Shown one piece after another: positions 1 through 64,000 of a stretch of 64,000 nt of DNA. How positions within the stretch are numbered: the first letter of the stretch is position 1; each line of letters starts with the position of its first letter. Location: NCBI RefSeq assembly GCF_019649015.1, contig NZ_BLPI01000001.1, positions 887,501-951,500 of the forward strand. Reading direction: 5' to 3'. This DNA comes from Agarivorans litoreus (GTDB taxonomy: Bacteria; Pseudomonadota; Gammaproteobacteria; Enterobacterales; Celerinatantimonadaceae). The position numbers were made by a program, and so were the translations under genes. Below the pieces are notes generated by a model. That model worked only from the letters and a program-made list of their open reading frames with translations, was not told the origin of the DNA and did no database searches.

Positions 1-1030
1 AGTCCTTCGCCGTATAGTTACCCATTACCGCCGCGTTGGCCTCAACCATGTCTTGTGGCACAGTGTTGTTAATGTCTAACAAAGTGGCTGGGTGATTAGT
101 AGCACAGGTGATCATGTACTCAGACAAAGCACCATAAATGTCAACTTCACAAGCAACCGGAATACCGCGCTGCGCTAAACGTGCATTTACGTAACATGGC
201 ACAAAACCAAAGAACTTCTCAAACGACGGCCAACACTTATTGGCAAACACGCCAAAGGTAGACGCGCCCATATTAGCCGCATGAAAATCTAACAAAGCCG
301 CTTCGTATTGCGCCAGCTTAGGCAGCAAATCTGGGTATGGGTTGTTATCACCAAGTTCTGCTTCCATCTCGGCAACAATTTTAGGAATGTCGGCATGGCC
401 TTCGGCAGCTTGATAGATATCCAGCAAATCAAGCTCACTGTTTTCCATAATCTCTACGCCAAGATCAAACAAGGCTTTAATAGGCGCATTACAAGCCACA
501 AAATCTTGTGGACGCGGACCAAACGAGAAAATCTTAAGCCCTTGCAAACCCAAAATTGTGCGAGAAACCGGAACAAAATCGCCAATCATGTTGGCTACTT
601 CACTTGGCGTGCCAACTGGGTATTCTGGAATATGCACAGCTAAGTTACGCAAACCAGCACTGTAAGAAGCATTTAATACGCCGCAGTATGCATCGCCGCG
701 CGCATCTTTAAGCCCCGCAGTGGCTTCTTCGGCGGCAGCGACAAACATAGTTGGGCCAGCAAATCGCTGCGCCATAATGCTTAGTGGACCTTCTGGGCCA
801 AAGTTGCCTAAATAAATAACCAGTGAATTAATGCCTGCTTGCTCGGCTTCAGCTAAGGCTTTCACTACATCGTTTTCATTTTCGATAATGGTTTGTAGCT
901 CAACCACTTCAATGTCTTTTTCAGTGCACGCTGCAGCCACTGCTTGGCGGCGCTGCTCAGACAATGAAAGTGGGAAACAATCGCGGCTAACCGCAACAAT
1001 ACCTAATTTAACTTGTGGGATATTTATCAT
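1..1030 (-). CDS. L-fucose/L-arabinose isomerase-family protein (partial, C-terminus outside window)
   Basis: The minus strand is open from an ATG at 1030 to the window edge, giving 343 residues without a stop. The N-terminus (MINIPQVKLGIVAVSRDCFP) and later segments such as VIYLGNFGPEGP, NKCWPSF and CEVDIYGALSEYM match the layout of the COG2407 family, the L-fucose/L-arabinose isomerase-like proteins. These interconvert aldose and ketose sugars with a divalent metal in the cytoplasm. Members are usually a little under 500 residues, so roughly the last quarter lies beyond the edge. The real sugar cannot be told from this part; many COG2407 members are not true fucose isomerases. A strand-matched sugar operon would have to continue to the left of the window. 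Family call fairly sure, substrate unknown. Confidence 0.75.
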   Translation of the reverse strand, partial: MINIPQVKLGIVAVSRDCFPLSLSEQRRQAVAAACTEKDIEVVELQTIIENENDVVKALAEAEQAGINSLVIYLGNFGPEGPLSIMAQRFAGPTMFVAAAEEATAGLKDARGDAYCGVLNASYSAGLRNLAVHIPEYPVGTPSEVANMIGDFVPVSRTILGLQGLKIFSFGPRPQDFVACNAPIKALFDLGVEIMENSELDLLDIYQAAEGHADIPKIVAEMEAELGDNNPYPDLLPKLAQYEAALLDFHAANMGASTFGVFANKCWPSFEKFFGFVPCYVNARLAQRGIPVACEVDIYGALSEYMITCATNHPATLLDINNTVPQDMVEANAAVMGNYTAKD

Positions 1031-1369
1031 CACTCGCTCCACGGGTGCTTGGTCTTTGACCTTGGTTTTTTATTGCAGCCAGTGTGCAGCGAGAAGTAAC
1101 TGCGAGTGAATTGACCTTGGTCAATAAAGGGTAAGCTTGTAAGTTTGCGAAACAGCCATGTGAAAAAACATTAATTTGAAAAGGGATTTACAACATAACA
1201 ACAACAGATTTGTGAACAAAAAACGACGTTGGAAAGTAACAGGCAATGCAGAAGATAACAGTATATTTTGGCCACTCAATTAGGCTATATGAGCCAATAA
1301 AAAAGCCACAGTGTCGATAAGAGATTATGGCTTAACGACACTGAGGCTTAACTATTTGAGGTAGCAAGA
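1031..1369. other. intergenic region upstream of the isomerase gene
   Basis: About 340 bases with no credible gene. It holds the promoter region of the leftward isomerase gene and, at its right end, the terminator of the DUF3297 gene. The part between 1140 and 1290 is A-rich; no clear operator was recognised. Confidence 0.6.
1299..1347 (-). terminator. Rho-independent terminator of the DUF3297 gene
   Basis: On the minus strand, inverted arms at 1336-1347 and 1305-1316 (GCCTCAGTGTCG / CGACACTGTGGC, one mismatch) are followed by a run of six T residues at 1304-1299. The hairpin lies 23 bases after the stop of the DUF3297 gene. Confidence 0.8.
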
Positions 1370-1618
1370 CTATTTGTAAAAGGCTTCTACTTCACCCTTA
1401 AGTTTAATCAGCATTGGCTGGCCAAAACGGTCTTTAGCTTTAGGAGACGGGATTTTTACCCAACCTTCGCTAATGCAGTATTCTTCAACGTCGGTGCGCT
1501 CTTTGCCATTAAGTTTAATGCCAATGTCGTGCTCGAAACACTCGGCAACATGGAAAGGGCTGCGAGGGTTGCCCGCAAGGTGATCTGGCAAAGCAGGTTT
1601 AGCGTTATTTTCGCTCAT
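1370..1618 (-). CDS. DUF3297 family protein
   Basis: An 82-residue cytoplasmic protein with the features of DUF3297: an N-terminal LPDHLAxNPRSPFH segment, then FEHDIGIKLNGKERTDVEEYC, and a C-terminal IKLKGEVEAFYK. The family is short and widespread in Proteobacteria, and its function is not established. The ATG at 1618 is preceded by an AGGT-type ribosome site, and a strong terminator follows the stop, so it looks monocistronic. The one cysteine-containing segment (EEYCISEGWVKIP) is a conserved part of the family. Family call firm, function unknown. Confidence 0.85.
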   Translation of the reverse strand: MSENNAKPALPDHLAGNPRSPFHVAECFEHDIGIKLNGKERTDVEEYCISEGWVKIPSPKAKDRFGQPMLIKLKGEVEAFYK

Positions 1619-1715
1619 GTTAACTACCTGAAATACGTAAAAAGTGCGTCATTGTAGACAATGCCAGCGCTAGACTCAATAAACGAAAAAATCACGCTAA
1701 GCTCTATTGCCAGTG

Positions 1716-1886
1716 CTAGCTTCCAGACTCTGACGCTAAGGAAGCTGAGTTACTAGAAGGCTTTTTAGCAGCAAAAAAATCGCAGGCTTGGCGATCAGCC
1801 ATGGTTGGCTGTTCCCATGCTCCGCAAAGATCTTTTTGGTTTTCACGAGTTCGGGTAAATTGCCTGCATTGTCCGCACTTGTTCAT
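1716..1886 (-). CDS. small cysteine-containing hypothetical protein
   Basis: A 56-codon frame read on the minus strand starting MNKCGQCRQFTRTRENQKDLC. It has an N-terminal CxxC (C4, C7), further Cys at 21 and 35, and a Ser-rich tail. AAGGAAT stands eight to ten bases before the ATG at 1886, a good ribosome site. The CxxC...C...C pattern suggests a small metal-binding or redox fold, but I do not recognise a named family. It lies on the same strand as the neighbouring small genes with ordinary gaps. It could be a chance frame, though the ribosome site and the Cys pattern speak for a real gene. Confidence 0.55.
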   Translation of the reverse strand: MNKCGQCRQFTRTRENQKDLCGAWEQPTMADRQACDFFAAKKPSSNSASLASESGS

Positions 1887-1966
1887 ACTCTATTCCTTGA
1901 GGTTAAAACACCCCAAGAGGCTAAGTAATAAAGCGCTATAAGCTTTTGATATAAATCAATATATCA

Positions 1967-2281
1967 TTACTCAAGCAGAAGTGATTTAAGCGCCTTGCGA
2001 ATAAGTGTGTCGGTTATTTCACTGCTTACTACACGTGCAGCTAACAAACCCAGTACACCGGCTACGGCTAAGATCCAAATGGTTAAACCAAAGAGTAAAT
2101 AGCTGCCACCAAGCAATAGCAACAATAAACCTAAACGCACTAAATGAGTAATCAGCGGAAATACTGGTAAAGGACTGGAAGCATTAATCTGCTCACAAGC
2201 CTGCTCTAACAAGTCAAACTGCTTATCTCTTTCTAGATGGGCAATTTCTTCGAAATAATCTATGTAAGGTTTAACGTCCAT
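1967..2281 (-). CDS. small membrane protein of unknown function
   Basis: A 104-residue protein. Residues 1-40 are soluble and acidic/helical (MDVKPYIDYFEEIAHLERDK...), followed by two strongly hydrophobic stretches around residues 42-68 and 68-86 that should form a membrane hairpin, then a short charged tail (ITDTLIRKALKSLLLE). No family recognised. The start ATG at 2281 is only 15 bases from the end of the ISAs1 element (2297). The element therefore sits between this gene and its ancestral upstream region, leaving only the target-duplication sequence as leader. Expression may now depend on read-through from the transposase gene, which points the same way. The reading frame itself is intact. 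Confidence 0.6.
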   Translation of the reverse strand: MDVKPYIDYFEEIAHLERDKQFDLLEQACEQINASSPLPVFPLITHLVRLGLLLLLLGGSYLLFGLTIWILAVAGVLGLLAARVVSSEITDTLIRKALKSLLLE

Positions 2282-2286
2282 GTTTA

Positions 2287-2296
2287 CTCTAGTGAT
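2287..2296. repeat. left target-site duplication of the ISAs1 element
   Basis: CTCTAGTGAT directly flanks the left inverted repeat and is repeated exactly at 3492-3501. A 10-bp duplication fits the ISAs1 family. Confidence 0.9.
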
Positions 2297-3491
2297 CAGG
2301 GCGGGAGCATACTTTGATGGATTTATAACCCAAAGAAGACTCTTGCCCTATAATCATCGTTCCAACCCGCTTTCTTCAGCTTCACTTTTTGGCTCGGCGC
2401 ACCACATTCGCATTGCTTGAGCATATTCATCACAAAACGTCTAGATAACGCAATGTTTTCAACGGCACCATCTAAAGTAATACGAGAGCTATCTTCTTTA
2501 AAAACAACATCTAAAACATAATGTTGGCTGTTCTCAATCCGCCAATGCTGGCGAATATAATGGCCCAGTAGTTTGTGGTTTGGCGACAAAGAACTAATGT
2601 AGTAAGAGGTATCTACAGTACCTTTACCATTGATCACACGATGGCGTTCCACTGCTATGATGCTTCTTATCGTCGGCCATTTCTTCGCCAATTCGTCGGG
2701 CAATTTGGCCTTTATCTGAAATACGTATCGCTCTTCGCTGCGACCATGTTTTTTCTCTTTGACCTCGGTGACTATTTTCTCTTTACCTGCATCAAAAATC
2801 GCTTGGAACTGCTCCACAACAGCCGCTCTAAGCTTGGGCTGATTATTCTTAACCTGGACAACAACATGCGCTTGTTTTTCTTTGATTTTTTCTAGTGTTT
2901 CACGCTGGCAATGCAGTGCATCAACCGTGACAACACTACCCTTTACATTAATGACATCAAGCATTTGACGAACAATGCTTATTTCACCATTTTTAGTCTC
3001 AGTCGGCTTTTGGCTTAGAACGAGGCCACGCTCGGTGTCGTAAGCCGTGACCAACTGCAATGCTGTTTTCCTGTCGTTACGATAGGAGCCCCGTAGAACC
3101 TTTCCGTCAAAAGCGATAATGGGTTTGTTCTGAGTAGTTCGTTGTTCGTTAATCCAAAGAGCCAAAGCTTCAAGCAAAGATTCCGCAACAACGGAACGCA
3201 AGATGCGAGCTATCGTGTGTCTTCGAGGGATGCCATGCTCGAATGGTCGATATTTTCTTAACCAGTCGAGTTTTTCTTCTCCAAAAAATTCAATGTCTTG
3301 CCAACCTTCGCATCCCGATGCGATAGCGCTGATCACAAGGAACATAACATCAATAAGGTTGTGTTTCTGGTTGATGTCCGATCGAGTATCTTCTACAACA
3401 GATAAGTGTTCAATAAGGTTCAAAATGACTGTGCTGCTGAGGGTTTGGCACAATTAGATCATATTAGTTAACAAAGTGCGATCCCGCCCTG
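2297..3491 (-). mobile_element. ISAs1-family insertion sequence, complete
   Basis: A 1195-bp element bounded by imperfect 20-bp inverted repeats at 2297-2316 (CAGGGCGGGAGCATACTTTG) and, inverted, at 3472-3491 (CAGGGCGGGATCGCACTTTG), with three mismatches. Exact 10-bp target duplications flank it, and a single full-length transposase gene fills it. Intact repeats, duplications and reading frame suggest recent insertion and possible activity. It lies directly upstream of a small membrane-protein gene. Confidence 0.93.
2323..3453 (-). CDS. ISAs1 family transposase
   Basis: A 376-residue DDE transposase. The N-terminal region (about 10-100, with DIEFFGEEKLDWLRKY and GIPRRHTIARILR) is the DDE_Tnp_1-associated domain typical of ISAs1 transposases. 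The catalytic core follows: the first Asp in IAFDGKVLRGS, the second in VVTVDALHCQRET, and the Glu in the HWRIENSQHYVLDVVFKED block. It cuts and joins the element ends. Full length for the family (about 370-380), no frameshift. It fills nearly the whole element, from 32 bases inside one end to 26 bases inside the other. Very sure. Confidence 0.95.
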   Translation of the reverse strand: MCQTLSSTVILNLIEHLSVVEDTRSDINQKHNLIDVMFLVISAIASGCEGWQDIEFFGEEKLDWLRKYRPFEHGIPRRHTIARILRSVVAESLLEALALWINEQRTTQNKPIIAFDGKVLRGSYRNDRKTALQLVTAYDTERGLVLSQKPTETKNGEISIVRQMLDVINVKGSVVTVDALHCQRETLEKIKEKQAHVVVQVKNNQPKLRAAVVEQFQAIFDAGKEKIVTEVKEKKHGRSEERYVFQIKAKLPDELAKKWPTIRSIIAVERHRVINGKGTVDTSYYISSLSPNHKLLGHYIRQHWRIENSQHYVLDVVFKEDSSRITLDGAVENIALSRRFVMNMLKQCECGAPSQKVKLKKAGWNDDYRARVFFGL

Positions 3492-3501
3492 CTCTAGTGA
3501 T
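3492..3501. repeat. right target-site duplication of the ISAs1 element
   Basis: CTCTAGTGAT, identical to 2287-2296, immediately after the right inverted repeat. Confidence 0.9.
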
Positions 3502-3682
3502 AGGGGTATGGAACCCATTTTACAATAAACTACGAGGTTTATCGCCGCCTACGATTAATGTGTAAAAAGCAGGATATTAAGAACAAATCATCGAACTTAA
3601 AAGCTCTGCAAATGGTTGCTCTTGAGTAAAATATTTTGCGAGCCGGTTGGTATCCAATCGCAACCCAAACTAAGGCAAGCAA

Positions 3683-3703
3683 GGCAAAGAATTAAGCTTT
3701 GCC
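3683..3703 (-). terminator. possible terminator hairpin after the chemoreceptor gene
   Basis: On the minus strand GGCAAAG and CTTTGCC form a 7-bp stem with a 7-base loop about 13 bases after the chemoreceptor stop. No strong T run follows, so this is a weak call. Confidence 0.35.
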
Positions 3704-3716
3704 TCTTGCCATTAAA

Positions 3717-5216
3717 TCACTTTTGAGTTTGATACAAGGCGACTCGTTGCTCCAGCGAAAGCATAGTATTAGCGACTTTTTCTGCGGTATCGGCAAGCAA
3801 CTGGCTTTGCTCAATTAACACGGTGTTTTTGTCTCTGATCTCATTAATACTTTGCTCTATCTGGTTACAAGCATCGGTTTGTTCGGTGGTGCTGTTAGCT
3901 ATTTGGGTATTCACATCGCGCATATCACTTACGCTCTGATTAATTTGAGAAAGCGCGCTACCACCAGACTCAATTTTGGCTTTAGACTCATCGGAATACA
4001 CCAACCCTTTTTGCATTGAATCTACCACTTGCGAAGCGTTGGTTTGCAAGGTATCGATGATTTGATTAACCTCTCCTGTCGATTGCTGGGTTCTGGCTGC
4101 CAATGCCCGCACTTCATCAGCCACTACTGCAAAACCGCGCCCTAACTCGCCTGCGCGGGCGGCTTCAATGGCGGCATTTAAGGCCAGCAAATTGGTTTGT
4201 TCCGATATCGCTTTAATCACTTCGATAACCGCGTTAATTCCTTGTACATTGTCGTTAAGTTGGCTGGTATAAACTTCCGAATCGCTAAGCAAGCTATTTA
4301 GTGTTTGGGTGGCAGCTACCGATTCATCTACATCTTTTGAGCCAGACTGAATTTGCGCCTCTACGGACTCCGCGGCATTTGCCGCATTGCTGGCATTATC
4401 AGCCACATGACGCGCCGAATGGGATAACTGCACAGAGGCGCTAGCGACAGAATCACTTTGCTGCATTTGCTGCATAACAATTTCTTTGGTTTCGCTACTT
4501 TGCTGGTTTAGCCCACTCACTAAACCATTTATATCGACAATAGATTGTTTTAAGTCGCTAAACAGTTCATTGAATTCGGTAATTAAAGTATTGAATGCAA
4601 TCACCGTGGGGTGCTCAGTATTGCTGGTAATAGTGGCAGTAAGGTCTTTGTTTTCAGCCAACTTATCGACGGCCAAAATAACCGAGTTCGACACCTTCGC
4701 ATCCTTAGCCATGTTGATCGCGTAAAAAATCAGTACCCCACTTTCTACCACCACAAAAGCTGCGTGCACAAAAGCCGTTCCCCAGGAGCAACCGGTGCTA
4801 TATAAAATCACCGGTATACCGCCTAAACTCGCATCATTTAGCTGCAAAGCAGTAAACACCAAGTGATGCACGGCAATTAAGCCCGCCGCAGCCACCACTG
4901 GTAACCAATCTTTGTAGATCAATACAAACGCCAAGGCCGCAAAGATATGAAAATGCATTTCTAATCGGCCCAATTGGGCCTGAATCATTACCATGGAATA
5001 CACCATCAGCAACATGGCATTTATGCAAGAAGACAGACGAGTTCCGCGCATATACGTATAGTTAAGCAAGGCTACAATAGAGATGAGCACCGACATGGTT
5101 AGCGCAAAAGAATGGCTTGCGTAACCAATAGGTACCAGCAGCCCTACTACTGGTAAATGAGCCAATAAAATGTACAGTACCTGCTTATCGGCTAGCTGTG
5201 CGGAGTTAGAAATCAT
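3717..5216 (-). CDS. methyl-accepting chemotaxis protein with histidine-rich membrane sensor
   Basis: A 499-residue inner-membrane chemoreceptor. Residues 10-170 form about six membrane segments with no large periplasmic loop. Within them lie H20, E86/H88/H90 (EMHFH), H117-H118, H151 and E158, a spacing that could hold a metal or haem in the membrane. Residues 200-495 form the cytoplasmic signalling coiled coil. Its hairpin tip carries the conserved [19 protein letters not shown] and [13 protein letters not shown] segments that bind CheA/CheW. There is no HAMP region I can recognise. Its start codon overlaps the stop of the upstream SCO-like gene by four bases (ATGA), so the two are translated together. 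The signal is unknown; a redox, oxygen or copper cue is inferred from the partner and the histidines. Confidence 0.9.
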
Positions 5217-5797
5217 AATAAATCACCTTGTTGCAATAACTTAAAATCGGTAACTACCTGGCTAATATCAAGGTTTTGCTGGGTATATACCAAGCTCACC
5301 TCACCTTGAGGGTTAAGCAGGTACAAGTATGCTGAGTGGTCAACAACTTGCTGGTCGAAACTGGTTGAGACATAACCTGGAAAGCGTTGTGATACCTCGA
5401 TAGATTGCTGAAAGTCAGCAACCTGACGAAACTCCACCTTGTTTAACATCGCAGAGCTAAAGGCCTGTTGAGGGGCAGACATCACTAAATCAATATACAA
5501 AAACTGGGCGGCCTGTAATGCCGCATCATCGGCTAAGGCCGCTAAATTGAGTAACTGGCGAGGGCAAGCCTGACTACAGCCCTGAAAGCCCAAAAACAAA
5601 TAAGTATATTTGCCATGGTAATCACTAAGCTCACCCTGCTGATTTAGCAAAATATTGTAAGCCTGAGCTTGGCTAAGTTGCCCATAAAAATCGCCAGCTT
5701 GGGAAACTGGCTTTACAAATGGCAACGCAAAAGCAAACACGGCTGGGCAAACAAACAGCAAAAGTGCCCTAAATTTAACGAGATACTGGTTCATCAT
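5213..5797 (-). CDS. SCO1/SenC-like thioredoxin-fold protein
   Basis: A 194-residue protein with an N-terminal hydrophobic export or anchor segment (about residues 10-28) and a thioredoxin-like domain. C74 and C78 stand in GCSQACP, matching the CxxxC of SCO proteins. H154 in [16 protein letters not shown] matches the distal copper-ligand histidine. SCO proteins carry copper to, or reduce thiols of, cytochrome oxidase CuA sites in the periplasm. Here no oxidase gene is near. Instead the gene overlaps a chemoreceptor by four bases, which suggests a sensing role. Spacing of Cys and His is right for the family, though overall similarity is modest. Start taken at ATG 5797; the next codon is also ATG. 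Confidence 0.72.
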
Positions 5798-5902
5798 TTC
5801 AGCTTAGTTGCAGCCAGACTAGTAACCCAGTTATCAGTAATCGGGTTTTTGAACTGTCTCTCATTTTTTAGCGAGGCAATAGCCAAGCGAATAAAGGCCA
5901 TA

Positions 5903-5936
5903 GAGAAAAGAAAAAGCGAATGCCCAGCACTCGCTT
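5903..5936 (-). terminator. terminator of the NmrA-like gene
   Basis: On the minus strand AAGCGA (5936-5931) and TCGCTT (5919-5914), with an inner TG/CA pair, form a hairpin followed by a T-rich tract (TTTCTTTTCT). It begins 24 bases after the stop at 5960. Confidence 0.65.
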
Positions 5937-5959
5937 GTTAATGGAGACGTTGATTTAAA

Positions 5960-6781
5960 CTATAGTTGCCAGGCACCTGCTGCATGAGCTTCCGCCGCAT
6001 AGGCAGAAAAAGATTTAGGCTTGCGCCCCAAAGCTTGCTCTACCCCCTTGCACAAATGGCTATTTCGACCATCCATTACCGACCCAAATAACTCATTCAT
6101 TAGCCATAACATGTCTGCTGGCATGCCTTGTTTTTTTAGTGCTTCAACAAACTGGCTTACACTAATATCGATAAACTCAATGGGCTTATTTTGTGCTTGA
6201 GCAACTTGCGCCACGCAGTCGCGCAGGGTTAATAACTCGGGGCCCGTTACTTCAAACAAAGTATTTGCTAAAGCCGGTTTAGTTAAACAAGCTACTGCCA
6301 CTTCGGCAATGTCGTCTACATCGACAAAGGGCTCTAATACATCACCGGCTGGCAAAGCAACTTGTCCGGCGATCACCGACTCAATTAAAAAGCCTTCACT
6401 AAAGTTTTGCGAAAACCAACTGGCTCGCACTACATTCCACTTTAAACCGCTATTAATGAGTTGTTGCTCTGCCTGCTCGGCGCCTTGCTCACCTCTGCCC
6501 GATAGCAACACTAGGTGTTTTATGCCGGCTTTTTTAGCCTGTACGATAAACTCCGCAATATGTTGTTTGGCGGCGGGAACCGCCAGATCGGGTTGGTAAG
6601 TTACGTAAGCAGACTCGCAACCCTGCATTGCCTCTAGCCAAGTATCTGGTTTGAGCCAATCAAAAGCTGGAGAGCTTGAGCGGGAAACACCGCGAGTACT
6701 TATGCCTTTAGCCTGCAGTAGTGATTCTACGCGACGTCCGGTTTTACCTTTTGCGCCAATAATTAAGGTGGTTGCTGTCAT
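5960..6781 (-). CDS. NAD(P)-binding NmrA-like oxidoreductase
   Basis: A 273-residue atypical short-chain dehydrogenase. The N-terminal Rossmann motif is IIGAKGKTGRRV (GxxGxxG type), followed by YVTYQPD, a VVRASWFSQNF segment and a late FEVTGPELLTLRDC segment. All are typical of the NmrA/quinone-oxidoreductase-2-like (QOR2, YtfG-type) group. Such proteins bind NAD(P)H and act as quinone reductases or as redox sensors. The active-site YxxxK of classical enzymes is not obvious, as expected for this group. It is transcribed away from an AraC-type regulator across a 134-base gap, the usual arrangement for a regulator and its target. Exact substrate unknown. Confidence 0.8.
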   Translation of the reverse strand: MTATTLIIGAKGKTGRRVESLLQAKGISTRGVSRSSSPAFDWLKPDTWLEAMQGCESAYVTYQPDLAVPAAKQHIAEFIVQAKKAGIKHLVLLSGRGEQGAEQAEQQLINSGLKWNVVRASWFSQNFSEGFLIESVIAGQVALPAGDVLEPFVDVDDIAEVAVACLTKPALANTLFEVTGPELLTLRDCVAQVAQAQNKPIEFIDISVSQFVEALKKQGMPADMLWLMNELFGSVMDGRNSHLCKGVEQALGRKPKSFSAYAAEAHAAGAWQL

Positions 6782-6915
6782 CTTGTGCTCCTAAATATTT
6801 GTTGAAGACATAGTGTGTTAATCACCTATTTAGTATTTGATAAAGCAACTGGATGTTTAATACCCTTAAAGCTACAATTTTTAACCATTCGTCCAAATAA
6901 GCGAGAGTAAGGGTT

Positions 6916-7866
6916 ATGTCCATCAATCCGGTATTTTTTCCTACTGCTAACGACCCTTTGGGAGAAACGCTGCATCAACTGCGGGTAGATGGCGGATTGT
7001 ATTGTCGCTCGGTGTTGCGCGGGGACTGGTCTATCTCTATGCCGCTTTTGCCTGGTAAGTTGATGTTTCACATAGTGACGAAAGGCCAGTGCTGGTTGTG
7101 TATTAACAATCAAGCTCCGCAACAACTAAAACAAGGCAGTTTGGTATTAATACCGCACACACTTGGTCATAGCTTAACGAGCAATCCTCAACTAAGCCCC
7201 ACGCCACTTTTTGAGTCTGGGGTAAAACGCCTAAGTGAGAGATACGAAACCTTAGAGATTAACCAAAGCGGCGAGTTAACAGAGGTAACCTGTGGTGTGC
7301 TCGGCTTCGACCAGCTGGCGGCGCAACAACTCATTCAGCAATTGCCACCGGTATTAAGCCTGCACCAAAGTGAGTTAGAACACCCGCAATGGCTTACCAA
7401 TACCCTTGATCTTATTACCGCTGAAGCGCAGCAACTTAAACCTGGCGGGGAAACCATCATTACCCACTTGGCCGATATTCTGGTGATACAGCTCATTCGC
7501 CATTGGCTTGAACAAGCGCCACAGGCCAGTGAAGGTTGGTTGGGAGCATTACGCGATAAACAAATAGGCATCGCCTTACGGGCGATTCACCACCAGCCAG
7601 AAAAAAGCTGGACAGTGGCAAGCCTAGCCCAAGAATGTGGTATGTCGCGCTCGGGGTTTTCAGCCCGGTTTAGCCAACTCATTGGCAACAGCGTTAAAAA
7701 CTACCTCACTCAATGGCGAATGAACCTCGCTCATCAGCGCTTACAGCAACAGCACGTTCCGTTAATAGAACTGGCCGAAGAGCTCGGCTATAACTCTGAA
7801 GCGGCTTTTTCTCGGGCGTTTAAGCGGGTAATTGGCAAATCACCAGGTAAGGTCTACTCAATGTAG
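6916..7866 (+). CDS. AraC family transcriptional regulator with cupin sensor domain
   Basis: A 316-residue regulator. Residues 1-190 form a cupin ligand domain of the kind that often begins AraC-type regulators (DPLGETLHQLRVDGGLYCRS, then MPLLPGKLMFHIVTKGQCWL). Residues 220-316 hold the two helix-turn-helix motifs (WTVASLAQECGMSRSGFSARF and VPLIELAEELGYNSEAAFSRAFKRVIGKSPGKV). It should bind DNA as a regulator of the divergent NmrA-like gene, whose start is 134 bases away. The ATG at 6916 follows TAAGGG at a proper distance. Ligand unknown. Good confidence in the family. Confidence 0.9.
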   Translation: MSINPVFFPTANDPLGETLHQLRVDGGLYCRSVLRGDWSISMPLLPGKLMFHIVTKGQCWLCINNQAPQQLKQGSLVLIPHTLGHSLTSNPQLSPTPLFESGVKRLSERYETLEINQSGELTEVTCGVLGFDQLAAQQLIQQLPPVLSLHQSELEHPQWLTNTLDLITAEAQQLKPGGETIITHLADILVIQLIRHWLEQAPQASEGWLGALRDKQIGIALRAIHHQPEKSWTVASLAQECGMSRSGFSARFSQLIGNSVKNYLTQWRMNLAHQRLQQQHVPLIELAEELGYNSEAAFSRAFKRVIGKSPGKVYSM

Positions 7867-8028
7867 CCAGCTAAGTTCTCCGCTAAACTTGCGGCTCTTA
7901 ATAACAGCACCAATACTCAAGTAGCTTGCCTGTGCAACAGCATGTGTTTGGCGGCATAATGTGGATACTTTTAGCAGTATTTGCAGCGGTTTTTCAACTT
8001 AAGTCATTTATTGATCAAGGAAGAAATA

Positions 8029-9996
8029 ATGCACCCACTTCAGTTTGCGATTACTAGCGCTGTTATAATGCTATTCAGCTTGCCAAGCTTAGCTGCTACC
8101 GAACCCAAACCAGCCACCGAGTTTACCAAAAAAGCCAATGCTGCTGTATTGGAAAGCCTTCCCTTCAACGACACCGAAGATTTTGAGAATGCCCAACGCG
8201 GCTTTATTGCTCAACCAGACACCCTTACCATTAAATCGGCCGACGGCAAGGTTGTATGGGACTTAGAGCAGTACAAAGCGTTTATATCGGTAGATAAGGC
8301 TGCGCCAGACACGGTAAACCCCAGCCTTTGGCGCAATGCTCAACTGGTTATTCAATACGGTTTATTTGAAGTTACACCTAATATTTATCAAGTGAGATCT
8401 TACGATCTATCTAACATTACCTTTGTTAAAGGCGACACCGGTTGGATAGTATTCGACCCGCTCATTTCACCAGAAACCGCCAAAGCAGCCCTAGACTTAA
8501 TTAATCAAAAATTAGGGGAGCGCCCAGTGCTTGGCATTATTTATAGCCATAGTCATATCGACCATTACGGTGGCGCTACTGGTCTTGTTACCAAAGCCGA
8601 TGTAGAAGCAGGAAAGGTGCAAATTTTAGCGCCAGAACACTTTACCGAACACGCGGTATCAGAGAATGTGATTGCCGGCAATGCCATGGGACGACGTGCG
8701 GTTTATATGTACGGTGCCCTACTACCACGCAACGCAACTGGTGGTGTGAACGGCGGCTTAGGCATGACCACGTCTACCGGCTTGGCGGGTTTACTCTTAC
8801 CCACTCAAGAAATCAAAGAAACAGGCGAGGTTGTAAGCATTGACGGTGTGGAGATGGAATTTCAAATGACACCAGGTACCGAAGCCCCCGCCGAAATGAA
8901 TACATGGTTTGCTAAATGGAATGCTCTTTGGATGGCAGAAAACACCACCAATACTATGCACAACATTCTTACCCTACGCGGCGCACAAGTGCGTGATGCA
9001 CTTAAGTGGTCAAGCTTTCTTAACGAGACCATAGAGCGTTGGGGCGACACGGTAGAAGTAAAATTTCAGAGCCATCATTGGCCAGTGTGGGGCAACGACA
9101 ACATTGTTCCCTACTTCAAAAAGCAGCGCGATATTTACAAATTTACCCATGACCAATCGGTGCGTTTAATGAACCAAGGTTATAACGGTGAAGAAATATC
9201 AGAAATGCTTAAGCTACCTCCAGAGCTAGAGAGCAATTGGCCAACCCGTGGGTATTACGGCACTTTACGCCACAACAGCCGAGCGGTATACCAGCGTTAC
9301 ATGGGCTGGTACAACGGTAACCCATCAGATCTAAATAATTTACCGCAAGAAATGGTGGCTAAAAAATACATGGAGTTTATGGGCGGTGAAGCACAAGTAT
9401 TAGAAAAGGCTCAAGCCTCTTTTGATAAAGGCGAATATCGCTGGGTGGCCGAGGTAATGAAACACGCCGTATTTGCTAACCAGCAAAACCAAGCAGCTAA
9501 AGAACTACTCGCTGACGCTTATGAACAACTTGGCTATCAGGCAGAATCTGGCCCTTGGCGCTCAGTGTATTTGCAAGGTGCTTACGAACTGCGCAATGGT
9601 GTTCCTAGCGCTGGCGGCACGCAAACAGCCACACCCGATACCATTCGAGCCATGACACCAGACATGCTGTTTGACTACCTCGCGGTGCGTTTAATAGCCG
9701 AAAAGGCGCAAGGGAAAAGCTTCACCATTAACATCGACTTTACCGACATAGACAGTCACCACAGTTTAACGTTAGAAAACGCCGTATTAAACCATAGCCA
9801 AAAACAAGTAGCCAAAGCCGACGTAAGCCTAAGTTTAAGCATGCAAACCATGAACAATATTCAGCTTAAACAGCTTAGTTTTGATGATGCCATTGCCAAC
9901 GGCGACATAAAAATTGCCGGCGACAAAGTGGTGTTTGATAGCTTTTTAGCCATGCTAGACGAGTTTAACTTCTGGTTTAATATTGTAACGCCTTAA
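8029..9996 (+). CDS. alkyl sulfatase, SdsA/BDS1-type metallo-beta-lactamase fold
   Basis: A 655-residue exported enzyme from the ATG at 8029, chosen because AAGGAAG precedes it and it opens a clean signal peptide ending near LPSLAA. An in-frame TTG at 7981 lacks these. The metallo-beta-lactamase domain carries H174-x-H176-x-D178-H179 in YSHSHIDHYGG, then the AENTTNTMHNIL segment and the FQSHHWPVWGN segment, which provide the two-zinc site. The middle region gives the dimerisation helices (SLPQEM-type), and residues from about 530 form the SCP2-like C-terminal domain that holds the alkyl chain. It releases sulfate from linear alkyl sulfates. Length matches SdsA1 (about 650). No sulfate-use genes adjoin it. 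Confidence 0.92.
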   Translation: MHPLQFAITSAVIMLFSLPSLAATEPKPATEFTKKANAAVLESLPFNDTEDFENAQRGFIAQPDTLTIKSADGKVVWDLEQYKAFISVDKAAPDTVNPSLWRNAQLVIQYGLFEVTPNIYQVRSYDLSNITFVKGDTGWIVFDPLISPETAKAALDLINQKLGERPVLGIIYSHSHIDHYGGATGLVTKADVEAGKVQILAPEHFTEHAVSENVIAGNAMGRRAVYMYGALLPRNATGGVNGGLGMTTSTGLAGLLLPTQEIKETGEVVSIDGVEMEFQMTPGTEAPAEMNTWFAKWNALWMAENTTNTMHNILTLRGAQVRDALKWSSFLNETIERWGDTVEVKFQSHHWPVWGNDNIVPYFKKQRDIYKFTHDQSVRLMNQGYNGEEISEMLKLPPELESNWPTRGYYGTLRHNSRAVYQRYMGWYNGNPSDLNNLPQEMVAKKYMEFMGGEAQVLEKAQASFDKGEYRWVAEVMKHAVFANQQNQAAKELLADAYEQLGYQAESGPWRSVYLQGAYELRNGVPSAGGTQTATPDTIRAMTPDMLFDYLAVRLIAEKAQGKSFTINIDFTDIDSHHSLTLENAVLNHSQKQVAKADVSLSLSMQTMNNIQLKQLSFDDAIANGDIKIAGDKVVFDSFLAMLDEFNFWFNIVTP

Positions 9997-10006
9997 ATAA
10001 CTACTG

Positions 10007-10043
10007 CCTTGTACACTCTATGTTTCACTTAGAGCGTACAAGG
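10007..10043 (+). terminator. hairpin after the alkylsulfatase gene
   Basis: CCTTGTAC (10007-10014) pairs with GTACAAGG (10036-10043), and the stem continues inside with CTCTA/TTAGAG. It begins 10 bases after the stop. A T run is missing, so it may act as a processing or weak termination signal. Confidence 0.55.
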
Positions 10044-10291
10044 TACTCCTCAATGAACAACAGCAAAGCCTGTCCTGCTCACTTCGCTTCGCTCATACCT
10101 ATGAGCACTCAGACTTACACCACAAAAACCAATAATAATAAGCACTGAATAAGCACCAATGAGAAGCCGGTCTAAGTTCTTAATAAAGCAATCTTGCACA
10201 CTAAATCGATAGACACTCTCAAACAATGGCTAAGTAACCACAGTATTGTGGATACATACCCAGCAACCCCACAGCACAGCTAGAGACCCTA

Positions 10292-11506
10292 TTGAACATA
10301 ACTCTTAGATTAGTATTTTGCTTCGCCATTAGCCTACTCGCAGGCTGCCAAACAGCGAGTTCTTCCAGTGACAACGATGACGACGCCAACATAACAGCAC
10401 CCAAGTTAAGGGACGATTTCATCCGCGGGGTAGATATATCAATGCTGCCAGAAATTGAGGCTTTAGGCGGCAAGTATTATCACCAAAGTGTTGAGCAAGA
10501 CTTATTCACAATACTAAAAAAACACGGGGTGAATGCCATTAGGACGAGGTTATGGATAGATCCAAAATCTAACACCGGAGAGAGCTATGGCGGAGGAAAT
10601 AACCAATTAACACGTTCCATAGACTTGGCTAAACGCGCCAAAGACAATGGCATGACTTTTCTACTGGATCTTCACTACAGCGACTTTTGGGCCGATCCCA
10701 AAAAACAAAGCAAGCCCAAAGCTTGGCAGCACCTATCTTTTGAAAACTTAAATCAAAAAGTATACGACTACACCGCACAGGTAATGCAAGCTTACCAAGC
10801 CGCAGGTGTAGTGCCTGATAGTGTTCAAATAGGCAATGAAATCAATGGTGGAATGCTATGGCCAGACGGCAAAAACTGGGGACCCGGTAGCCAAGGATTC
10901 GAAAAGCTATCACTACTATTAAAAGCTGGGATTCAGGCAGTACACGATAATAGCGGAGAGCAAGATACTCAAATTATTTTGCATCTTGCCGAAGCTGGTA
11001 AAAATGAATACTTTCGTTGGTGGTTTGATGAAATACATCAATACGGTGTTGAGTACGACATTATTGGTATGTCTTACTATCCTTGGTGGCACGGCCCGAT
11101 TGCCGATGTAAAAGCCAATATGGAAGACCTAAGCAATCGATATAACAAGCCCATTTTGCTCGTTGAAACCTCATTCCCCTATACCAATGCAAACGCAGAT
11201 AGACTAGAAAACAGTTATTCTGACTCAGGCCCAATTCAAGGTTATCAAGTGTCGGTAAACGGCCAAGCCCAATTTCTTTCCGACATAATGCTTTTACTTA
11301 ATAACCTACCTAACCAGCAAGGTCTGGGCATTTATTATTGGGAGCCAGCTTGGTTACCTGTAGAAGGCGCAACCTGGGCGACAAAAGCTGGAATGGCCTA
11401 CGGCAGTGATCAATGGCAAATGGGTAATGCCTGGGAAAACCAAGGCCTATTCGACTTTGGAGGCAATGCTTTACCCTCATTGGAAATATTTAAGACGCAA
11501 AAGTAA
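10292..11506 (+). CDS. GH53 arabinogalactan endo-beta-1,4-galactanase, lipoprotein
   Basis: A 404-residue glycoside hydrolase. The N-terminus is a lipoprotein signal with lipobox LAGC (Cys19) and a Ser/Asp-rich linker, so it is anchored in the outer membrane or exported. The family-53 barrel follows: GVDISMLPEIEALGG near 46, NAIRTRLWIDP near 81, LLDLHYSDFWADP near 124, the acid/base E183 in QIGNEINGG and the nucleophile E292 in LVETSFPY. It cuts beta-1,4-galactan of pectin side chains or algal galactans. Start is TTG at 10292; no in-frame ATG or GTG lies between it and the upstream stop at 10235. No transporter or galactosidase adjoins, so it is a lone gene rather than part of a galactan locus. 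Confidence 0.92.
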   Translation: MNITLRLVFCFAISLLAGCQTASSSSDNDDDANITAPKLRDDFIRGVDISMLPEIEALGGKYYHQSVEQDLFTILKKHGVNAIRTRLWIDPKSNTGESYGGGNNQLTRSIDLAKRAKDNGMTFLLDLHYSDFWADPKKQSKPKAWQHLSFENLNQKVYDYTAQVMQAYQAAGVVPDSVQIGNEINGGMLWPDGKNWGPGSQGFEKLSLLLKAGIQAVHDNSGEQDTQIILHLAEAGKNEYFRWWFDEIHQYGVEYDIIGMSYYPWWHGPIADVKANMEDLSNRYNKPILLVETSFPYTNANADRLENSYSDSGPIQGYQVSVNGQAQFLSDIMLLLNNLPNQQGLGIYYWEPAWLPVEGATWATKAGMAYGSDQWQMGNAWENQGLFDFGGNALPSLEIFKTQK

Positions 11507-11713
11507 CAGAAAAAGTTGTAGCAGTATTATTGAACCTGTGAAAAATTAGCTTAAATCCAAGTAGTGCATAGTAAGACCTTTTATAACTGAAATAGTAAAC
11601 ATCACGCTCTCGCTTTTTAACTTAAGCATATTATATACTGCACTCCCTTATTGATTGACTCCTGCCTTGGCGAAACCACTTATTATGCCAATGCAGCTTA
11701 TGGAGATTCACCC

Positions 11714-12271
11714 TTGAAAAAATTCATTTCAGCTATAGCACTTAGCGCCGTAATTTCTGCTCCTGCCTTTGCCGAATCGCCAGTAATGTTCTCAACGATC
11801 AACGGCTATAACGCACCAGATTCAAACACCGTTGGCGGCGTACGTTTATCAGTACTTCATGGTCAAGTAGACGAAGTAAAAGGTGTAGACTTCTCGGTAT
11901 TAGGTATGTCTGAGACCAAGCGCACCACAGGTATTAACTTTGGACTACTTTTTGGTGGCGCTAAAGTAACCGAAGAAATGAAAGGGGTGTCTTTAGGCCT
12001 ATTTAACTGGAATACTGGCTCAACTACCGGTGTTAACCTAGCTGCAGTAAACGTTACTAACGACGTAAATGGCCTAAACTGGAGCGCAGTAAACTTTTCA
12101 GAGGGCTATACCAAAGCAGACCTAGGCTTCGCTAGCATCTCAGAAAAATCTAACTTCCAGTTGGGTGTATTTAACATGACTAAAGAAATCGACGGCGTAC
12201 AAATTGGCCTAATCAATTGTGCCGACAATGGCTTCTTTAAATGCTTCCCAATTTTTAACTTTGCTAAATAA
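11714..12271 (+). CDS. VC2662-type exported repeat protein
   Basis: A 185-residue exported protein starting at TTG 11714, eight bases after GGAG. A clean signal peptide follows (KKFISAIALSAVISAPAFA). An upstream in-frame ATG at 11651 would bury it. The mature part consists of short repeats of the form G-(V/I/L)-x-(L/F)-(G/S)-L/V-x-N, such as TGINFGLLFGG, KGVSLGLFNWN, TGVNLAAVNV and NGLNWSAVNF. It ends in VQIGLINCADNGFFKCFPIFNFAK-like residues typical of the VC2662/LA_2272 surface-repeat family. These probably form a beta-solenoid or outer-membrane strand set; the role is unknown. Two Cys near the end may form a disulfide. A strong terminator follows. Confidence 0.82.
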   Translation: MKKFISAIALSAVISAPAFAESPVMFSTINGYNAPDSNTVGGVRLSVLHGQVDEVKGVDFSVLGMSETKRTTGINFGLLFGGAKVTEEMKGVSLGLFNWNTGSTTGVNLAAVNVTNDVNGLNWSAVNFSEGYTKADLGFASISEKSNFQLGVFNMTKEIDGVQIGLINCADNGFFKCFPIFNFAK

Positions 12272-12305
12272 CCGCAGCAAAGCTTAATAGCCTAAACTAA
12301 TTCTA

Positions 12306-12334
12306 GGCCAGCCTAATTGCTGGCCTTTTTATTT
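12306..12334 (+). terminator. terminator of the VC2662-type gene
   Basis: GGCCAGC (12306-12312) and GCTGGCC (12319-12325) form a perfect 7-bp stem with a 6-base loop, followed by TTTTTATTTT. Confidence 0.9.
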
Positions 12335-12473
12335 TCCGCAAACCTCACGTCACATAACACAACAATATTCTGTATTACTTGTATTCCAATCAGTAACATA
12401 CATGCTTGAGTGAACAAAAAATCAACTCCATTTGCCTAAGCACCAAGCACCTTAGGCTCGGATAACGGCCAGC

Positions 12474-13022
12474 ATGTACTTACACTTAGGGATTAAGAAA
12501 CGAAACGCCAAACGGATTGGCTACAGCCGAGATTACTGCAATTACTGTGAGAAACCAGTGATTGCCGAGCTGTGGCGTTATCGCGCTTGGTTAGGTTTGT
12601 TTTGGATCCCCATTTTGCCTTTAAACAAAAGGCAGCATTGGCTTTGTAGCGAATGTAATAATCAAACCGACAGCCGCTACACCAATGGTTTAGTATCAAA
12701 AGTGGTGATTTTGTTATTTTCGCTGATCGTAACCGGCTTACTATTTGACCCGGAAGCACCGCAATACAGTGACTATATTTGGTGGCTGCGTGGCTTAAGC
12801 TTTACCATCAACATCTTATGCTTTGTTTGGTTGCTTAAACACAAAAAGTGCCCTAGTCACAAACAACGGCGAGCCAAGCTAGAACCACTAAAGGCTGCCC
12901 ATTGCCACTTTTGCCAAAGCCCTTTGTACATTGGTTTAGAAACCCGCTGCGATGCCTGCCAACTAAAGGTTTACAAAACGATTAACGACGCCACAAAGCT
13001 AGGCGCCAACCGCCACTATTAA
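12474..13022 (+). CDS. membrane protein with two cytoplasmic-type zinc ribbons
   Basis: A 182-residue protein of no family that I recognise. An N-terminal ribbon is formed by C22/C25 (YCNYC) and C58/C61 (LCSEC), with an intervening aromatic segment (RYRAWLGLFWIPILPLNKRQHW). Two membrane spans follow at about 73-91 and 103-121. A second ribbon is formed by C144/C147 (CHFC) and C159/C162 (CDAC). Both ribbons would face the same side. The N-terminal layout resembles zinc-ribbon 15-type proteins, in which FWIPI(L/I)P and a CxxC pair are typical. Function unknown; metal binding is inferred. The start ATG at 12474 is the first in frame. Confidence 0.65.
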   Translation: MYLHLGIKKRNAKRIGYSRDYCNYCEKPVIAELWRYRAWLGLFWIPILPLNKRQHWLCSECNNQTDSRYTNGLVSKVVILLFSLIVTGLLFDPEAPQYSDYIWWLRGLSFTINILCFVWLLKHKKCPSHKQRRAKLEPLKAAHCHFCQSPLYIGLETRCDACQLKVYKTINDATKLGANRHY

Positions 13023-13196
13023 ACCTGCTTAACAACACTTACAAAATGACAATTGCTACCCACCTCAAAAGCTAAGCTTTGCTATTCTAAGCACTTGAAG
13101 CAATCGTTATATGAGCAGCACTATCAAGCTTATATTGGGCTTAATCACGCAGTACAAAATAGTTAGCGAAACGCTGGCTACAACCAAGGCTCAGCA

Positions 13197-15008
13197 ATGC
13201 AAACGCAAACTAACAACCATGCGCACAACGCCACCCCAAACTCTGCGCAGCCACAGAAAAAAGCTAAAAACCTGCGCATTTTGTTTGAGTTAATTGCTTT
13301 TATTCGCCCCTATAAAGTTAAGGTGGCTGGGGCTTTACTTGCGCTAATCTTCACCGCCTCTCTCACCCTCTCGGTGGGTTACGGGGTGCGCATTTTAATT
13401 GATGAAGGCTTCGCCCAGCAGTCGCAACAAGAGCTGGGTAATGCCATTCAATTTATACTTATGGTCACCCTGCTCATTGCTATTGGCACCTTTTTTCGTT
13501 TTTACTTAGTGTCTTCGGTGGGAGAGCGAGTTAGCGCCGACATAAGGCTAGCCGTGTTTAATCACGTAATTACCTTGCACCCAAGCTACTTTGAAACCAA
13601 CGGCAGTGGCGACATTATGTCGCGTATCACCACCGACACCACCTTATTGCAAAGCATTATTGGCTCGTCATTTTCTATGGCTATGCGCAGTGTCTTAATG
13701 TGTGCGGGCGCAATAATCATGCTATTTGCCACCAATATAAAGCTCACCCTTATTGTATTAGCCTCGGTGCCCTTTATCTTGGTTCCTATCCTGATTTACG
13801 GCCGACGTGTTAGAGCTCTCTCGCGCCAAAGCCAAGACTCAATGGCCGATGTAGGCAGCTACGCAGGCGAAGCCATTGAGCAAATAAAAACCGTGCAGAG
13901 TTACAGTAACGAAGCCCAAGAAAGTGCGCTGTTTTCAAAAGAAGTAGAAAAGGCCTTTGAAGTAGGCAGACAGCGAGTTAAACAACGTGCCATCTTAATC
14001 TCTGGCGTTATCGTGATTGTATTTAGTGCCATTGCCGGCATGTTGTGGGTAGGCGGAAGCGATGTAATAAACGGCGTGATGTCGGCCGGAGATTTAGCCG
14101 CCTTTGTGTTTTATGCCATTATGGTTGCCTCTTCCTTGGCGACCATTTCAGAAGTATTAGGCGAATTACAACGCGCCGCAGGTGCCACCGAACGCTTGAT
14201 TGAAATTCTACAAGTAAAAAGCCACATTACCGCACCTAGCCAAGACCTTGCCTCAGCTAACGGGTTAAGCGCCGAAGTGGCCTTTAAAGATGTCACATTT
14301 CACTACCCTTCTAAGCCCGATATTGCAGCAACAGAGCAACTTACATTAAAGGCAGATAAAGGCAAAGTACTGGCACTAGTTGGGCCATCGGGCGCTGGTA
14401 AAACCACCCTGTTCGAATTGCTGCAACGCTTTTACGACCCGCAAATAGGCGAGGTAAGTTTAGGCGGCGTAAACATTCGCCAACTAGAACCTGCAGCGCT
14501 GCGCCAACACATGGCTCTAGTGCCACAACACCCAGCCCTGTTTAGCAGCGACGTATTCCACAACATTCGTTATGGCAATCCCGATGCCAGCAACGAACAA
14601 GTAATAGAGGCAGCTAAAAAAGCCCACGCCCATGAATTTATTAGCCAATTACCACAAGGCTATAACAGCTTTTTGGGTGAGCGAGGCGTGCGATTATCTG
14701 GCGGCCAACGCCAGCGCATTGCTATCGCTAGAGCCATATTAAAGAACCCGAGTATATTGCTACTAGACGAAGCCACCAGCGCCCTAGACAGCGAGAGCGA
14801 ACACCACGTTCAACAAGCCCTGCAAGAGTTAATGAATAAGCGAACTACCTTAATTATTGCTCATCGCCTCTCAACCATTCAGCACGCCGACAAAATCGCA
14901 GTAATGGATCTAGGCCGCTTAATTGATGTTGGCGATCACCAATCTCTGCTGCAAAGCTGCCCGCTATATCAACGCTTAGTAGAGTTGCAGTTTAAGTATC
15001 ATCGGTAG
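13197..15008 (+). CDS. ABC exporter, fused permease and ATPase (MsbA-like)
   Basis: A 603-residue half-transporter that works as a dimer in the inner membrane. Residues 20-320 are the six-helix exporter domain (FIRPYKVKVAGALLALIF near the start, then SGDIMSRITTDTTLLQSI). The ATPase follows: Walker A GPSGAGKTT at about 396, Q-loop PQHPALFS, signature LSGGQRQR at about 500, Walker B ILLLDEATSALD at about 522 and the switch His in IAHRLST. It belongs to the group annotated as lipid A/multidrug exporters, but true MsbA is normally next to lpxK, which is absent here, so the cargo is uncertain. ATG 13197 follows AAGG at a good distance. Confidence 0.92.
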   Translation: MQTQTNNHAHNATPNSAQPQKKAKNLRILFELIAFIRPYKVKVAGALLALIFTASLTLSVGYGVRILIDEGFAQQSQQELGNAIQFILMVTLLIAIGTFFRFYLVSSVGERVSADIRLAVFNHVITLHPSYFETNGSGDIMSRITTDTTLLQSIIGSSFSMAMRSVLMCAGAIIMLFATNIKLTLIVLASVPFILVPILIYGRRVRALSRQSQDSMADVGSYAGEAIEQIKTVQSYSNEAQESALFSKEVEKAFEVGRQRVKQRAILISGVIVIVFSAIAGMLWVGGSDVINGVMSAGDLAAFVFYAIMVASSLATISEVLGELQRAAGATERLIEILQVKSHITAPSQDLASANGLSAEVAFKDVTFHYPSKPDIAATEQLTLKADKGKVLALVGPSGAGKTTLFELLQRFYDPQIGEVSLGGVNIRQLEPAALRQHMALVPQHPALFSSDVFHNIRYGNPDASNEQVIEAAKKAHAHEFISQLPQGYNSFLGERGVRLSGGQRQRIAIARAILKNPSILLLDEATSALDSESEHHVQQALQELMNKRTTLIIAHRLSTIQHADKIAVMDLGRLIDVGDHQSLLQSCPLYQRLVELQFKYHR

Positions 15009-15163
15009 AAGCCTGAGAAGGCAACTTTCAGAACTTAACTTCAACAAGGCTATTACTGTAGCTAGCCTGATCAATCAGTAAACACCACGACTTAATTGAC
15101 AATAACATCAAATAAAGGCATGTTTGTTTTTTGACAGATTGCAGGAATGAATAAGCGTATTTT

Positions 15164-15925
15164 ATGGATAAAAAATTCACCCAAGATGTTACCAATAATC
15201 ATCAACTTGTTTACGTTTTAGAAAGTAATCAAGTTAAAGAATTTTATGAACAAGCAATCAAGAGTCAGATTGTATCGGGGACACGCACTGCTGCTGGGCT
15301 AACCGCTACTGGTAATGATCTAGTCACCCTTACAAAACTAATTAGAGATCTAGGTTTTTCAGGTAAAGTTTATGAAAAAGTAGTTAATGGAAAAATCTAC
15401 ATTATTTTTAAAGGCAGACCTGGTCAACGGCATATCTTTACTGCTGCCAGATATTTATCAACAAACACAAAAGTGGTCGACATGGCTGTCGGTAAAGCAG
15501 CGATTAAATCCTCTGCTAGAGCCGGGGCAAGACTAACATTTATTTTGACAGTACCTATTATTATTTTAGAACACCTACTAAAAGACCAATTTCTATTAAG
15601 TGAATTAGTTGCAGACCTAGCGGTTTCATTAGTCAAAGTTGGTATTTCGGCAATTGTGGGTGCAATCGCGGCTACTGCTGTTGGCACTGTAACGACTTTA
15701 GCTGCTGCTCCATTAGCAATTGCCATTTTTGTAGGTTTACTTGTTGGCTGGGGACTTGATAAGTTAGATAGCAAATATGGAGTGACTCAAAAGCTAGCGG
15801 CTTTGTTACGAGAAATTGAAGACAAAACTCTGGGTGAAGTGAATAGGTCGATGTGGAAACTAGAGAAAATATTACGTTGGCAAATTCTAAATAATCAACC
15901 GCTTGGAAAGGGAATTTTTTATTAA
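15164..15925 (+). CDS. hypothetical membrane-inserting protein with colicin-like hydrophobic hairpin
   Basis: A 253-residue protein of unknown family. Residues 1-120 are soluble and basic/polar, with a motif IIFKGRPGQRHIFTAARYL at 80-98. A hydrophobic stretch lies at 124-138 and a long Ala/Gly/Val-rich hairpin at 153-198, ending in GLLVGWGLDKL; the tail is charged and helical. A polar head followed by one long Ala/Gly hydrophobic hairpin and no signal peptide is the layout of pore-forming bacteriocins and of some type VI effectors. This is an analogy of layout only. The coding region is visibly more AT-rich than its neighbours. A small exported protein gene starts eight bases after its stop, so both likely form one transcript. 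Confidence 0.6.
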   Translation: MDKKFTQDVTNNHQLVYVLESNQVKEFYEQAIKSQIVSGTRTAAGLTATGNDLVTLTKLIRDLGFSGKVYEKVVNGKIYIIFKGRPGQRHIFTAARYLSTNTKVVDMAVGKAAIKSSARAGARLTFILTVPIIILEHLLKDQFLLSELVADLAVSLVKVGISAIVGAIAATAVGTVTTLAAAPLAIAIFVGLLVGWGLDKLDSKYGVTQKLAALLREIEDKTLGEVNRSMWKLEKILRWQILNNQPLGKGIFY

Positions 15926-15932
15926 TACATTC

Positions 15933-16367
15933 ATGAAAAATACAAGAGCATTAAAAAGAAGCTTAGCTTTGCTGTTCGCTGCGTTGGCTTCTTTCAATAT
16001 AAATACTGCTATAGCGGCTAACTCTGGCGAGGTACATATTGGTTGTATGTTAATCAATGAAGCTTTTATTGATGGAGAACCCGCGGTTATACCTATACCA
16101 ACCATAAGCTTATTAGCCAAAACTGCGGGTGACTCTCAGTCAATTCTGCGTAACAAAGCGCTAAGCATCGAGATTAAAACAGCAGGGATATTAGAAACCA
16201 GCTTAAACAAGCCATTTGTAAGCCAGTTCCTTGCAGAAATAAATCACCAAGGCTTAATCACCACTGTTAAAAGTGCGCCAAGAAACAAAACAGATGATGA
16301 TTTTTCCATTCATTTAAATCTAAGAAACGCTAAAGGAGAGCTTACTTTAGAGTGTTTAAGCCAATAA
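15933..16367 (+). CDS. small exported protein, unknown
   Basis: A 144-residue protein from ATG 15933, chosen over an earlier in-frame ATG at 15903 because it opens a signal peptide (KNTRALKRSLALLFAALASF, cleaved near TAIA/AN) and does not overlap the upstream gene. The mature part of about 116 residues is mixed, with two cysteines near its ends (C38, C141) that could pair. No family recognised. It follows a membrane-inserting protein by seven bases, so a partner, immunity or accessory role in the periplasm is possible but unproven. Base use is AT-rich like the gene before it. Confidence 0.6.
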   Translation: MKNTRALKRSLALLFAALASFNINTAIAANSGEVHIGCMLINEAFIDGEPAVIPIPTISLLAKTAGDSQSILRNKALSIEIKTAGILETSLNKPFVSQFLAEINHQGLITTVKSAPRNKTDDDFSIHLNLRNAKGELTLECLSQ

Positions 16368-16373
16368 AAGTAA

Positions 16374-16401
16374 AAGCGAATAAGCCTCAACTTATTCGCT
16401 T
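16374..16401 (-). terminator. terminator of the lactate operon (may also serve the opposite gene)
   Basis: A perfect 11-bp stem, AAGCGAATAAG (16374-16384) and CTTATTCGCTT (16391-16401), with a 6-base loop. On the minus strand it is followed by TTTACTTTTATT and lies 17 bases after the Dld-II stop. It sits between two convergent genes. Confidence 0.8.
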
Positions 16402-16417
16402 ACTAACACTCGTCTCT

Positions 16418-19246
16418 CTACAAACTCACTTCATCTATCAAATACAATATCGATTGATACACCACACCGCTGTGTTGTGATAAGCCTATTTCGCAGGTTC
16501 GGCTATTGCTGTAGCCACGGGTGCAGCCTTCTGGTACTTGTGCTTTAAGTGGGGCTAGCGCGGCTTGATTTAACTCGGGAGTGGTAAAGCCTTTGTCGCC
16601 TGCCCAGCCGCAGCAATAGATATGCTCAGGCAATATCGCTTGTTTAGCGCAGCGCTTGGCAATGCTTAGCAAGGGGTCGTGCATGTCCATTCGCCGTGAA
16701 CTACAGGTTAGGTGCAGCATCACGGGTTCATCAAGTTGGGCAATCTCTAACTTGTCTAACGCGTGCTGGTGAATAAAACCAATGGGCTCGTGAATATCCA
16801 GATCACGCCCAAACTGTTCTTTACTACGTTTAGCACAAGGGCTGGTATCCATAAGCACTGGCCAACGGCCATGTTCGCTGAGCCGCCAAACAGTATCTTC
16901 CAGTTGTTGCGATTTACCCGCTGCAATATCGAACATGCCTTTACTGTGATAAGGCATGCCGCAACAGAGATCGTCTCCATTATCAGGAATAATCACCTCA
17001 AAGCCGGCTTTTTCAAGCACACTGCATGTCACTTCCAGCAAGGGGCGCGGGTCGATAGCATTGGCGGGCGGTGCCATAGTGCGCGAGGCACAAGACGGAA
17101 TATACACCACCTTTTGTTTATGAAAGCGAGCTTGAGGTGGTTGATACTTGGCCCGACGCGGAAAACTAGGGTTCCAAGTAGGCACCTTACCCGCCGATAC
17201 CTTAGTAATGCCTTTGCTAATGGCACCTAGGGCTTTGTCGCCCAGTATTTTATGGCCAAGCTCTGCAGTACCTAAACCTAAACGTGTCATTGTAGCTACG
17301 CTAGAAAAATGCTCCGCTGTCCAGCGAGCGATATTTTGATGTTTAGCGTAGTGTTTTTCGCGCAGTTTACGCACCAAATCGCCGGTGTTAATGCCAACAG
17401 GACAACGGTCAGCACACAAGCCTACTGCTGCACAAGTATCTACGCCTTGGTACTTAAAGTCTTTTTCTAGCTCGGCCAAGCGCAGAGGTTTGTCGCCAGT
17501 TCGGCGTAATTCGCTTAATTCTCGGTACAGAACGATGCGTTGCCGCGGGCTCAAGCTTAAGCTGCGCGAGGGACAAACCGGTTCACAAAAGCCGCATTCA
17601 ATACACTTATCCACTAAGTCATCGGCGGCTGGCATCGGTTTTAAGTTTGCTAAATGGGCTTGGCTGTCATCATTAAGAATAACGCCGGGGTTAAGCAAAC
17701 CTTGTGGGTCAAACAGTTGCTTAATTTGTTGCATAAGTGCAATGCCTTCGGCGCCCCACTCTAGCTCAACAAAGGGCGCCATGTTCCGGCCAGTGCCATG
17801 CTCAGCCTTTAGAGAACCTTGATATTTAACCGCCACCAGCTGGCTTACTTCATCCATAAAACGGCCATAACGTGCCACTTCATCGGGGTCTTCGAAGCCT
17901 TGGGTGAATACAAAATGCAGGTTACCAGCTAAGGCGTGGCCAAAAATAATCGCTTCGTGATAACCATGCTTGGTGAACAATGCTTGCAGCTCGTTCACGC
18001 CATTGGCTAGGCGCTCTACTGGAAAAGCCACATCTTCGATAATTACCGTTGTGCCGGTTTCTCGCACTGCGCCCACAGCAGGAAACATGCCTTTGCGAAT
18101 AGCCCACAAGGCGGCGGTTTCAGACGATTTAGTAGTAAACGCAACCTCACCAATGCGGGGGAAATTAAGCAAACTGTCCATCACTTGTTGGCATAATTGG
18201 CTTAATTCATCGGCTTGGCTACCACGCGTTTCCACGAGTAAAGCGCAGGCTTGATTATCTAGGTCGGCGATAAACGTGGGCATACCCGCTTGGTTAGCCA
18301 CCGATGCTAGCGCGCGGCCATCCATTAACTCCACTGCCGCAACCGCTTGCTTGGCTAATACTTCTACTGCTTTACAGGCCACATCACTATTTTCGAACAC
18401 CAATAACGTTGAGGCTTTATGTGGATGCTCCACTACAGTGTTGTAGGTAAGCTCGGCGATAAAGGCCAAGGTACCCTCTGAGCCAATCATCAAGTGCTGC
18501 AAAATCTCGAAGGGGTCGGTAAAGTCCACCAGCGCGTTTAAGCTATAACCGGTGGTGTTTTTTAGTCGATATTTATGGCGAATTTTGTCGGCTAAAGCGG
18601 TGTTTTGTTGGGTGGTTTGAGCCAACTCGCTCAGCTGTTCTAACAAGCTAGCATGGCTTTGCTTAAAGGCCGCCACACTTTGTGGGTCAGCGGTATTAAG
18701 CACCGTCCCGTCGGTAAGTACCAAGGTAATAGATGCCATTGTGTGATAAGAATTCTGTGCGGTGCCGCAACACATGCCCGAGGCATTATTGGCCGCAATA
18801 CCACCAATTTTACAAGCATTAATCGAAGCTGGATCGGGGCCAATTTTTCGCTGAAAAGGCGCTAAATAACGGTTGGCGTCGGCGCCTATCACCCCTGGCT
18901 GCAGACTAATTTTGTTGCCATTATCCAATATTTGATGAGAGCGCCAATCATCACTAAGCAGAATAAGCACAGAATCACTGATCGCTTGCCCCGACAAACT
19001 GGTACCTGCAGCACGAAAGGTATAAGGCAGCTGCAAATTAGCGCAGCTGGCCATTACTAGTTGCAGTTGCTCTAAGGTGTTAACTTTAACCACCAGCTGC
19101 GGAATTAAGCGATAAAAACTGGCGTCGGTTCCATAAGCTAAAGTTTGCGCTTCACTGGTCATTAGCTGCTCGGGAGCAAGCGTAAGTGACAAGTGCTCAA
19201 ACAATTGTTGGTAAGGTCCGTCTAACTCGTTATGTGTTTGAGTCAT
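16418..19246 (-). CDS. dld2: D-lactate dehydrogenase, FAD/iron-sulfur type (Dld-II)
   Basis: A 942-residue respiratory flavoprotein. Residues about 30-210 form the PCMH FAD-binding domain (FRAAGTSLSGQAISD, IGGIAANNASGMC). Residues 240-510 form the FAD-oxidase C-terminal domain (LKAEHGTGRNMAPFVE). Two 4Fe-4S motifs follow, CIECGFCEPVCPSR and CAAVGLCADRCPVG. The C-terminal part has two CCG half-cluster motifs (LCCGMPYHSKG, YCCGWAGDKGF). This is the architecture of the Shewanella Dld-II enzyme that oxidises D-lactate to pyruvate and passes electrons to quinone at the inner membrane. It is last in the operon, 54 bases after lldG. ATG at 19246. The length is right for the family. Glycolate or hydroxyglutarate are less likely substrates given the operon. 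Confidence 0.93.
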   Translation of the reverse strand: MTQTHNELDGPYQQLFEHLSLTLAPEQLMTSEAQTLAYGTDASFYRLIPQLVVKVNTLEQLQLVMASCANLQLPYTFRAAGTSLSGQAISDSVLILLSDDWRSHQILDNGNKISLQPGVIGADANRYLAPFQRKIGPDPASINACKIGGIAANNASGMCCGTAQNSYHTMASITLVLTDGTVLNTADPQSVAAFKQSHASLLEQLSELAQTTQQNTALADKIRHKYRLKNTTGYSLNALVDFTDPFEILQHLMIGSEGTLAFIAELTYNTVVEHPHKASTLLVFENSDVACKAVEVLAKQAVAAVELMDGRALASVANQAGMPTFIADLDNQACALLVETRGSQADELSQLCQQVMDSLLNFPRIGEVAFTTKSSETAALWAIRKGMFPAVGAVRETGTTVIIEDVAFPVERLANGVNELQALFTKHGYHEAIIFGHALAGNLHFVFTQGFEDPDEVARYGRFMDEVSQLVAVKYQGSLKAEHGTGRNMAPFVELEWGAEGIALMQQIKQLFDPQGLLNPGVILNDDSQAHLANLKPMPAADDLVDKCIECGFCEPVCPSRSLSLSPRQRIVLYRELSELRRTGDKPLRLAELEKDFKYQGVDTCAAVGLCADRCPVGINTGDLVRKLREKHYAKHQNIARWTAEHFSSVATMTRLGLGTAELGHKILGDKALGAISKGITKVSAGKVPTWNPSFPRRAKYQPPQARFHKQKVVYIPSCASRTMAPPANAIDPRPLLEVTCSVLEKAGFEVIIPDNGDDLCCGMPYHSKGMFDIAAGKSQQLEDTVWRLSEHGRWPVLMDTSPCAKRSKEQFGRDLDIHEPIGFIHQHALDKLEIAQLDEPVMLHLTCSSRRMDMHDPLLSIAKRCAKQAILPEHIYCCGWAGDKGFTTPELNQAALAPLKAQVPEGCTRGYSNSRTCEIGLSQHSGVVYQSILYLIDEVSL

Positions 19247-19300
19247 GTTTTTGGCTGCTCCACTGCTTCTACTTGGTGTTAAAAATTAGTTTAATCTCGG

Positions 19301-19966
19301 CTACTCGCCATTTATCACAATCACAATTAGCTGGCTGGGGCCGTGTGCACCATACGCTAAGGTTTGCTGAATATCGGCAGTTTTAGACGGCCCCGATATC
19401 AGCACTACGTTACTTGGTAATCCTTTATGCCAATGTTGCTCGCTGATTAATTGGCTAAAATTATCGACAATTTGACTGACTTTAATCACAGCCACATGAC
19501 ACGGCGCAATCAGCGATAAGCTGCGGGGCTCATCGGCACTGGGTTTAAGCACCAAAGTGCCGGTATCAGCAATGCCGGCAGCACAGCCAGTAAAAGTGAC
19601 ATCGGTACTTTCAAACAAGGCAGTTTTGAGCTGCTCAAAAGGCTGCAAAAAGTGGTTTAGTTGTAAGTGTTCGGCAAGCGCTAAACTAAAGACTTCGCTC
19701 CATTCGCCGCCTTCCCCACATAGCGCAGTTTGCCATTGGTGCTGTTGCTGTAACTCCTGCAAACAAGCCGATAATTGCTTGGCATTTTCTAGAATAATTA
19801 CATCGGCATGGGCGGCCACTAGGCTTTGTTCAAAACGGGCTAAAGCCTGCTCTGGTGAAGAAGCCTGCCAGGCATTAGCACTGGTTTGGTTTGTTGGCGC
19901 TAAGGCCGATACTGCGGCCAAACGCTGCATAATGTTTTGCTTGGCACTTGAGTTACTCACCGCCAT
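19301..19966 (-). CDS. lldG: L-lactate dehydrogenase complex subunit LldG/LutC
   Basis: A 221-residue LUD-domain protein. Its segment FTGCAAGIADTGTLVL, with the later PSNVVLISGPSKTADIQQTLAYGAHGP, is the conserved LutC signature. Together with LldE and LldF it forms the non-flavin iron-sulfur L-lactate dehydrogenase that makes pyruvate. Its ATG shares one base with the lldF stop (TAATG), showing coupled translation. Length and motifs are complete. Confidence 0.93.
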   Translation of the reverse strand: MAVSNSSAKQNIMQRLAAVSALAPTNQTSANAWQASSPEQALARFEQSLVAAHADVIILENAKQLSACLQELQQQHQWQTALCGEGGEWSEVFSLALAEHLQLNHFLQPFEQLKTALFESTDVTFTGCAAGIADTGTLVLKPSADEPRSLSLIAPCHVAVIKVSQIVDNFSQLISEQHWHKGLPSNVVLISGPSKTADIQQTLAYGAHGPSQLIVIVINGE

Positions 19967-21429
19967 TAGCGTGCTCCCCCAGTTGCTGAACGAGTTACCG
20001 ACTTGCTAGCACGGCGCTTCATTGTTTGGTGAAAGGTTTGGCTGGCTAACTCAGGTTTATTACGACAACGCGTCCACTCTCCCATTGGCATAGGCAAATA
20101 TTTGGCAAGCTTTACACCAACAGCCATAGCCCAATTGTAGATACTAGGATGAGTACTCAACCAAGCCCACATCCGCCACGCGGTGTGCTCTGTCCAACTA
20201 GCAGCGCTCGCTTGCCCTTTCAAACTTGGCGTCTGCTCGGCAGCGGGCAGCTTTGCATCGTGGCGCAAGCGCTGCAACAAACTAGGAATGGGGATCTTAA
20301 CCGGACACACTTCTTCACAGGCACCACACAAGCTTGAGGCGGTTACTAGGTCACTGGTTTGCGCTAAACCCTGTAAATGGGGCGAGATTATTTTCCCAAT
20401 AGGGCCTGGGTAAGTGGTGCCGTAGGCATGGCCACCAACACGGGTATAAACTGGGCAATGGTTCATACAGGCACCACAACGAATACACTGCAGGGTTTTA
20501 CGCAAGGCTTCGTCGGCATAGGCTTGTGAGCGACCATTATCGAGCAATACCAAATGCACTTCGCTTGGCCCATCTCGTTCTGGCGCACGTCGTGGACCAG
20601 AGATCATATTGAAGTAAGTGGTAATATGCTGGCCAGTCGCCGAGCGAGTTAAAATGCTAAATAGTGGTGGCACATCACTTAAAAACTCCACCACCTTCTC
20701 AATACCAGTAACCGCAATATGCACTGGTGGTACGGTAGTGGTCATGCGGCCATTGCCCTCATTTTCAACCAAACATAAAGTGCCCGTTTCAGCCACCGCA
20801 AAGTTCACCCCAGATATGCCCACCTCTGCTTGCTTAAACTTGGTGCGCAAGGCCTCGCGGCCGGTTTGGATTAACTTGTCTACCGATAAGGTGTAATCGA
20901 AGTCTTTAATATGTTGCTTAAATAAGTCGGCTACTTGCTGCTTATTTTTGTGAATGGCCGGCATGATAATGTGAGAGGGCGTTTCTTTGGCCAACTGCAC
21001 AATGTACTCACCCATATCGCTCTCAACACATTCAATGCCTAGGCCTTCTAGATGTTGGTTAAGCTCGATCTCCTCGGTCACCATGGATTTGCCTTTAACG
21101 ACCTTAGTCGCGCCTTGGCTTTGAATTAACTCGGCAATTAGCTGTTGAGCTTGCTTGGCATCTTCGGCCCAATGCACTTGTATGCCATTGGCTTGGCAGT
21201 TTTTCTCTAACTGCTCTAGTAGCTGCGGTAACTTGCTTAAACAGCGTTGGCGAATGTTCTCGGCGTGTTCACGCAATTGTGCGAGCTCTTGCGGGTCGCT
21301 AAAGGCGTCTTTGCGCTTTTGCTGCAAGTAATCCATGGCGCCGCGAAAGTTACTGCGTAAGGTTTGATTGGCGAGGGCATCGCTCGCTTGTTGTTTAAAC
21401 TGGCTAGGGTAGTAATGCTGTACACTCAT
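19966..21429 (-). CDS. lldF: L-lactate dehydrogenase complex iron-sulfur subunit LldF/LutB
   Basis: A 487-residue protein. Residues 60-300 carry the LUD domain (VGISGVNFAVAETGTLCLVENEGNG). Then two ferredoxin-type clusters follow, CIRCGACMNHCPVY and LCGACEEVCPVKIP, and a C-terminal LutB domain. It relays electrons in the LldEFG lactate dehydrogenase. The ATG overlaps the lldE stop by four bases. The C-terminus is basic and Ser/Thr-rich. Full length for the family. Confidence 0.94.
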   Translation of the reverse strand: MSVQHYYPSQFKQQASDALANQTLRSNFRGAMDYLQQKRKDAFSDPQELAQLREHAENIRQRCLSKLPQLLEQLEKNCQANGIQVHWAEDAKQAQQLIAELIQSQGATKVVKGKSMVTEEIELNQHLEGLGIECVESDMGEYIVQLAKETPSHIIMPAIHKNKQQVADLFKQHIKDFDYTLSVDKLIQTGREALRTKFKQAEVGISGVNFAVAETGTLCLVENEGNGRMTTTVPPVHIAVTGIEKVVEFLSDVPPLFSILTRSATGQHITTYFNMISGPRRAPERDGPSEVHLVLLDNGRSQAYADEALRKTLQCIRCGACMNHCPVYTRVGGHAYGTTYPGPIGKIISPHLQGLAQTSDLVTASSLCGACEEVCPVKIPIPSLLQRLRHDAKLPAAEQTPSLKGQASAASWTEHTAWRMWAWLSTHPSIYNWAMAVGVKLAKYLPMPMGEWTRCRNKPELASQTFHQTMKRRASKSVTRSATGGAR

Positions 21430-22208
21430 GCTTTAGCTCCCTTGGTGCGTTGCCATAAAAAGCTCGCTAGGTGCTGGCCGTTAAAGCGACTGGCTTCTCC
21501 TCGATAGGCCAAATGTCCATTAATGTTAGCTAAGCAGCCCCAATCGGCACTCACTAAATAGCTGGCACCAGAACCTTGTAAATGCCTGGCTTTATCTTCC
21601 ACCATGGCTTGACTTATCTCGCTATGGCGCAGCGAGAAGCTGCCACCAAAACCACAACATTCGCTTTCGTACTCTGCTTTTTTAAGTTCTACTTTATCTA
21701 GCTGAGACAGCAAAGCTTGCGAGCTGGCATGGATCCCCAACTCTCTTCGCCCGCTGCAGGAGGTGTGTAACACAACCGAGGTTAAGGGCCCTTGGTCGTG
21801 TAGTTTTGCCCGGCAAATATGGGCTAAAAATTCGCTAAACTCAAAAACCCGTTCAGCAAATGCTTCCGCTTGGTCGGCGTAAATATCATCATTAGCAAAT
21901 AAGTGGGGATAGTGTTTAAACATCATTCCGGCACAAGAGCCCGACATCACGACTATTGGGTGATCTTCGGGAAATAGTGCCATTTGGCTTAAGGCAACGG
22001 TTTTTGCTTGTTCTTGGTAGCCAGAGGTATAGGCAGGTTGGCCACAGCAGCTTTGTTTTTCTACCCAAATAACCTCTACCCCTTCTCGTTCAATTAACTC
22101 TATGGCGGCTATGCCACCATCGGGATCAAGCAGGTCTAGCAAGCAAGTTGCGTAAAAATACACCTTACTGGGTTTGCTGGGGTATATCCTTAATCCCGTT
22201 TGACTCAT
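21426..22208 (-). CDS. lldE: L-lactate dehydrogenase complex subunit LldE/LutA
   Basis: A 260-residue protein of the CCG-domain family. Two CCG motifs are visible, KQSCCGQPAYTSGY and ESECCGFGGSFSLRH, which bind an iron-sulfur cluster. It opens the operon lldE-lldF-lldG-dld2. No lactate permease is found in the window. The promoter must lie in the 219-base gap shared with the divergent LysR gene. Family members are about 240-260 residues, so it is complete. Confidence 0.93.
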   Translation of the reverse strand: MSQTGLRIYPSKPSKVYFYATCLLDLLDPDGGIAAIELIEREGVEVIWVEKQSCCGQPAYTSGYQEQAKTVALSQMALFPEDHPIVVMSGSCAGMMFKHYPHLFANDDIYADQAEAFAERVFEFSEFLAHICRAKLHDQGPLTSVVLHTSCSGRRELGIHASSQALLSQLDKVELKKAEYESECCGFGGSFSLRHSEISQAMVEDKARHLQGSGASYLVSADWGCLANINGHLAYRGEASRFNGQHLASFLWQRTKGAKA

Positions 22209-22406
22209 CCCTTTCCCTTACTAATAAACAACCAGCTATAAAACAAGGTTTAGCATTTTAGCTTTGATTTTAGTTAATCCTGCTCCGGCGGAAATCAGAC
22301 CTTAGTGCAAGTAAACCGTGAAGTACCAAGCAAGCCTTAGCTAAAACCACACTTTTAATTAACATTTACTTTACACCTTGGCAATTTATCCATATATAGA
22401 AACAAA

Positions 22407-22421
22407 GAAATTAATTATTTC
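22407..22421. promoter_or_regulatory. dyad in the lldE/LysR divergent promoter region
   Basis: GAAAT-TAATT-ATTTC is a perfect dyad with a T-N11-A core that LysR-type regulators often bind. It lies six bases before the LysR ATG, where it could allow autoregulation. Binding is not shown. Confidence 0.35.
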
Positions 22422-22427
22422 CAAAAT

Positions 22428-23330
22428 ATGCCAAATGTAGATGATTTGATTTTATTTGCCGACGTGGTTGAGCAAGGCTCGTTCTCTCGGGTTGCAGAAC
22501 AGCGCGAGTTAACTAATTCGGTAGTGAGCAAGCGCGTGGCTCGTTTAGAGCAGCAACTGGCGGTACAACTGCTCTATCGCACTACCCGTAAACTCTCGCT
22601 CACCGAGGCCGGCCAAGCACTATATAGCCAAGCCAAACACATTGCGCTTAGTGCACAAGAAGCCTTTGCCGAAGTAGGCGAATATGGCGAAAGCCTAAGC
22701 GGCAAGATCCGCATTAGTGTGCCAACGATCTCGGGCGAACTGTTGCTTGCCGAAGCTTTAGCAGCATTTAGCGAACAACACCCCGAAATTAGCATTGAGA
22801 TGTCGATGGATAATCGCTTTGTAGACTTGCTAGAAGATGGTTTTGATTTGGTGATTCGCACCGGCAGCTTGCCTGACTCATCGTTAATTGCCAGGCATAT
22901 TATCGACTCGCATTGGGTGGTGGTAGCCAGCCCAGCTTACTTAAAACAGCATGGCACTCCCAAAGCCCCAGATGAGCTTAAACAACATCGCTGCCTAAGT
23001 TATAGCTATCAAGAAGGAGGCGCCGAAGACTGGCTATTTAAGGTTGGGGAGAATACTCAAGCCATTCGCATTAACAGCGGCTTTAGCACCAATAACGCGC
23101 GAGCATTACGCAAAACGGCGTTAGCTGGGCATGGTTTAATTTATGTACCACGATGTTTGGTGTACCAAGATTTAGCCAAACAAGACTTACAAGAAGTCCT
23201 AACAGGCCAAGCTGCAAAGGTGCTAGGCATTTACGCCATGTATCCTTTTACCCGCCAGCAACCCAAAAAAATCAAATTGCTGATTGAACATATAAGGCAG
23301 CACTATCTAGCCATTTCGGAGTATTTTTAG
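22428..23330 (+). CDS. LysR family transcriptional regulator
   Basis: A 300-residue regulator. Residues 1-60 form the winged helix (DDLILFADVVEQGSFSRVAEQ, then NSVVSKRVARLEQQLAVQLLYRTTRKLSLTEAG-type residues). Residues 88-295 form the substrate-binding effector domain. It belongs to the CrgA/DmlR-like branch by its ARH-IIDSHWVVVASPAYL and NNARALRKTALAGHGL segments. It diverges from the lactate operon, so it may regulate lldEFG-dld2, taking the place of the GntR-type LldR found in other bacteria. This is inferred from position only. The ATG at 22428 has no clear ribosome site in front; a dyad occupies that place. Confidence 0.9.
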   Translation: MPNVDDLILFADVVEQGSFSRVAEQRELTNSVVSKRVARLEQQLAVQLLYRTTRKLSLTEAGQALYSQAKHIALSAQEAFAEVGEYGESLSGKIRISVPTISGELLLAEALAAFSEQHPEISIEMSMDNRFVDLLEDGFDLVIRTGSLPDSSLIARHIIDSHWVVVASPAYLKQHGTPKAPDELKQHRCLSYSYQEGGAEDWLFKVGENTQAIRINSGFSTNNARALRKTALAGHGLIYVPRCLVYQDLAKQDLQEVLTGQAAKVLGIYAMYPFTRQQPKKIKLLIEHIRQHYLAISEYF

Positions 23331-23418
23331 GCTTTTAGCACAAAATGACTAAATTGTAACCAGCCTTGCTAAAATGCCCTCTATACTTTGCCTAAGCCAA
23401 TAAAATATTTAACTAATA

Positions 23419-24111
23419 ATGCCAATTCGATTGCTAATCCTAAGCTTTTTGTTGATTCCTTTTTTCATTAATGCTGCTTCATTAATGAAAATCGCCGTGC
23501 TCGACTACGATTTAGATTCGAGCGAAGATGAGCCCGGTCTAAATTACTTGGTAGAAGCCGCCGCAAAAATGGATATTAAGTTGGAGCTTATTCCATTGCC
23601 AGAAACGCGTGCTCACCGTTTGGTGCAACATGGCGAGTTAGATGGCGAGGCTTTCCCCTACGAAATATCAGGGCATGATTCTAGCCACATGATAAAAATT
23701 GATGTGCCCATCGAGAGCTCCTCGCTGTGGATTTGGGTACCCGAGACTCATAGTTGCCCAAGTGACCCAAACCAGCTGAGTAACTTTAAACCGGTAGGTT
23801 TAAATGGCATTCCCTACTTTGGTATTTTTTATCAATTATCCGAAGTGGGTTTTGAGAAAGTATCTACCCCGCACATAATGGTGAAAATGCTTCGCCGTCA
23901 TCGTGCCGATTACTTCCCCGCAAGTAAACGCTCCATAGAGTTTTTACTTGATGAAACCGATCAAGCTTTAATAAAACCTTGCTTCAAAGAACCTTTTATT
24001 ACCATAACCAGCTACTTCTACTTAAATGAAAAACATCACGCCATTGCCGAGCAATTTAAACAAAAACTCGCAGAAGCAGTAAGCCTTCACTCTGACGATG
24101 ACGACGATTAA
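23419..24111 (+). CDS. periplasmic solute-binding-like protein (SBP_bac_3 type)
   Basis: A 230-residue exported protein with a signal peptide (about residues 1-19, PIRLLILSFLLIPFFINA). It has the fold pattern of small extracellular amino-acid-type binding proteins: ETRAHRLVQHGELDGEAFPYE early, then FKPVGLNGIPYFGIFYQLSEVGFEKV and MLRRHRADYFPASKRSIEFLL. Such orphan proteins occur widely in marine gammaproteobacteria without permease partners, and here no permease is adjacent. The last residues are SDDDDD. Ligand unknown. Spacing to the next gene is 125 bases on the same strand. Confidence 0.72.
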   Translation: MPIRLLILSFLLIPFFINAASLMKIAVLDYDLDSSEDEPGLNYLVEAAAKMDIKLELIPLPETRAHRLVQHGELDGEAFPYEISGHDSSHMIKIDVPIESSSLWIWVPETHSCPSDPNQLSNFKPVGLNGIPYFGIFYQLSEVGFEKVSTPHIMVKMLRRHRADYFPASKRSIEFLLDETDQALIKPCFKEPFITITSYFYLNEKHHAIAEQFKQKLAEAVSLHSDDDDD

Positions 24112-24236
24112 GCACTTAAGCTAAAACGCTAACTCCATATAGAAAAACAAGTAAATACTGCTCAAGACTAGAGCCTAAGCAAAAGTACTGGTAGTGTTCG
24201 CTTAAGCAATCACTTAACCATGCAGGAGCTTAGGTT

Positions 24237-25049
24237 TTGAGCCGTTCTTCTTTCCAACAGTTTCATTGGCAGTCTCAACAGTTTGGCTGTGCCAGCAATG
24301 ACATCGATAGATTCTATTCATTACTTCATGAACAAATGCAGCGTTTAGGCATGCAACAGCAAACACTTGGTAAAATTGAAAGCTACCCTGTTGATTTATA
24401 TCGCTCTGCGGAGCCCAAGCCACATTTACCTAATATTCTTATTAGCGCTGGCTTTCATGGAGAAGAAGCAGCTGGACCATGGGGCATGTTAAAGTTTCTT
24501 AGCCAGCTTAACGATGATGTATTTCTATCAGTAAACTTAAGCCTATTGCCGCTAGTAAACCCTACAGGATTTAAAGCCGGACATCGCTTTAACCAATATG
24601 GTGAAAACCCCAATCGTGGCTTTGGTGTAACCGATGGCACCGCAATTGAAACCGAAGAAAGCTCTAAAGAAGGCAAGCTGCTTATTAAGCAACAAGCGCT
24701 GCTAAAAGCACTAAGCAGTGACGGCATACTGACCTGCCACGAAGATGTATTGCAACACCACTGCTATGTGTATTCTTTTGAGCCAGAGCAAGATGCAGGG
24801 CCTTTTAGCCTAGGTTTGCGAGATAGCTTGGCGCAGTACTTTAAAGTGGCCGAGGACAACAGCATTGACGGTTGCCCACTAGATGATGGCTTAATTCACA
24901 ACCATTACGACAGCTCGTTTGAATCATGCTTAGTGCGCATTGGTGCTAAACGCGGCGCGTGCAGCGAAACCCCTGCACGAGAAGATTTTGACCAGCGCAT
25001 CAATGCTAACTGCGCTGTGATGCAACAATTTGTTCGTTCAAGCCAATAA
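24237..25049 (+). CDS. M14-family metallopeptidase / deacylase-like protein
   Basis: A 270-residue cytoplasmic protein. GFHGEEAAGPWG gives the HxxE zinc motif of the M14 carboxypeptidase/succinylglutamate desuccinylase group. NPTGFKAGHRFNQYGENPNRGF gives the substrate Arg and Asn, and the third zinc ligand may be His in LTCHEDVLQHHCYVY. It removes a C-terminal residue or hydrolyses an N-acyl amide; the substrate is unknown. Start is TTG at 24237, eight bases after AGGAG, and no ATG fits better. The MITE-like repeat begins 18 bases after the stop. Confidence 0.82.
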   Translation: MSRSSFQQFHWQSQQFGCASNDIDRFYSLLHEQMQRLGMQQQTLGKIESYPVDLYRSAEPKPHLPNILISAGFHGEEAAGPWGMLKFLSQLNDDVFLSVNLSLLPLVNPTGFKAGHRFNQYGENPNRGFGVTDGTAIETEESSKEGKLLIKQQALLKALSSDGILTCHEDVLQHHCYVYSFEPEQDAGPFSLGLRDSLAQYFKVAEDNSIDGCPLDDGLIHNHYDSSFESCLVRIGAKRGACSETPAREDFDQRINANCAVMQQFVRSSQ

Positions 25050-25067
25050 CTAAAAAGCCGCTAACTA

Positions 25068-25328
25068 GGGTCTGTTGATCTTTGCTGATGGTTTTTGCAG
25101 CAATTTATTAGCCATTTAGGCAAGGCAGTGAGTGTGCAGTTAAGTGGGCTTAATCATCACTCGCTAACGCTGAATAAATGGCTAAGAAATGCTGCCCGAA
25201 AGGTTCGGATAAGCGAACTTTACTCTTTGTTAAGCACTTCTTGCTTAGTCCACTAGGCTTCTAAGTGCTCGCCGCGATTGAAGCCCGCTTATTTCGAACA
25301 AAATTTCAACACCAAAGTTCAACTGCCC
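25068..25328. repeat. MITE-like foldback repeat, copy 1 (interrupted, right end altered)
   Basis: Positions 25068-25218 are nearly identical to 51230-51380. Positions 25300-25317 match the right part of the second copy. Between them an extra 81 bases (25219-25299) sit between two copies of CGAAC, at 25214-25218 and 25295-25299. The left end is GGGTCTGTTGATCTTTG; the right end has decayed to CAAAGTTCAACTGCCCC. Inner arms such as GCAGCAATTTATTAGCCATTTA pair with TAAATGGCTAA...TGCTGC. It lies between two convergent genes and reaches into the last codons of pat. Confidence 0.85.
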
Positions 25329-28033
25329 CTCGCCTCTGCAGGGGGATTGTTTTGTAGCTCAAGCTGCATTTCAATAACCCCATCTTCCAACTCAAATTTC
25401 ACTTTAAAACCAAGGTGTTTGGCTAAACCCGCCATGCCGCGGTTTTGGATCATGGTCATGCCACTTAAGGTTTGGGTGCCCATTTGTTGATAGTAGCGAA
25501 TCATCTTTTGCAGCAAGTGTTTACCTAAACCTTGGCCTTGCAAGTCACTTCTCACCACCATGGCAAACTCAGCATCTAAGTTGTCGGGATCGATGCTGGC
25601 GCGCACTACTCCTAGAATTGCCCGGTCATCATCGGCTTGCTCATCTACCGCAATAAAGGCCATTTCTCGGGCGTAATCAATTTGAGTGAGCAAGGCCATT
25701 TCTTCATGGGTCATTTGGCCGCGTGCACCAAAGTAACGCTTGTAGCGATCTTCTTCGGTAAGCGATGAGTCGAAGGCCAAATGGTTAGGCTCGTCTTCTG
25801 GCAAAATCGGGCGAAGCAATACCTTTGTGCCGTTTTTAGTCTGACAATATTCTTCTAGCTCTTTAGGGTAAGGGCGAATAGCTAAACGCTGAGCAAGCCG
25901 TTCATCCACTTTTTGCAAACGCATATTCACGTCAAGCAAGGTGATGTTATCCCCCGCAGCTAGCACTGGGTTAAGATCTAAACGAGCAATCTCTGGGCAA
26001 TCGATAATCAAGTTTGATAGCCGAGTTAACATGCTGCAAAGCGCCTGCATTTTTAATCCGTTAGGCAAGCGTCTGTCTCGTATTTTTTCTGCTTTAAGCG
26101 CCGAGATAACCAAATAACGCGCCAAACTCATATTAAGTGGCGGAAGCGCCACCGCTGCATCTTGGGTTTCGTCCCACTCAGAGCCGCCTTCGCCTAAGAA
26201 AATAGCAGGGCCAAATACCGGGTCATTAATTACTGCCACACGCAGCTCTTGTGCGCCAGCAGTTAAGGCCATTCGTTGCAGGATCATGCCTTCAACCTTG
26301 GCTTGTGGGTAAGCTTGCTTAACCCTATCGACCATTGATTCTGCGGCTATTTCCAGCTCATGCTGGTTATTAATGTTTAGGCTCACACCATGCACATCAG
26401 ATTTATGCAGTATATCGGGCGACTGAATTTTTAAGGCTACCGGATAGCCAATGTTGTCGGCACAACTAATGGCTTCTTCAACATTGTGTACAAACCAGGT
26501 ATCGATGATTTGCAAACCGTAAGCCTGTAGTAAAGGTTTAGCGTCATGGGTTTCCAACACAAATATATCTTTATCAATCGCTTGCTGGAGCAACTGCTTA
26601 GCACCTTGATCAACCAAGGTTTTGTCGGTAGTACTGGGGGTTTCTGACAACAATTTTTGGTTGCGGCGAAACTCAACCATGTGCATGAATGCTCCCACAG
26701 CCCCTTCTGGGGTGCGGTAAGTCGGAATGCCCGCTTTAGTGAACGCCAAACGGCCAGAATAGGCGGTTTCTTCCCCCATCCAATTGGTAAGTATATTGAG
26801 GCGACGCGCCTTGCTATCTTGCTTAATCACATTAATTAAGGCATCAGCGGTAGACTCTGCCCCCGCCAGTGCCGAAGGTGCGTGCATTAGCAGCAATGCG
26901 TCTGCTTCGCCGGAACTAGCAACTATATCTAAGGCTTTGGCATAACGAGAAGGATCAGCATCACCAACAATATCTAAGGGGTTTTGCCCCGACCATGCGC
27001 TGGGTAGCACCTCAGACAGCTTAGCCAAAGTATCGTCCGAGAACTCCGCTAGTTTCCCCCCTCGCTCCATCAAGGCATCAACCGCCAGCACCGCTGGCCC
27101 GCCGCCGTTGCTTATAATCGCCAAACGTTCGCCTTGCAATGGATTGGCGTAAGTGAGTGTTTCTACCGCAGCAAACAACTCATGTAGGTCTTTTACTCGT
27201 AACATACCAGCACGCTTAAATGCCGCGTCGTATACCGCGTCGTTACCCACCAATCCGCCAGTATGCAGGGCTGCAGCTTGCGCACCTAGACGGCTGCGGC
27301 CAGACTTAATCACCAATATGGCTTTGTTGCGTGAGGCCGCTCGAGCAGCCGACATAAAGCGCTGGGTATCCTTCACCGAGTCGATATACAGCATAATCAC
27401 TTGGGTTTTGGCATCTCTGGCTAAGAAGTCGAGCAATTCGCCAAAGTCGATATCTAAGGCATCTCCCAATGAGATAAAGGATGAGAAGCCAATGCCCTTG
27501 TTGTTTGCCCAATCGAGCACGGTTGTGCACACGGCAGCAGATTGCGACACAAAGGCAATCTTGCCTGGCTGGCTATTGGCGTGGGCGAATGAGGCATTTA
27601 ATCCAATGTTAGGCAACATTAAACCCAAGCTGTTTGGCCCTAAAATGCGCATGCCGTAACGCTGGCCAAACGCCAACACTTGTTCGGCAATTGTTTGCTC
27701 TTGACCGTCTAACTTAATGTCTAAACCACCGGCTGTAATAATGGCAGCTTTACAACCAAATTGGCCGAGCTTTTCCACGACCTCTAGTAAGCGGCTGGCG
27801 TTGACACACACAACGGCTAAATCTGGACGCTGGGGAAGCTTCTCGATACTTGGATAGGCCAATACACCAAGCACTGCCTTGTACTTAGGGCTAACCGGCA
27901 TAACGGGGCCATTAAAACCAGCGCTCATTAGGTTCTTCATTACCACGTTGCCAGCACGTGAAGCGCGATTAGATGCACCAATTACCGCGATAGACTTTGG
28001 CGAAAACAAATCATGCAGCTTACGTTGACTCAT
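25319..28033 (-). CDS. pat: protein lysine acetyltransferase Pat (YfiQ/PatZ): acyl-CoA synthetase-like plus GNAT domain
   Basis: A 904-residue two-part enzyme. Residues 1-470 resemble the CoA-binding and ligase domains of ADP-forming acetyl-CoA synthetase (SPKSIAVIGASNRASRAGNVV, ILGPNSLGLMLPNIGLNA). Residues 480-700 form an ATP-grasp-like part (YPVALKIQSPDILHKSDVHGV). Residues 735-890 form a GNAT acetyltransferase (DLQGQGLGKHLLQKMIRYY). The synthetase half usually lacks activity and senses acetyl-CoA. The GNAT half acetylates acetyl-CoA synthetase and other proteins. Length fits Pat (about 880-900). Its stop codon and the last Ser codon fall in the end of a MITE-like repeat, so the C-terminus AEARGS may differ from relatives. 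Confidence 0.93.
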   Translation of the reverse strand: MSQRKLHDLFSPKSIAVIGASNRASRAGNVVMKNLMSAGFNGPVMPVSPKYKAVLGVLAYPSIEKLPQRPDLAVVCVNASRLLEVVEKLGQFGCKAAIITAGGLDIKLDGQEQTIAEQVLAFGQRYGMRILGPNSLGLMLPNIGLNASFAHANSQPGKIAFVSQSAAVCTTVLDWANNKGIGFSSFISLGDALDIDFGELLDFLARDAKTQVIMLYIDSVKDTQRFMSAARAASRNKAILVIKSGRSRLGAQAAALHTGGLVGNDAVYDAAFKRAGMLRVKDLHELFAAVETLTYANPLQGERLAIISNGGGPAVLAVDALMERGGKLAEFSDDTLAKLSEVLPSAWSGQNPLDIVGDADPSRYAKALDIVASSGEADALLLMHAPSALAGAESTADALINVIKQDSKARRLNILTNWMGEETAYSGRLAFTKAGIPTYRTPEGAVGAFMHMVEFRRNQKLLSETPSTTDKTLVDQGAKQLLQQAIDKDIFVLETHDAKPLLQAYGLQIIDTWFVHNVEEAISCADNIGYPVALKIQSPDILHKSDVHGVSLNINNQHELEIAAESMVDRVKQAYPQAKVEGMILQRMALTAGAQELRVAVINDPVFGPAIFLGEGGSEWDETQDAAVALPPLNMSLARYLVISALKAEKIRDRRLPNGLKMQALCSMLTRLSNLIIDCPEIARLDLNPVLAAGDNITLLDVNMRLQKVDERLAQRLAIRPYPKELEEYCQTKNGTKVLLRPILPEDEPNHLAFDSSLTEEDRYKRYFGARGQMTHEEMALLTQIDYAREMAFIAVDEQADDDRAILGVVRASIDPDNLDAEFAMVVRSDLQGQGLGKHLLQKMIRYYQQMGTQTLSGMTMIQNRGMAGLAKHLGFKVKFELEDGVIEMQLELQNNPPAEARGS

Positions 28034-28355
28034 TAGCGGGATCTCTTTGGCTGAACTAAAGCAATTAAACCCAAGTGTAACGTGTATCGACTGAGACTAA
28101 AGTATTCATTGTTCACACAATTTACATCGCTAGACCAAGGTAGTAGTTAGTTTTACCAAAACCGTTTTGGTGTAACTAGCCCAGTAAATTGGCTCGCCAC
28201 AAAAAATACAACCATTGAGCAACATTACAACTACAATTAACTCAAAGTCACCTTGGTTTTTTTAACTCACACCAGTTTTTTATACAAACAACTGGACAAA
28301 AAGCATTTTTTTTATTCATATCTTAAAGAAACCCTGCAATTTTAAGGAAGAAAGC
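28034..28355. other. divergent intergenic region pat / CBS gene
   Basis: About 320 AT-rich bases between two divergently read genes. It must hold both promoters. A long interrupted palindrome lies at 28147-28179; TTTAAGGAAGAAAGC before 28356 is the ribosome site of the CBS gene. No further gene is visible. Confidence 0.6.
28147..28179. promoter_or_regulatory. long interrupted palindrome in the pat/CBS promoter region
   Basis: ACCAAAAC (28155-28162), one central base, GTTTTGGT (28164-28171): a perfect 8+8 dyad. Outside it, TTAGTT (28147-28152) pairs with AACTAG (28174-28179) apart from one G-T pair. It is about 115 bases before the pat start and 180 before the CBS start. It looks like an operator; the binding protein is unknown. 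Confidence 0.5.
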
Positions 28356-28760
28356 ATGGCGTTAACCTCTATTCGTGCAATTGACTACATGACCAAAAAT
28401 CCGGTCACAGTAACTCCTTCAAACTCATTGTTTGAAGCCATCGACATCATGCTTACTGCCAAGGTATCAGGTGCAACCGTTATTAATGAGCGACGTGAAG
28501 TTGTGGGGGTAATCTCTGAAATAGATTGTTTGCAGGCGATATTAAAAGGTACCTACCACGGTGAAATTGGAGGTTCTGTCGCCGATTACATGACTGAAGA
28601 AGTGGATATTATTGGCACCGACATGGATATTTTAGCCGTTGCTGAAAAACTCATTCAGAAAAAGCGCCGCAGAATGCCAGTGGTGCAAAATGGCAAGTTT
28701 ATTGGCCAGTACAGTATTCGTAGTATTCTTAATGCAGTTAAAGAGTTCAATCTCAAATAA
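28356..28760 (+). CDS. CBS-pair domain protein
   Basis: A 134-residue cytoplasmic protein made of two CBS motifs: residues 10-60 (YMTKNPVTVTPSNSLFEAIDIML, then VVGVISEIDCL) and 75-130 (YMTEEVDIIGTDMDILAVAE, RRMPVVQNGKFIGQYS). CBS pairs bind adenosyl nucleotides (AMP, ATP, NADH) and control partner proteins. No catalytic domain is attached. It diverges from pat, an acetyl-CoA and energy-linked enzyme, but a shared role is only a guess. A strong ribosome site (AAGGAAG) precedes the ATG. Confidence 0.88.
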   Translation: MALTSIRAIDYMTKNPVTVTPSNSLFEAIDIMLTAKVSGATVINERREVVGVISEIDCLQAILKGTYHGEIGGSVADYMTEEVDIIGTDMDILAVAEKLIQKKRRRMPVVQNGKFIGQYSIRSILNAVKEFNLK

Positions 28761-28784
28761 CGAGTTCACTGTGCTTTACTCACT

Positions 28785-28811
28785 AAAAGGGCAGCTAAAC
28801 TGCCCTTTTTT
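28785..28811. terminator. bidirectional terminator between the CBS gene and gcvR
   Basis: AAAAGGGCAG (28785-28794), loop CTAAA, CTGCCCTTTT (28800-28809), continuing into more T. It works for the CBS gene on plus, and on minus the T tract TTTTAG serves gcvR. Confidence 0.9.
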
Positions 28812-28830
28812 GCTCTCTGTGACATACCGA

Positions 28831-29334
28831 TTAATGAACTTGGTTAACCACCATCTGAGATTGCAAACCCTCTATTTCGGCAATAATTCCAGCAGTGTTT
28901 TCACTGTCTGGCACCATTAGATCAAGTTCGGCAGTAAATACACTTCCCCCAGCCTCAGGTACGCTCATTCGATGGCATTCAAGCTTGTTAACATTAACAC
29001 CATGTCCCACCAATAAACGGGTAATATCATTAATTAAGCCGGGGCGATCTTCTGCATCAATGACCAAACTTAATGATTCACTTTGAGATAAGTGGGCAGG
29101 TTTGCAGCCGTTAATGCTTAAGTGTAAGTCATCTACTGCAAGCAAGGCTTGCTGCAAGGCCTGAGTATTTTTTTGCGGAACCTGCACTTTGAAGATACAA
29201 GCCACTTGACCATCTAAATTTACCACCCGACTACTTAACCACTTTCCTTGATGAGAGTGGGTAATATCGGCCAAGCGATTTAGTGTACCGGGCTTATCTT
29301 CCCCGGTGGCAGTAACTAAAAATAGATCGCTCAT
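28831..29334 (-). CDS. gcvR: GcvR-like ACT-domain regulator
   Basis: A 167-residue protein with two ACT domains: residues 4-80 (FLVTATGEDKPGTLNRLADI) and 88-160 (LSLVIDAEDRPGLINDITRLL, then GVNVNKLECHRMS). This is the layout of GcvR, which binds glycine and blocks GcvA at the glycine cleavage promoter. The first ACT domain is well kept. The target genes (gcvTHP) are not in the window. Some relatives act on other regulators, so the exact role is inferred from family. It is monocistronic, with a terminator on its 3' side. Confidence 0.8.
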   Translation of the reverse strand: MSDLFLVTATGEDKPGTLNRLADITHSHQGKWLSSRVVNLDGQVACIFKVQVPQKNTQALQQALLAVDDLHLSINGCKPAHLSQSESLSLVIDAEDRPGLINDITRLLVGHGVNVNKLECHRMSVPEAGGSVFTAELDLMVPDSENTAGIIAEIEGLQSQMVVNQVH

Positions 29335-29497
29335 ACATCTACCCCTTTATGCTAAAACCTAGTTTAAGTTTATACCACCCAGCGGCAAAGGGTGTGACAA
29401 GACGCAGGATTTGAGCGGGTCAGCAGTAAAAGCTTGTAAAAATGCTAACTGCGCAGAAAATGCATAGTTATTAATAAGTTTGCTTGGCAAGCCCAAT

Positions 29498-29521
29498 AAA
29501 AAAGCCGACTTTCGTCGGCTT
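29498..29521 (-). terminator. terminator of thiI
   Basis: On the minus strand AAGCCGAC (29521-29514), loop GAAA, GTCGGCTT (29509-29502), then a T run at 29503-29498. A GNRA-type tetraloop hairpin ten bases after the thiI stop. Confidence 0.92.
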
Positions 29522-29530
29522 TTAAAATCG

Positions 29531-30994
29531 CTATTTTTTGCTATAAACGCCAACATTTTTGAAGCCAGCATCTTGCAAATACAAAGCCTGTAGTTTGCTC
29601 ATAACCCCTCGGTCACAATACAGCATGTAATGCTTAGATTGATCTAAATCGCCAAACTGAGTGGCTAACTTAAAGAATGGGATATGCTTTACTTCTACTT
29701 CTTCTAAGCTAAAAGGCTGTTGTTCCTGCTCCTCTATCGAGCGAATGTCTAATACTACCGCTTCTTTGTCTTGTGCTAGTTCTTCTTCACCAGCGACTTC
29801 AGTCACTTGTTCGTCAGCTTCTTTGGTTACATCACGAATATCGGTAATGCGGCACTCTTCTACTACCTTATCCAAAATCGTAAAATCGAAATTTTGCTCT
29901 TCGGCTAGCAATTTCGACTCAACTGCTTTCACCGTAGGCTTGTTAGAAATAACACCGCAATACTCTGGCATGGTTTCGGCAAAATCGTTGGTGCCAATAT
30001 GCTTAGCCGTATCAATAATATCTTGTTTATCGGTGGCAATTAGCGGGCGAAGAATCAAGGTTTCTGACACTCGGTCAATCATGCTTAAGTTAACTAAGGT
30101 TTGACTAGAAACTTGGCCTACTGCTTCCCCCGTGACCAGTGCGGGAATATCCAGCTGCTGAGCCACTTTTGACGCTGCCCGCACCATCATACGTTTAAGT
30201 ACTACGCCCATTTGGCCGTTGTCTACTTTTTCAAGGATCTCGTTCACCACTGGATCAAAGTCTACCGCAACAAACTTAACCCTATGTGATGAACCAAAAC
30301 GCTTCCATAGGTGGTGGGCGACTTGCTTCACGCCTAGTTCATGAGCGCGCCCACCTAGGTTAAAGAAACAATAGTGTACTTTTGCGCCACGCTTGATGAG
30401 TTGATAACTCGACACGCCCGAGTCAAAACCACCGGAAATAAGCGACAATACACTTTCTTGGGTTGCGATAGGAAAGCCGCCTAAACCTGGGTGCTTCTCT
30501 TGCACCAGATACATCACGTCGTCGGCGATTTCGATTTTCACCGTAACATCAGGATTTTTTAACCGCACCCCATTGCTCTCGCAATGTTGGTTTAAACCAC
30601 CACCAACATAACGCTCTACTTCAATAGATGAGAAATCATGTTTACCACTGCGCTTAACCCGCACACAAAATGTTTTGTCTTTTAAGCGATCTTTCCAAGC
30701 GTCAAACGTTAACTCATAGATGTTGTGTAAATCGGTATAGCGATGCTGTTTCACTTCCAAAAAGTGCACGATACCCGGAGTGGAAGAAAGCGCTTGAATC
30801 ACCGCTTCGCGGTTTTCTTCGCTGTCGTTACGTGAAGTAACAACCATTCGGTCCCAATCTAAACGCACTCGAATAGTTTCATCGATTGGACTAATTACAT
30901 TGCGAATATTGCTTTGAAGAATTTTACTGAAGCGCTTACGAACCGGCTTACTCTTCATGGCAATTTCTGGAAATAGTTTAACGATGAACTTCAT
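29531..30994 (-). CDS. thiI: tRNA 4-thiouridine sulfurtransferase ThiI
   Basis: A 487-residue cytoplasmic enzyme. It has an N-terminal ferredoxin-like part and a THUMP domain (residues 60-165), the PP-loop ATP site [13 protein letters not shown] near 190, and a C-terminal rhodanese domain with the sulfur-carrying Cys in [16 protein letters not shown] near 465. C346-type Cys stands in [14 protein letters not shown]. It puts sulfur on U8 of tRNA and helps make the thiamine thiazole. The long form with rhodanese is the enterobacterial/gammaproteobacterial type. It is next to pomAB and xseB-ispA-dxs, the common arrangement in Vibrio and Shewanella. Confidence 0.97.
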
Positions 30995-31116
30995 AACTCA
31001 AGGGCCTTGATAAATTTGGGCGCGAATTATACCGCGAGTTAAGGCAGCGAGCCAATATTGTTTAGTTTAGCTCGCCTTGGCAGGAATTTTGGGGAAAGTA
31101 CACATAGAGAAAGTAC

Positions 31117-31143
31117 AAAACTCGCTTAGCTCAGCTAAGCGAG
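31117..31143 (-). terminator. terminator of pomAB
   Basis: A perfect 11-bp stem, CTCGCTTAGCT (31121-31131) and AGCTAAGCGAG (31133-31143), with a minimal loop. On minus it is followed by TTTTG; it is nine bases after the pomB stop. Confidence 0.85.
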
Positions 31144-31152
31144 TGGGATTAT

Positions 31153-32070
31153 TTACTCTTCTCCAGAAACGGCGATCTCGCCTGATTGAGAAGCCTTACC
31201 TTGCATAATGCCTATCTCTACCCGGCGGTTACGACGGCGGTTCTCGATGGTATTGTTTTTCATTAAAGGCTGAGTGTCTGCCAATCCGCTAACAATTAAG
31301 CGCTCTTCGGCAAAGCCACGTACTTTAATGAGTTCATGAGCCACCGACACAGCACGCTGACTAGATAAATCCCAGTTTGAGCGGTACAACTCTGACTCTG
31401 CTTGCTGGTTATCGGTATGGCCAGACACGGTGACAATACCAGGAATGTCTTTAATCACCTCTCCCACACGGCGAATAACCGGGCGAAACTTAGGTTGTAA
31501 AAAGGCAGAGCCTGAAGGGAAAGCCCCCTTCTCTCGTACCCGAATAATAATTTGCTGGCCAAGCGACTCCACTTCAATGGCGCCATCTTCAATTTGGTCA
31601 CGCAACTGCTGGGCAATTCGTTTAGCCGTTTCATTTTGTTGGGCTTGGGTTTCGGATTGGCTTTGTGAAGACTGAGCTTGGGTTGCTGAGGCTCGGCCAC
31701 CCGTTTGCTGGCCAGCGGCTTTTTGCTGACCACCAGCATCGGCTTCTTCACCATCATGAAACTCAAGCTTGGCCTGAGTCATATCAATGGTTTGCTGCAT
31801 GATGGTTTCGATAGGTGTTGGCTCAGGGCGGCCCGGTCTAAACTCTTGTGCAATAACCGAGGTTCCTTTTGGAATGTCTTTTACTTCCAGTAGGTTTTGC
31901 ACACCAAAAGCATACTTCATTGAACCAGCAATTTGCTTAAACTTTAGTACGTCCATTTCCGAGAAGGCCAACAGCAATACAAAGAAGCACATCAACAGAG
32001 ACATGAGATCGGCGAAGGTGCCCATCCATGCGGGCAGTCCTTCTGGGGGGCACTTGCAAGGTTCTTCCAT
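31153..32070 (-). CDS. pomB: sodium-driven flagellar stator protein PomB (MotB family)
   Basis: A 305-residue inner-membrane protein. One membrane helix (about 14-38) carries the ion-binding D21 in GTFADLMSLLMCFFVLLLAF. A plug and Gln-rich linker with AQSSQSQSETQ-type residues follows (95-160). The C-terminal OmpA-like peptidoglycan-binding domain has VSGHTDNQQ and NRRRNRRVEIGI. With PomA it forms the Na+-driven stator of a polar flagellum. The N-terminal CKCPPEGLPAWM is typical of PomB. It starts 10 bases after pomA. Confidence 0.95.
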   Translation of the reverse strand: MEEPCKCPPEGLPAWMGTFADLMSLLMCFFVLLLAFSEMDVLKFKQIAGSMKYAFGVQNLLEVKDIPKGTSVIAQEFRPGRPEPTPIETIMQQTIDMTQAKLEFHDGEEADAGGQQKAAGQQTGGRASATQAQSSQSQSETQAQQNETAKRIAQQLRDQIEDGAIEVESLGQQIIIRVREKGAFPSGSAFLQPKFRPVIRRVGEVIKDIPGIVTVSGHTDNQQAESELYRSNWDLSSQRAVSVAHELIKVRGFAEERLIVSGLADTQPLMKNNTIENRRRNRRVEIGIMQGKASQSGEIAVSGEE

Positions 32071-32080
32071 ACTGCGCTAC

Positions 32081-32845
32081 CTACTCGTCTGTTGTGCCTA
32101 GTGAGCGTTTGCCTTCTGGCAAGTAGTTTTTCAAAACACCCTCAATCACTCGCGGATTCTGGCCATCTTGAATACCCAATACAGCATCCAGAATCAAACT
32201 ACGGTTAAGCTTTTCTTCACCAGCACGCAACAGCAATTTTTCGCTAATAGGAATGGCCACCATGTTGGCAAGAATTGCACCATACAAAGTCGTTAACAAG
32301 GCTACCGCCATAGCTGGGCCAATGGATTTTGGGTCATCCATGTTAGATAACATGGCTACCAGACCAATCAAGGTACCAATCATCCCCATGGCTGGCGCTA
32401 CATCACCCAGCGCTTTAAAAATACCGGCGCCAAACTCATGGCGCTCGGAAGTGAGCAAGATGTCCTTTTCCATAGTGGCGCGCACTACGTCAGCATCGTG
32501 GCCATCCACCAGCATATCGATGCCTTTTTGCATAAAGGGGTTGGAAATCTCGGCTTCTTCTAAGGCCAAAAAGCCACCTTTTCGGGCCGCGTCTGCCATT
32601 TCTACAGAGCGCTCAATCAAATCATCGGGCTTATCAACTTTGAACATGAAAGCCTTAGCCGCAATTTTCACTGCGCCTAAAAATTGACCTAAATTGTACT
32701 TCATCAATACAACAAACAAGGAGCCACAAAAAACAATTAGTACCGAAGGAATGTCGATAAAAATCTCGATTCCGCCACCCATCACCATCGCCATAACAAC
32801 AAAGGCGAAGGCGCCGATAATCCCAATCAGCGTTGCTAAATCCAC
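32081..32845 (-). CDS. pomA: sodium-driven flagellar stator protein PomA (MotA family)
   Basis: A 254-residue protein with four membrane helices: residues 3-23, 28-48, 148-172 and 180-202. The cytoplasmic loop at 60-145 has the charged residues that push on FliG (ERSVEMADAARKGGFLALE and TSERHEFGAGIF). The proline before the third helix (GDVAPAMGMIGTLIGL) is the conserved MotA/PomA residue. It leads the pomAB operon, diverging from xseB-ispA-dxs as in Vibrio and Shewanella. Sodium rather than proton use is judged from similarity and the gene order. Confidence 0.95.
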   Translation of the reverse strand: MDLATLIGIIGAFAFVVMAMVMGGGIEIFIDIPSVLIVFCGSLFVVLMKYNLGQFLGAVKIAAKAFMFKVDKPDDLIERSVEMADAARKGGFLALEEAEISNPFMQKGIDMLVDGHDADVVRATMEKDILLTSERHEFGAGIFKALGDVAPAMGMIGTLIGLVAMLSNMDDPKSIGPAMAVALLTTLYGAILANMVAIPISEKLLLRAGEEKLNRSLILDAVLGIQDGQNPRVIEGVLKNYLPEGKRSLGTTDE

Positions 32846-33068
32846 TGCTTTTTCCTTTTAACCTGTAGCCTAGAGATTCTAATTAAACTAATACTAGTCT
32901 ACTCGCACACCAGAATCGAAGGTAATTTTGTGTTCTCATTTCAATATCTTGACCTACCAAGCTCTACTATATTTATCGGCCAATATAAAAATACTTGAGT
33001 CGCAAGTTTGACCTACCCAAACGGCTAAGGTAACTTTGCGCCAGAATATGCTTGATAGAGGCTTTAGC

Positions 33069-33314
33069 ATGGTTGCAAAAAAACCAGAAAAAATGAAGTT
33101 TGAAGAAACCTTAAATGAACTTGAAGACATTGTTCAACAGCTTGAACAAGGTGAGCTAAGCCTAGAAGATTCTCTTAAGCAATTTGAACGCGGCATCAGT
33201 TTAGCCAATGCTGGCCAAGCTAAACTGCAACAGGCTCAACAGCAAGTTGAGATACTTCGCCAAGGGCCAAATGGCGATTCACTAGAACCTTTAGTGCAGG
33301 AGCCTTCTGAGTGA
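33069..33314 (+). CDS. xseB: exodeoxyribonuclease VII small subunit XseB
   Basis: An 81-residue helical protein with the XseB pattern [32 protein letters not shown]. It binds XseA to make the nuclease that cuts single-stranded DNA. ATG 33069 is chosen: it follows AGAGG and matches family length. An in-frame start at 33036 would add 11 unsupported residues. Its stop overlaps the ispA GTG. Confidence 0.93.
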
Positions 33315-34198
33315 ACGCTAGTTTAGCCAGTACCATTGTTGACTACCAATCCCAAATAAACACCCATTTAGACAGTGTTTTAGCCAATCAAGTTGTTAAT
33401 GACCCCAAGCTACTGGCAGCCATGCGTCACGGCCTATTGCTAGGCGGTAAGCGAGTGCGCCCGCTGCTGGTATATTTGGTAGGCCAATTAACCAATGCGC
33501 CCAAAGACATACTTAATGCCGCTGCAGCTGCTGTAGAATGCATTCACGCCTATTCGTTGATTCATGACGACCTACCAGCCATGGATGATGATGAACTACG
33601 CCGTGGCCAACCAACTTGCCATATTGCCTATGATGAAGCGACTGCCATTCTAGCCGGTGATGCCTTACAAAGCCTCGCCTTTAGCTTAGTTGCCGAAGCG
33701 CCTGCCAGCGATACCCAAAAAGTGGCCATGCTTAAAATATTAAGCCAAGCGGCTGGTTATAACGGTATGTGTGGTGGTCAAGCGCTAGATATTGCCGCAA
33801 CCAACCAACAGGTTAGCCTTGAGCAGCTGGAAGAAGTGCACCAACATAAAACCGGTGCTCTAATCAAAGCAGCGGTAATGTTAGGCGCGGTTTGTGGCGA
33901 GATTGAGCACGCAAATGAGCAGCAAGCTTTAGCTCGTTATGCAGATGCCTTAGGCTTAGCCTTTCAAGTTCGTGATGACATTTTGGATATAATTAGTGAT
34001 ACCGACACTTTAGGTAAACCTCAGGGCTCAGATCAAGCCCTAAATAAGAGCACTTACCCAAGTTTATTGGGCCTTGAAGGCGCAATAGAAAAAGCTGAAA
34101 ACCTAGGTAAAGAAGCGCTTCAAGCCTTAGAGACTTTGCCTTACAATAGTGAGTTGCTAGCCTTATTAGCTGATTATGTCGTACATCGAAACAACTAG
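33311..34198 (+). CDS. ispA: farnesyl diphosphate synthase IspA
   Basis: A 295-residue prenyl synthase. The first Asp-rich motif is [14 protein letters not shown] at about 93, the second is [12 protein letters not shown] near 222, with GGKRVRPLL near 45 for IPP binding. It makes farnesyl diphosphate for ubiquinone and cell-wall lipid carriers. Start is GTG at 33311, overlapping the xseB stop (GTGA). It is in operon with xseB and dxs. Confidence 0.96.
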
Positions 34199-34232
34199 TC
34201 GTCAACAATAAGAATAATGATAAGCATTTTAT

Positions 34233-36101
34233 ATGACACTGAATATTAAAGATTACCCTACGCTTGCTCTGGCTGATTTGCCGCCGCAACTTCGTCAGCT
34301 TGAGCAGCAACAGCTACCTCAGCTGTGTGATGAACTGCGCCAATACCTTCTTAACAGTGTCAGCCAATCGAGTGGCCATTTAGCATCAGGTTTAGGTGCG
34401 GTTGAGTTAACGGTTGCCTTGCATTACGTCTATAACACCCCGTTTGATAAATTGGTTTGGGATGTAGGCCACCAAGCTTATCCGCACAAAATTTTAACTG
34501 GTCGCCGTGAAAAAATGTCGACTATTCGTCAGTTTAAAGGTTTGCACCCTTTCCCATGGCGCGGTGAAAGTGAATATGATGTACTCAGCGTAGGCCATTC
34601 AAGCACTTCTATTGGTGCCGCCTTAGGCATGGCCATTGCGGCTGAGAAAGAGCAACAAGGTCGTAAAGTAGTTGCAGTTATCGGTGATGGCGCCATGACC
34701 GCAGGTATGGCTTTTGAAGCACTAAACCATGCCGGTGCGATTCATAACGACATGCTAGTGATCCTTAATGACAACGAGATGTCGATTTCCGAAAATGTTG
34801 GCGCCCTGAACAATTCTTTAGCCAATATTCTTTCTGGCTCTTTGTACTCGTCGCTGCGTGAAGGTGGTAAAAAAGTATTAAGTGGTATGCCTCCAATTAA
34901 AGAGCTAGCCCGCAGGGCTGAAGAACATCTAAAAGGCATGGTGGTGCCGGGCACCTTATTTGAAGAATTCGGATTTAATTACATTGGTCCTATTGATGGC
35001 CACGATGTAAAAGGCTTAGTGCGCACCTTAAGCAATATGCGCGACCTAAAAGGTCCACAAATTCTGCATGTTATGACCAAAAAAGGTAAAGGTTACCTAC
35101 CTGCCGAGCAAGATCCTATTGGTTATCACGGTGTGCCTAAGTTTGACCCAAGCCAAGATAACTTACCTAAAAGCAAAAGCGCTGCGCCTACTTTTTCTAA
35201 AGTATTTGGAGACTGGCTCTGCGATATGGCAGCCAAAGATAAAAAGCTAATGGGTATCACTCCTGCCATGCGTGAAGGCTCGGGCATGGTGCGCTTTTCT
35301 AAAGAGTATCCAGAACAATACTTTGATGTAGCTATTGCCGAACAGCACGCTGTAACTTTTGCCGCAGGCTTAGCGATTGCGGGCTATCAGCCAGTAGTTG
35401 CAATTTACAGTACCTTTTTGCAGCGCGCTTATGATCAATTAATTCATGACGTGGCGATTCAAAACCTACCGGTTTTGTTTGCCATTGACCGTGCCGGTAT
35501 TGTGGGTGCCGATGGCCCTACTCACCAAGGTGCTTTTGATTTAAGCTACCTACGCACCGTGCCTAACTTGGTAATTATGGCACCGGCTAACGAAGACGAA
35601 TGTAGGCAGATGCTCTACACCGGCCACTTACACCAAGGTCCTGCAGCGGTGCGTTACCCGCGTGGTGGTGCCGATAATACCCCGGTTAAAGCCGAGATGA
35701 GCGCTATCGAGATTGGTAAAGCGCGAGTCATTCGAGAAGGCAAGAAAGTCGCCATTCTCAACTTTGGCAGCTTATTATGTAAAGCTGCGCCAGTAGCCGA
35801 GCAACTTGATGCGACCTTGGTTGATATGCGTTTTGTTAAGCCCTTAGATGAAGCCTGTATCAAATTGCTAGTAACTGAGCACGATGTGTTAGTAACCCTA
35901 GAAGAGAATGCGATACAAGGCGGCGCCGGCTCCGCAGTAAACGAATTTTTATTTGCTCAGCAGCTTAACCAAGTAAAAGTATTAAACATAGGCCTCCCTG
36001 ACAACTTTATAGAACAAGGTAGCCAAGAACAAATCTATGACTTACTCGGTTTAGATAGCAAAGGCATTCAACAAAAAATTGAACGCTTCTGCCAAGCTTA
36101 A
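34233..36101 (+). CDS. dxs: 1-deoxy-D-xylulose-5-phosphate synthase Dxs
   Basis: A 622-residue thiamine-diphosphate enzyme that joins pyruvate and glyceraldehyde-3-phosphate, the first step of the MEP isoprenoid pathway. The TPP motif [15 protein letters not shown]...NDNEMSIS is at about 150-185. The transketolase-like middle starts near 315 ([18 protein letters not shown]), and the C-terminal domain near 490. Length is the family's usual 620. It ends only four bases from the stop of the opposing SBP gene, with no terminator visible between. Confidence 0.97.
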
Positions 36102-36105
36102 GTTG

Positions 36106-37635
36106 TTATTCGAGTACCTGTAGCTGCTCAAACAATGGGAATGGACTAGCCCGATTCATATTCTTTATGTTAATCCGCTGGTTCAATGCCCAGATTTTTC
36201 TTTGCCAGTATAAAGGTACAAATACCGCTTCTTGATAAATTTTCTGCTCTAAATACTCAATAATTTTAGCGCGTTTCTCCTCATCTAACTCTTGCTCACC
36301 GGCCAAAATAAGTTGGCTAATTTTATCATTTTGATAGGCCTTACAAAGTCCACCTTCATTGGTAATCGGTTCACCTTCACTGAGAAACATCGCCCGCGCT
36401 ATCGACAATACATTGCCTGCATCTCCCTGCCTTCGTGTTAACACTAAGTCACTTGAACAGCTATCCACTGCTAATTGGTAGTCTTGATCACTTAACCATT
36501 GCGGCTGCAAAGAGATATTCACCCGATCCAGCATAGATACGAGTTGAGAAACTACTTTAGATTGCTCTCCAAATAATGACTTTGGCACAGCCATGGTAAG
36601 TTTAAAACCTTTTTCATAACCCGCTTGTTGCAATAATTGGTGAGCTAATAGCAAATTATAACGTGGCAATAGCTCGGCGTTGTAACCAGCTCGCCCTGGA
36701 ATGCTTAGCTGAGTAGATGCCAAAGCATAAGGCCCTAATACTTCAGCCAAACGAATATTATCAATGGCTAGGTTTAGCGCTTGGCGAACCCGTCGATTTT
36801 CTAAGGCTGGGTTACGCTGGTTTAATTCAATAGCTAACCACTTTAAACCTTCAGTTTGAATCACCGACAATTGCTTATCTTTATTGAGCAACTCTACGTA
36901 GTTCTCTGGCACGTGGTCTACGATATCAACATCGCGAGAAAACAAGCTCGCCATGCGCATTTCAGCTTGTTTAATTGGCACCACTTTAATCCGTTGTACA
37001 TTGCTACGATTAGTACGCCAGTAACTTGAATGAATTTCAAATTCGGTAACAATACCCGGCACGTAACGGCTTACTTTAAAAGGGCCGGTACCCGATACAG
37101 CAAAAGATGGGTTGGTATTTTCTTCAGCGGTATAAAACTGTTTATCCGCAGGGAAGATAAAACTTAAGCGCTGAATCAATTCAGAAAAAGGCCGATAAGT
37201 ACGAACTTCAAATTGCAGGGTATTAAGCGCCTTTAAGCTCTTAATGGGCGCAAACAAAGCATGTAAATGCGCTTGCTGAGAAATTTGTTGGAAGGTCCAC
37301 TCTACGTCTTCGGCTGTCAGTGGGTTGCCAGAGTGAAACACTACGCCACTACGTAACTCAAATTGAATTTGTGTAGGAGAAACAATTTTCCACTTAGTGA
37401 CTAAACGTGGCGCAATACGCCCTTGTTGATCCAACAAAAATAGCGGATCGAATAACAAGTGATTAATAAAGTTACTATTTGCATCTAGTTCATCAACAAG
37501 TTGCTGTGGCTCGGCATGAAAAGCGGTTCCCCATACCACTGTATTGGCCTTAGCGTGTTGCCAAGCCCCAAGGCTTACAAGCAACAACAAAGTAATAGGC
37601 AGGGATTTGATTTTCAACTTTGCTAACAACGCCAA
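36106..37635 (-). CDS. second family-5 solute-binding protein (peptide type), downstream of dpp operon
   Basis: A 509-residue exported binding protein. The start is taken as TTG at 37635, nine bases after AAGG. The frame is open further upstream to 37767, but that part runs through the terminator of dppF and over dppF itself, so it is not coding. A signal peptide follows (about LKIKSLPITLLLLVSLGAWQ, cleaved near HAKA/N). The SBP_bac_5 fold is shown by LVTKWKIVSPTQIQFELRSG, AVSGTGPFKVSRYVPG and VRQALNLAIDNIRLAEVLG. It resembles SapA/DppA-like peptide binders and may add a second ligand range to the dpp permease. Ligand unknown. Confidence 0.82.
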   Translation of the reverse strand: MALLAKLKIKSLPITLLLLVSLGAWQHAKANTVVWGTAFHAEPQQLVDELDANSNFINHLLFDPLFLLDQQGRIAPRLVTKWKIVSPTQIQFELRSGVVFHSGNPLTAEDVEWTFQQISQQAHLHALFAPIKSLKALNTLQFEVRTYRPFSELIQRLSFIFPADKQFYTAEENTNPSFAVSGTGPFKVSRYVPGIVTEFEIHSSYWRTNRSNVQRIKVVPIKQAEMRMASLFSRDVDIVDHVPENYVELLNKDKQLSVIQTEGLKWLAIELNQRNPALENRRVRQALNLAIDNIRLAEVLGPYALASTQLSIPGRAGYNAELLPRYNLLLAHQLLQQAGYEKGFKLTMAVPKSLFGEQSKVVSQLVSMLDRVNISLQPQWLSDQDYQLAVDSCSSDLVLTRRQGDAGNVLSIARAMFLSEGEPITNEGGLCKAYQNDKISQLILAGEQELDEEKRAKIIEYLEQKIYQEAVFVPLYWQRKIWALNQRINIKNMNRASPFPLFEQLQVLE

Positions 37636-37688
37636 CGTCTTGAACCTTAAAACGATTAATGCTGCTAACTTACACGTGATGAGGCAAT

Positions 37689-37715
37689 AAAAAAAGCGGG
37701 ACAAGCCCGCTTTTT
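37689..37715 (-). terminator. terminator of the dpp operon
   Basis: On the minus strand AAAAAGCGGG (37715-37706) and CCCGCTTTTT (37700-37691), loop CTTGT, followed by more T. It lies 19 bases after the dppF stop and before the next gene. Confidence 0.92.
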
Positions 37716-37733
37716 GATTGGATAGCGTGCAAG

Positions 37734-38768
37734 TTAAGCGATTCGCCCTTCTTCTCGAGCAAAACACGCAACTTGCGCATTAGCTTCGCTTACCAAACTT
37801 GGCTGCTCTTTATTGCATCTTTCATTGGCATAACGACAACGTGCGTGGAAAGCACAACCTTTAGGTGGGTTAAGTGGCGAAGGCAGTTCACCTTCTAGCT
37901 TAATTTTCTCGCGGCGATGGCTAGGATCTAAGCGCGGTGTACTTGATAACAGCGCTTGAGTATACGGGTGTTTAGGGTTGGCAAACAGCTCCTCACAAGA
38001 AGCATATTCTACTGCCTTGCCTAAATACATCACCATCACTTCATCTGCAATGTGCTCTACTACTGATAAATCATGCGAAATGAAGATATAGCTTAAGCCC
38101 ATTTCATCTTGCAAATCCATCATCAGGTTTAGCACCTGCGCCTGCACCGACACGTCTAGCGCGGATACTGGCTCATCGGCTACCACAACCTTAGGATCAA
38201 GCATTAAACCGCGTGCAATAGCGATACGTTGACGCTGACCACCAGAGAACATATGAGGGTATCGATCGTAATGCTCAGGGCGTAAGCCCACTTTGGCTAA
38301 CATCGCTAAAGCTTTTTGCTTTCGCTCAGCCTTGCTCATATCGCTGTTAATCACCAAAGGTTCTTCGAGAATCGTTCCTACTTTTTTACGCGGATTCAGC
38401 GAACCATAAGGGTTTTGAAAGATGATTTGGATTTTTTGACGCAAGGCTTTGGCGGCATCTTTACCCAAGCTAAGAATATCTTTGCCATCAAAGCAAAGCT
38501 CTCCAGCAGTGGGGGTTTCAATCATGGTTAATACCCGAGCCAAGGTCGATTTACCGCAGCCTGACTCACCAACCACTGCCAGCGTTTTCCCCTTCTCTAA
38601 CTTAAAGCTCACACCATCTAGCGCTTTAACCGTAGCGTCTGGTTTAAACATACCGGCTTTTACGTGGTAATGCTTTTTAACCCCATTTACCGCCAATACC
38701 GATTCTTGCATAGTTTCTTCTACCGGAGCAGCATCTAAAGCCGCTGCTTTCATAATGCTATCACTCAT
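37734..38768 (-). CDS. dppF: dipeptide ABC transporter ATPase DppF
   Basis: A 344-residue ATPase of the oligopeptide/dipeptide importer. Walker [10 protein letters not shown], Walker [16 protein letters not shown], signature [15 protein letters not shown] and the C-terminal oligo-HPY extension ([21 protein letters not shown]) with iron-sulfur-type Cys. It pairs with DppD to drive import. The ATG overlaps the dppD stop by four bases. The first 25 residues are an unusual Ala-rich N-terminal tail. Confidence 0.94.
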
Positions 38769-39745
38769 GCGCTTGGTCTCCCGCTTTCATCCAGTGGTGT
38801 AAAGCATCGCACTTGACGCATTCCTTCTCCCTGCATTGCAGGCTGTTCATTTTGACAACGCTCGGTGGCATAAGGGCAACGCGGGTTTAACAAGCAACCA
38901 ATTGGTCGGTCAAACGCACCGGGCACCACACCAGGTAGTGCGTCTAAACGCGCTTTACCTGCCGATGATTCAGGCAGTGAACGGAGCAAGGCTTGGGTAT
39001 AAGGATGTTTCGGCGTTGAGAAAATCTCTTCAGCTGGTCCGGTTTCTACTACTTGTCCTGCGTACATCACAATCACTCGGTGAGCAGACTCAGCCACTAA
39101 TGCTAAATCGTGAGTAATCAGCACCAAGCCCATGTTTTTCTGCTTTTGTAATTCCAACAACAAATCGACGATTTGCGCTTGAATGGTTACATCCAAAGCG
39201 GTGGTTGGCTCATCGGCAATCAACAGCTTTGGATCGCAGGCTATCGCCATGGCAATCATCACCCGCTGGCTCATACCGCCCGACAACTGATGCGGATAGG
39301 TTTTTAAGCGCGATTCGGGATCTGGAATACCCACTTGCTCAAGTAATTCGATTACCCGTTTACGACGCCACTTTTTGTCACCGCTTTGATGAATTTTAAG
39401 CGCTTCGCTAATTTGGTATTCAACGGTATAACACGGGTTTAAGCTCGACATTGGCTCTTGGAAAATCATCGCGATTTCAGCACCGGTAATCGCGCGACGT
39501 TTATCCTCTGCCATGGCCAATAAGTCTTGCCCTTCAAAATTAAGGGTGTCGGCAGTCACTTTTCCTGGGTAGTCAATCAACCCCATGATGGACAAAGAAC
39601 TAACACTTTTGCCCGAGCCCGATTCACCAACAATACCTACAATTTCACCCTTTTCTACGCTGTAACCTACTTGGTCCACCGCACGAAATGGATTATCTCC
39701 ATCACCAAACTCAACAGTAAGGTTATTCACTTCTAATAAAGACAC
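38765..39745 (-). CDS. dppD: dipeptide ABC transporter ATPase DppD
   Basis: A 326-residue ATPase. Walker [14 protein letters not shown], signature [15 protein letters not shown], Walker [17 protein letters not shown], and the C-terminal oligo-HPY part ([17 protein letters not shown]). It works with DppF on the DppBC permease. It follows dppC by ten bases and overlaps dppF. Confidence 0.94.
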
Positions 39746-39755
39746 AAGGCTTCTC

Positions 39756-40658
39756 CTACTGCTTCAACTTGGGATCAAGGGCATCACGTAAACCATCGCC
39801 CATTAAGTTAAAGGCTAATACCGTTAACAGAATCACTAAGCCAGGGAAGGTAACTACCCACCAAGCACGTTGTACAAACTGCAAGGCATCGGCTAGCATG
39901 CTTCCCCACTCTGGTGTTGGCGGTTGAGCACCTAAACCTAGGAAGCCCAGTGCAGCCATATCCAAAATAGCGTTCGAGAAGCCCAAGGTAGCCTGCACGA
40001 TAAGTGGTGCAGTACAGTTAGGTAGAATTGTAATAAACATTAAACGCAGTGAGCCAGCACCAGCAACCCGTGAAGAAATCACGTAATCTTTGTTTAACTC
40101 GGCGATGGTTGAGGCTCGAGTTAAACGCACATAGTGCGGCATAGATACAATGGCAATTGCCATAGCTGCGTTGAAAATGCTTGGACCTAAGATGGCTACA
40201 ATTGCAATTGCCAATAACAAGCTTGGCATGGCCAACATAATGTCTACTGCGCGCATGATGATGGTTTCAACATAGCCGCGGAAGAATCCAGCAATTAGCC
40301 CCAGAATAACGCCAATACCTAAGGACAGCGTTACCACTAAGCAACCAATAAACAATGATAGTTGCGCACCATGAATTAGACGCGACAAGATATCACGGCC
40401 AACATCATCGGTTCCGAGGATATGAGCGGTGGTACCACCTTCTACCCAAAACGGTGGTAGCAGTAAGGCATCACGATATTGCTCAATGGGAGAATGCGGT
40501 GCAATTACACTTGCCAGTAAAGCAATCACGATCATGCTCACGATAAACACCAAGCCAACTACTGCTCCAGTATTTTGGCTAAAGTAGCCCCAAAATTCTT
40601 GTAACGGCGTTTGTACTTGTGGTCCAGTGGTGGCTGGAGTTGTTGTTTGTTCAGACAT
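39756..40658 (-). CDS. dppC: dipeptide ABC transporter permease DppC
   Basis: A 300-residue permease with an N-terminal OppC-type segment ([21 protein letters not shown]) and about six helices. The EAA-like loop is around [22 protein letters not shown], and [23 protein letters not shown] is typical. It moves peptides over the inner membrane with DppB. A strong AAGGAGG ribosome site precedes the ATG. Confidence 0.95.
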
Positions 40659-40671
40659 AATACACTCCTCC

Positions 40672-41682
40672 TTATTTGCCGTGACGGATCCGTGGGTTTA
40701 CCACGCCGTAAAGAATATCGACAATCAAATTCACCACAATAATAATGGTAGCCACGATCAGAATGCCCCCTTGTACCACTGGGTAGTCGCGTCGGCCAAT
40801 AGATTCAATCAACCATTTACCAATGCCCGGCCAAGCAAAAATTGTCTCGGTAAGAATCGCACCCGATAACAAAATGCCTACCTGCAAACCAATTACTGTA
40901 ATTACTGGAATAAGCGCATTACGCAAAGCGTGCACCACAATTACTCGCATTGGCGCCATGCCTTTTGAGCGAGCGGTACGAATGTAGTCTTCGCCTAATA
41001 CTTCAAGCATTGATGAGCGGGTCATACGGGCGATAACCGCCATCGGGATGGTGCCCAGCACAATACTTGGCAAAACTAAGTGATGTAATGCAGATAAAAA
41101 TGCGCCGTCTTCGTCGGAGAGCAGAGTATCAATTAACATAAAGCCGGTAACCTCATCTATCCAGAAGGTCACATCAAGCCGCCCGGATACCGGGGTTATC
41201 CCCAAGTGAACCGAGAACACCAGCATCAATAGCAAGGCCCACCAAAATATGGGCATGGAGTAGCCGGTGAGAGAAAAAGTCATGACCGAGTGGTCAAATA
41301 AGGAACCTCGTTTCACAGCAGCAACAATCCCGCAGGGCAAGCCTACCAATATGGCAAAGATTGCTGCGCAGGTAGCCAACTCTACGGTGGCTGGAAACAA
41401 GGTCATAAATTCTTCGGTTACAGGCGTCTTGGTGATTAATGAACGTCCAAGATCGCCACTCGCAATATTCTTCACATAATCAAAGTATTGGACCAACAAG
41501 GGTTGGTCTAAGCCCAACTCGGCACGCAAGGCTGCGTGACGTTCAGGAGACACGCCCCTTTCACCTGCCATTACTTCTATTGGGTCGCCAGGAATCAAGC
41601 GAATCAAAGTAAAGGTTAAAAGAGTAATGCCGATGAAGGTGGGTATCACCAACATCAATTTTTTTATAATAAACTGGAACAT
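40672..41682 (-). CDS. dppB: dipeptide ABC transporter permease DppB
   Basis: A 336-residue permease with the family start (FIIKKLMLVIPTFIGITLLTF) and RLIPGDPIEVMAGERG. The EAA-like loop is YIRTARSKGMAPMRVIVVHALRN. Six membrane helices. It follows dppA after a stable intercistronic hairpin. Complete. Confidence 0.95.
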   Translation of the reverse strand: MFQFIIKKLMLVIPTFIGITLLTFTLIRLIPGDPIEVMAGERGVSPERHAALRAELGLDQPLLVQYFDYVKNIASGDLGRSLITKTPVTEEFMTLFPATVELATCAAIFAILVGLPCGIVAAVKRGSLFDHSVMTFSLTGYSMPIFWWALLLMLVFSVHLGITPVSGRLDVTFWIDEVTGFMLIDTLLSDEDGAFLSALHHLVLPSIVLGTIPMAVIARMTRSSMLEVLGEDYIRTARSKGMAPMRVIVVHALRNALIPVITVIGLQVGILLSGAILTETIFAWPGIGKWLIESIGRRDYPVVQGGILIVATIIIVVNLIVDILYGVVNPRIRHGK

Positions 41683-41710
41683 AACTACAGCTCTGTGTCT
41701 GAAGGAAGGA

Positions 41711-41732
41711 AAGGGGCTGTTGCCAGCCCCTT
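41711..41732 (-). terminator. intercistronic hairpin dppA/dppB (attenuator or mRNA stabiliser)
   Basis: A perfect 9-bp stem, AAGGGGCTG (41711-41719) and CAGCCCCTT (41724-41732), with a 4-base loop. On minus it is followed by TCCTTCC, a poor T run. It stands nine bases after dppA and probably keeps the binding-protein mRNA above the permease mRNA. Confidence 0.75.
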
Positions 41733-41740
41733 AGGTATGT

Positions 41741-43330
41741 TTATTTTAGCGACACGCCATAGAAGTGGTGACCACCTAATGGATCAATCTTAAAGCCTTG
41801 AACTTCTTTACGAACTGGCTTGTAAGCCACTGAGTGAGCGATAGTTACCCACGGAGCTTGTTCTTTAAAGATTAACTGTGCTTCTTCGTACAATGGTGCA
41901 CGCTCAGCTTGCACAGAGATCTGCTTCGCTTTCATGATTACGTCGTTAAATGGCTTATGACACCACATCGCGCGATTACCACCGCCAACAGCGTCACAAC
42001 CTAGCAATACACTTAGGAAGTTGTCTGGGTCACCATTATCACCGGTCCAACCAAGTAGCACGGTATCATGCTCACCTTGCTTAGAACGCTTAAGGTATTC
42101 ACCCCACTCATAGCTAACCACTTCAGCTTGAACGCCTACGTTAGCCCAGTCTGCTTGAATCACTTCCGCCATACGACGAGCATTAGGGTTGTATGGACGC
42201 TGTACTGGCATTGCCCAAATGTTAGTCTTAAGATCAGTTACACCCGCTTCGGCCAACAAGGCTTTTGCTTTAACCGGATCGTAAGGGTAATCAACGGTAT
42301 CGTTGTTGTATGACCACATTGTTGGTGGGATTGGGTTTTTAGCAATTTTACCACTGCCTTGGAATACCGCGTCAATAATCGCTTGCTTGTTAACCGCTAG
42401 GCTAAGTGCTTGGCGAACTTTAACGTTATCAAATGGTGGTTTTTGGGTATTAAATGCCAAGTAACCTACGTTCAAACCCTCTTGACTCATTAGATTGATG
42501 TCGGGATCGCTTTGCATTTGTTCAACATCAGCAGGATTTGGATAAGGCATTACGTGACACTCGCCTGCTTTAAGCTTGGCGTAACGTACTGAAGCATCTG
42601 GAGTAATAGAGAATACCAAACGGTCAATCTTAGGCGCGCCTTGCCAGTAATCAGCATTACCTACGTAGCGAATAATTGAATCTTTCTGGTATTGTACTTT
42701 TTGGAAAGGACCTGTACCCACAGGGTCTAAGTCTAGTTTTTCAGGCGTACCTGCAGCTAACATGGCATCAGCTTGCTCAGCAGAGAAGATAGATGCAAAG
42801 TCCATCGCCATGTTTGCAATAAACGGAGCTTCAGGCTTGCTTAGTACAAACTTAACCGTGTAATCGTCAACTTTAACGATTTCCTTAACCAGATCGTTCA
42901 TCCCCATACCACTGTAGTACTCGTAAGAACCGCCTGATACTTTATGGTAAGGATGCTCTGGGTCGTCTTGGCGTTCAAAGGTGAACACTACGTCGTCAGC
43001 ATTAAATTCGCGAGAAGGTTTGAAACCTTTTTTCTGACTGTGAAATTTTACGCCTTTGCGTAAATGAAAGGTGTACTCTAGGCCATCTTCAGAAACTTCC
43101 CAAGACTCTGCCAAACCTGGAACAACATTGGTTGTGCCTACTTCAAATTCAACCAAACGATTGAAGATGGTCTTTGAAGACGCATCAAACGTGGTTCCTG
43201 CTGTATATAAGCTTGGGTTAAAACCTTCTGGACTGCCTTCTGAACAGAAGACAAATGTTTGCGCTTGAACGCCTACAGCTACTGCACTAGCAACCAGTGC
43301 AAGTGACAGCTTCGCCAATCCTTTCTTCAT
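41741..43330 (-). CDS. dppA: periplasmic dipeptide-binding protein DppA
   Basis: A 529-residue exported binding protein with signal peptide ending near VGVQAQ. SBP_bac_5 fold: LVYCSEG-like start (FVFCSEGSPEGFNPSLYTAG), YTFHLRKGVKFHS, DPVGTGPFQKVQYQKD and the C-terminal VAYKPVRKEVQGFKIDPLGGHHF. This matches DppA, which binds dipeptides and in some bacteria haem. It leads the operon dppABCDF. GGAG stands nine bases before the ATG. Confidence 0.95.
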   Translation of the reverse strand: MKKGLAKLSLALVASAVAVGVQAQTFVFCSEGSPEGFNPSLYTAGTTFDASSKTIFNRLVEFEVGTTNVVPGLAESWEVSEDGLEYTFHLRKGVKFHSQKKGFKPSREFNADDVVFTFERQDDPEHPYHKVSGGSYEYYSGMGMNDLVKEIVKVDDYTVKFVLSKPEAPFIANMAMDFASIFSAEQADAMLAAGTPEKLDLDPVGTGPFQKVQYQKDSIIRYVGNADYWQGAPKIDRLVFSITPDASVRYAKLKAGECHVMPYPNPADVEQMQSDPDINLMSQEGLNVGYLAFNTQKPPFDNVKVRQALSLAVNKQAIIDAVFQGSGKIAKNPIPPTMWSYNNDTVDYPYDPVKAKALLAEAGVTDLKTNIWAMPVQRPYNPNARRMAEVIQADWANVGVQAEVVSYEWGEYLKRSKQGEHDTVLLGWTGDNGDPDNFLSVLLGCDAVGGGNRAMWCHKPFNDVIMKAKQISVQAERAPLYEEAQLIFKEQAPWVTIAHSVAYKPVRKEVQGFKIDPLGGHHFYGVSLK

Positions 43331-43720
43331 TATGATTCTCCGTGTGACATCTTGTCATGTATGCAACCGTTATGGCTGCATTTCCGGTGTGTTTGCGAAT
43401 AGACTAATAATTATTGTTCTTGATAAATCTAGACCCTGTACTAGCAATTGTCGCTATTCAAACAACAATTGTGAACTGAGTAAGAGTTAATCAAGCCTGA
43501 TCCGCTTTTTGCCCGTAATAAATTAGTATTTTTATCTGCCACTGTAAATAGCATAAACAGGATTTTATAATCCAAAAATCAAAGAATACAGTTATAGTGA
43601 TTAAGGATTCGGTATATCGTCATATTTATGCAATAAAGAATAAGCTTATACGAGGTTTGCATAAGCAGATTTAACTACATTTAGGGGAGAACAAATTTAG
43701 CAAGCAGAGCGAATGCTCAA
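43331..43720. other. intergenic region upstream of dppA
   Basis: About 390 AT-rich bases. It contains the dppA promoter region and the 5' side of the pgpA operon's end. An inverted pair CAATTGT (43445-43451) and ACAATTG (43465-43471) lies 115-140 bases before dppA and may be an operator. I see no gene and no terminator with a T run for pgpA. Confidence 0.5.
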
Positions 43721-44200
43721 TTAAGCGAGAGCAAACAGCACAACTTGCAAAGATATTGCTGCAAACACGCCAGCTAATACGTCATCTATCATTATACCAA
43801 AGCCACCATGAACTTTTTTATCCAAAATTTTGATAGGCCAAGGCTTCAATACGTCAAAAAAGCGAAATAGTATAAAACCGAGCAGCACATTAAGGGGAGA
43901 TAGCGGCACCATAAACATGGTAATCCAGTAACCAACAAACTCATCCCACACAATAGCCCCATGATCATGCACCCCCATCGCATCACTGGCTTTTTGACAG
44001 CACCAAACACCAAAAACAAAGCTTAGGAGTAGCACTGCCACGTATGCCCAAACAGGTAATGGCGCGAGCAATAAATATAAAGGAATGGCAGCTAAAGTAC
44101 CAAAAGTACCCGGTGCTTTGGGGGCTAAACCACTACCTAAGCCGAGTGCGCATAAGTGTAGAGGGTTACGTAAGCTTAATTTGGCTAAAGCTTTATCCAT
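43721..44200 (-). CDS. pgpA: phosphatidylglycerophosphatase A
   Basis: A 159-residue inner-membrane phosphatase. The start has GLGSGLAPKAPGTFGTLAAIP, and the later IVWDEFVGYWITM and DVLKPWPIKILDKKVHGGFGIMIDDVLAG are the PgpA active-site segments. It removes phosphate from phosphatidylglycerophosphate. It is the last gene of the rib/nusB/thiL operon, 24 bases after thiL. Confidence 0.96.
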   Translation of the reverse strand: MDKALAKLSLRNPLHLCALGLGSGLAPKAPGTFGTLAAIPLYLLLAPLPVWAYVAVLLLSFVFGVWCCQKASDAMGVHDHGAIVWDEFVGYWITMFMVPLSPLNVLLGFILFRFFDVLKPWPIKILDKKVHGGFGIMIDDVLAGVFAAISLQVVLFALA

Positions 44201-44224
44201 GGCAGTTCTCGCTACTCGCTAGGA

Positions 44225-45202
44225 TTAGTTGAAGTGATCCCAACCGGTGGGTTCGATTTGATAGGGTTTATCCTGATATTTTAGCTTTATCTCGCCATGG
44301 CCAGGTGCCAATTGCCCAATACAGGTATAAGGCACACCACTATATGACAAGGAGGTATCAACTGAACCTTTATTTGACTCAGGCACAGTAAAACACAGCT
44401 CATAATCCTCACCACCGTTTAACGCCAAGGCAATACTTTGGTCCACACCTACCGCTTCATTCATGGTTTCTGAAAGCGGCAAATTCTCCAGCTTCAAAGT
44501 CGCTGAGCAATGGCTCTTTTTAAGAATATGCTGTAAATCGTTGTATAAACCGTCTGAGATATCGATAGTTGCCGATGCAATATCACGCAAGCCGTACCCA
44601 GCTAGAACTCGAGGTTGCGGGTAATAGTGCTGCTTTAAGCTTAGCTCTAACTGTTGTGGGTTTAAGCTAATTTTGTTTTGAAGATGCGCTAACGCAAGGC
44701 CTGAGTCACCAATATTGCCAGTCACATATACCCAATCGCCCGGTTTAGCTCCGTCTCTGCGTAAAGCTTTACCTTCTGGCACTACACCATGCACAGTTAC
44801 GGTAATACTTAAGGGGCCTTTGGTGGTGTCACCACCAATTAAAGCGACATTGAAGTATTCGGCTAAGTCATAAAAACCTTTGCTGAATTGGGCTAACCAC
44901 GCTTCGTCAATTTTCGGCAAGGTGATCGCTAAGGTTACCCAACGCGGCTCTGCGCCCATGGCGGCCATGTCACTTAAATTAACGGCAAGCGCTTTATGCC
45001 CTAGCGCGCGAGGTGGTATATCAGAGAAAAAGTGTACGCCTTCTACCAAGGTGTCGGTAGATATAGCAATTTGATTATTCTCGGGAACAGTTACCAGCGC
45101 AGCATCATCCCCAACCCCCAGTAATACATCTGGGCGTGAGGCACTGCGCTGGAAGAACTTTTCGATAATATCAAATTCACCCAAAGGAGGCTGAGATGGC
45201 AT
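44225..45202 (-). CDS. thiL: thiamine-monophosphate kinase ThiL
   Basis: A 325-residue kinase of the PurM-like fold. GVGDDAALV near 31, STDTLVEGVHFF, DMAAMGAEPRW, and ISDGLYNDLQHIL are the ATP and substrate motifs. It makes thiamine diphosphate, the cofactor of Dxs and others. Four bases separate it from nusB. Confidence 0.96.
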   Translation of the reverse strand: MPSQPPLGEFDIIEKFFQRSASRPDVLLGVGDDAALVTVPENNQIAISTDTLVEGVHFFSDIPPRALGHKALAVNLSDMAAMGAEPRWVTLAITLPKIDEAWLAQFSKGFYDLAEYFNVALIGGDTTKGPLSITVTVHGVVPEGKALRRDGAKPGDWVYVTGNIGDSGLALAHLQNKISLNPQQLELSLKQHYYPQPRVLAGYGLRDIASATIDISDGLYNDLQHILKKSHCSATLKLENLPLSETMNEAVGVDQSIALALNGGEDYELCFTVPESNKGSVDTSLSYSGVPYTCIGQLAPGHGEIKLKYQDKPYQIEPTGWDHFN

Positions 45203-45206
45203 GTAA

Positions 45207-45623
45207 CTAAGACTTAAATTGCTGTAAACGTAGAACTTTATCTAGCACGCCATTAACAAACTTGTGGCTATCTTCAGCGGCAAATGACTTAGCTAATTCA
45301 ATCGCTTCGTTAATCACAACTTTAGGCGGCACATCGCTCACCATTAATAGCTCGTAAACACCAATCAACAAAATTGCGTGTTCAACAATATCTAATTCTT
45401 CTAGCTTACGAGAAAGCGAAGAACTCATCGCTTGATCTAACTTGTCGCAGTTTGCCACTACGCCTGTAAGTAGGGTAGAAAAATAAGGAACATCAGCCTT
45501 ACTCATATCTTGTTCGGTTAAGAACTGATGCTCGATGTTAGCAACGCTGTCCTTGGTCACCTGCCATTGATAAATTGCTTGAGTAGCAAATTGTCTAGCT
45601 TTACGACGTGCAGCTGGTTTCAC
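45207..45623 (-). CDS. nusB: transcription antitermination factor NusB
   Basis: A 138-residue RNA-binding helical protein with the start [16 protein letters not shown] and the end [32 protein letters not shown]. It binds boxA with NusE for rRNA antitermination. It lies between ribH and thiL as in most gammaproteobacteria. Confidence 0.97.
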
Positions 45624-45638
45624 AGAGAATTCCTCAAA

Positions 45639-46109
45639 TTAAACTTCTATCTGATCAATTAAGTTGATCATTTCCAAAGCGCTTAGGGCGGCTTCGGTAC
45701 CTTTATTACCCATTTTAGTGCCAGCGCGTTCAATCGCTTGCTCGATAGACTCAGTAGTAAGCACACCAAAGGTAACTGGAATATCAAATTCCATCATAAC
45801 TTGAGCTAAACCTTTGTGGCATTCGTTAGCCACTAATTCAAAGTGGTAAGTGCCACCACGAATTACCGTACCTAAAGCAATAATAGCATCGTACTTTTTG
45901 CTTGCTGCAATGCGTTTAGCAGCCAGTGGAATTTCTACCGCACCCGGTACACGAACAACAGTAATGTTGTCATCGCTAATTCCACCTTGACGAGTTAGCG
46001 TATCCACAGCGCCAGATAACAAGCTCTCGTTAATAAAGCTGTTAAAACGAGCGATAACAATAGCCACTTTAGCGTTTGGTGTAGCTAAATTTGCTTCAAT
46101 TACTTTCAT
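45639..46109 (-). CDS. ribH: 6,7-dimethyl-8-ribityllumazine synthase
   Basis: A 156-residue enzyme. [20 protein letters not shown] near the start, [19 protein letters not shown] with the catalytic His and [19 protein letters not shown]. It joins the butanone phosphate and pyrimidine to make lumazine, one step before riboflavin. ATG at 46109. Confidence 0.97.
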
Positions 46110-46212
46110 ACCTATTTCTGCCTTTTCTTTGAGTCCATCAAAAAAATCGCGCTATTCTAGCACAACTAATCTGCTAGGCCCTTATTAAAATTATGTCTCA
46201 CTAACACTTAGG

Positions 46213-47325
46213 TTATTCTTGGTCGATATACTCAACCACTTCCAAACCAAAGCCAGATAATGCGTGATAACGCTTAGGTGAACTTAATAAACGCATTTTG
46301 CTTACACCTAGGTCGGCCAAAATCTGAGAGCCTACTCCAACAGTACGTGAAGCAGTGTGTGCTTGCTTTTGTGCTGGAGTTTCGCCGCGATCTTGCAGGG
46401 CGAAGGCTTTAACTTGGTCAATCAAATTATCAGCCTTGTCATCGGTACTAAGTAGCACCAGCACGCCATTTTCTTGAGCAATTTTTTCTAAGGCTTTATC
46501 CAGTGGCCAGCTCATCTTTCCAGCCCGGTCACTGCCTAATAAATCACTAAAGGTATTGTGCAAGTGCACGCGTACCAGCGTGGCCTCATCTTCTTTTATC
46601 TCACCGGCTTGCATAACAAAGTGGACTTTTTCATCGATGGTATCGCGGTAGGTAATCAACTTGAAATCACCGTGGCGGCTAGGCATTTTACATTCTGCAA
46701 CTCGCTCAATAGTGGTTTCGTTGTTATTACGGTATTCGATGAGATCGGCGATAGTGCCCATCTTTAAACCGTGTTCTTTACAAAACACCTCAAGATCAGG
46801 GCGACGAGCCATGGTGCCATCTTGATTAAGGATCTCAACAATCACTGCAGCTGGTTCTCTACCAGCTAACCTTGCCAAATCAGTTCCTGCTTCAGTATGT
46901 CCAGCGCGGGTAAGTACCCCACCTTCTTGTGCCATTAGCGGGAAAATATGCCCAGGCATAACAATGTCACTAGGCTTAGCATCGCGGGCAACTGCTGCTT
47001 GCACAGTGCGCGAGCGATCTGCAGCAGAAATACCGGTAGTCACGCCTTGTGCTGCTTCAATAGATACCGTGAAGTTAGTAGCAAACTGTTCGGTATTCAC
47101 ATCCACCATCAGCGGCAACTTTAGTTGCTGACAGCGCTGTTTAGTCATGGGTAAACAAATCAATCCACGCCCATAGGTAGCCATAAAGTTAATGGCCTCT
47201 GGTGTTACCATATCGGCTGCCATGATGAGATCGCCTTCATTCTCTCGATCTTCATCATCCATTAGCACCACCATTTTTCCATGGCGTAAATCTTCAATAA
47301 TTTCTTCGATACTGCTTAGTGACAT
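46213..47325 (-). CDS. ribB: 3,4-dihydroxy-2-butanone-4-phosphate synthase with degenerate GTP cyclohydrolase II-like domain
   Basis: A 370-residue two-domain protein. Residues 1-200 form Rib[13 protein letters not shown] near 22, [13 protein letters not shown] and [21 protein letters not shown] contain the active residues. Residues 205-368 resemble GTP cyclohydrolase II but the zinc-binding Cys motif is absent: where the family has CLTGDxxGSxxCDC the sequence reads [15 protein letters not shown]. The second domain is thus probably inactive, as in the RibBX type known from other gammaproteobacteria, and a separate ribA is needed. It starts with a strongly conserved N-terminus. Confidence 0.93.
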
Positions 47326-47389
47326 AGCAAAACCTTTCTTACCTTTGGGGATAGTATTTATCGTTATTAGCGCATCTTGATTGGGCGAG

Positions 47390-48046
47390 CTATTTCATAA
47401 AGCCGTGCTGCGCCAAAAATGCAGTATTTATTTTTGAATCGTTAGTATTCTCATCAGCATAGCCGATTAAACGCTCCACATAGCGAGCGATAACATCAAC
47501 TTCTAAGTTAATTTTTTGCCCAGGCGACCAAGCACCAATGGTTGTTTGCTCGGCTGTATGGGGAATAATGGTTAAACGTAGCTGTTGCTGTTGTACTTCG
47601 TTCACCGTTAAGCTAATGCCATCTACGGTTACAGATCCTTTATGGGCTATGTAGCGCGCCAGATCATTAGGAACCTTTAGCCAAATATTAATCGCACGCG
47701 CACTGGGGCTAATGCTTACTACCTCTGCTAAGCCATCAACATGACCACTGACAATATGACCACCAAAGCGATTAGTTGCAAGCATGGCTTTTTCAAGGTT
47801 AACCTTGTCACCTTGTTTGCATTTAGCCAGTGAAGTTAAACTTAAAGTCTCAGTAGATACATCGGCGCAAAAGTGCTCATTGCTAAAGTCGACCACGGTT
47901 AAACATATACCGTTTACCGCGATGCTATCGCCAAGCCTTACATCCGACATGTCTAAACCAGCGCTAGCGATGTTTAATCGCACGTCACCACTGCGTTTTT
48001 CAATGCGAGAAATCTTGCCTAGGGCTTCAATTATTCCAGTAAACAT
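47390..48046 (-). CDS. ribE: riboflavin synthase, alpha chain
   Basis: A 218-residue enzyme of two lumazine-binding repeats: [12 protein letters not shown] ... [13 protein letters not shown] and [11 protein letters not shown] ... [13 protein letters not shown]. It turns two lumazine molecules into riboflavin plus pyrimidine. Its ATG shares one base with the ribD stop. Confidence 0.97.
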
Positions 48047-49179
48047 TAATGTGTGCCCTGTGCTTGCGGGATCCAGATAGTTTTAATGTCGGGGCCAATT
48101 CGGCGAGTTTCAAGGCATTGCCAAGAATTTAACGCACTCATCGACTGATAGCCCTCTAGCCCCACTAAACTGTGAGCATCGGCTCCCATCAATAAACCGG
48201 CTTGGTAACAAATAAGTTGATCAACCAAGTTGGCTTGAATTAGAGCAGCCGCTAGCTTGGCTCCAGCTTCAACCCAGATGTCATTGACTTCCGCTTCAGC
48301 TAATTGCTGCATTAATTGCGGCAAAAAGTTTGGCGTGTCTTCAATCACCAGCTGTTTTACGGCTGGCAGTTGCGTTTGTGATTGATGGCCAGCCAACCAC
48401 AAAGACTCACTATTGTTAAAAATATTAAGGTCTTGAGCTGCTTCTGCGAGGCGTTGTTTGCGGTCAATAATCACCCGCAATGGCTGACGCAGCAGTGTTT
48501 CATCAAGTTGCTTTGCAAGGCTGCCTAGCTCATTAAATCTCACGTTTAGGCTGGCATTATCACGAATAACCGTCGTAGCGGTGGACAAAATAGCATGGCT
48601 AGCGGCACGCTCTCGTTGCACGTCGCTGCGAGAATGAGCCGAGGTAATCCACTTGCTTTCGCCATTGGCCAAAGCGGTTTTAGCGTCGATAGAACCCGCA
48701 AGTTTCAAGCGAACAAAGGGACGTTTACGCTCAACGCGGCTCAAAAATCCGGGGTTAAGCGCACGCGCTGACTGCTCCATTAGACCAGTACGAACCTTAA
48801 TACCAGCCTCTTCAAGGTGCTTAATACCGCGCCCAGCTACCTGTGGATTAGGGTCAACCATAGCAATCACTACTTCAGCCACTTGTTGCTCAACTAACAT
48901 TGAGGCGCAAGCGGGCGTTCTGCCTACATGGCTGCAGGGCTCAAGGGTGACATAACAAGTCGCCCCTAAGAGGCTAAAGCCTCGTTGCTTAGCATCTGCA
49001 GCGGCATTCACTTCGGCGTGCCCTTCGCCGGCTTTACGGTGAAAACCTTCACCAATAATCTGACCGTCTTTTACCAACACACAACCCACATTAGGATTGG
49101 GTGCCGTGGTATATCTTCCGCGCTTGGCAAGAGCAATGGCCTTTGCCATGAACTGGCAATCTTGAACGCTAAAACTCAC
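48046..49179 (-). CDS. ribD: bifunctional riboflavin deaminase/reductase RibD
   Basis: A 377-residue enzyme. Residues 1-145 are a cytidine-deaminase-like domain: HAEVNA and PCSHVGRTPAC bind zinc. Residues 150-370 are the reductase (VRLKLAGSIDAKTALANGESKWI, then WVEAGAKLAAALI). The start is GTG at 49179, directly after the nrdR stop (TAA-GTG). It makes the pyrimidine for ribH. Confidence 0.96.
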   Translation of the reverse strand: MSFSVQDCQFMAKAIALAKRGRYTTAPNPNVGCVLVKDGQIIGEGFHRKAGEGHAEVNAAADAKQRGFSLLGATCYVTLEPCSHVGRTPACASMLVEQQVAEVVIAMVDPNPQVAGRGIKHLEEAGIKVRTGLMEQSARALNPGFLSRVERKRPFVRLKLAGSIDAKTALANGESKWITSAHSRSDVQRERAASHAILSTATTVIRDNASLNVRFNELGSLAKQLDETLLRQPLRVIIDRKQRLAEAAQDLNIFNNSESLWLAGHQSQTQLPAVKQLVIEDTPNFLPQLMQQLAEAEVNDIWVEAGAKLAAALIQANLVDQLICYQAGLLMGADAHSLVGLEGYQSMSALNSWQCLETRRIGPDIKTIWIPQAQGTH

Positions 49180-49629
49180 TTACTTTTCCAACTTAGCAAT
49201 TTCGTCACTAAATTCTTTGATATCTTCAAAGGAGTGATAAACCGAAGCAAAACGCACGTAGGCCACTTTATCTAGGCCAATCAACTGTTCCATAACAATC
49301 TTGCCGATGAACTTAGTAGCAACTTCGCGTTCGCCAGTCGCCCGCAGCTGCGACTTAATTTTGTTAACTGCTTGCTCTACTTGGTCAACGCTTACTGGGC
49401 GTTTTTCCAGCGCGCGCATCATACCAGCACGCATTTTCTCTTCGTTAAAGGGTTCTCTAATGCCGTTGCCTTTAATCACTCTTGGCATCACCAACTCAGC
49501 TACTTCAAAAGAGGTGAAGCGCTCATGGCACTCTAAGCATTCACGACGCCTTCTTACTTGGTGGCCATCGGCAACCAAACGCGAGTCAATAACCTTAGTT
49601 TCATGAGCAGAACAAAATGGACAATGCAT
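49180..49629 (-). CDS. nrdR: transcriptional regulator NrdR
   Basis: A 149-residue repressor. An N-terminal zinc ribbon ([28 protein letters not shown]) and an ATP-cone ([20 protein letters not shown]...). It binds ATP/dATP and represses ribonucleotide reductase genes through NrdR boxes. It leads the rib operon. In related genomes glyA lies directly upstream; here an accessory insert separates them. Confidence 0.97.
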
Positions 49630-49983
49630 GGGCGATCCCTTATTCGAGTATCCGGCAATTTTATCTGCTAAACCGTCAGAGGTACAGGTTAGCTAAAGCG
49701 TAACTATCGAAAATGCCCACAATTCCTTTATTTAGATAAGGTCTTGTCCATAGAGAATGGTGCCAACTTAGTAAAGGAAGAAATAATGAGAATTAGCTCT
49801 CAGTTTAACCACTGAAGCAAATACTTAATGTTTAGCCCTTAGCTTGTTAACAGTCTGATTAGATTCAAGTTAAGCTTGTTATTTAAGCAAATTGCGTTTG
49901 CGTAGTAACCAATTACTACCGCTTAGCTTACCGCACAAGTTAGGCTGCACTATAAATGTAAATAACTTGTTAAGGAAAGCATC
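49630..49983. other. intergenic region between nrdR and the DJ-1 gene
   Basis: About 350 bases with divergent promoters. It contains a nine-codon frame at 49786-49815 with a strong ribosome site. The rest shows no gene; the last 40 bases hold TTAAGGAAAGC, the ribosome site of the next gene. Confidence 0.5.
49786..49815 (+). other. nine-codon frame with strong ribosome site (leader peptide or gene remnant)
   Basis: AAAGGAAGAAATAATG leads a frame coding MRISSQFNH and then a stop. The ribosome site is as good as that of the alkylsulfatase. The peptide start looks like the beginning of some M14-type carboxypeptidases, from memory, so it could be the left-over start of a deleted gene, or a leader peptide. 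Weak. Confidence 0.3.
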
Positions 49984-50544
49984 ATGGCGAAGATACTGAT
50001 TATTGCAGGTGATTTTGTTGAAGATTACGAATTAATGGTGCCATTTCAGGCGCTGCAAATGGTAGGCCACGAAGTTATCGCAACTTGCCCAGAGAAACGC
50101 ACTGGCGAACAAATTAAAACCGCCATCCATGACTTTGAAGGCGATCAAACCTATACCGAAAAACCAGGGCACAACTTCACCCTCAATGGCAATTTTGCTG
50201 ACATCGATACCGAGGAGTTTGACGCGCTATTGTTGCCCGGCGGACGTGCCCCGGAATACTTACGCTTAAATGCTAAGGTATTAGAAATAATTCAAGCCTT
50301 TGCCGCTAAACAACAGCCGATAGCGGCAATATGCCATGGCGCACAGCTATTAACGGCGGCAGGTATTGCCTCTGGCAGACACATTTCTGCCTACCCGGCT
50401 TGTGCGCCTGAAGTGACAGCCGCTGGCGGCGACTATGCCGATATTGCCGTTGACCAAGCCCTTACTGATGGGAACTTGGTCACCGCGCCAGCTTGGCCTG
50501 CCCACCCGCAATGGCTAGCGCAATTTAATAAACTATTGGCTTAA
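49984..50544 (+). CDS. DJ-1/PfpI family protein
   Basis: A 186-residue protein of the class-I glutamine-amidotransferase-like fold. The nucleophile Cys is in [15 protein letters not shown] near 116, the Glu in [12 protein letters not shown] near 15, and HNFTLNGNF and [11 protein letters not shown] are typical of the YhbO/PfpI-like subgroup. Members act as chaperone-like or glyoxalase-like stress proteins in the cytoplasm; the exact reaction is not determined. TTAAGGAAAGC is the ribosome site. It sits in the accessory insert between nrdR and glyA. Confidence 0.88.
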
Positions 50545-50618
50545 TACTAAAGTAAAACGGCAAAAGTTGATTTTGTATACCATGATTAGACTTCGGTTTG
50601 ATCATGGTGGGATTGCCT

Positions 50619-50951
50619 ATGTGTGAAATCTATTCTGGCACTGAAGCGGAATTGTTTGAATTGAAATCTCGGTCGGTACGTTTAGATGGCGTAGTAACCA
50701 GTATTCGATTGGAAGCGATATTTTGGCAACTACTGGAGCAAATAGCCGAAGAGGCCAACCTTAGTTTGGCGGGCTTTTTAACACAAATTTACCATGAAGT
50801 ATTACAGCGAGAAGAAAAGGTAGGTAATTTTACATCTTTACTTAGAGTGGCTTGTACTACTCACCTTAATCAAGGCAAGCGCTTAACACTCTCTCATCCT
50901 TCGCTTAAACAAGCGGAATCAGGCAATTCCATTGCCAACGGATATCTTTAA
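50619..50951 (+). CDS. ribbon-helix-helix domain protein
   Basis: A 110-residue protein from ATG 50619, preceded by GGTGGGA. Upstream in-frame starts at 50598 (TTG) and 50604 (ATG) exist but the MCEIY start fits the family. The core TRSIRLDGVVTSIRLEAIFWQLLEQIAEEANLSLAGFLTQIYHEVL-type pattern (residues 19-65) is the RHH_4 domain (COG4321 type), a small DNA-binding or protein-partner fold. Some members are mis-annotated as aryl-sulfate sulfotransferases. Role unknown. The C-terminus is a low-complexity tail. Confidence 0.72.
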   Translation: MCEIYSGTEAELFELKSRSVRLDGVVTSIRLEAIFWQLLEQIAEEANLSLAGFLTQIYHEVLQREEKVGNFTSLLRVACTTHLNQGKRLTLSHPSLKQAESGNSIANGYL

Positions 50952-50968
50952 TGTGCAAACATTAAGAA

Positions 50969-51124
50969 ATGATGAACAACATAAAGCTGCCCCAAATTAC
51001 AAACTGCATAATCATTAATCGTTTTGCACTAGCCACAGGATTCATGTCCATGGTGATTCTCTCTCTTCTGCAATTACCCTTTAGCGCTGGTAATTTGACT
51101 TATCAATTAGGTCTTAAAAACTGA
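50969..51124 (+). CDS. possible small membrane protein
   Basis: A 51-codon frame starting MMNNIKLPQITNCIIINR, then one hydrophobic stretch (FALATGFMSMVILSLLQLPF), short polar tail. The ribosome site is weak (TTAAGA). It lies 17 bases after the RHH gene on the same strand. It could be a real small membrane protein or a chance frame. The remaining bases up to the MITE-like repeat at 51230 show nothing. Confidence 0.3.
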   Translation: MMNNIKLPQITNCIIINRFALATGFMSMVILSLLQLPFSAGNLTYQLGLKN

Positions 51125-51229
51125 GCAATTTCAGTACCAACTGTCTAATTCTCAGGCTAAAACCCAGCCTATCCCTCCTTGGTTTGTGTTCCTATTCACA
51201 TTTAGTCTTAATAATCCGTAGTTTTACTA

Positions 51230-51410
51230 GGGTCTGTTGATCTTTGCTGATGGTTTTTGCAGCAATTTATTAGCCATTTAGGCAAGGCAGTGAGTGTGCA
51301 GTTAAGTGGGCTTAATAATCACTCGCTAACGCTGAATAAATGGCTAAGAAATGCTGCCCGAAGGGGTCGGATAAGCGAACAAAATTTCAACACCAAAGAT
51401 CAACAGACCC
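51230..51410. repeat. MITE-like foldback repeat, copy 2 (complete, 181 bp)
   Basis: A 181-bp element with perfect 17-base terminal inverted repeats: GGGTCTGTTGATCTTTG (51230-51246) and CAAAGATCAACAGACCC (51394-51410), flanked by TA on both sides. Inside, GCAGCAATTTATTAGCCATTTA and TAAATGGCTAAGAAATGCTGC, and AGTGAGTG/CACTCGCT, also pair, so the whole element can fold on itself. No transposase. It lies between the RHH gene and the glyA terminator. A near-identical but interrupted copy is at 25068-25328. Confidence 0.88.
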
Positions 51411-51424
51411 TAACAAACAAATAC

Positions 51425-51450
51425 AAAAAAGGAGGCATAAAGCCTCCTTT
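51425..51450 (-). terminator. terminator of glyA
   Basis: On the minus strand AAAGGAGGC (51450-51442), loop TTTAT, GCCTCCTTT (51436-51428), followed by a T run to 51425. It is 37 bases after the glyA stop. Confidence 0.92.
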
Positions 51451-51487
51451 CTTTTATCTAGTCAATCCCTGACGTTTACATGCTTAC

Positions 51488-52741
51488 TTAAGCGTAGACC
51501 GGGAAACGCTGGCAAAGTTCTAACACTTGGCCTTTAACGCGCTCAATTACCGCTTCGTCTTGTAAATTATCTAATACATCACAAATCCAGCCAGCTAACT
51601 CTTTAGAAGCAGCGACATCTAAGCCACGACGAGTAATTGCTGGAGTACCAATACGTAAACCACTGGTTACAAACGGAGAACGCGGATCGTTTGGAACCGA
51701 GTTTTTATTTACTGTGATGTTTGCACGGCCTAGTGCCGCGTCGGCATCTTTACCAGTAATGTCTTTGTCGATGAGATCAACCAAGAACAAGTGGTTTTCT
51801 GTACCGTTAGACACAATCTTGTAACCGCGCTCTTGCAGTACCGCTACCATAGCTTTGGCATTATCTAATACGTTTTGCTGGTATTGCTTAAACTCTGGCT
51901 CCATCGCTTCTTTGAACGCTACCGCTTTTGCAGCAATAACATGCATCAAAGGACCGCCTTGACCGCCTGGGAATACTGCAGAGTTAAGCTTCTTCTCTAC
52001 TTCTTCGTTAGCACGCGCCAAAATCAAGCCTCCACGTGGGCCAGCTAGCGTTTTGTGAGTAGTCGTTGTTACTACATCAGCAATTGGCACTGGGTTTGGA
52101 TACAAACCAGCAGCTACTAAACCAGCAATGTGTGCCATATCTACGAACAGGTAAGCACCTACTTCGTCAGCGATGTCACGGAAACGCTGCCAATCAACCA
52201 CACCTGAGTATGCTGAGAAACCAGCAATAATCATTTTAGGTTTGTGTTCTTTAGCTAAACGCTCAACTTCAGCATAGTCTAACTCACCAGTTTCTGGGTT
52301 AATCCCGTACTGAACGGCGTTGTAGATTTTACCTGAGAAGCTTACGCTTGCACCGTGAGTTAAGTGACCACCATGAGCTAAGCTCATACCTAGCACTGTG
52401 TCACCTGCTTTAAGCAAAGCCATAAAAACAGCTGAGTTAGCCTGTGAACCAGCATGTGGTTGCACGTTTGCATAGTCGGCACCAAATAGTTGCTTGGCAC
52501 GCTCAATGGCTAGTACTTCTGCTTTATCTACATACTCACAACCACCATAGTAACGCTTACCTGGGTATCCTTCGGCGTACTTATTAGTAAGGTAAGAGCC
52601 TTGCGCTTCCATTACTCGTGGGCTGGCATAGTTCTCAGAAGCAATCAGCTCGATGTGCTCTTCTTGACGAACTTCTTCTTTAGTAATGGCTTGCCATAAT
52701 TCGGCATCGTAATCGGCGATATTCATATCACGCTTTAACAT
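51488..52741 (-). CDS. glyA: serine hydroxymethyltransferase GlyA
   Basis: A 417-residue PLP enzyme. [19 protein letters not shown] contains the PLP lysine near 230, and [20 protein letters not shown] and YYGGCEYVD are early active-site segments. It converts serine and tetrahydrofolate to glycine and methylene-THF. ATG at 52741 follows GGAGATACTG. In related genomes it is next to nrdR; here 1.9 kb of extra sequence lies between. Confidence 0.97.
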
Positions 52742-52953
52742 CAGTATCTCCTGACTCTTTTGTTACATGTTGGTGGGTGATTTTTCGAAGGCGCATTCTA
52801 ACCTGAGTCCTTTTCAGATCACAGCAAAATTTTTTACCATTAACGCTATTCAAATGAACAAATGTAACAATAAAACGCTAGCTGCCTTGGAAGCTGTAGT
52901 GTGCGTTTAGCCTGTTAAATTTGCAATTTTCTCACTAGCTGCTTTGATCTTTA

Positions 52954-52966
52954 TGAAATAAATTCA
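52954..52966. promoter_or_regulatory. possible MetR site
   Basis: TGAAATAAATTCA fits the TGAAnnnnnTTCA consensus of MetR, which activates glyA in enteric bacteria. It lies 213 bases before the glyA start, further than usual, so the call is weak. Confidence 0.3.
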
Positions 52967-53007
52967 CGTTAATTTAGGCATTACATCTCAGCCCAACAAA
53001 GGTTAAG

Positions 53008-53026
53008 ATGATAATGATTATCATCT
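53008..53026 (+). promoter_or_regulatory. Fur box before the ChaN-like gene
   Basis: GATGATAATGATTATCATC is a perfect palindrome (ATGATAAT/ATTATCAT) and a near-ideal Fur site. It ends 18 bases before the ATG, so iron-loaded Fur would block transcription or its start. Confidence 0.88.
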
Positions 53027-53044
53027 ACAATTAGAGTTTATATT

Positions 53045-54040
53045 ATGTCACTTCGCCTCTCTGGCCTCATTTTGTCATTTTTCTTTCTATCGGCTTGCAG
53101 CGCTACTCCACCTGTAGATCAAACAAAGCCATCTGCAGATATTCAATTGCAGACCTACTATGACTACGTACTCTACAACCCAAACGACCAACAAATTTTT
53201 GAAAACACCCAAGCACTTGCCAAGCAACTGGCTGATTCGCAGGTGATACTGTTTGGCGAATACCACAGTCACCCCGCTATCCACTTAGCACAGCTGCGTT
53301 TATTGGAAGCCTTATATCAGCAACAAAACCAAATTAGTTTATCGATGGAGCAATTTTCTCGCAGCCAACAAGCTTTATTAGACAGCTACCTAGCCAACGA
53401 AATAGGTGAAGAATGGCTTATCAAACAAACCAAGGCCTGGGATAACTACCGCTCGGATTATCGGCCGCTAGTTGAATTTGCCAAAGATAAACAACTTACG
53501 GTAGTAGCAGCCAACGCTCCTCGCGAGCATGTTCGCTGTATTGGTCAGCAAGGCTTAGGCTATTTAGAGGGCTTAGAAGAATCTGAACGCAGCAAACTTG
53601 CCCAAGACTTTACAACCAACGATCCGGCCTACCAACAGCGACTGTTTGGTAACGCTCACCATGGCGATAGCGAACAAAGCAAAAATCACTTTCTCGCCAT
53701 GTTAGCTTGGGACGAAACAATGGCAGAATCTATCGCTCTGCAACTACAGTCTCAAACTACTCAACAAGTGATGCACACGGTGGGCAACTTTCATATTGAA
53801 CAACGACAAGGCACCTACTCAAGAGTAGAACAACGCCTCGAAGGTAAAAAAGTTAGTTCTTTAGTGGCGATAAACCACAGTGAGTTTATTAAGTTAAACG
53901 AGCAACAAAAACAAGCATTAGGTGACTACTTAATTGTGGTAAAAAGCTTGCCAGTGCGTTATCAAAACAAAGCCAATCAGCAAGCAGAATTTAAGCATAT
54001 TAAGAAACAATCTAGTAAGCAGTGTAAAAGCGCTAACTAA
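53045..54040 (+). CDS. ChaN family iron-regulated lipoprotein
   Basis: A 331-residue outer-membrane-type lipoprotein with lipobox LSAC (Cys18). The ChaN domain begins near 65 (VILFGEYHSHPAIHLAQLRLLEAL), with SLSMEQFSRSQQALLDSYL, WDNYRSDYRPLVEFAKDK and QVMHTVGNFHIEQRQGTYSRVE following. In Campylobacter ChaN binds two haems as a dimer; here a haem-binding or iron-uptake role is inferred. The perfect Fur box at its start supports regulation by iron. No TonB receptor is next to it, which is usual for stand-alone ChaN genes in Vibrionaceae-like bacteria. Confidence 0.9.
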   Translation: MSLRLSGLILSFFFLSACSATPPVDQTKPSADIQLQTYYDYVLYNPNDQQIFENTQALAKQLADSQVILFGEYHSHPAIHLAQLRLLEALYQQQNQISLSMEQFSRSQQALLDSYLANEIGEEWLIKQTKAWDNYRSDYRPLVEFAKDKQLTVVAANAPREHVRCIGQQGLGYLEGLEESERSKLAQDFTTNDPAYQQRLFGNAHHGDSEQSKNHFLAMLAWDETMAESIALQLQSQTTQQVMHTVGNFHIEQRQGTYSRVEQRLEGKKVSSLVAINHSEFIKLNEQQKQALGDYLIVVKSLPVRYQNKANQQAEFKHIKKQSSKQCKSAN

Positions 54041-54162
54041 CAATTAGCTAGCTGTTATTTAAAATGTCTCTCGACGACGACGCCTCTTGTTAAATAAATG
54101 TTAATAAATCAACTTAAATAACTGTATTCGCCTTATTTTTTTTTGGTTTTACTAACAAACGC

Positions 54163-54190
54163 TTGCAGCTTGCTCATATTGAGCCATAAT
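54163..54190 (+). promoter_or_regulatory. candidate sigma-70 promoter of lpp
   Basis: TTGCAG (54163-54168), 16-base spacer, CATAAT (54185-54190). It would give a 5' leader of about 90 bases. Confidence 0.4.
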
Positions 54191-54240
54191 CATACCAGCG
54201 GCTCACTCAATTGCAGTGAATAGCTTTGCTTAAACGAATC

Positions 54241-54260
54241 AACGATTGCTGACAATCGTT
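54241..54260 (+). promoter_or_regulatory. 5' leader hairpin of lpp
   Basis: AACGATTG (54241-54248), loop CTGA, CAATCGTT (54253-54260): a perfect 8-bp stem 28 bases before the lpp ATG. It may stabilise the mRNA. Confidence 0.5.
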
Positions 54261-54288
54261 AGAATTGAATATAAAGGACGGACTTACC

Positions 54289-54555
54289 ATGAATAAGTTT
54301 TTAGTTGCAGGCGCTATTGCTTCTACCATTTTACTAGCGGGTTGTTCTTCAAACACTACCGCTCTAGAAAACAACGTACAATCTCTAAGCGACAAAGTTG
54401 ATGCACTATCAAACGAAGTTGCAGCTCTTCGTGCAGAGCAAAGCTCTTTGAGTGGCGACATTAAGTCAGCTCAAATGAGTGCTGACCAAGCTAAAGCTGA
54501 AGCGATGCGCGCTAACGAACGTATCGACAACATCGCATCTTCTTACACTAAGTAA
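54289..54555 (+). CDS. lpp: major outer membrane (murein-type) lipoprotein Lpp
   Basis: An 88-residue lipoprotein. ATG 54289 follows AAAGGACGG; an in-frame ATG at 54265 would add eight residues before the signal. Lipobox LAGC (Cys19). The mature part is a heptad coiled coil (NNVQSLSDKVDALSNEVAAL ... ADQAKAEAMRANERIDNIA) that trimerises. It ends SSYTK; the terminal Lys is the residue that L,D-transpeptidase links to peptidoglycan in enteric Lpp. The L,D-transpeptidase gene converges on it at the same terminator. Full length for the family. Confidence 0.9.
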   Translation: MNKFLVAGAIASTILLAGCSSNTTALENNVQSLSDKVDALSNEVAALRAEQSSLSGDIKSAQMSADQAKAEAMRANERIDNIASSYTK

Positions 54556-54571
54556 GTTTAAAGCGATGTAA

Positions 54572-54600
54572 AAAAGGTGATGCTAAGCATCACCTTTTTT
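54572..54600. terminator. bidirectional terminator between lpp and the L,D-transpeptidase gene
   Basis: AGGTGATGC (54575-54583), loop TAA, GCATCACCT (54587-54595), with A run before and T run after. On plus it ends lpp; on minus it ends the transpeptidase gene, whose stop codon touches the T run. Confidence 0.92.
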
Positions 54601-55511
54601 TATCCTTGTTTTTCACCTACCGACAAAGCAATACCTTGCTGGTTTTTCAGCGCTTGATTCACCACCGACGAGTCAACCCCTGATTGAGTAATAAACTTAA
54701 TATCATCACGACTCAATTGTAAGGTAGTTGCTTGGGTTACTTCTTCTTCAGAGCGATTAAGCGGCTGGTGCACTTCTAATAAATACTCACCACTAGGTTC
54801 AAGCGAATGTTTAATCGATTGATTAATGATCCTCACCGGCGTTTTCACATTAACCTGCGAAAACAGATATTCAATATCGTCGGGAAACAAACGAATGCAA
54901 CCAGAGCTTACGCGCAGGCCAACACCAAATTCTTTGTTAGTGCCATGAATTAAATATTCACCATTACCATAAGCCAAACGCAAGGCATATTCACCCAGTG
55001 GATTTTCTGGCCCTGCCTGTACAACTGGTGGCAAAATAATGCCCTTGGCTGCATATTCATTACGAATATTTTGAGTAGGTGTCCAAGTAGGTTGCTCACG
55101 TTTTTGACTAATGTAAGTGCTCATCTCTGGTGTTTCGCGGCCAATTCGACCAATGCCAATGGGTAAAACATCTACCTCGGTGCTATTTGGGCGAAAGTAA
55201 TACAAACGCAACTCGGCAAGATTTACCACCACCCCTTTGCGCTCCACATCGGGCAGCAAAATTTGCGTGGGAATAAGAAGCTCGGTACCTTCCTCTGGTA
55301 AGAAAGGGTCTACCCCTTTATTCGCCGCCATTACCGCTAAAAAACCTACGCCATAACGCTCGGCGATAAGCGCTATAGTTTCGCCTTTTTGCACTCTGTG
55401 CCATTGGTTTCCGCCCAACAGGCGACTGCCATCTTCGGGTAAATCGTAAGTTAAGGCTGAAACTGAAAATGCCATACATAGGGCAACACAGGCCAATAAA
55501 ATCTGTTTCAT
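54600..55511 (-). CDS. L,D-transpeptidase (YbiS/ErfK type) with LysM domain
   Basis: A 303-residue periplasmic enzyme. Signal peptide ends near FSVSA. A LysM domain (about 38-85, HRVQKGETIALIAERYGVGF) binds peptidoglycan. The YkuD catalytic domain has HGTNKEFGVGLRVSSGCIRL, with the catalytic Cys in SGCIR. It links Lpp to meso-diaminopimelate or makes 3-3 cross-links. It is convergent with lpp, which strongly suggests that Lpp is its substrate. Length and motifs are complete. Confidence 0.94.
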   Translation of the reverse strand: MKQILLACVALCMAFSVSALTYDLPEDGSRLLGGNQWHRVQKGETIALIAERYGVGFLAVMAANKGVDPFLPEEGTELLIPTQILLPDVERKGVVVNLAELRLYYFRPNSTEVDVLPIGIGRIGRETPEMSTYISQKREQPTWTPTQNIRNEYAAKGIILPPVVQAGPENPLGEYALRLAYGNGEYLIHGTNKEFGVGLRVSSGCIRLFPDDIEYLFSQVNVKTPVRIINQSIKHSLEPSGEYLLEVHQPLNRSEEEVTQATTLQLSRDDIKFITQSGVDSSVVNQALKNQQGIALSVGEKQG

Positions 55512-55784
55512 TTAATCTGTAGTGTTAAATAGTGATAATTCCAACATACCACTATTACTTTAGAAATTCGACAAGCTCCGCTGGCTATCTCTGTTAAAAA
55601 CAAGCTGATAGTACCGCTTTATGCTGCTTCACTATGCAACATCAAAAAACCGCCGTATAAAGTAGCTCACAAAGCTAGCTTCCATCTACGAAGCCAGTAT
55701 CATAGCGGAAGATAAATTTAGCGAATTTGGGTGTATGCTTTAGCGACACAAAAATTCGAGTATAGACCCTTAAAGGAACGGCAA

Positions 55785-57449
55785 ATGGCCCAATTTATTT
55801 ATACGATGAACCGCGTTGGTAAAATCGTTCCCCCTAAAAAACATATTCTTAAAAATATTTCTTTAAGCTTTTTCCCTGGCGCTAAAATTGGCGTACTCGG
55901 TTTAAACGGCTCGGGTAAATCTACCCTGTTACGCATTATGGCAGGTATTGATACCGATATTGAGGGTGAAGCGCGTGCTAACCCAGGAACCAAAATTGGT
56001 TACCTTGCCCAAGAACCTCAAATGGACTTAGACAAAACAGTTCGCGAAGTGGTTGAAGAAGCAGTAGCGGTGGTAAAAAATGCCCAAACTCGCTTAGACC
56101 AAGTTTATGCCGAATACGCAGAACCCGATGCAGACTTTGACGCCTTAGCTAAAGAGCAAGGTGAACTAGAAGCGATTTTAGCCACTCATGATGCACACAG
56201 TTTAGAGAACCAATTAGAGCGCGCAGCCGATGCTTTGCGCCTACCAGAGTGGGACCAAAAAATTGAAAAGCTGTCTGGGGGTGAACGTCGCCGCGTAGCG
56301 CTGTGTCGCTTGTTGCTTGAAAAACCAGACATGCTGCTACTAGACGAACCAACCAACCACTTAGATGCAGAATCCGTAGCTTGGTTAGAGCGCTTCTTAC
56401 ATGATTATGAAGGTACTGTTGTGGCGGTAACCCACGACCGTTACTTCCTCGATAACGTAGCAGGCTGGATTCTAGAACTAGACCGCGGTGAAGGTATTCC
56501 ATGGGAAGGTAACTACTCTTCTTGGCTAGAACAAAAAGAAGAACGCTTGAACCGAGAGGCCTCTCAAGAAAAAGCTCGAATGAAATCAATTCAGAAAGAG
56601 CTGGAATGGGTTCGTTCAAACGCGAAAGGTCGTCAAAGTAAAAGTAAATCCCGTATGGCTCGCTTTGAAGAGCTGAATACTCAAAGCTTCCAAAGCCGAA
56701 ATGAAACCAACGAACTATTTATTCCTGCTGCGCAACGCCTAGGTGATAAGGTTATTGATGTTACTAACTTGTCTAAGTCTTATGATGGACGAGTACTTAT
56801 TAATGACCTGTCATTTAGCATTCCTAAGGGAGCGATTGTAGGTATTATCGGTCCTAACGGCGCGGGCAAATCGACCCTCTTTAAGATGATTACCGGAGCA
56901 GAGAAAGCAGACTCTGGTAGCGTAGAAATTGGCGAAAGTGTTCAAATAGCTAGCGTAGATCAGTTCCGTGATGCGATGGATGATAAAGCCACCGTATGGC
57001 AAGAAGTGTCTGGCGGTTCCGATATACTAAAAATTGGTAATATCGAAGTACCAAGTCGCGCTTATGTCGGTCGATTCAACTTTAGAGGTGGAGACCAACA
57101 AAAGCGAGTGGGCGAGCTATCGGGTGGTGAACGTGGCCGTTTGCATTTGGCTAAGTTACTGCAAACTGGTGGCAACGTGCTGCTATTAGATGAACCAACC
57201 AACGACCTAGATGTTGAAACATTACGCGCACTAGAAAACGCACTCTTGGAATTTGCTGGCTGCGCCATGGTTATCTCGCATGACCGTTGGTTCTTAGACC
57301 GTATCGCCACTCACATTCTAGATTACCGCGACGAAGGGCAAGTAAACTTCCATGCTGGTAACTTTACCGAGTACGAAGCTTGGTTAAAAGAAACCATTGG
57401 CGAAGAAGCTGCTCAGCCTCATCGCATAAAATACAAACGTATTAGCTAA
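55785..57449 (+). CDS. ettA: energy-dependent translational throttle protein EttA
   Basis: A 554-residue ABC-F protein that gates the first peptide bond step at the ribosomal E site according to ATP/ADP. Two ATPase domains: Walker A GLNGSGKST near 39 and GPNGAGKST near 356; signatures LSGGERRRVALC and LSGGERGRLHLAK; Walker B MLLLDEPTNHLD and VLLLDEPTNDLD. The arm between (RLDQVYAEYAEPDADF) and the linker (SNAKGRQSKSKSRMARFEEL) are EttA-type. ATG 55785 follows AAAGGAACGG; an earlier in-frame start would add 18 residues. Confidence 0.96.
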   Translation: MAQFIYTMNRVGKIVPPKKHILKNISLSFFPGAKIGVLGLNGSGKSTLLRIMAGIDTDIEGEARANPGTKIGYLAQEPQMDLDKTVREVVEEAVAVVKNAQTRLDQVYAEYAEPDADFDALAKEQGELEAILATHDAHSLENQLERAADALRLPEWDQKIEKLSGGERRRVALCRLLLEKPDMLLLDEPTNHLDAESVAWLERFLHDYEGTVVAVTHDRYFLDNVAGWILELDRGEGIPWEGNYSSWLEQKEERLNREASQEKARMKSIQKELEWVRSNAKGRQSKSKSRMARFEELNTQSFQSRNETNELFIPAAQRLGDKVIDVTNLSKSYDGRVLINDLSFSIPKGAIVGIIGPNGAGKSTLFKMITGAEKADSGSVEIGESVQIASVDQFRDAMDDKATVWQEVSGGSDILKIGNIEVPSRAYVGRFNFRGGDQQKRVGELSGGERGRLHLAKLLQTGGNVLLLDEPTNDLDVETLRALENALLEFAGCAMVISHDRWFLDRIATHILDYRDEGQVNFHAGNFTEYEAWLKETIGEEAAQPHRIKYKRIS

Positions 57450-57461
57450 GTATGAGGATTA

Positions 57462-57487
57462 AAAAAGGCCACTTACGTGGCCTTTTT
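57462..57487. terminator. bidirectional terminator between ettA and the TPR gene
   Basis: AAAAAGGCCAC (57462-57472), loop TTAC, GTGGCCTTTTT (57477-57487), perfect. It serves ettA on plus and the TPR gene on minus. Confidence 0.95.
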
Positions 57488-57503
57488 AATTCCTCCAAGG
57501 GGC

Positions 57504-60302
57504 TTAGCCTAAGCTCTCCAATAATACTTTAGCGTCTTCATACTCAGAGAATTGCTGATCCAACTCCACCGCTGCTTCTGCTTCCGCTTTAGCCTCGACC
57601 TTACGCCCCAACTTACTAAGAGCAACAGCCAAATGATAACGAATCGCAGCATCCGATGCGTTCATTGTGTAGGCTTCTCGCAAGTAAACTAAACCTTGGT
57701 CAACATTGCCGCGCTGTACTTCAATCCAGCCAATAGTGTCTAAAATAGCGGCGTTTTTAGCGCCTTGCTCTACTACCTGTGCAACGGTTTGATAAGCTTT
57801 ATCTAAGTCTTGGCCAGAGTAGATATTTGCCAAGTTATTCAAAATCCCCGGATCTTGCGTTAATGCTGGCAAGGCGAGCAGGTCTTCATAGTGTTGTTGA
57901 GCTTTAACAAGCTGCTTATGGTGCAAATAGCTATCGGCTAAAATACGTTTATGCCAAGCCAACTCTGCAGCAGTAGTAACTAAACCTTCCATTTGTTGAT
58001 GAAAAGCATCATCGGCAATGCCTTGCTTAGCCAGTTGATACAAACGCACTACCGCCTCTCGATTAAACGCATTCAACTCTACAGCTTTACTGTAACTTTG
58101 CTGCGCTTGTTCCTTTTGGCTCTTGCGCATTTGAATATCGCCTTGCAAGAGAAACAACTGGCTACTTTCACCAAATTTGTTGGCTAAATCCGCCACCGTC
58201 TTTTCTGCAGCTTCCAAGTCGTTTTGTTCCAGTTCTACTTTAGTTAATAGGATCAACGTTGACATATTTTCTGGTGCCAACTGGTGAGACTTTAATAAAG
58301 AACTCTTGGCATTTGCTAACTGCTTGGCCTGGGCCTGCATTCTGGCTAAGCCTATTAACTTATTTGGCTGCTCTTTCCAAATACTGTCTAATAAACCTAA
58401 GGGGTAGTCTGCGTCTTCATATCGCTCTAATCGAATAAGAATTTCTGCATAAGCACTTAAGTAACGCTCATTCAAAATATACTCTCGATTTAGCTTCTCA
58501 ACTTCGGCTAAGGCATTCGACCATTGTGCTGTTTGCATATACGTATCAAGTTTTAGCTCGCGTGCCTGGCGATTGTCTTGTTCGTATAGCAAAACTTTAT
58601 CAAGCTGTTCAGTCGCTTCTAGATAGCTTTTTTGCTCAAGGTGAATGCGAGCAGCCAAAAGGTGACTTGGCGTGTGCTGTTTGTTTATTGCTAACAAGGT
58701 GTCTAAGATTTGTAGTGCTTCTTCAGTGCTGCCCTGGGCTCTCAAGACCACCGCTTTGTTAAAGCTAGCGCCTACATTATTGGGGTTGGTTGCTAACACT
58801 TCATCAAGATAACGCAGTGCCAATTCTGCTTGTTCAGTTTTAATGTAATAAGCAGCAATCAAATTTTGCGCATTAGCATTGTTTATGTTTCTGGCAATTA
58901 AACTCTCAATTACCGGGCTAGCTTGGTCAAACTTGTTCAGTTCTAAAGCCAACTCACCTTTCAACTGTAACCACTTTATTGGCGCGTTATCCTCGGTAAA
59001 AGGAAGCGCTTCCAACAAACTTAAGGCCCGCTCGGATTCACCACTTGCCCGAGCCAATTCAGCATCCAAAATCACCATGTAATTTGAGTCGCTATGGTAG
59101 GCTCTAATTTGCTCAAAGGCTTGTTGAGCCGCGCGTAACCTACCAGCATCAATGTACAAATACACGAGTTGAACCGACAAGCCTAAGTCGCGAATGATGT
59201 AATCGAAGTTATCTTGCAGAAGTAACTGCAGCTTGTAGGACTCATTGTTACGAAGATAAAGCTTAGACAGCATTCGGGTAGCCCCAAGATCACTGGGCTT
59301 TTGACGCAAGTACTGACTGAGGTACTGCTGGGCTTTTTCGTCGTTTTCTAGAATAAATTCCGACGCGCCCTGAATAAATAGCAAGGTGTTTGCGTCTGTT
59401 AGCTCCTCAGTTTCTGCAGCAGAAACTTTTTGAGATAAATCCGCTAAGGCTCGCTCGGCCATTTCGGTATTATCTTCACCGGCAAACAAAGTAGCACCAA
59501 TCAGTATCGCCGTGGGATCATTGGGTGTTTGTTCTTGGATCTGCTTTAAATAGCGTTTAGCTTGCTCAGTCTGATTAAGCTTAAGGTGAGTCATCACTAA
59601 GCTTCGCAAGATTTTTGGGTCTTGAGGATCAAGTTGATAAGCCGTTTGATAATGTTCCAAGGCGAGGGGTAAGTTGTTCTGACTCGCTGCCAAGTCCCCT
59701 TTCAGCAACCATGTTCTCTCATTATTTTTGGCTATTTGTAATGAGCGCTCTATCCATTGTTCTGCAAGTACGTATTCTTTTTGTCTTAAATATAAGGTTG
59801 CCAAGGTATTCATCGCACTTGGCTTGTTCGGCATAAGTTTAGTGGCTTGCTCAAATTCATTGCGTGCTAATTCTGGTTGAGCATTCTTCAAATAAATTCG
59901 ACCACGCAATAGCTTCCACTCAAATAAACTCGGGTTAGAGAACTCATTAATTCGTTCTTCAAACGCAAGCAGTTCGTTGGTTTTTCCCTGCAACATTAAA
60001 ATATTGCCAAGCAATGGCAACACCAAATTAATGTCGGCCCCTAAAGCTAGGGCTTCTTCTAACTGTTTCTCAGCAGAACCTAAGTTATTTGCGTTAAAGT
60101 ATACTTTGGCAAGCAGTAGCTTTGAGGAAAGGTGTTCAGGATTAGCTTTTAGTGCATTTTTTAAATGGATGAAGGCTTCATTCTCTTCTCCACTATAAAA
60201 GGCTTTAACGGCGAGTTCGTACTCGTTAGCCTGCTGATCTGCGAAGCTAAGATTCGTTACACACAGTAAACACAGAGCTACTAAAAATTTGTTAATTATC
60301 AA
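57504..60302 (-). CDS. PrsT-like TPR-repeat protein (PEP-CTERM system)
   Basis: A 932-residue exported protein with a signal peptide (IINKFLVALCLLCVTNLSFA) and TPR units nearly from end to end. They are spaced about 34 residues, for example AYYIKTEQAELALRYLDEVL and NPNNVGASFNKAVVLRAQG. Length, single-protein TPR layout and the position beside a PEP-CTERM gene fit PrsT, a putative PEP-CTERM/EPS export-system protein. The mature part should lie in the periplasm. No exosortase or EPS genes are in the window. It could also be a general TPR scaffold. Confidence 0.78.
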   Translation of the reverse strand: MIINKFLVALCLLCVTNLSFADQQANEYELAVKAFYSGEENEAFIHLKNALKANPEHLSSKLLLAKVYFNANNLGSAEKQLEEALALGADINLVLPLLGNILMLQGKTNELLAFEERINEFSNPSLFEWKLLRGRIYLKNAQPELARNEFEQATKLMPNKPSAMNTLATLYLRQKEYVLAEQWIERSLQIAKNNERTWLLKGDLAASQNNLPLALEHYQTAYQLDPQDPKILRSLVMTHLKLNQTEQAKRYLKQIQEQTPNDPTAILIGATLFAGEDNTEMAERALADLSQKVSAAETEELTDANTLLFIQGASEFILENDEKAQQYLSQYLRQKPSDLGATRMLSKLYLRNNESYKLQLLLQDNFDYIIRDLGLSVQLVYLYIDAGRLRAAQQAFEQIRAYHSDSNYMVILDAELARASGESERALSLLEALPFTEDNAPIKWLQLKGELALELNKFDQASPVIESLIARNINNANAQNLIAAYYIKTEQAELALRYLDEVLATNPNNVGASFNKAVVLRAQGSTEEALQILDTLLAINKQHTPSHLLAARIHLEQKSYLEATEQLDKVLLYEQDNRQARELKLDTYMQTAQWSNALAEVEKLNREYILNERYLSAYAEILIRLERYEDADYPLGLLDSIWKEQPNKLIGLARMQAQAKQLANAKSSLLKSHQLAPENMSTLILLTKVELEQNDLEAAEKTVADLANKFGESSQLFLLQGDIQMRKSQKEQAQQSYSKAVELNAFNREAVVRLYQLAKQGIADDAFHQQMEGLVTTAAELAWHKRILADSYLHHKQLVKAQQHYEDLLALPALTQDPGILNNLANIYSGQDLDKAYQTVAQVVEQGAKNAAILDTIGWIEVQRGNVDQGLVYLREAYTMNASDAAIRYHLAVALSKLGRKVEAKAEAEAAVELDQQFSEYEDAKVLLESLG

Positions 60303-60382
60303 AGCTAATTCCTTGTTGCTTCAAGGGCTAGTCAATTAAGCCTTAAACAGTATCTAATGAACAGGTAGTAAAAAAAAGACAA

Positions 60383-60415
60383 AAAAATACGAAATACAGA
60401 GTATTTCGTATTTTT
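60383..60415 (-). terminator. terminator of the PEP-CTERM gene
   Basis: A perfect 15-bp stem, AAAAATACGAAATAC (60383-60397) and GTATTTCGTATTTTT (60401-60415), with a 3-base loop. On minus it is followed by a further T-rich tract. It ends 28 bases after the PEP-CTERM stop. Confidence 0.9.
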
Positions 60416-60442
60416 GATTAAACAGGAAAAGGAAGTATTGGT

Positions 60443-61183
60443 TTAAGCTTGGCGCTTTCTGCTACGTAATGCGATGCCAAGTAAACCAGCAGCAAACATT
60501 AATACTGTGCCTGGTTCTGGTACGCTGGTTACAGGTACTTGAGGGCTGTTCGCTTTAACACCAGCCAACTTAAATGCATCGTTAGCGGTTGAGAAACCCA
60601 TATCTCCAAAAATTGGGTTATATGCACCAATTAACCAATACTTAGAAGAAGCACTAGAGCTGATTGCTTGATATGCGTATGAGTTAGCATCATCAACCTG
60701 AGCTTCAGTTGACCAAGCACTTGCCACGTCTCCCCAGTTACTACCCGCTAAAGTAGGAGTATCGTTACCAGAGTATGCTAATACAGTTACATCAGCCTCA
60801 CGGTTACGCCCCTCTTTAGCCCAGCCCAACGAGAAACCAGCAAGGTTTACTGCTTCATCGAAGCTAAGTAAAACCATGTCATAATCTTTCTTCCAGTCAC
60901 GATTGTTGTAGCTGTCGATTGCATGGTCTGGAGAGCTTCCACCTTCATCACGGTTTTGTAATGTCAAACCATAACCGTTTGCATAATCTAGCTCGCCACT
61001 TTCGATATTCTGAGCACCACCGTCGGTATTAGACCACCCTGAAAGAGTAAGACCGTTACCACTGAAGGTATTCCCATTACCGCTTCCGCTTTCGGTAAAT
61101 GTGCTAAAGTCCCAAGTCTGAGTAGAGCCAAAAGCAGACAACGAAACCGCGCAACTTGCTACTAATAAAATTTGTTTAAACAC
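60443..61183 (-). CDS. PEP-CTERM sorting domain protein
   Basis: A 246-residue exported protein. Signal peptide (FKQILLVASCAVSLSAFGS). The mature part is Ser/Gly/Asn/Asp-rich beta-type, with NGLTLSGWSNTDGGAQN and LLSFDEAVNLAGFSLGW, resembling small exported adhesin-like or glycan-associated proteins. The C-terminal tag is VPEPGTVLMFAAGLLGIALRSRKRQA-type: VPEP, hydrophobic segment, basic end. This is processed by an exosortase (XrtA-type). The exosortase itself is not in the window. Confidence 0.9.
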   Translation of the reverse strand: MFKQILLVASCAVSLSAFGSTQTWDFSTFTESGSGNGNTFSGNGLTLSGWSNTDGGAQNIESGELDYANGYGLTLQNRDEGGSSPDHAIDSYNNRDWKKDYDMVLLSFDEAVNLAGFSLGWAKEGRNREADVTVLAYSGNDTPTLAGSNWGDVASAWSTEAQVDDANSYAYQAISSSASSKYWLIGAYNPIFGDMGFSTANDAFKLAGVKANSPQVPVTSVPEPGTVLMFAAGLLGIALRSRKRQA

Positions 61184-61425
61184 AGTGCCCCCAAAATAGC
61201 AGTATGTATATCTTTAATATCACTAAGCCAAATAAAGCAAAAATCAAGCCAAGATAAATAACTCTTTATATACAGCAACTTAAATAATAGATCTTAATTA
61301 TTATGGTCATATTGTAAAAAATACCGACAACAATTGCTGAGTTTTTGCGCTCATTGCTAATCAGTGCATCAAATAAATGGCAAATATTCTATATAAAAGA
61401 GTAACATCTACGCTCAAAAAACACA

Positions 61426-62163
61426 CTACCAATAACGTTCTACCGTTACTTGTCCTGGCTTTCTCCGAAGGTTTTTCTTTAAGCCTTTATTCTCAAGTAT
61501 GCTTTGAGCATCAGTGATCATTTGCGGATTGCCACACATGATCACCTGAGAGTCTTGAGCGTTAAGACTAAGCCCTACTGAATTCTCCAGCTGATCCATT
61601 TCCAGTGCTGCTGGGATCCTAGCCCGTAGTGCGCCGGCGCAATCTTCTCTGGTTACCATGGCTTGAAAGACAAATTTATCCGCTTGCTCATTTAAGTATT
61701 TATCGATCAGTTCTTGATAAGCAATGTCCTTAGCTTTTCGTACGCCGTAAACCAGCACAATTTTCTCGAAGCGCTCCCAAGGCTCTGGCGTTTCTAATAT
61801 TGAGAAAAATGGGCCTATTCCAGTACCCGTTCCGATTAACCAAAGGTGCTTAGCGGGAGGGACTTCGTCTAATACCATAAACCCTGCTGCCGCAGTTGAA
61901 ACTTCAATACTATCGCCAGCTTGCAATAAGTGTAAATTGGGTGACAACAGCCCATCTTCCACCTTAATAGCCAGTATTTCTATGTAGTCGGTGCTGGGAG
62001 GGTTAACCAGCGAGTAAGCACGAGCAATACGTTTGTTGTCTCGCATTTCAGACAACTTGATAAACTGCCCTGCAACAAAAGGGTCTATCTCTGCTTTAAT
62101 GCGTAAGGAAAACAGTTCATCGTTCCAATCAATGCGTTGAATAACTTTACCTTCAGTCCACAT
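61426..62163 (-). CDS. fpr: ferredoxin-NADP+ reductase
   Basis: A 245-residue flavoenzyme. The ATG at 62163 follows AGGAGC; an in-frame ATG at 62181 adds six unsupported residues. The FAD part has RAYSLVNPPSTDY; the NADP part has LWLIGTGTGIGPFFSILE and MCGNPQMI near the end, and the C-terminus VERYW is the FpR type. It moves electrons between NADPH and ferredoxin/flavodoxin. It lies 24 bases after the lipocalin gene stop on the same strand. Confidence 0.93.
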   Translation of the reverse strand: MWTEGKVIQRIDWNDELFSLRIKAEIDPFVAGQFIKLSEMRDNKRIARAYSLVNPPSTDYIEILAIKVEDGLLSPNLHLLQAGDSIEVSTAAAGFMVLDEVPPAKHLWLIGTGTGIGPFFSILETPEPWERFEKIVLVYGVRKAKDIAYQELIDKYLNEQADKFVFQAMVTREDCAGALRARIPAALEMDQLENSVGLSLNAQDSQVIMCGNPQMITDAQSILENKGLKKNLRRKPGQVTVERYW

Positions 62164-62187
62164 AGTTGCTCCTGTTGTCACATCTCT

Positions 62188-62727
62188 TTACTCTTTTGAC
62201 GTTATCACATCACTATGGTGCTCAACAAAAATTAACTCTCTGGTGTCAAAGCCAAGCGCTTTAGCTTGATGTACCAAATCGGTACGAATGGCGTGCGATA
62301 GCTCGGGGCTTCTGGCCAACAACCACAAATAGTCTCGGTTTGGCCCTGCAACTAGAGCATATTGATAGTCTTTTTCATCTAAAGCAAACACCACGTAAGC
62401 GCCGTAAAATGGCCTAAAGAATGACACTTTCAAGTGTGCAACATCAGGCTCACTAACAAACTGTGCTACGCCTTCTGCTTCAAACCATTGGTGGTCTTGC
62501 TCGGAAAAGCCTTTATTAAGAACAGATACCTTACCGTCATCACGCAGGGTATAAGTCGCAGTAACGTGGCTCATGCCGCGCTCAAATGAATGATCCAAGC
62601 GGGCGATTTCGTACCAAGTGCCTAAGTACTTATCTAGATTGAAATTCTGAACAGGTTCAATACCTTCAGGCTTAGAACTGCAAGCACTCAATGCTAGCAT
62701 AGCAATGATGATTAACACTTTTTGCAT
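62188..62727 (-). CDS. blc: lipocalin family lipoprotein (Blc type)
   Basis: A 179-residue outer-membrane lipoprotein. The ATG at 62727 follows GGGAAGG and opens a lipoprotein signal with lipobox LSAC; the frame is open upstream into the permease gene but without support. The lipocalin motif GTWYEIARLDHSFERGMSHVTATY stands at about 30-53 and the closing YLWLLARSPEL at about 130-140. Blc-type lipocalins bind fatty acids or lysophospholipids. Confidence 0.92.
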   Translation of the reverse strand: MQKVLIIIAMLALSACSSKPEGIEPVQNFNLDKYLGTWYEIARLDHSFERGMSHVTATYTLRDDGKVSVLNKGFSEQDHQWFEAEGVAQFVSEPDVAHLKVSFFRPFYGAYVVFALDEKDYQYALVAGPNRDYLWLLARSPELSHAIRTDLVHQAKALGFDTRELIFVEHHSDVITSKE

Positions 62728-62759
62728 ACTACCTTCCCTATAAATTGGCGCTATGGGTT

Positions 62760-63518
62760 CTAAAACCACAATGCGGCCACGCAACCTACTAAGGTCATCA
62801 CAAACAAAAACCATTTAAGCGTATTAGCAGCAGCTTTTATGGCAAATTTAACCGCGTAGTGCGCGCCAACAATATAACCAATAGCTAATATTAAACCCGG
62901 TAGCCATAACACTTGGTCACGGGCGATAAAGACCACCAAGGCCACACTAGTAAAAGCAATGGTACATACTAATTTCAGCGCGTTAGCCCTAACTAAATCG
63001 TAGCGCAAACTCCCAGCCAACGCGGCAACCAAAATAAACCCGACCCCAGCTTGTACAAAACCGCCGTAAAAACCTGCGACGGCCAAGCTCCATTTAGCTG
63101 AGGGAGTATCTTTCATCTTACGCGCTTCAGTTCCTGCCTCGGGAGCAACAACACTAGGTTTAATCAGCATTAATGCCGCCATCGCCAGCATGGCGCCAAG
63201 CAACAAATATTTAATGATCCATGAAGGAGCATAGGAGGCCGCTACTGCGCCAACCAAACCACCCACCAAGGTTGGCCATAAAATTGGGGCTACGTCATCA
63301 GTGTCCAATTTACCGTGTTTTTTAAAGCCAAGTACCCCGGTTAAACACTGCAAAAAAATACCCACCCTATTGGTTGCGTTTGCAACCTCTGCAGGCATCC
63401 CCATTACCATTAACGCAGGAAGTGTTAGATTCGATCCCCCTCCCGCCAAGGTATTGATAACTCCAGCAAATAATCCTACTGTGAGTAACAACACTCCATG
63501 ATAAATTGTGAAATCCAT
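62760..63518 (-). CDS. sulfite exporter TauE/SafE family permease
   Basis: A 252-residue inner-membrane protein of about eight helices. The start VGLFAGVINTLAGGGSNLTLPALM and the second half AGFYGGFVQAGVGFILVAAL are the paired TauE/SafE motifs. The group moves sulfite, sulfoacetate or other organic sulfonates, or unknown anions. It leads a same-strand cluster with the lipocalin and fpr genes, 32 bases apart. The substrate is unknown. Confidence 0.9.
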   Translation of the reverse strand: MDFTIYHGVLLLTVGLFAGVINTLAGGGSNLTLPALMVMGMPAEVANATNRVGIFLQCLTGVLGFKKHGKLDTDDVAPILWPTLVGGLVGAVAASYAPSWIIKYLLLGAMLAMAALMLIKPSVVAPEAGTEARKMKDTPSAKWSLAVAGFYGGFVQAGVGFILVAALAGSLRYDLVRANALKLVCTIAFTSVALVVFIARDQVLWLPGLILAIGYIVGAHYAVKFAIKAAANTLKWFLFVMTLVGCVAALWF

Positions 63519-63671
63519 TTAGCGCCTCATTAGCCCTTTAATAAGTTTGACCTTATCACTGACGCAGGCTTTATTCAGTAGCAGATTTATATCTTTAGTC
63601 TAAGCTGAGATTTTTCTATGCCAGAATAAACTTAACGTTATATGGATATCAGTAGTAAAAGGAATGGTTCA

Positions 63672-64000
63672 GTGAACTACGATTACAGCATTATTGGTGG
63701 AGGCATCGTAGGCCTTGCCAGCGCTTTAGAATTGATCAAGCGAAAACCTAGCGCCAAAATAGTGCTACTAGAAAAAGAATCTTCACTCGCCTTTCATCAA
63801 ACAGGCCATAACAGCGGCGTGATTCATGCTGGCGTTTACTACCAGCCAGGCAGCCTAAAAGCCGAATTCTGTAAGCAGGGTTTATTAGACACCATCAGCT
63901 TTTGCCAACAGCACGACATTCCCTACTTGCAATGCGGCAAACTACTCGTGGCCACTAATCACCAAGAGTTGAGTGATATGCAGGCGCTCGCCACACGCTG
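63672..64000 (+). CDS. lhgO: L-2-hydroxyglutarate oxidase LhgO (partial, C-terminus outside window)
   Basis: The first 109 residues of a FAD enzyme. GTG 63672 is preferred because AAGGAATGG precedes it; an in-frame ATG at 63642 lacks a ribosome site. The Rossmann motif YSIIGGGIVGLASALEL, FHQTGHNSGVIHAGVYY and CGKLLVATN are the LhgO signature. It oxidises L-2-hydroxyglutarate to 2-oxoglutarate with electrons to the quinone pool. Confidence 0.92.
   Translation, partial: MNYDYSIIGGGIVGLASALELIKRKPSAKIVLLEKESSLAFHQTGHNSGVIHAGVYYQPGSLKAEFCKQGLLDTISFCQQHDIPYLQCGKLLVATNHQELSDMQALATR

Follow-up and report, generated by a model that had tools for sequence, protein, structure and literature searches.

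The window analyzed here (the whole stretch of DNA examined, 64,000 nucleotides from Agarivorans litoreus) contains an SCO-like gene and, directly downstream of it on the same strand, a chemoreceptor gene. The features of this pair, all on the minus strand, are as follows.

5213..5797, minus strand: SCO-like gene encoding a membrane-anchored periplasmic protein of 194 amino acids (open reading frame; Pfam SCO1-SenC; the profile of receptor-linked SCO proteins matches solved SCO1/SCO2/ScoI chains)
3717..5216, minus strand: chemoreceptor gene, 499 amino acids, overlapping the SCO gene by ATGA (open reading frame, sequence, Pfam)
5564..5578, minus strand: C74-x3-C78 motif of the SCO protein (invariant in the aligned linked SCO proteins)
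5336..5338, minus strand: H154, third copper ligand position of the SCO protein (invariant in the same alignments)
4662..5216, minus strand: six-helix membrane sensor domain, receptor residues 1-185 (no Pfam match; conserved as a domain; loop charges fit an inside N terminus and six helices)
4947..4955, minus strand: H88-x-H90, outer end of helix 4 (residue counts)
4863..4868, minus strand: H117-H118, helix 5 (residue counts)
4782..4844, minus strand: long outer loop, receptor residues 125-145, characteristic of SCO-linked receptors (comparison of loci)
4788..4790, minus strand: C143, outer-face cysteine (counts of C143 and C124)
4743..4766, minus strand: H151 to E158, helix 6 (residue counts)
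3834..4376, minus strand: MCP signaling domain, receptor residues 281-461 (Pfam PF00015)
5223..5229, minus strand: AAGGTGA, resembling a ribosome-binding site for the receptor gene and located within the 3' end of the SCO gene (read from the sequence)
5914..5936, minus strand: terminator-like hairpin between the NmrA-like and SCO genes (pattern scan, weak)

The Pfam analysis identified the SCO1-SenC domain in the SCO protein (34.9 bits; cut-off 22.8) and the MCP signaling domain in the receptor (MCPsignal, 131.9 bits; cut-off 34.6). No Pfam family matched the first 185 residues of the receptor, and the profile of the sensor domain matched none of the solved structures. The four-base overlap and the residues singled out by an earlier, sequence-only reading of this DNA were confirmed at their positions, and the AAGGTGA element was located six bases ahead of the receptor ATG. 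An NmrA-like gene lies 162 bases upstream of the SCO gene on the same strand; the pattern scan found five terminator-like hairpins where 2.8 (sd 1.7) were expected, so the evidence for a terminator between these two genes is weak, and the promoter scan found three elements where 4.5 were expected. A gene for an ISAs1-family transposase is located just downstream of the receptor gene (window positions 2323-3453). No gene for oxidase subunit I was found close to the pair, in agreement with the sequence-only reading, and the two COX1 matches in the genome are both more than 800 kb away from it.

SCO proteins handle copper or thiols and are best known from the building of respiratory oxidases. According to the accessible part of PMC6696091, they supply CuA sites with copper, and some of them are thiol reductases. 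C74, C78 and H154, which make up the CxxxC motif and the distal His, were invariant in two alignments of linked SCO proteins (18/18 and 13/13). The motif in the window protein is CSQAC, without the Pro that follows the first Cys in all 14 canonical sequences compared (CPD in 14/14), a Pro that is a trait of the canonical branch and not of the whole SCO family. As the linked proteins have no such Pro of CPxxCP, they may differ from canonical SCO proteins in how they handle copper or redox reactions. The only other SCO protein of the genome has a CPDVCPT motif, and its gene adjoins one for a PCuAC copper chaperone, suggesting that the SCO protein next to the receptor is a private one, apart from the canonical protein. 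In a tree of 27 linked and 14 canonical SCO proteins the linked ones branched apart from the canonical ones; the tree had two label changes, one of them in 51% of bootstrap trees, and both a single and a repeated origin of the linked proteins fit it.

Conservation of the gene pair was analyzed in genomes of the order (295 genomes, 66 with the sensor domain), the class (369 genomes, 24 with a sensor match), the phylum (398 genomes, 67 with a sensor match) and three orders around other matches (48, 24 and 48 genomes, with 8, 5 and 4 matching), these sets overlapping, and in plasmid records, of which 19 had a sensor match. The best 21 sensor matches in the order (at least 101 bits) were each immediately preceded by a same-strand SCO gene (21/21), and none of the next nine matches examined (at most 82.7 bits) was (0/9). 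Receptors with a long outer loop before the last helix, described below, numbered 42: 40 with a loop of 21 residues, one with 20 residues (locus L086) and one interrupted before the loop (L028). An SCO gene adjoined 38 of these 42, upstream in 36 and downstream in two (L163 and L166), in 12 family labels and in Marinobacter; this linkage count, like the cysteine counts given below, is not independent across related genomes. L028, whose receptor has an internal stop, and L086, in which both genes of the pair are broken, are counted among the 36, and a contig-end piece (L107) was left out of the tables. The two genes at L086 look as though they were being lost jointly.

The four long-loop receptors with no adjoining SCO gene were L088, L164, L165 and L168. 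The genome of L088 has an SCO gene of the linked type on another contig; those of L164 and L165 have only canonical SCO genes among those read, and their receptors retain the His set as well as the long loop; and that of L168 has no SCO match at all. Among receptors other than the long-loop ones an SCO gene was found in 0/120 rows (113 distinct places, seven seen twice), for which the downstream span was often just about 0.5 kb, and none of the SCO genes found across the order adjoined a short-loop receptor among the matches listed. Two distant receptors (L219 and L222) have an SCO gene in divergent orientation, with a gap of 42 nt in L222. Their SCO proteins are the separate ones of the SCO tree, and this association is a separate, independent one. 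These two loci (L219:1-3038 and L222:1176-4229) encode distant relatives of the sensor, of the EGHM..HH..H type; the MCPs that contain them weakly match the CZB zinc-binding domain at the far end.

The SCO gene was thus found in three arrangements relative to the sensor: upstream, downstream and, in the distant subfamily, divergent. Of the 36 upstream pairs, 11 have the four-base overlap seen in the window (L021-L026, L083, L084, L085, L106 and, with the longer receptor frame, L261); 17 pairs have a gap of 4-18 nt, and the remaining eight differ through the choice of start or through broken genes. Closeness of the two genes is therefore the rule, whereas the overlap, from which the sequence-only reading had concluded that they are made in step, is not. 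One locus (L238, L083; G383:C6:134234-135432) has two tandem SCO-like matches upstream of the receptor. On plasmid pD15-8W of Marinobacter nanhaiticus (L261:3378-5467) the two genes are annotated as 'SCO family protein' and 'methyl-accepting chemotaxis protein', in this order.

In 14 neighborhoods of 8.5-14.5 kb together with that of the window, only SCO genes (13 loci) and sensor/signaling genes (17 genes) recurred broadly, and the other neighboring gene groups joined just two or three loci; for L143 and L144, the simple gene-calling procedure had favored a spurious frame on the strand opposite the receptor. The main groups of the SCO tree and the sensor tree were concordant. In both trees, three genomes from the family to which the window belongs (G003, G006 and G007) have the version of a different family (f6), and L083 has differing neighbors in the two trees, the sensor tree having no strong support at that place. 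The linkage, the differing neighborhoods and the concordant trees led us to reject chance adjacency, and together these analyses showed that the SCO and receptor genes form a conserved two-gene unit. An SCO protein that serves an oxidase or general copper homeostasis, placed beside the receptor incidentally, would be performing the usual role of its family; with adjacency in 38/42 cases in three arrangements among otherwise differing neighbors, concordant trees, a correlated cysteine in the receptor, a separate canonical SCO gene and oxidase genes far off, we regard this explanation as highly improbable.

Residue counts were obtained from 37 long-loop receptors and from 118 rows of other receptors, with two partial sequences (L220 and L223) left out of these and of the cysteine counts. 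In the long-loop receptors E86 was found in 37, H88 in 37, H90 in 36, H117 in 36, H118 in 37, H151 in 37 and E158 in 33; the other receptors had E86 in 89 (D in 27), H88 in 118, H117 in 111, H118 in 118, H151 in 117 and E158 in 92. Position 20 of the long-loop receptors was H in 20, Q in 16 and C in one, and H20 was therefore rejected as a conserved ligand. H88, H90, H117, H118 and H151 of the His set proposed by the sequence-only reading do not vary freely, whereas H20 does not belong with them. Since the pair is conserved (38/42 long-loop receptors against 0/120 rows of other receptors) and every His of the set except H20 is constrained, the coupling of the SCO protein to the receptor, which had been proposed from this locus and was now checked across genomes, is strongly supported.

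The His core is equally kept in relatives with no SCO gene, so the core alone cannot be what needs SCO; it is a trait of the whole family and not what the SCO link adds. H90 was considered as an SCO-specific residue and rejected, because it is also present in SCO-less relatives (L247-L251), and because, conversely, L106 has an SCO gene and F at position 90. L247-L251 form a subgroup with HFH, D at 117 and a 13-residue loop, without SCO. The common His core would also fit a sensor in which it binds heme, as proposed for the six-TM oxygen transducer HtrVIII in the accessible part of PMC13401364, with the SCO protein merely reducing or protecting a cysteine added to the receptor; the core is shared by SCO-linked receptors, SCO-less receptors and haloarchaeal six-helix MCPs, and SCO proteins can act as thiol reductases (PMC6696091, as far as that source is accessible). 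Homology of the sensor to COX1 was rejected, since no Pfam COX1 match was found and hhalign against one archaeal subunit-I-like protein gave a probability of 0.1%. The negative result with the one oxidase-type subunit I compared, and the intact set of copper ligands (CxxxC plus His) in the SCO protein, which argues that copper binding is kept, make the heme explanation an unlikely one in our judgment.

The feature that marks SCO-linked receptors is an outer loop of roughly 20 residues before the last helix, which carries C143. The sequence-only reading, which had described the receptor as having no periplasmic sensor loop, was right insofar as the receptor lacks a folded periplasmic domain, but it missed this loop. 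Each readable receptor with an upstream SCO gene had exactly one cysteine at two outer-face positions, C143 in 26/31 and C124 in 5/31, never both, and neither was present in the 118 other rows. This rule was drawn on 25 receptors and then held in 6/6 new ones and in the Marinobacter receptor (32 readable receptors, seven of them found after the rule). Two near-copies (L022 and L023) as well as L028 and L086 were kept out of the cysteine count, yet C143 was seen in L022, L023 and L086. C124 was present in L088, whose SCO gene is on another contig, and there was no cysteine at 124 or 143 in the receptors with a downstream SCO gene (L163 and L166) or in those for which no SCO gene of the linked type was found (L164, L165 and L168); the L168 receptor carries Y, Q and H at positions 117, 158 and 143, respectively. 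SCO-linked receptors are thus set apart by the long loop and one outer-face cysteine. A universal thiol relay via one fixed cysteine was rejected in its simple form, since the cysteine is at 143 or 124 and is absent from L163 and L166.

Lysines and arginines summed over the 37 receptors numbered 1, 21 and 3 in the outer loops and 45, 64, 44 and 64 in the inner segments. This distribution is mostly positive-inside, and the named residues therefore map to the membrane's outer half, on the side of the SCO domain. Structure prediction for the window sequence and one relative gave a mean pLDDT of 38.1, too low for the geometry of a site. The parts of the receptor that accompany SCO, its one cysteine and its long loop, face outward, so that an SCO protein could dock there. 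This would suit a PrrC-like relay in which the SCO protein itself senses through shifts among copper-bound, reduced and disulfide states and touches the outer loop, the receptor needing no metal. Such a relay leaves unexplained both the buried His core kept in every receptor, linked or not, and the cysteine-free receptors with a downstream SCO gene (L163 and L166), and we consider it rather unlikely.

The outputs joined to the sensor at SCO-linked loci were MCPs in L083, L084, L087, L091, L167, L245, L246 and L253 and also in L163 and L166. Others were a multi-PAS hybrid kinase (L085), hybrid kinases (L106 and L255), a protein with a HisKA domain (L254) and a protein with a PAS domain (L256). 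Because the linked outputs include histidine kinases besides MCPs, SCO goes with the sensor domain; these results showed that it tracks the long-loop sensor and not chemotaxis. The term taxis system, used by the sequence-only reading, is too narrow for a pair that also serves histidine kinases.

The reading that we favor, at a probability of about one half, is that the two proteins form one sensory module in which the SCO protein loads copper into a His/Cys site of the receptor, or keeps this site reduced, or both, and the site senses oxygen, redox state or copper. The membrane-anchored periplasmic SCO protein would serve the six-helix sensor, which in the window ends in a chemotaxis hairpin. 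E86, H88, H90, H117, H118, H151 and E158 are predicted to occupy the outer halves of helices 4-6, next to C143, so that the candidate site of the receptor and the CxxxC/His of the SCO protein would be on one side of the membrane; the outer-face cysteine occurs together with an upstream SCO gene. The SCO protein would then act as it does for cytochrome oxidase, by inserting copper into the His/Cys site of the receptor, by reducing it, or both, and the site would report oxygen, redox state or copper to CheA. We infer from these comparisons that the residues form one site, that its metal is copper, that the SCO protein acts on the receptor, and what the stimulus may be. The pair itself is real, conserved and more general than had been proposed from this locus, and the mechanism is plausible. 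Its recurrence in many different bacteria points to a device dedicated to sensing that depends on copper or redox state. A broader proposal, which we put forward tentatively and with more doubt than the module itself, is that of a widespread undescribed class of sensors with an oxidase-like copper His/Cys site and a private SCO chaperone, which would plug into MCPs, histidine kinases and hybrid kinases and would derive from a six-helix domain shared with haloarchaeal receptors. We know of no other system in which a sensory receptor has a dedicated metallation factor.

With such a module, SCO proteins would gain a probable client outside the respiratory oxidases, and an uncharacterized family of six-helix receptors would gain a concrete, testable chemistry. 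The contrast between receptors with a long loop, a cysteine and SCO and those with a short loop, no cysteine and no SCO is a natural one for asking how a signaling protein acquires a metal or redox centre.

Several known systems resemble the pair in part, the closest being PrrB/PrrC and the archaeal oxygen receptor HtrVIII. The canonical SCO1/SenC chaperones share the domain, the CxxxC motif and the His with the linked SCO proteins, which differ in that the CP of CPxxCP is replaced, in their separate branch and in having a sensor as gene partner. The bipartite energy-taxis receptor CetA/CetB is likewise a two-gene receptor with a separate sensing or helper protein, but CetA works with a cytoplasmic FAD-PAS protein in place of a periplasmic SCO protein, as described in the accessible part of PMC12442639. 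For McpR, the copper chemoreceptor of Caulobacter, copper coordination by Cys and His was reported (PMC10579534, in its accessible part), a likeness to the site proposed here; McpR is cytoplasmic, however, and 'sco' occurs 0 times in the main text of that paper. The chemoreceptor of PMC12016497 has a Cache-type sensor, according to the part of that paper available. No description of an SCO-chemoreceptor pair was found in titles and abstract openings of the best-matching open-licence literature, which is weak evidence of absence. On plasmid p3 of Pseudomonas aeruginosa (L262:3096-4795) a short-loop receptor, annotated as a hypothetical protein of 315 amino acids and having no full signaling part, is preceded by a DUF6436 gene and not by an SCO gene.

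HtrVIII of Halobacterium is a six-TM transducer for oxygen as an attractant, said in the accessible parts of PMC13401364 and PMC3579733 to resemble oxidase heme sites. It is alike in being an MCP with a six-helix membrane sensor. The profile comparison covered two other haloarchaeal six-helix MCPs, of unnamed function, which matched the sensor profile (62.5 and 54.5 bits). Unlike the SCO-linked receptors, these two MCPs have a short loop and no SCO gene annotated alongside. In a plasmid of Halobaculum limi (L263:412-5982) the gene for an MCP with the six-helix domain lies between an annotated gene for a cbb3-type oxidase subunit I and nirK (copper nitrite reductase), a position that hints at the sensing of N-oxides or oxygen.

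The membrane domain of RegB/PrrB sensors is marked by a GGxxNPF motif. Identity of the present sensor with these was rejected, since a scan of residues 1-230 in 38 sequences did not find the motif; an NCBIfam search with five sensors returned no RegB model among the best 25 matches of each. The PrrB/PrrC (RegB/SenC) system of Rhodobacter is nevertheless alike in that an SCO protein is made with a membrane-bound sensory system, as described in the accessible part of PMC9147068. The pair described here differs from it in having another membrane domain as its sensor and, in the window, a chemoreceptor as its output, and it bears on the role of SCO proteins in signaling of the PrrB/PrrC type.
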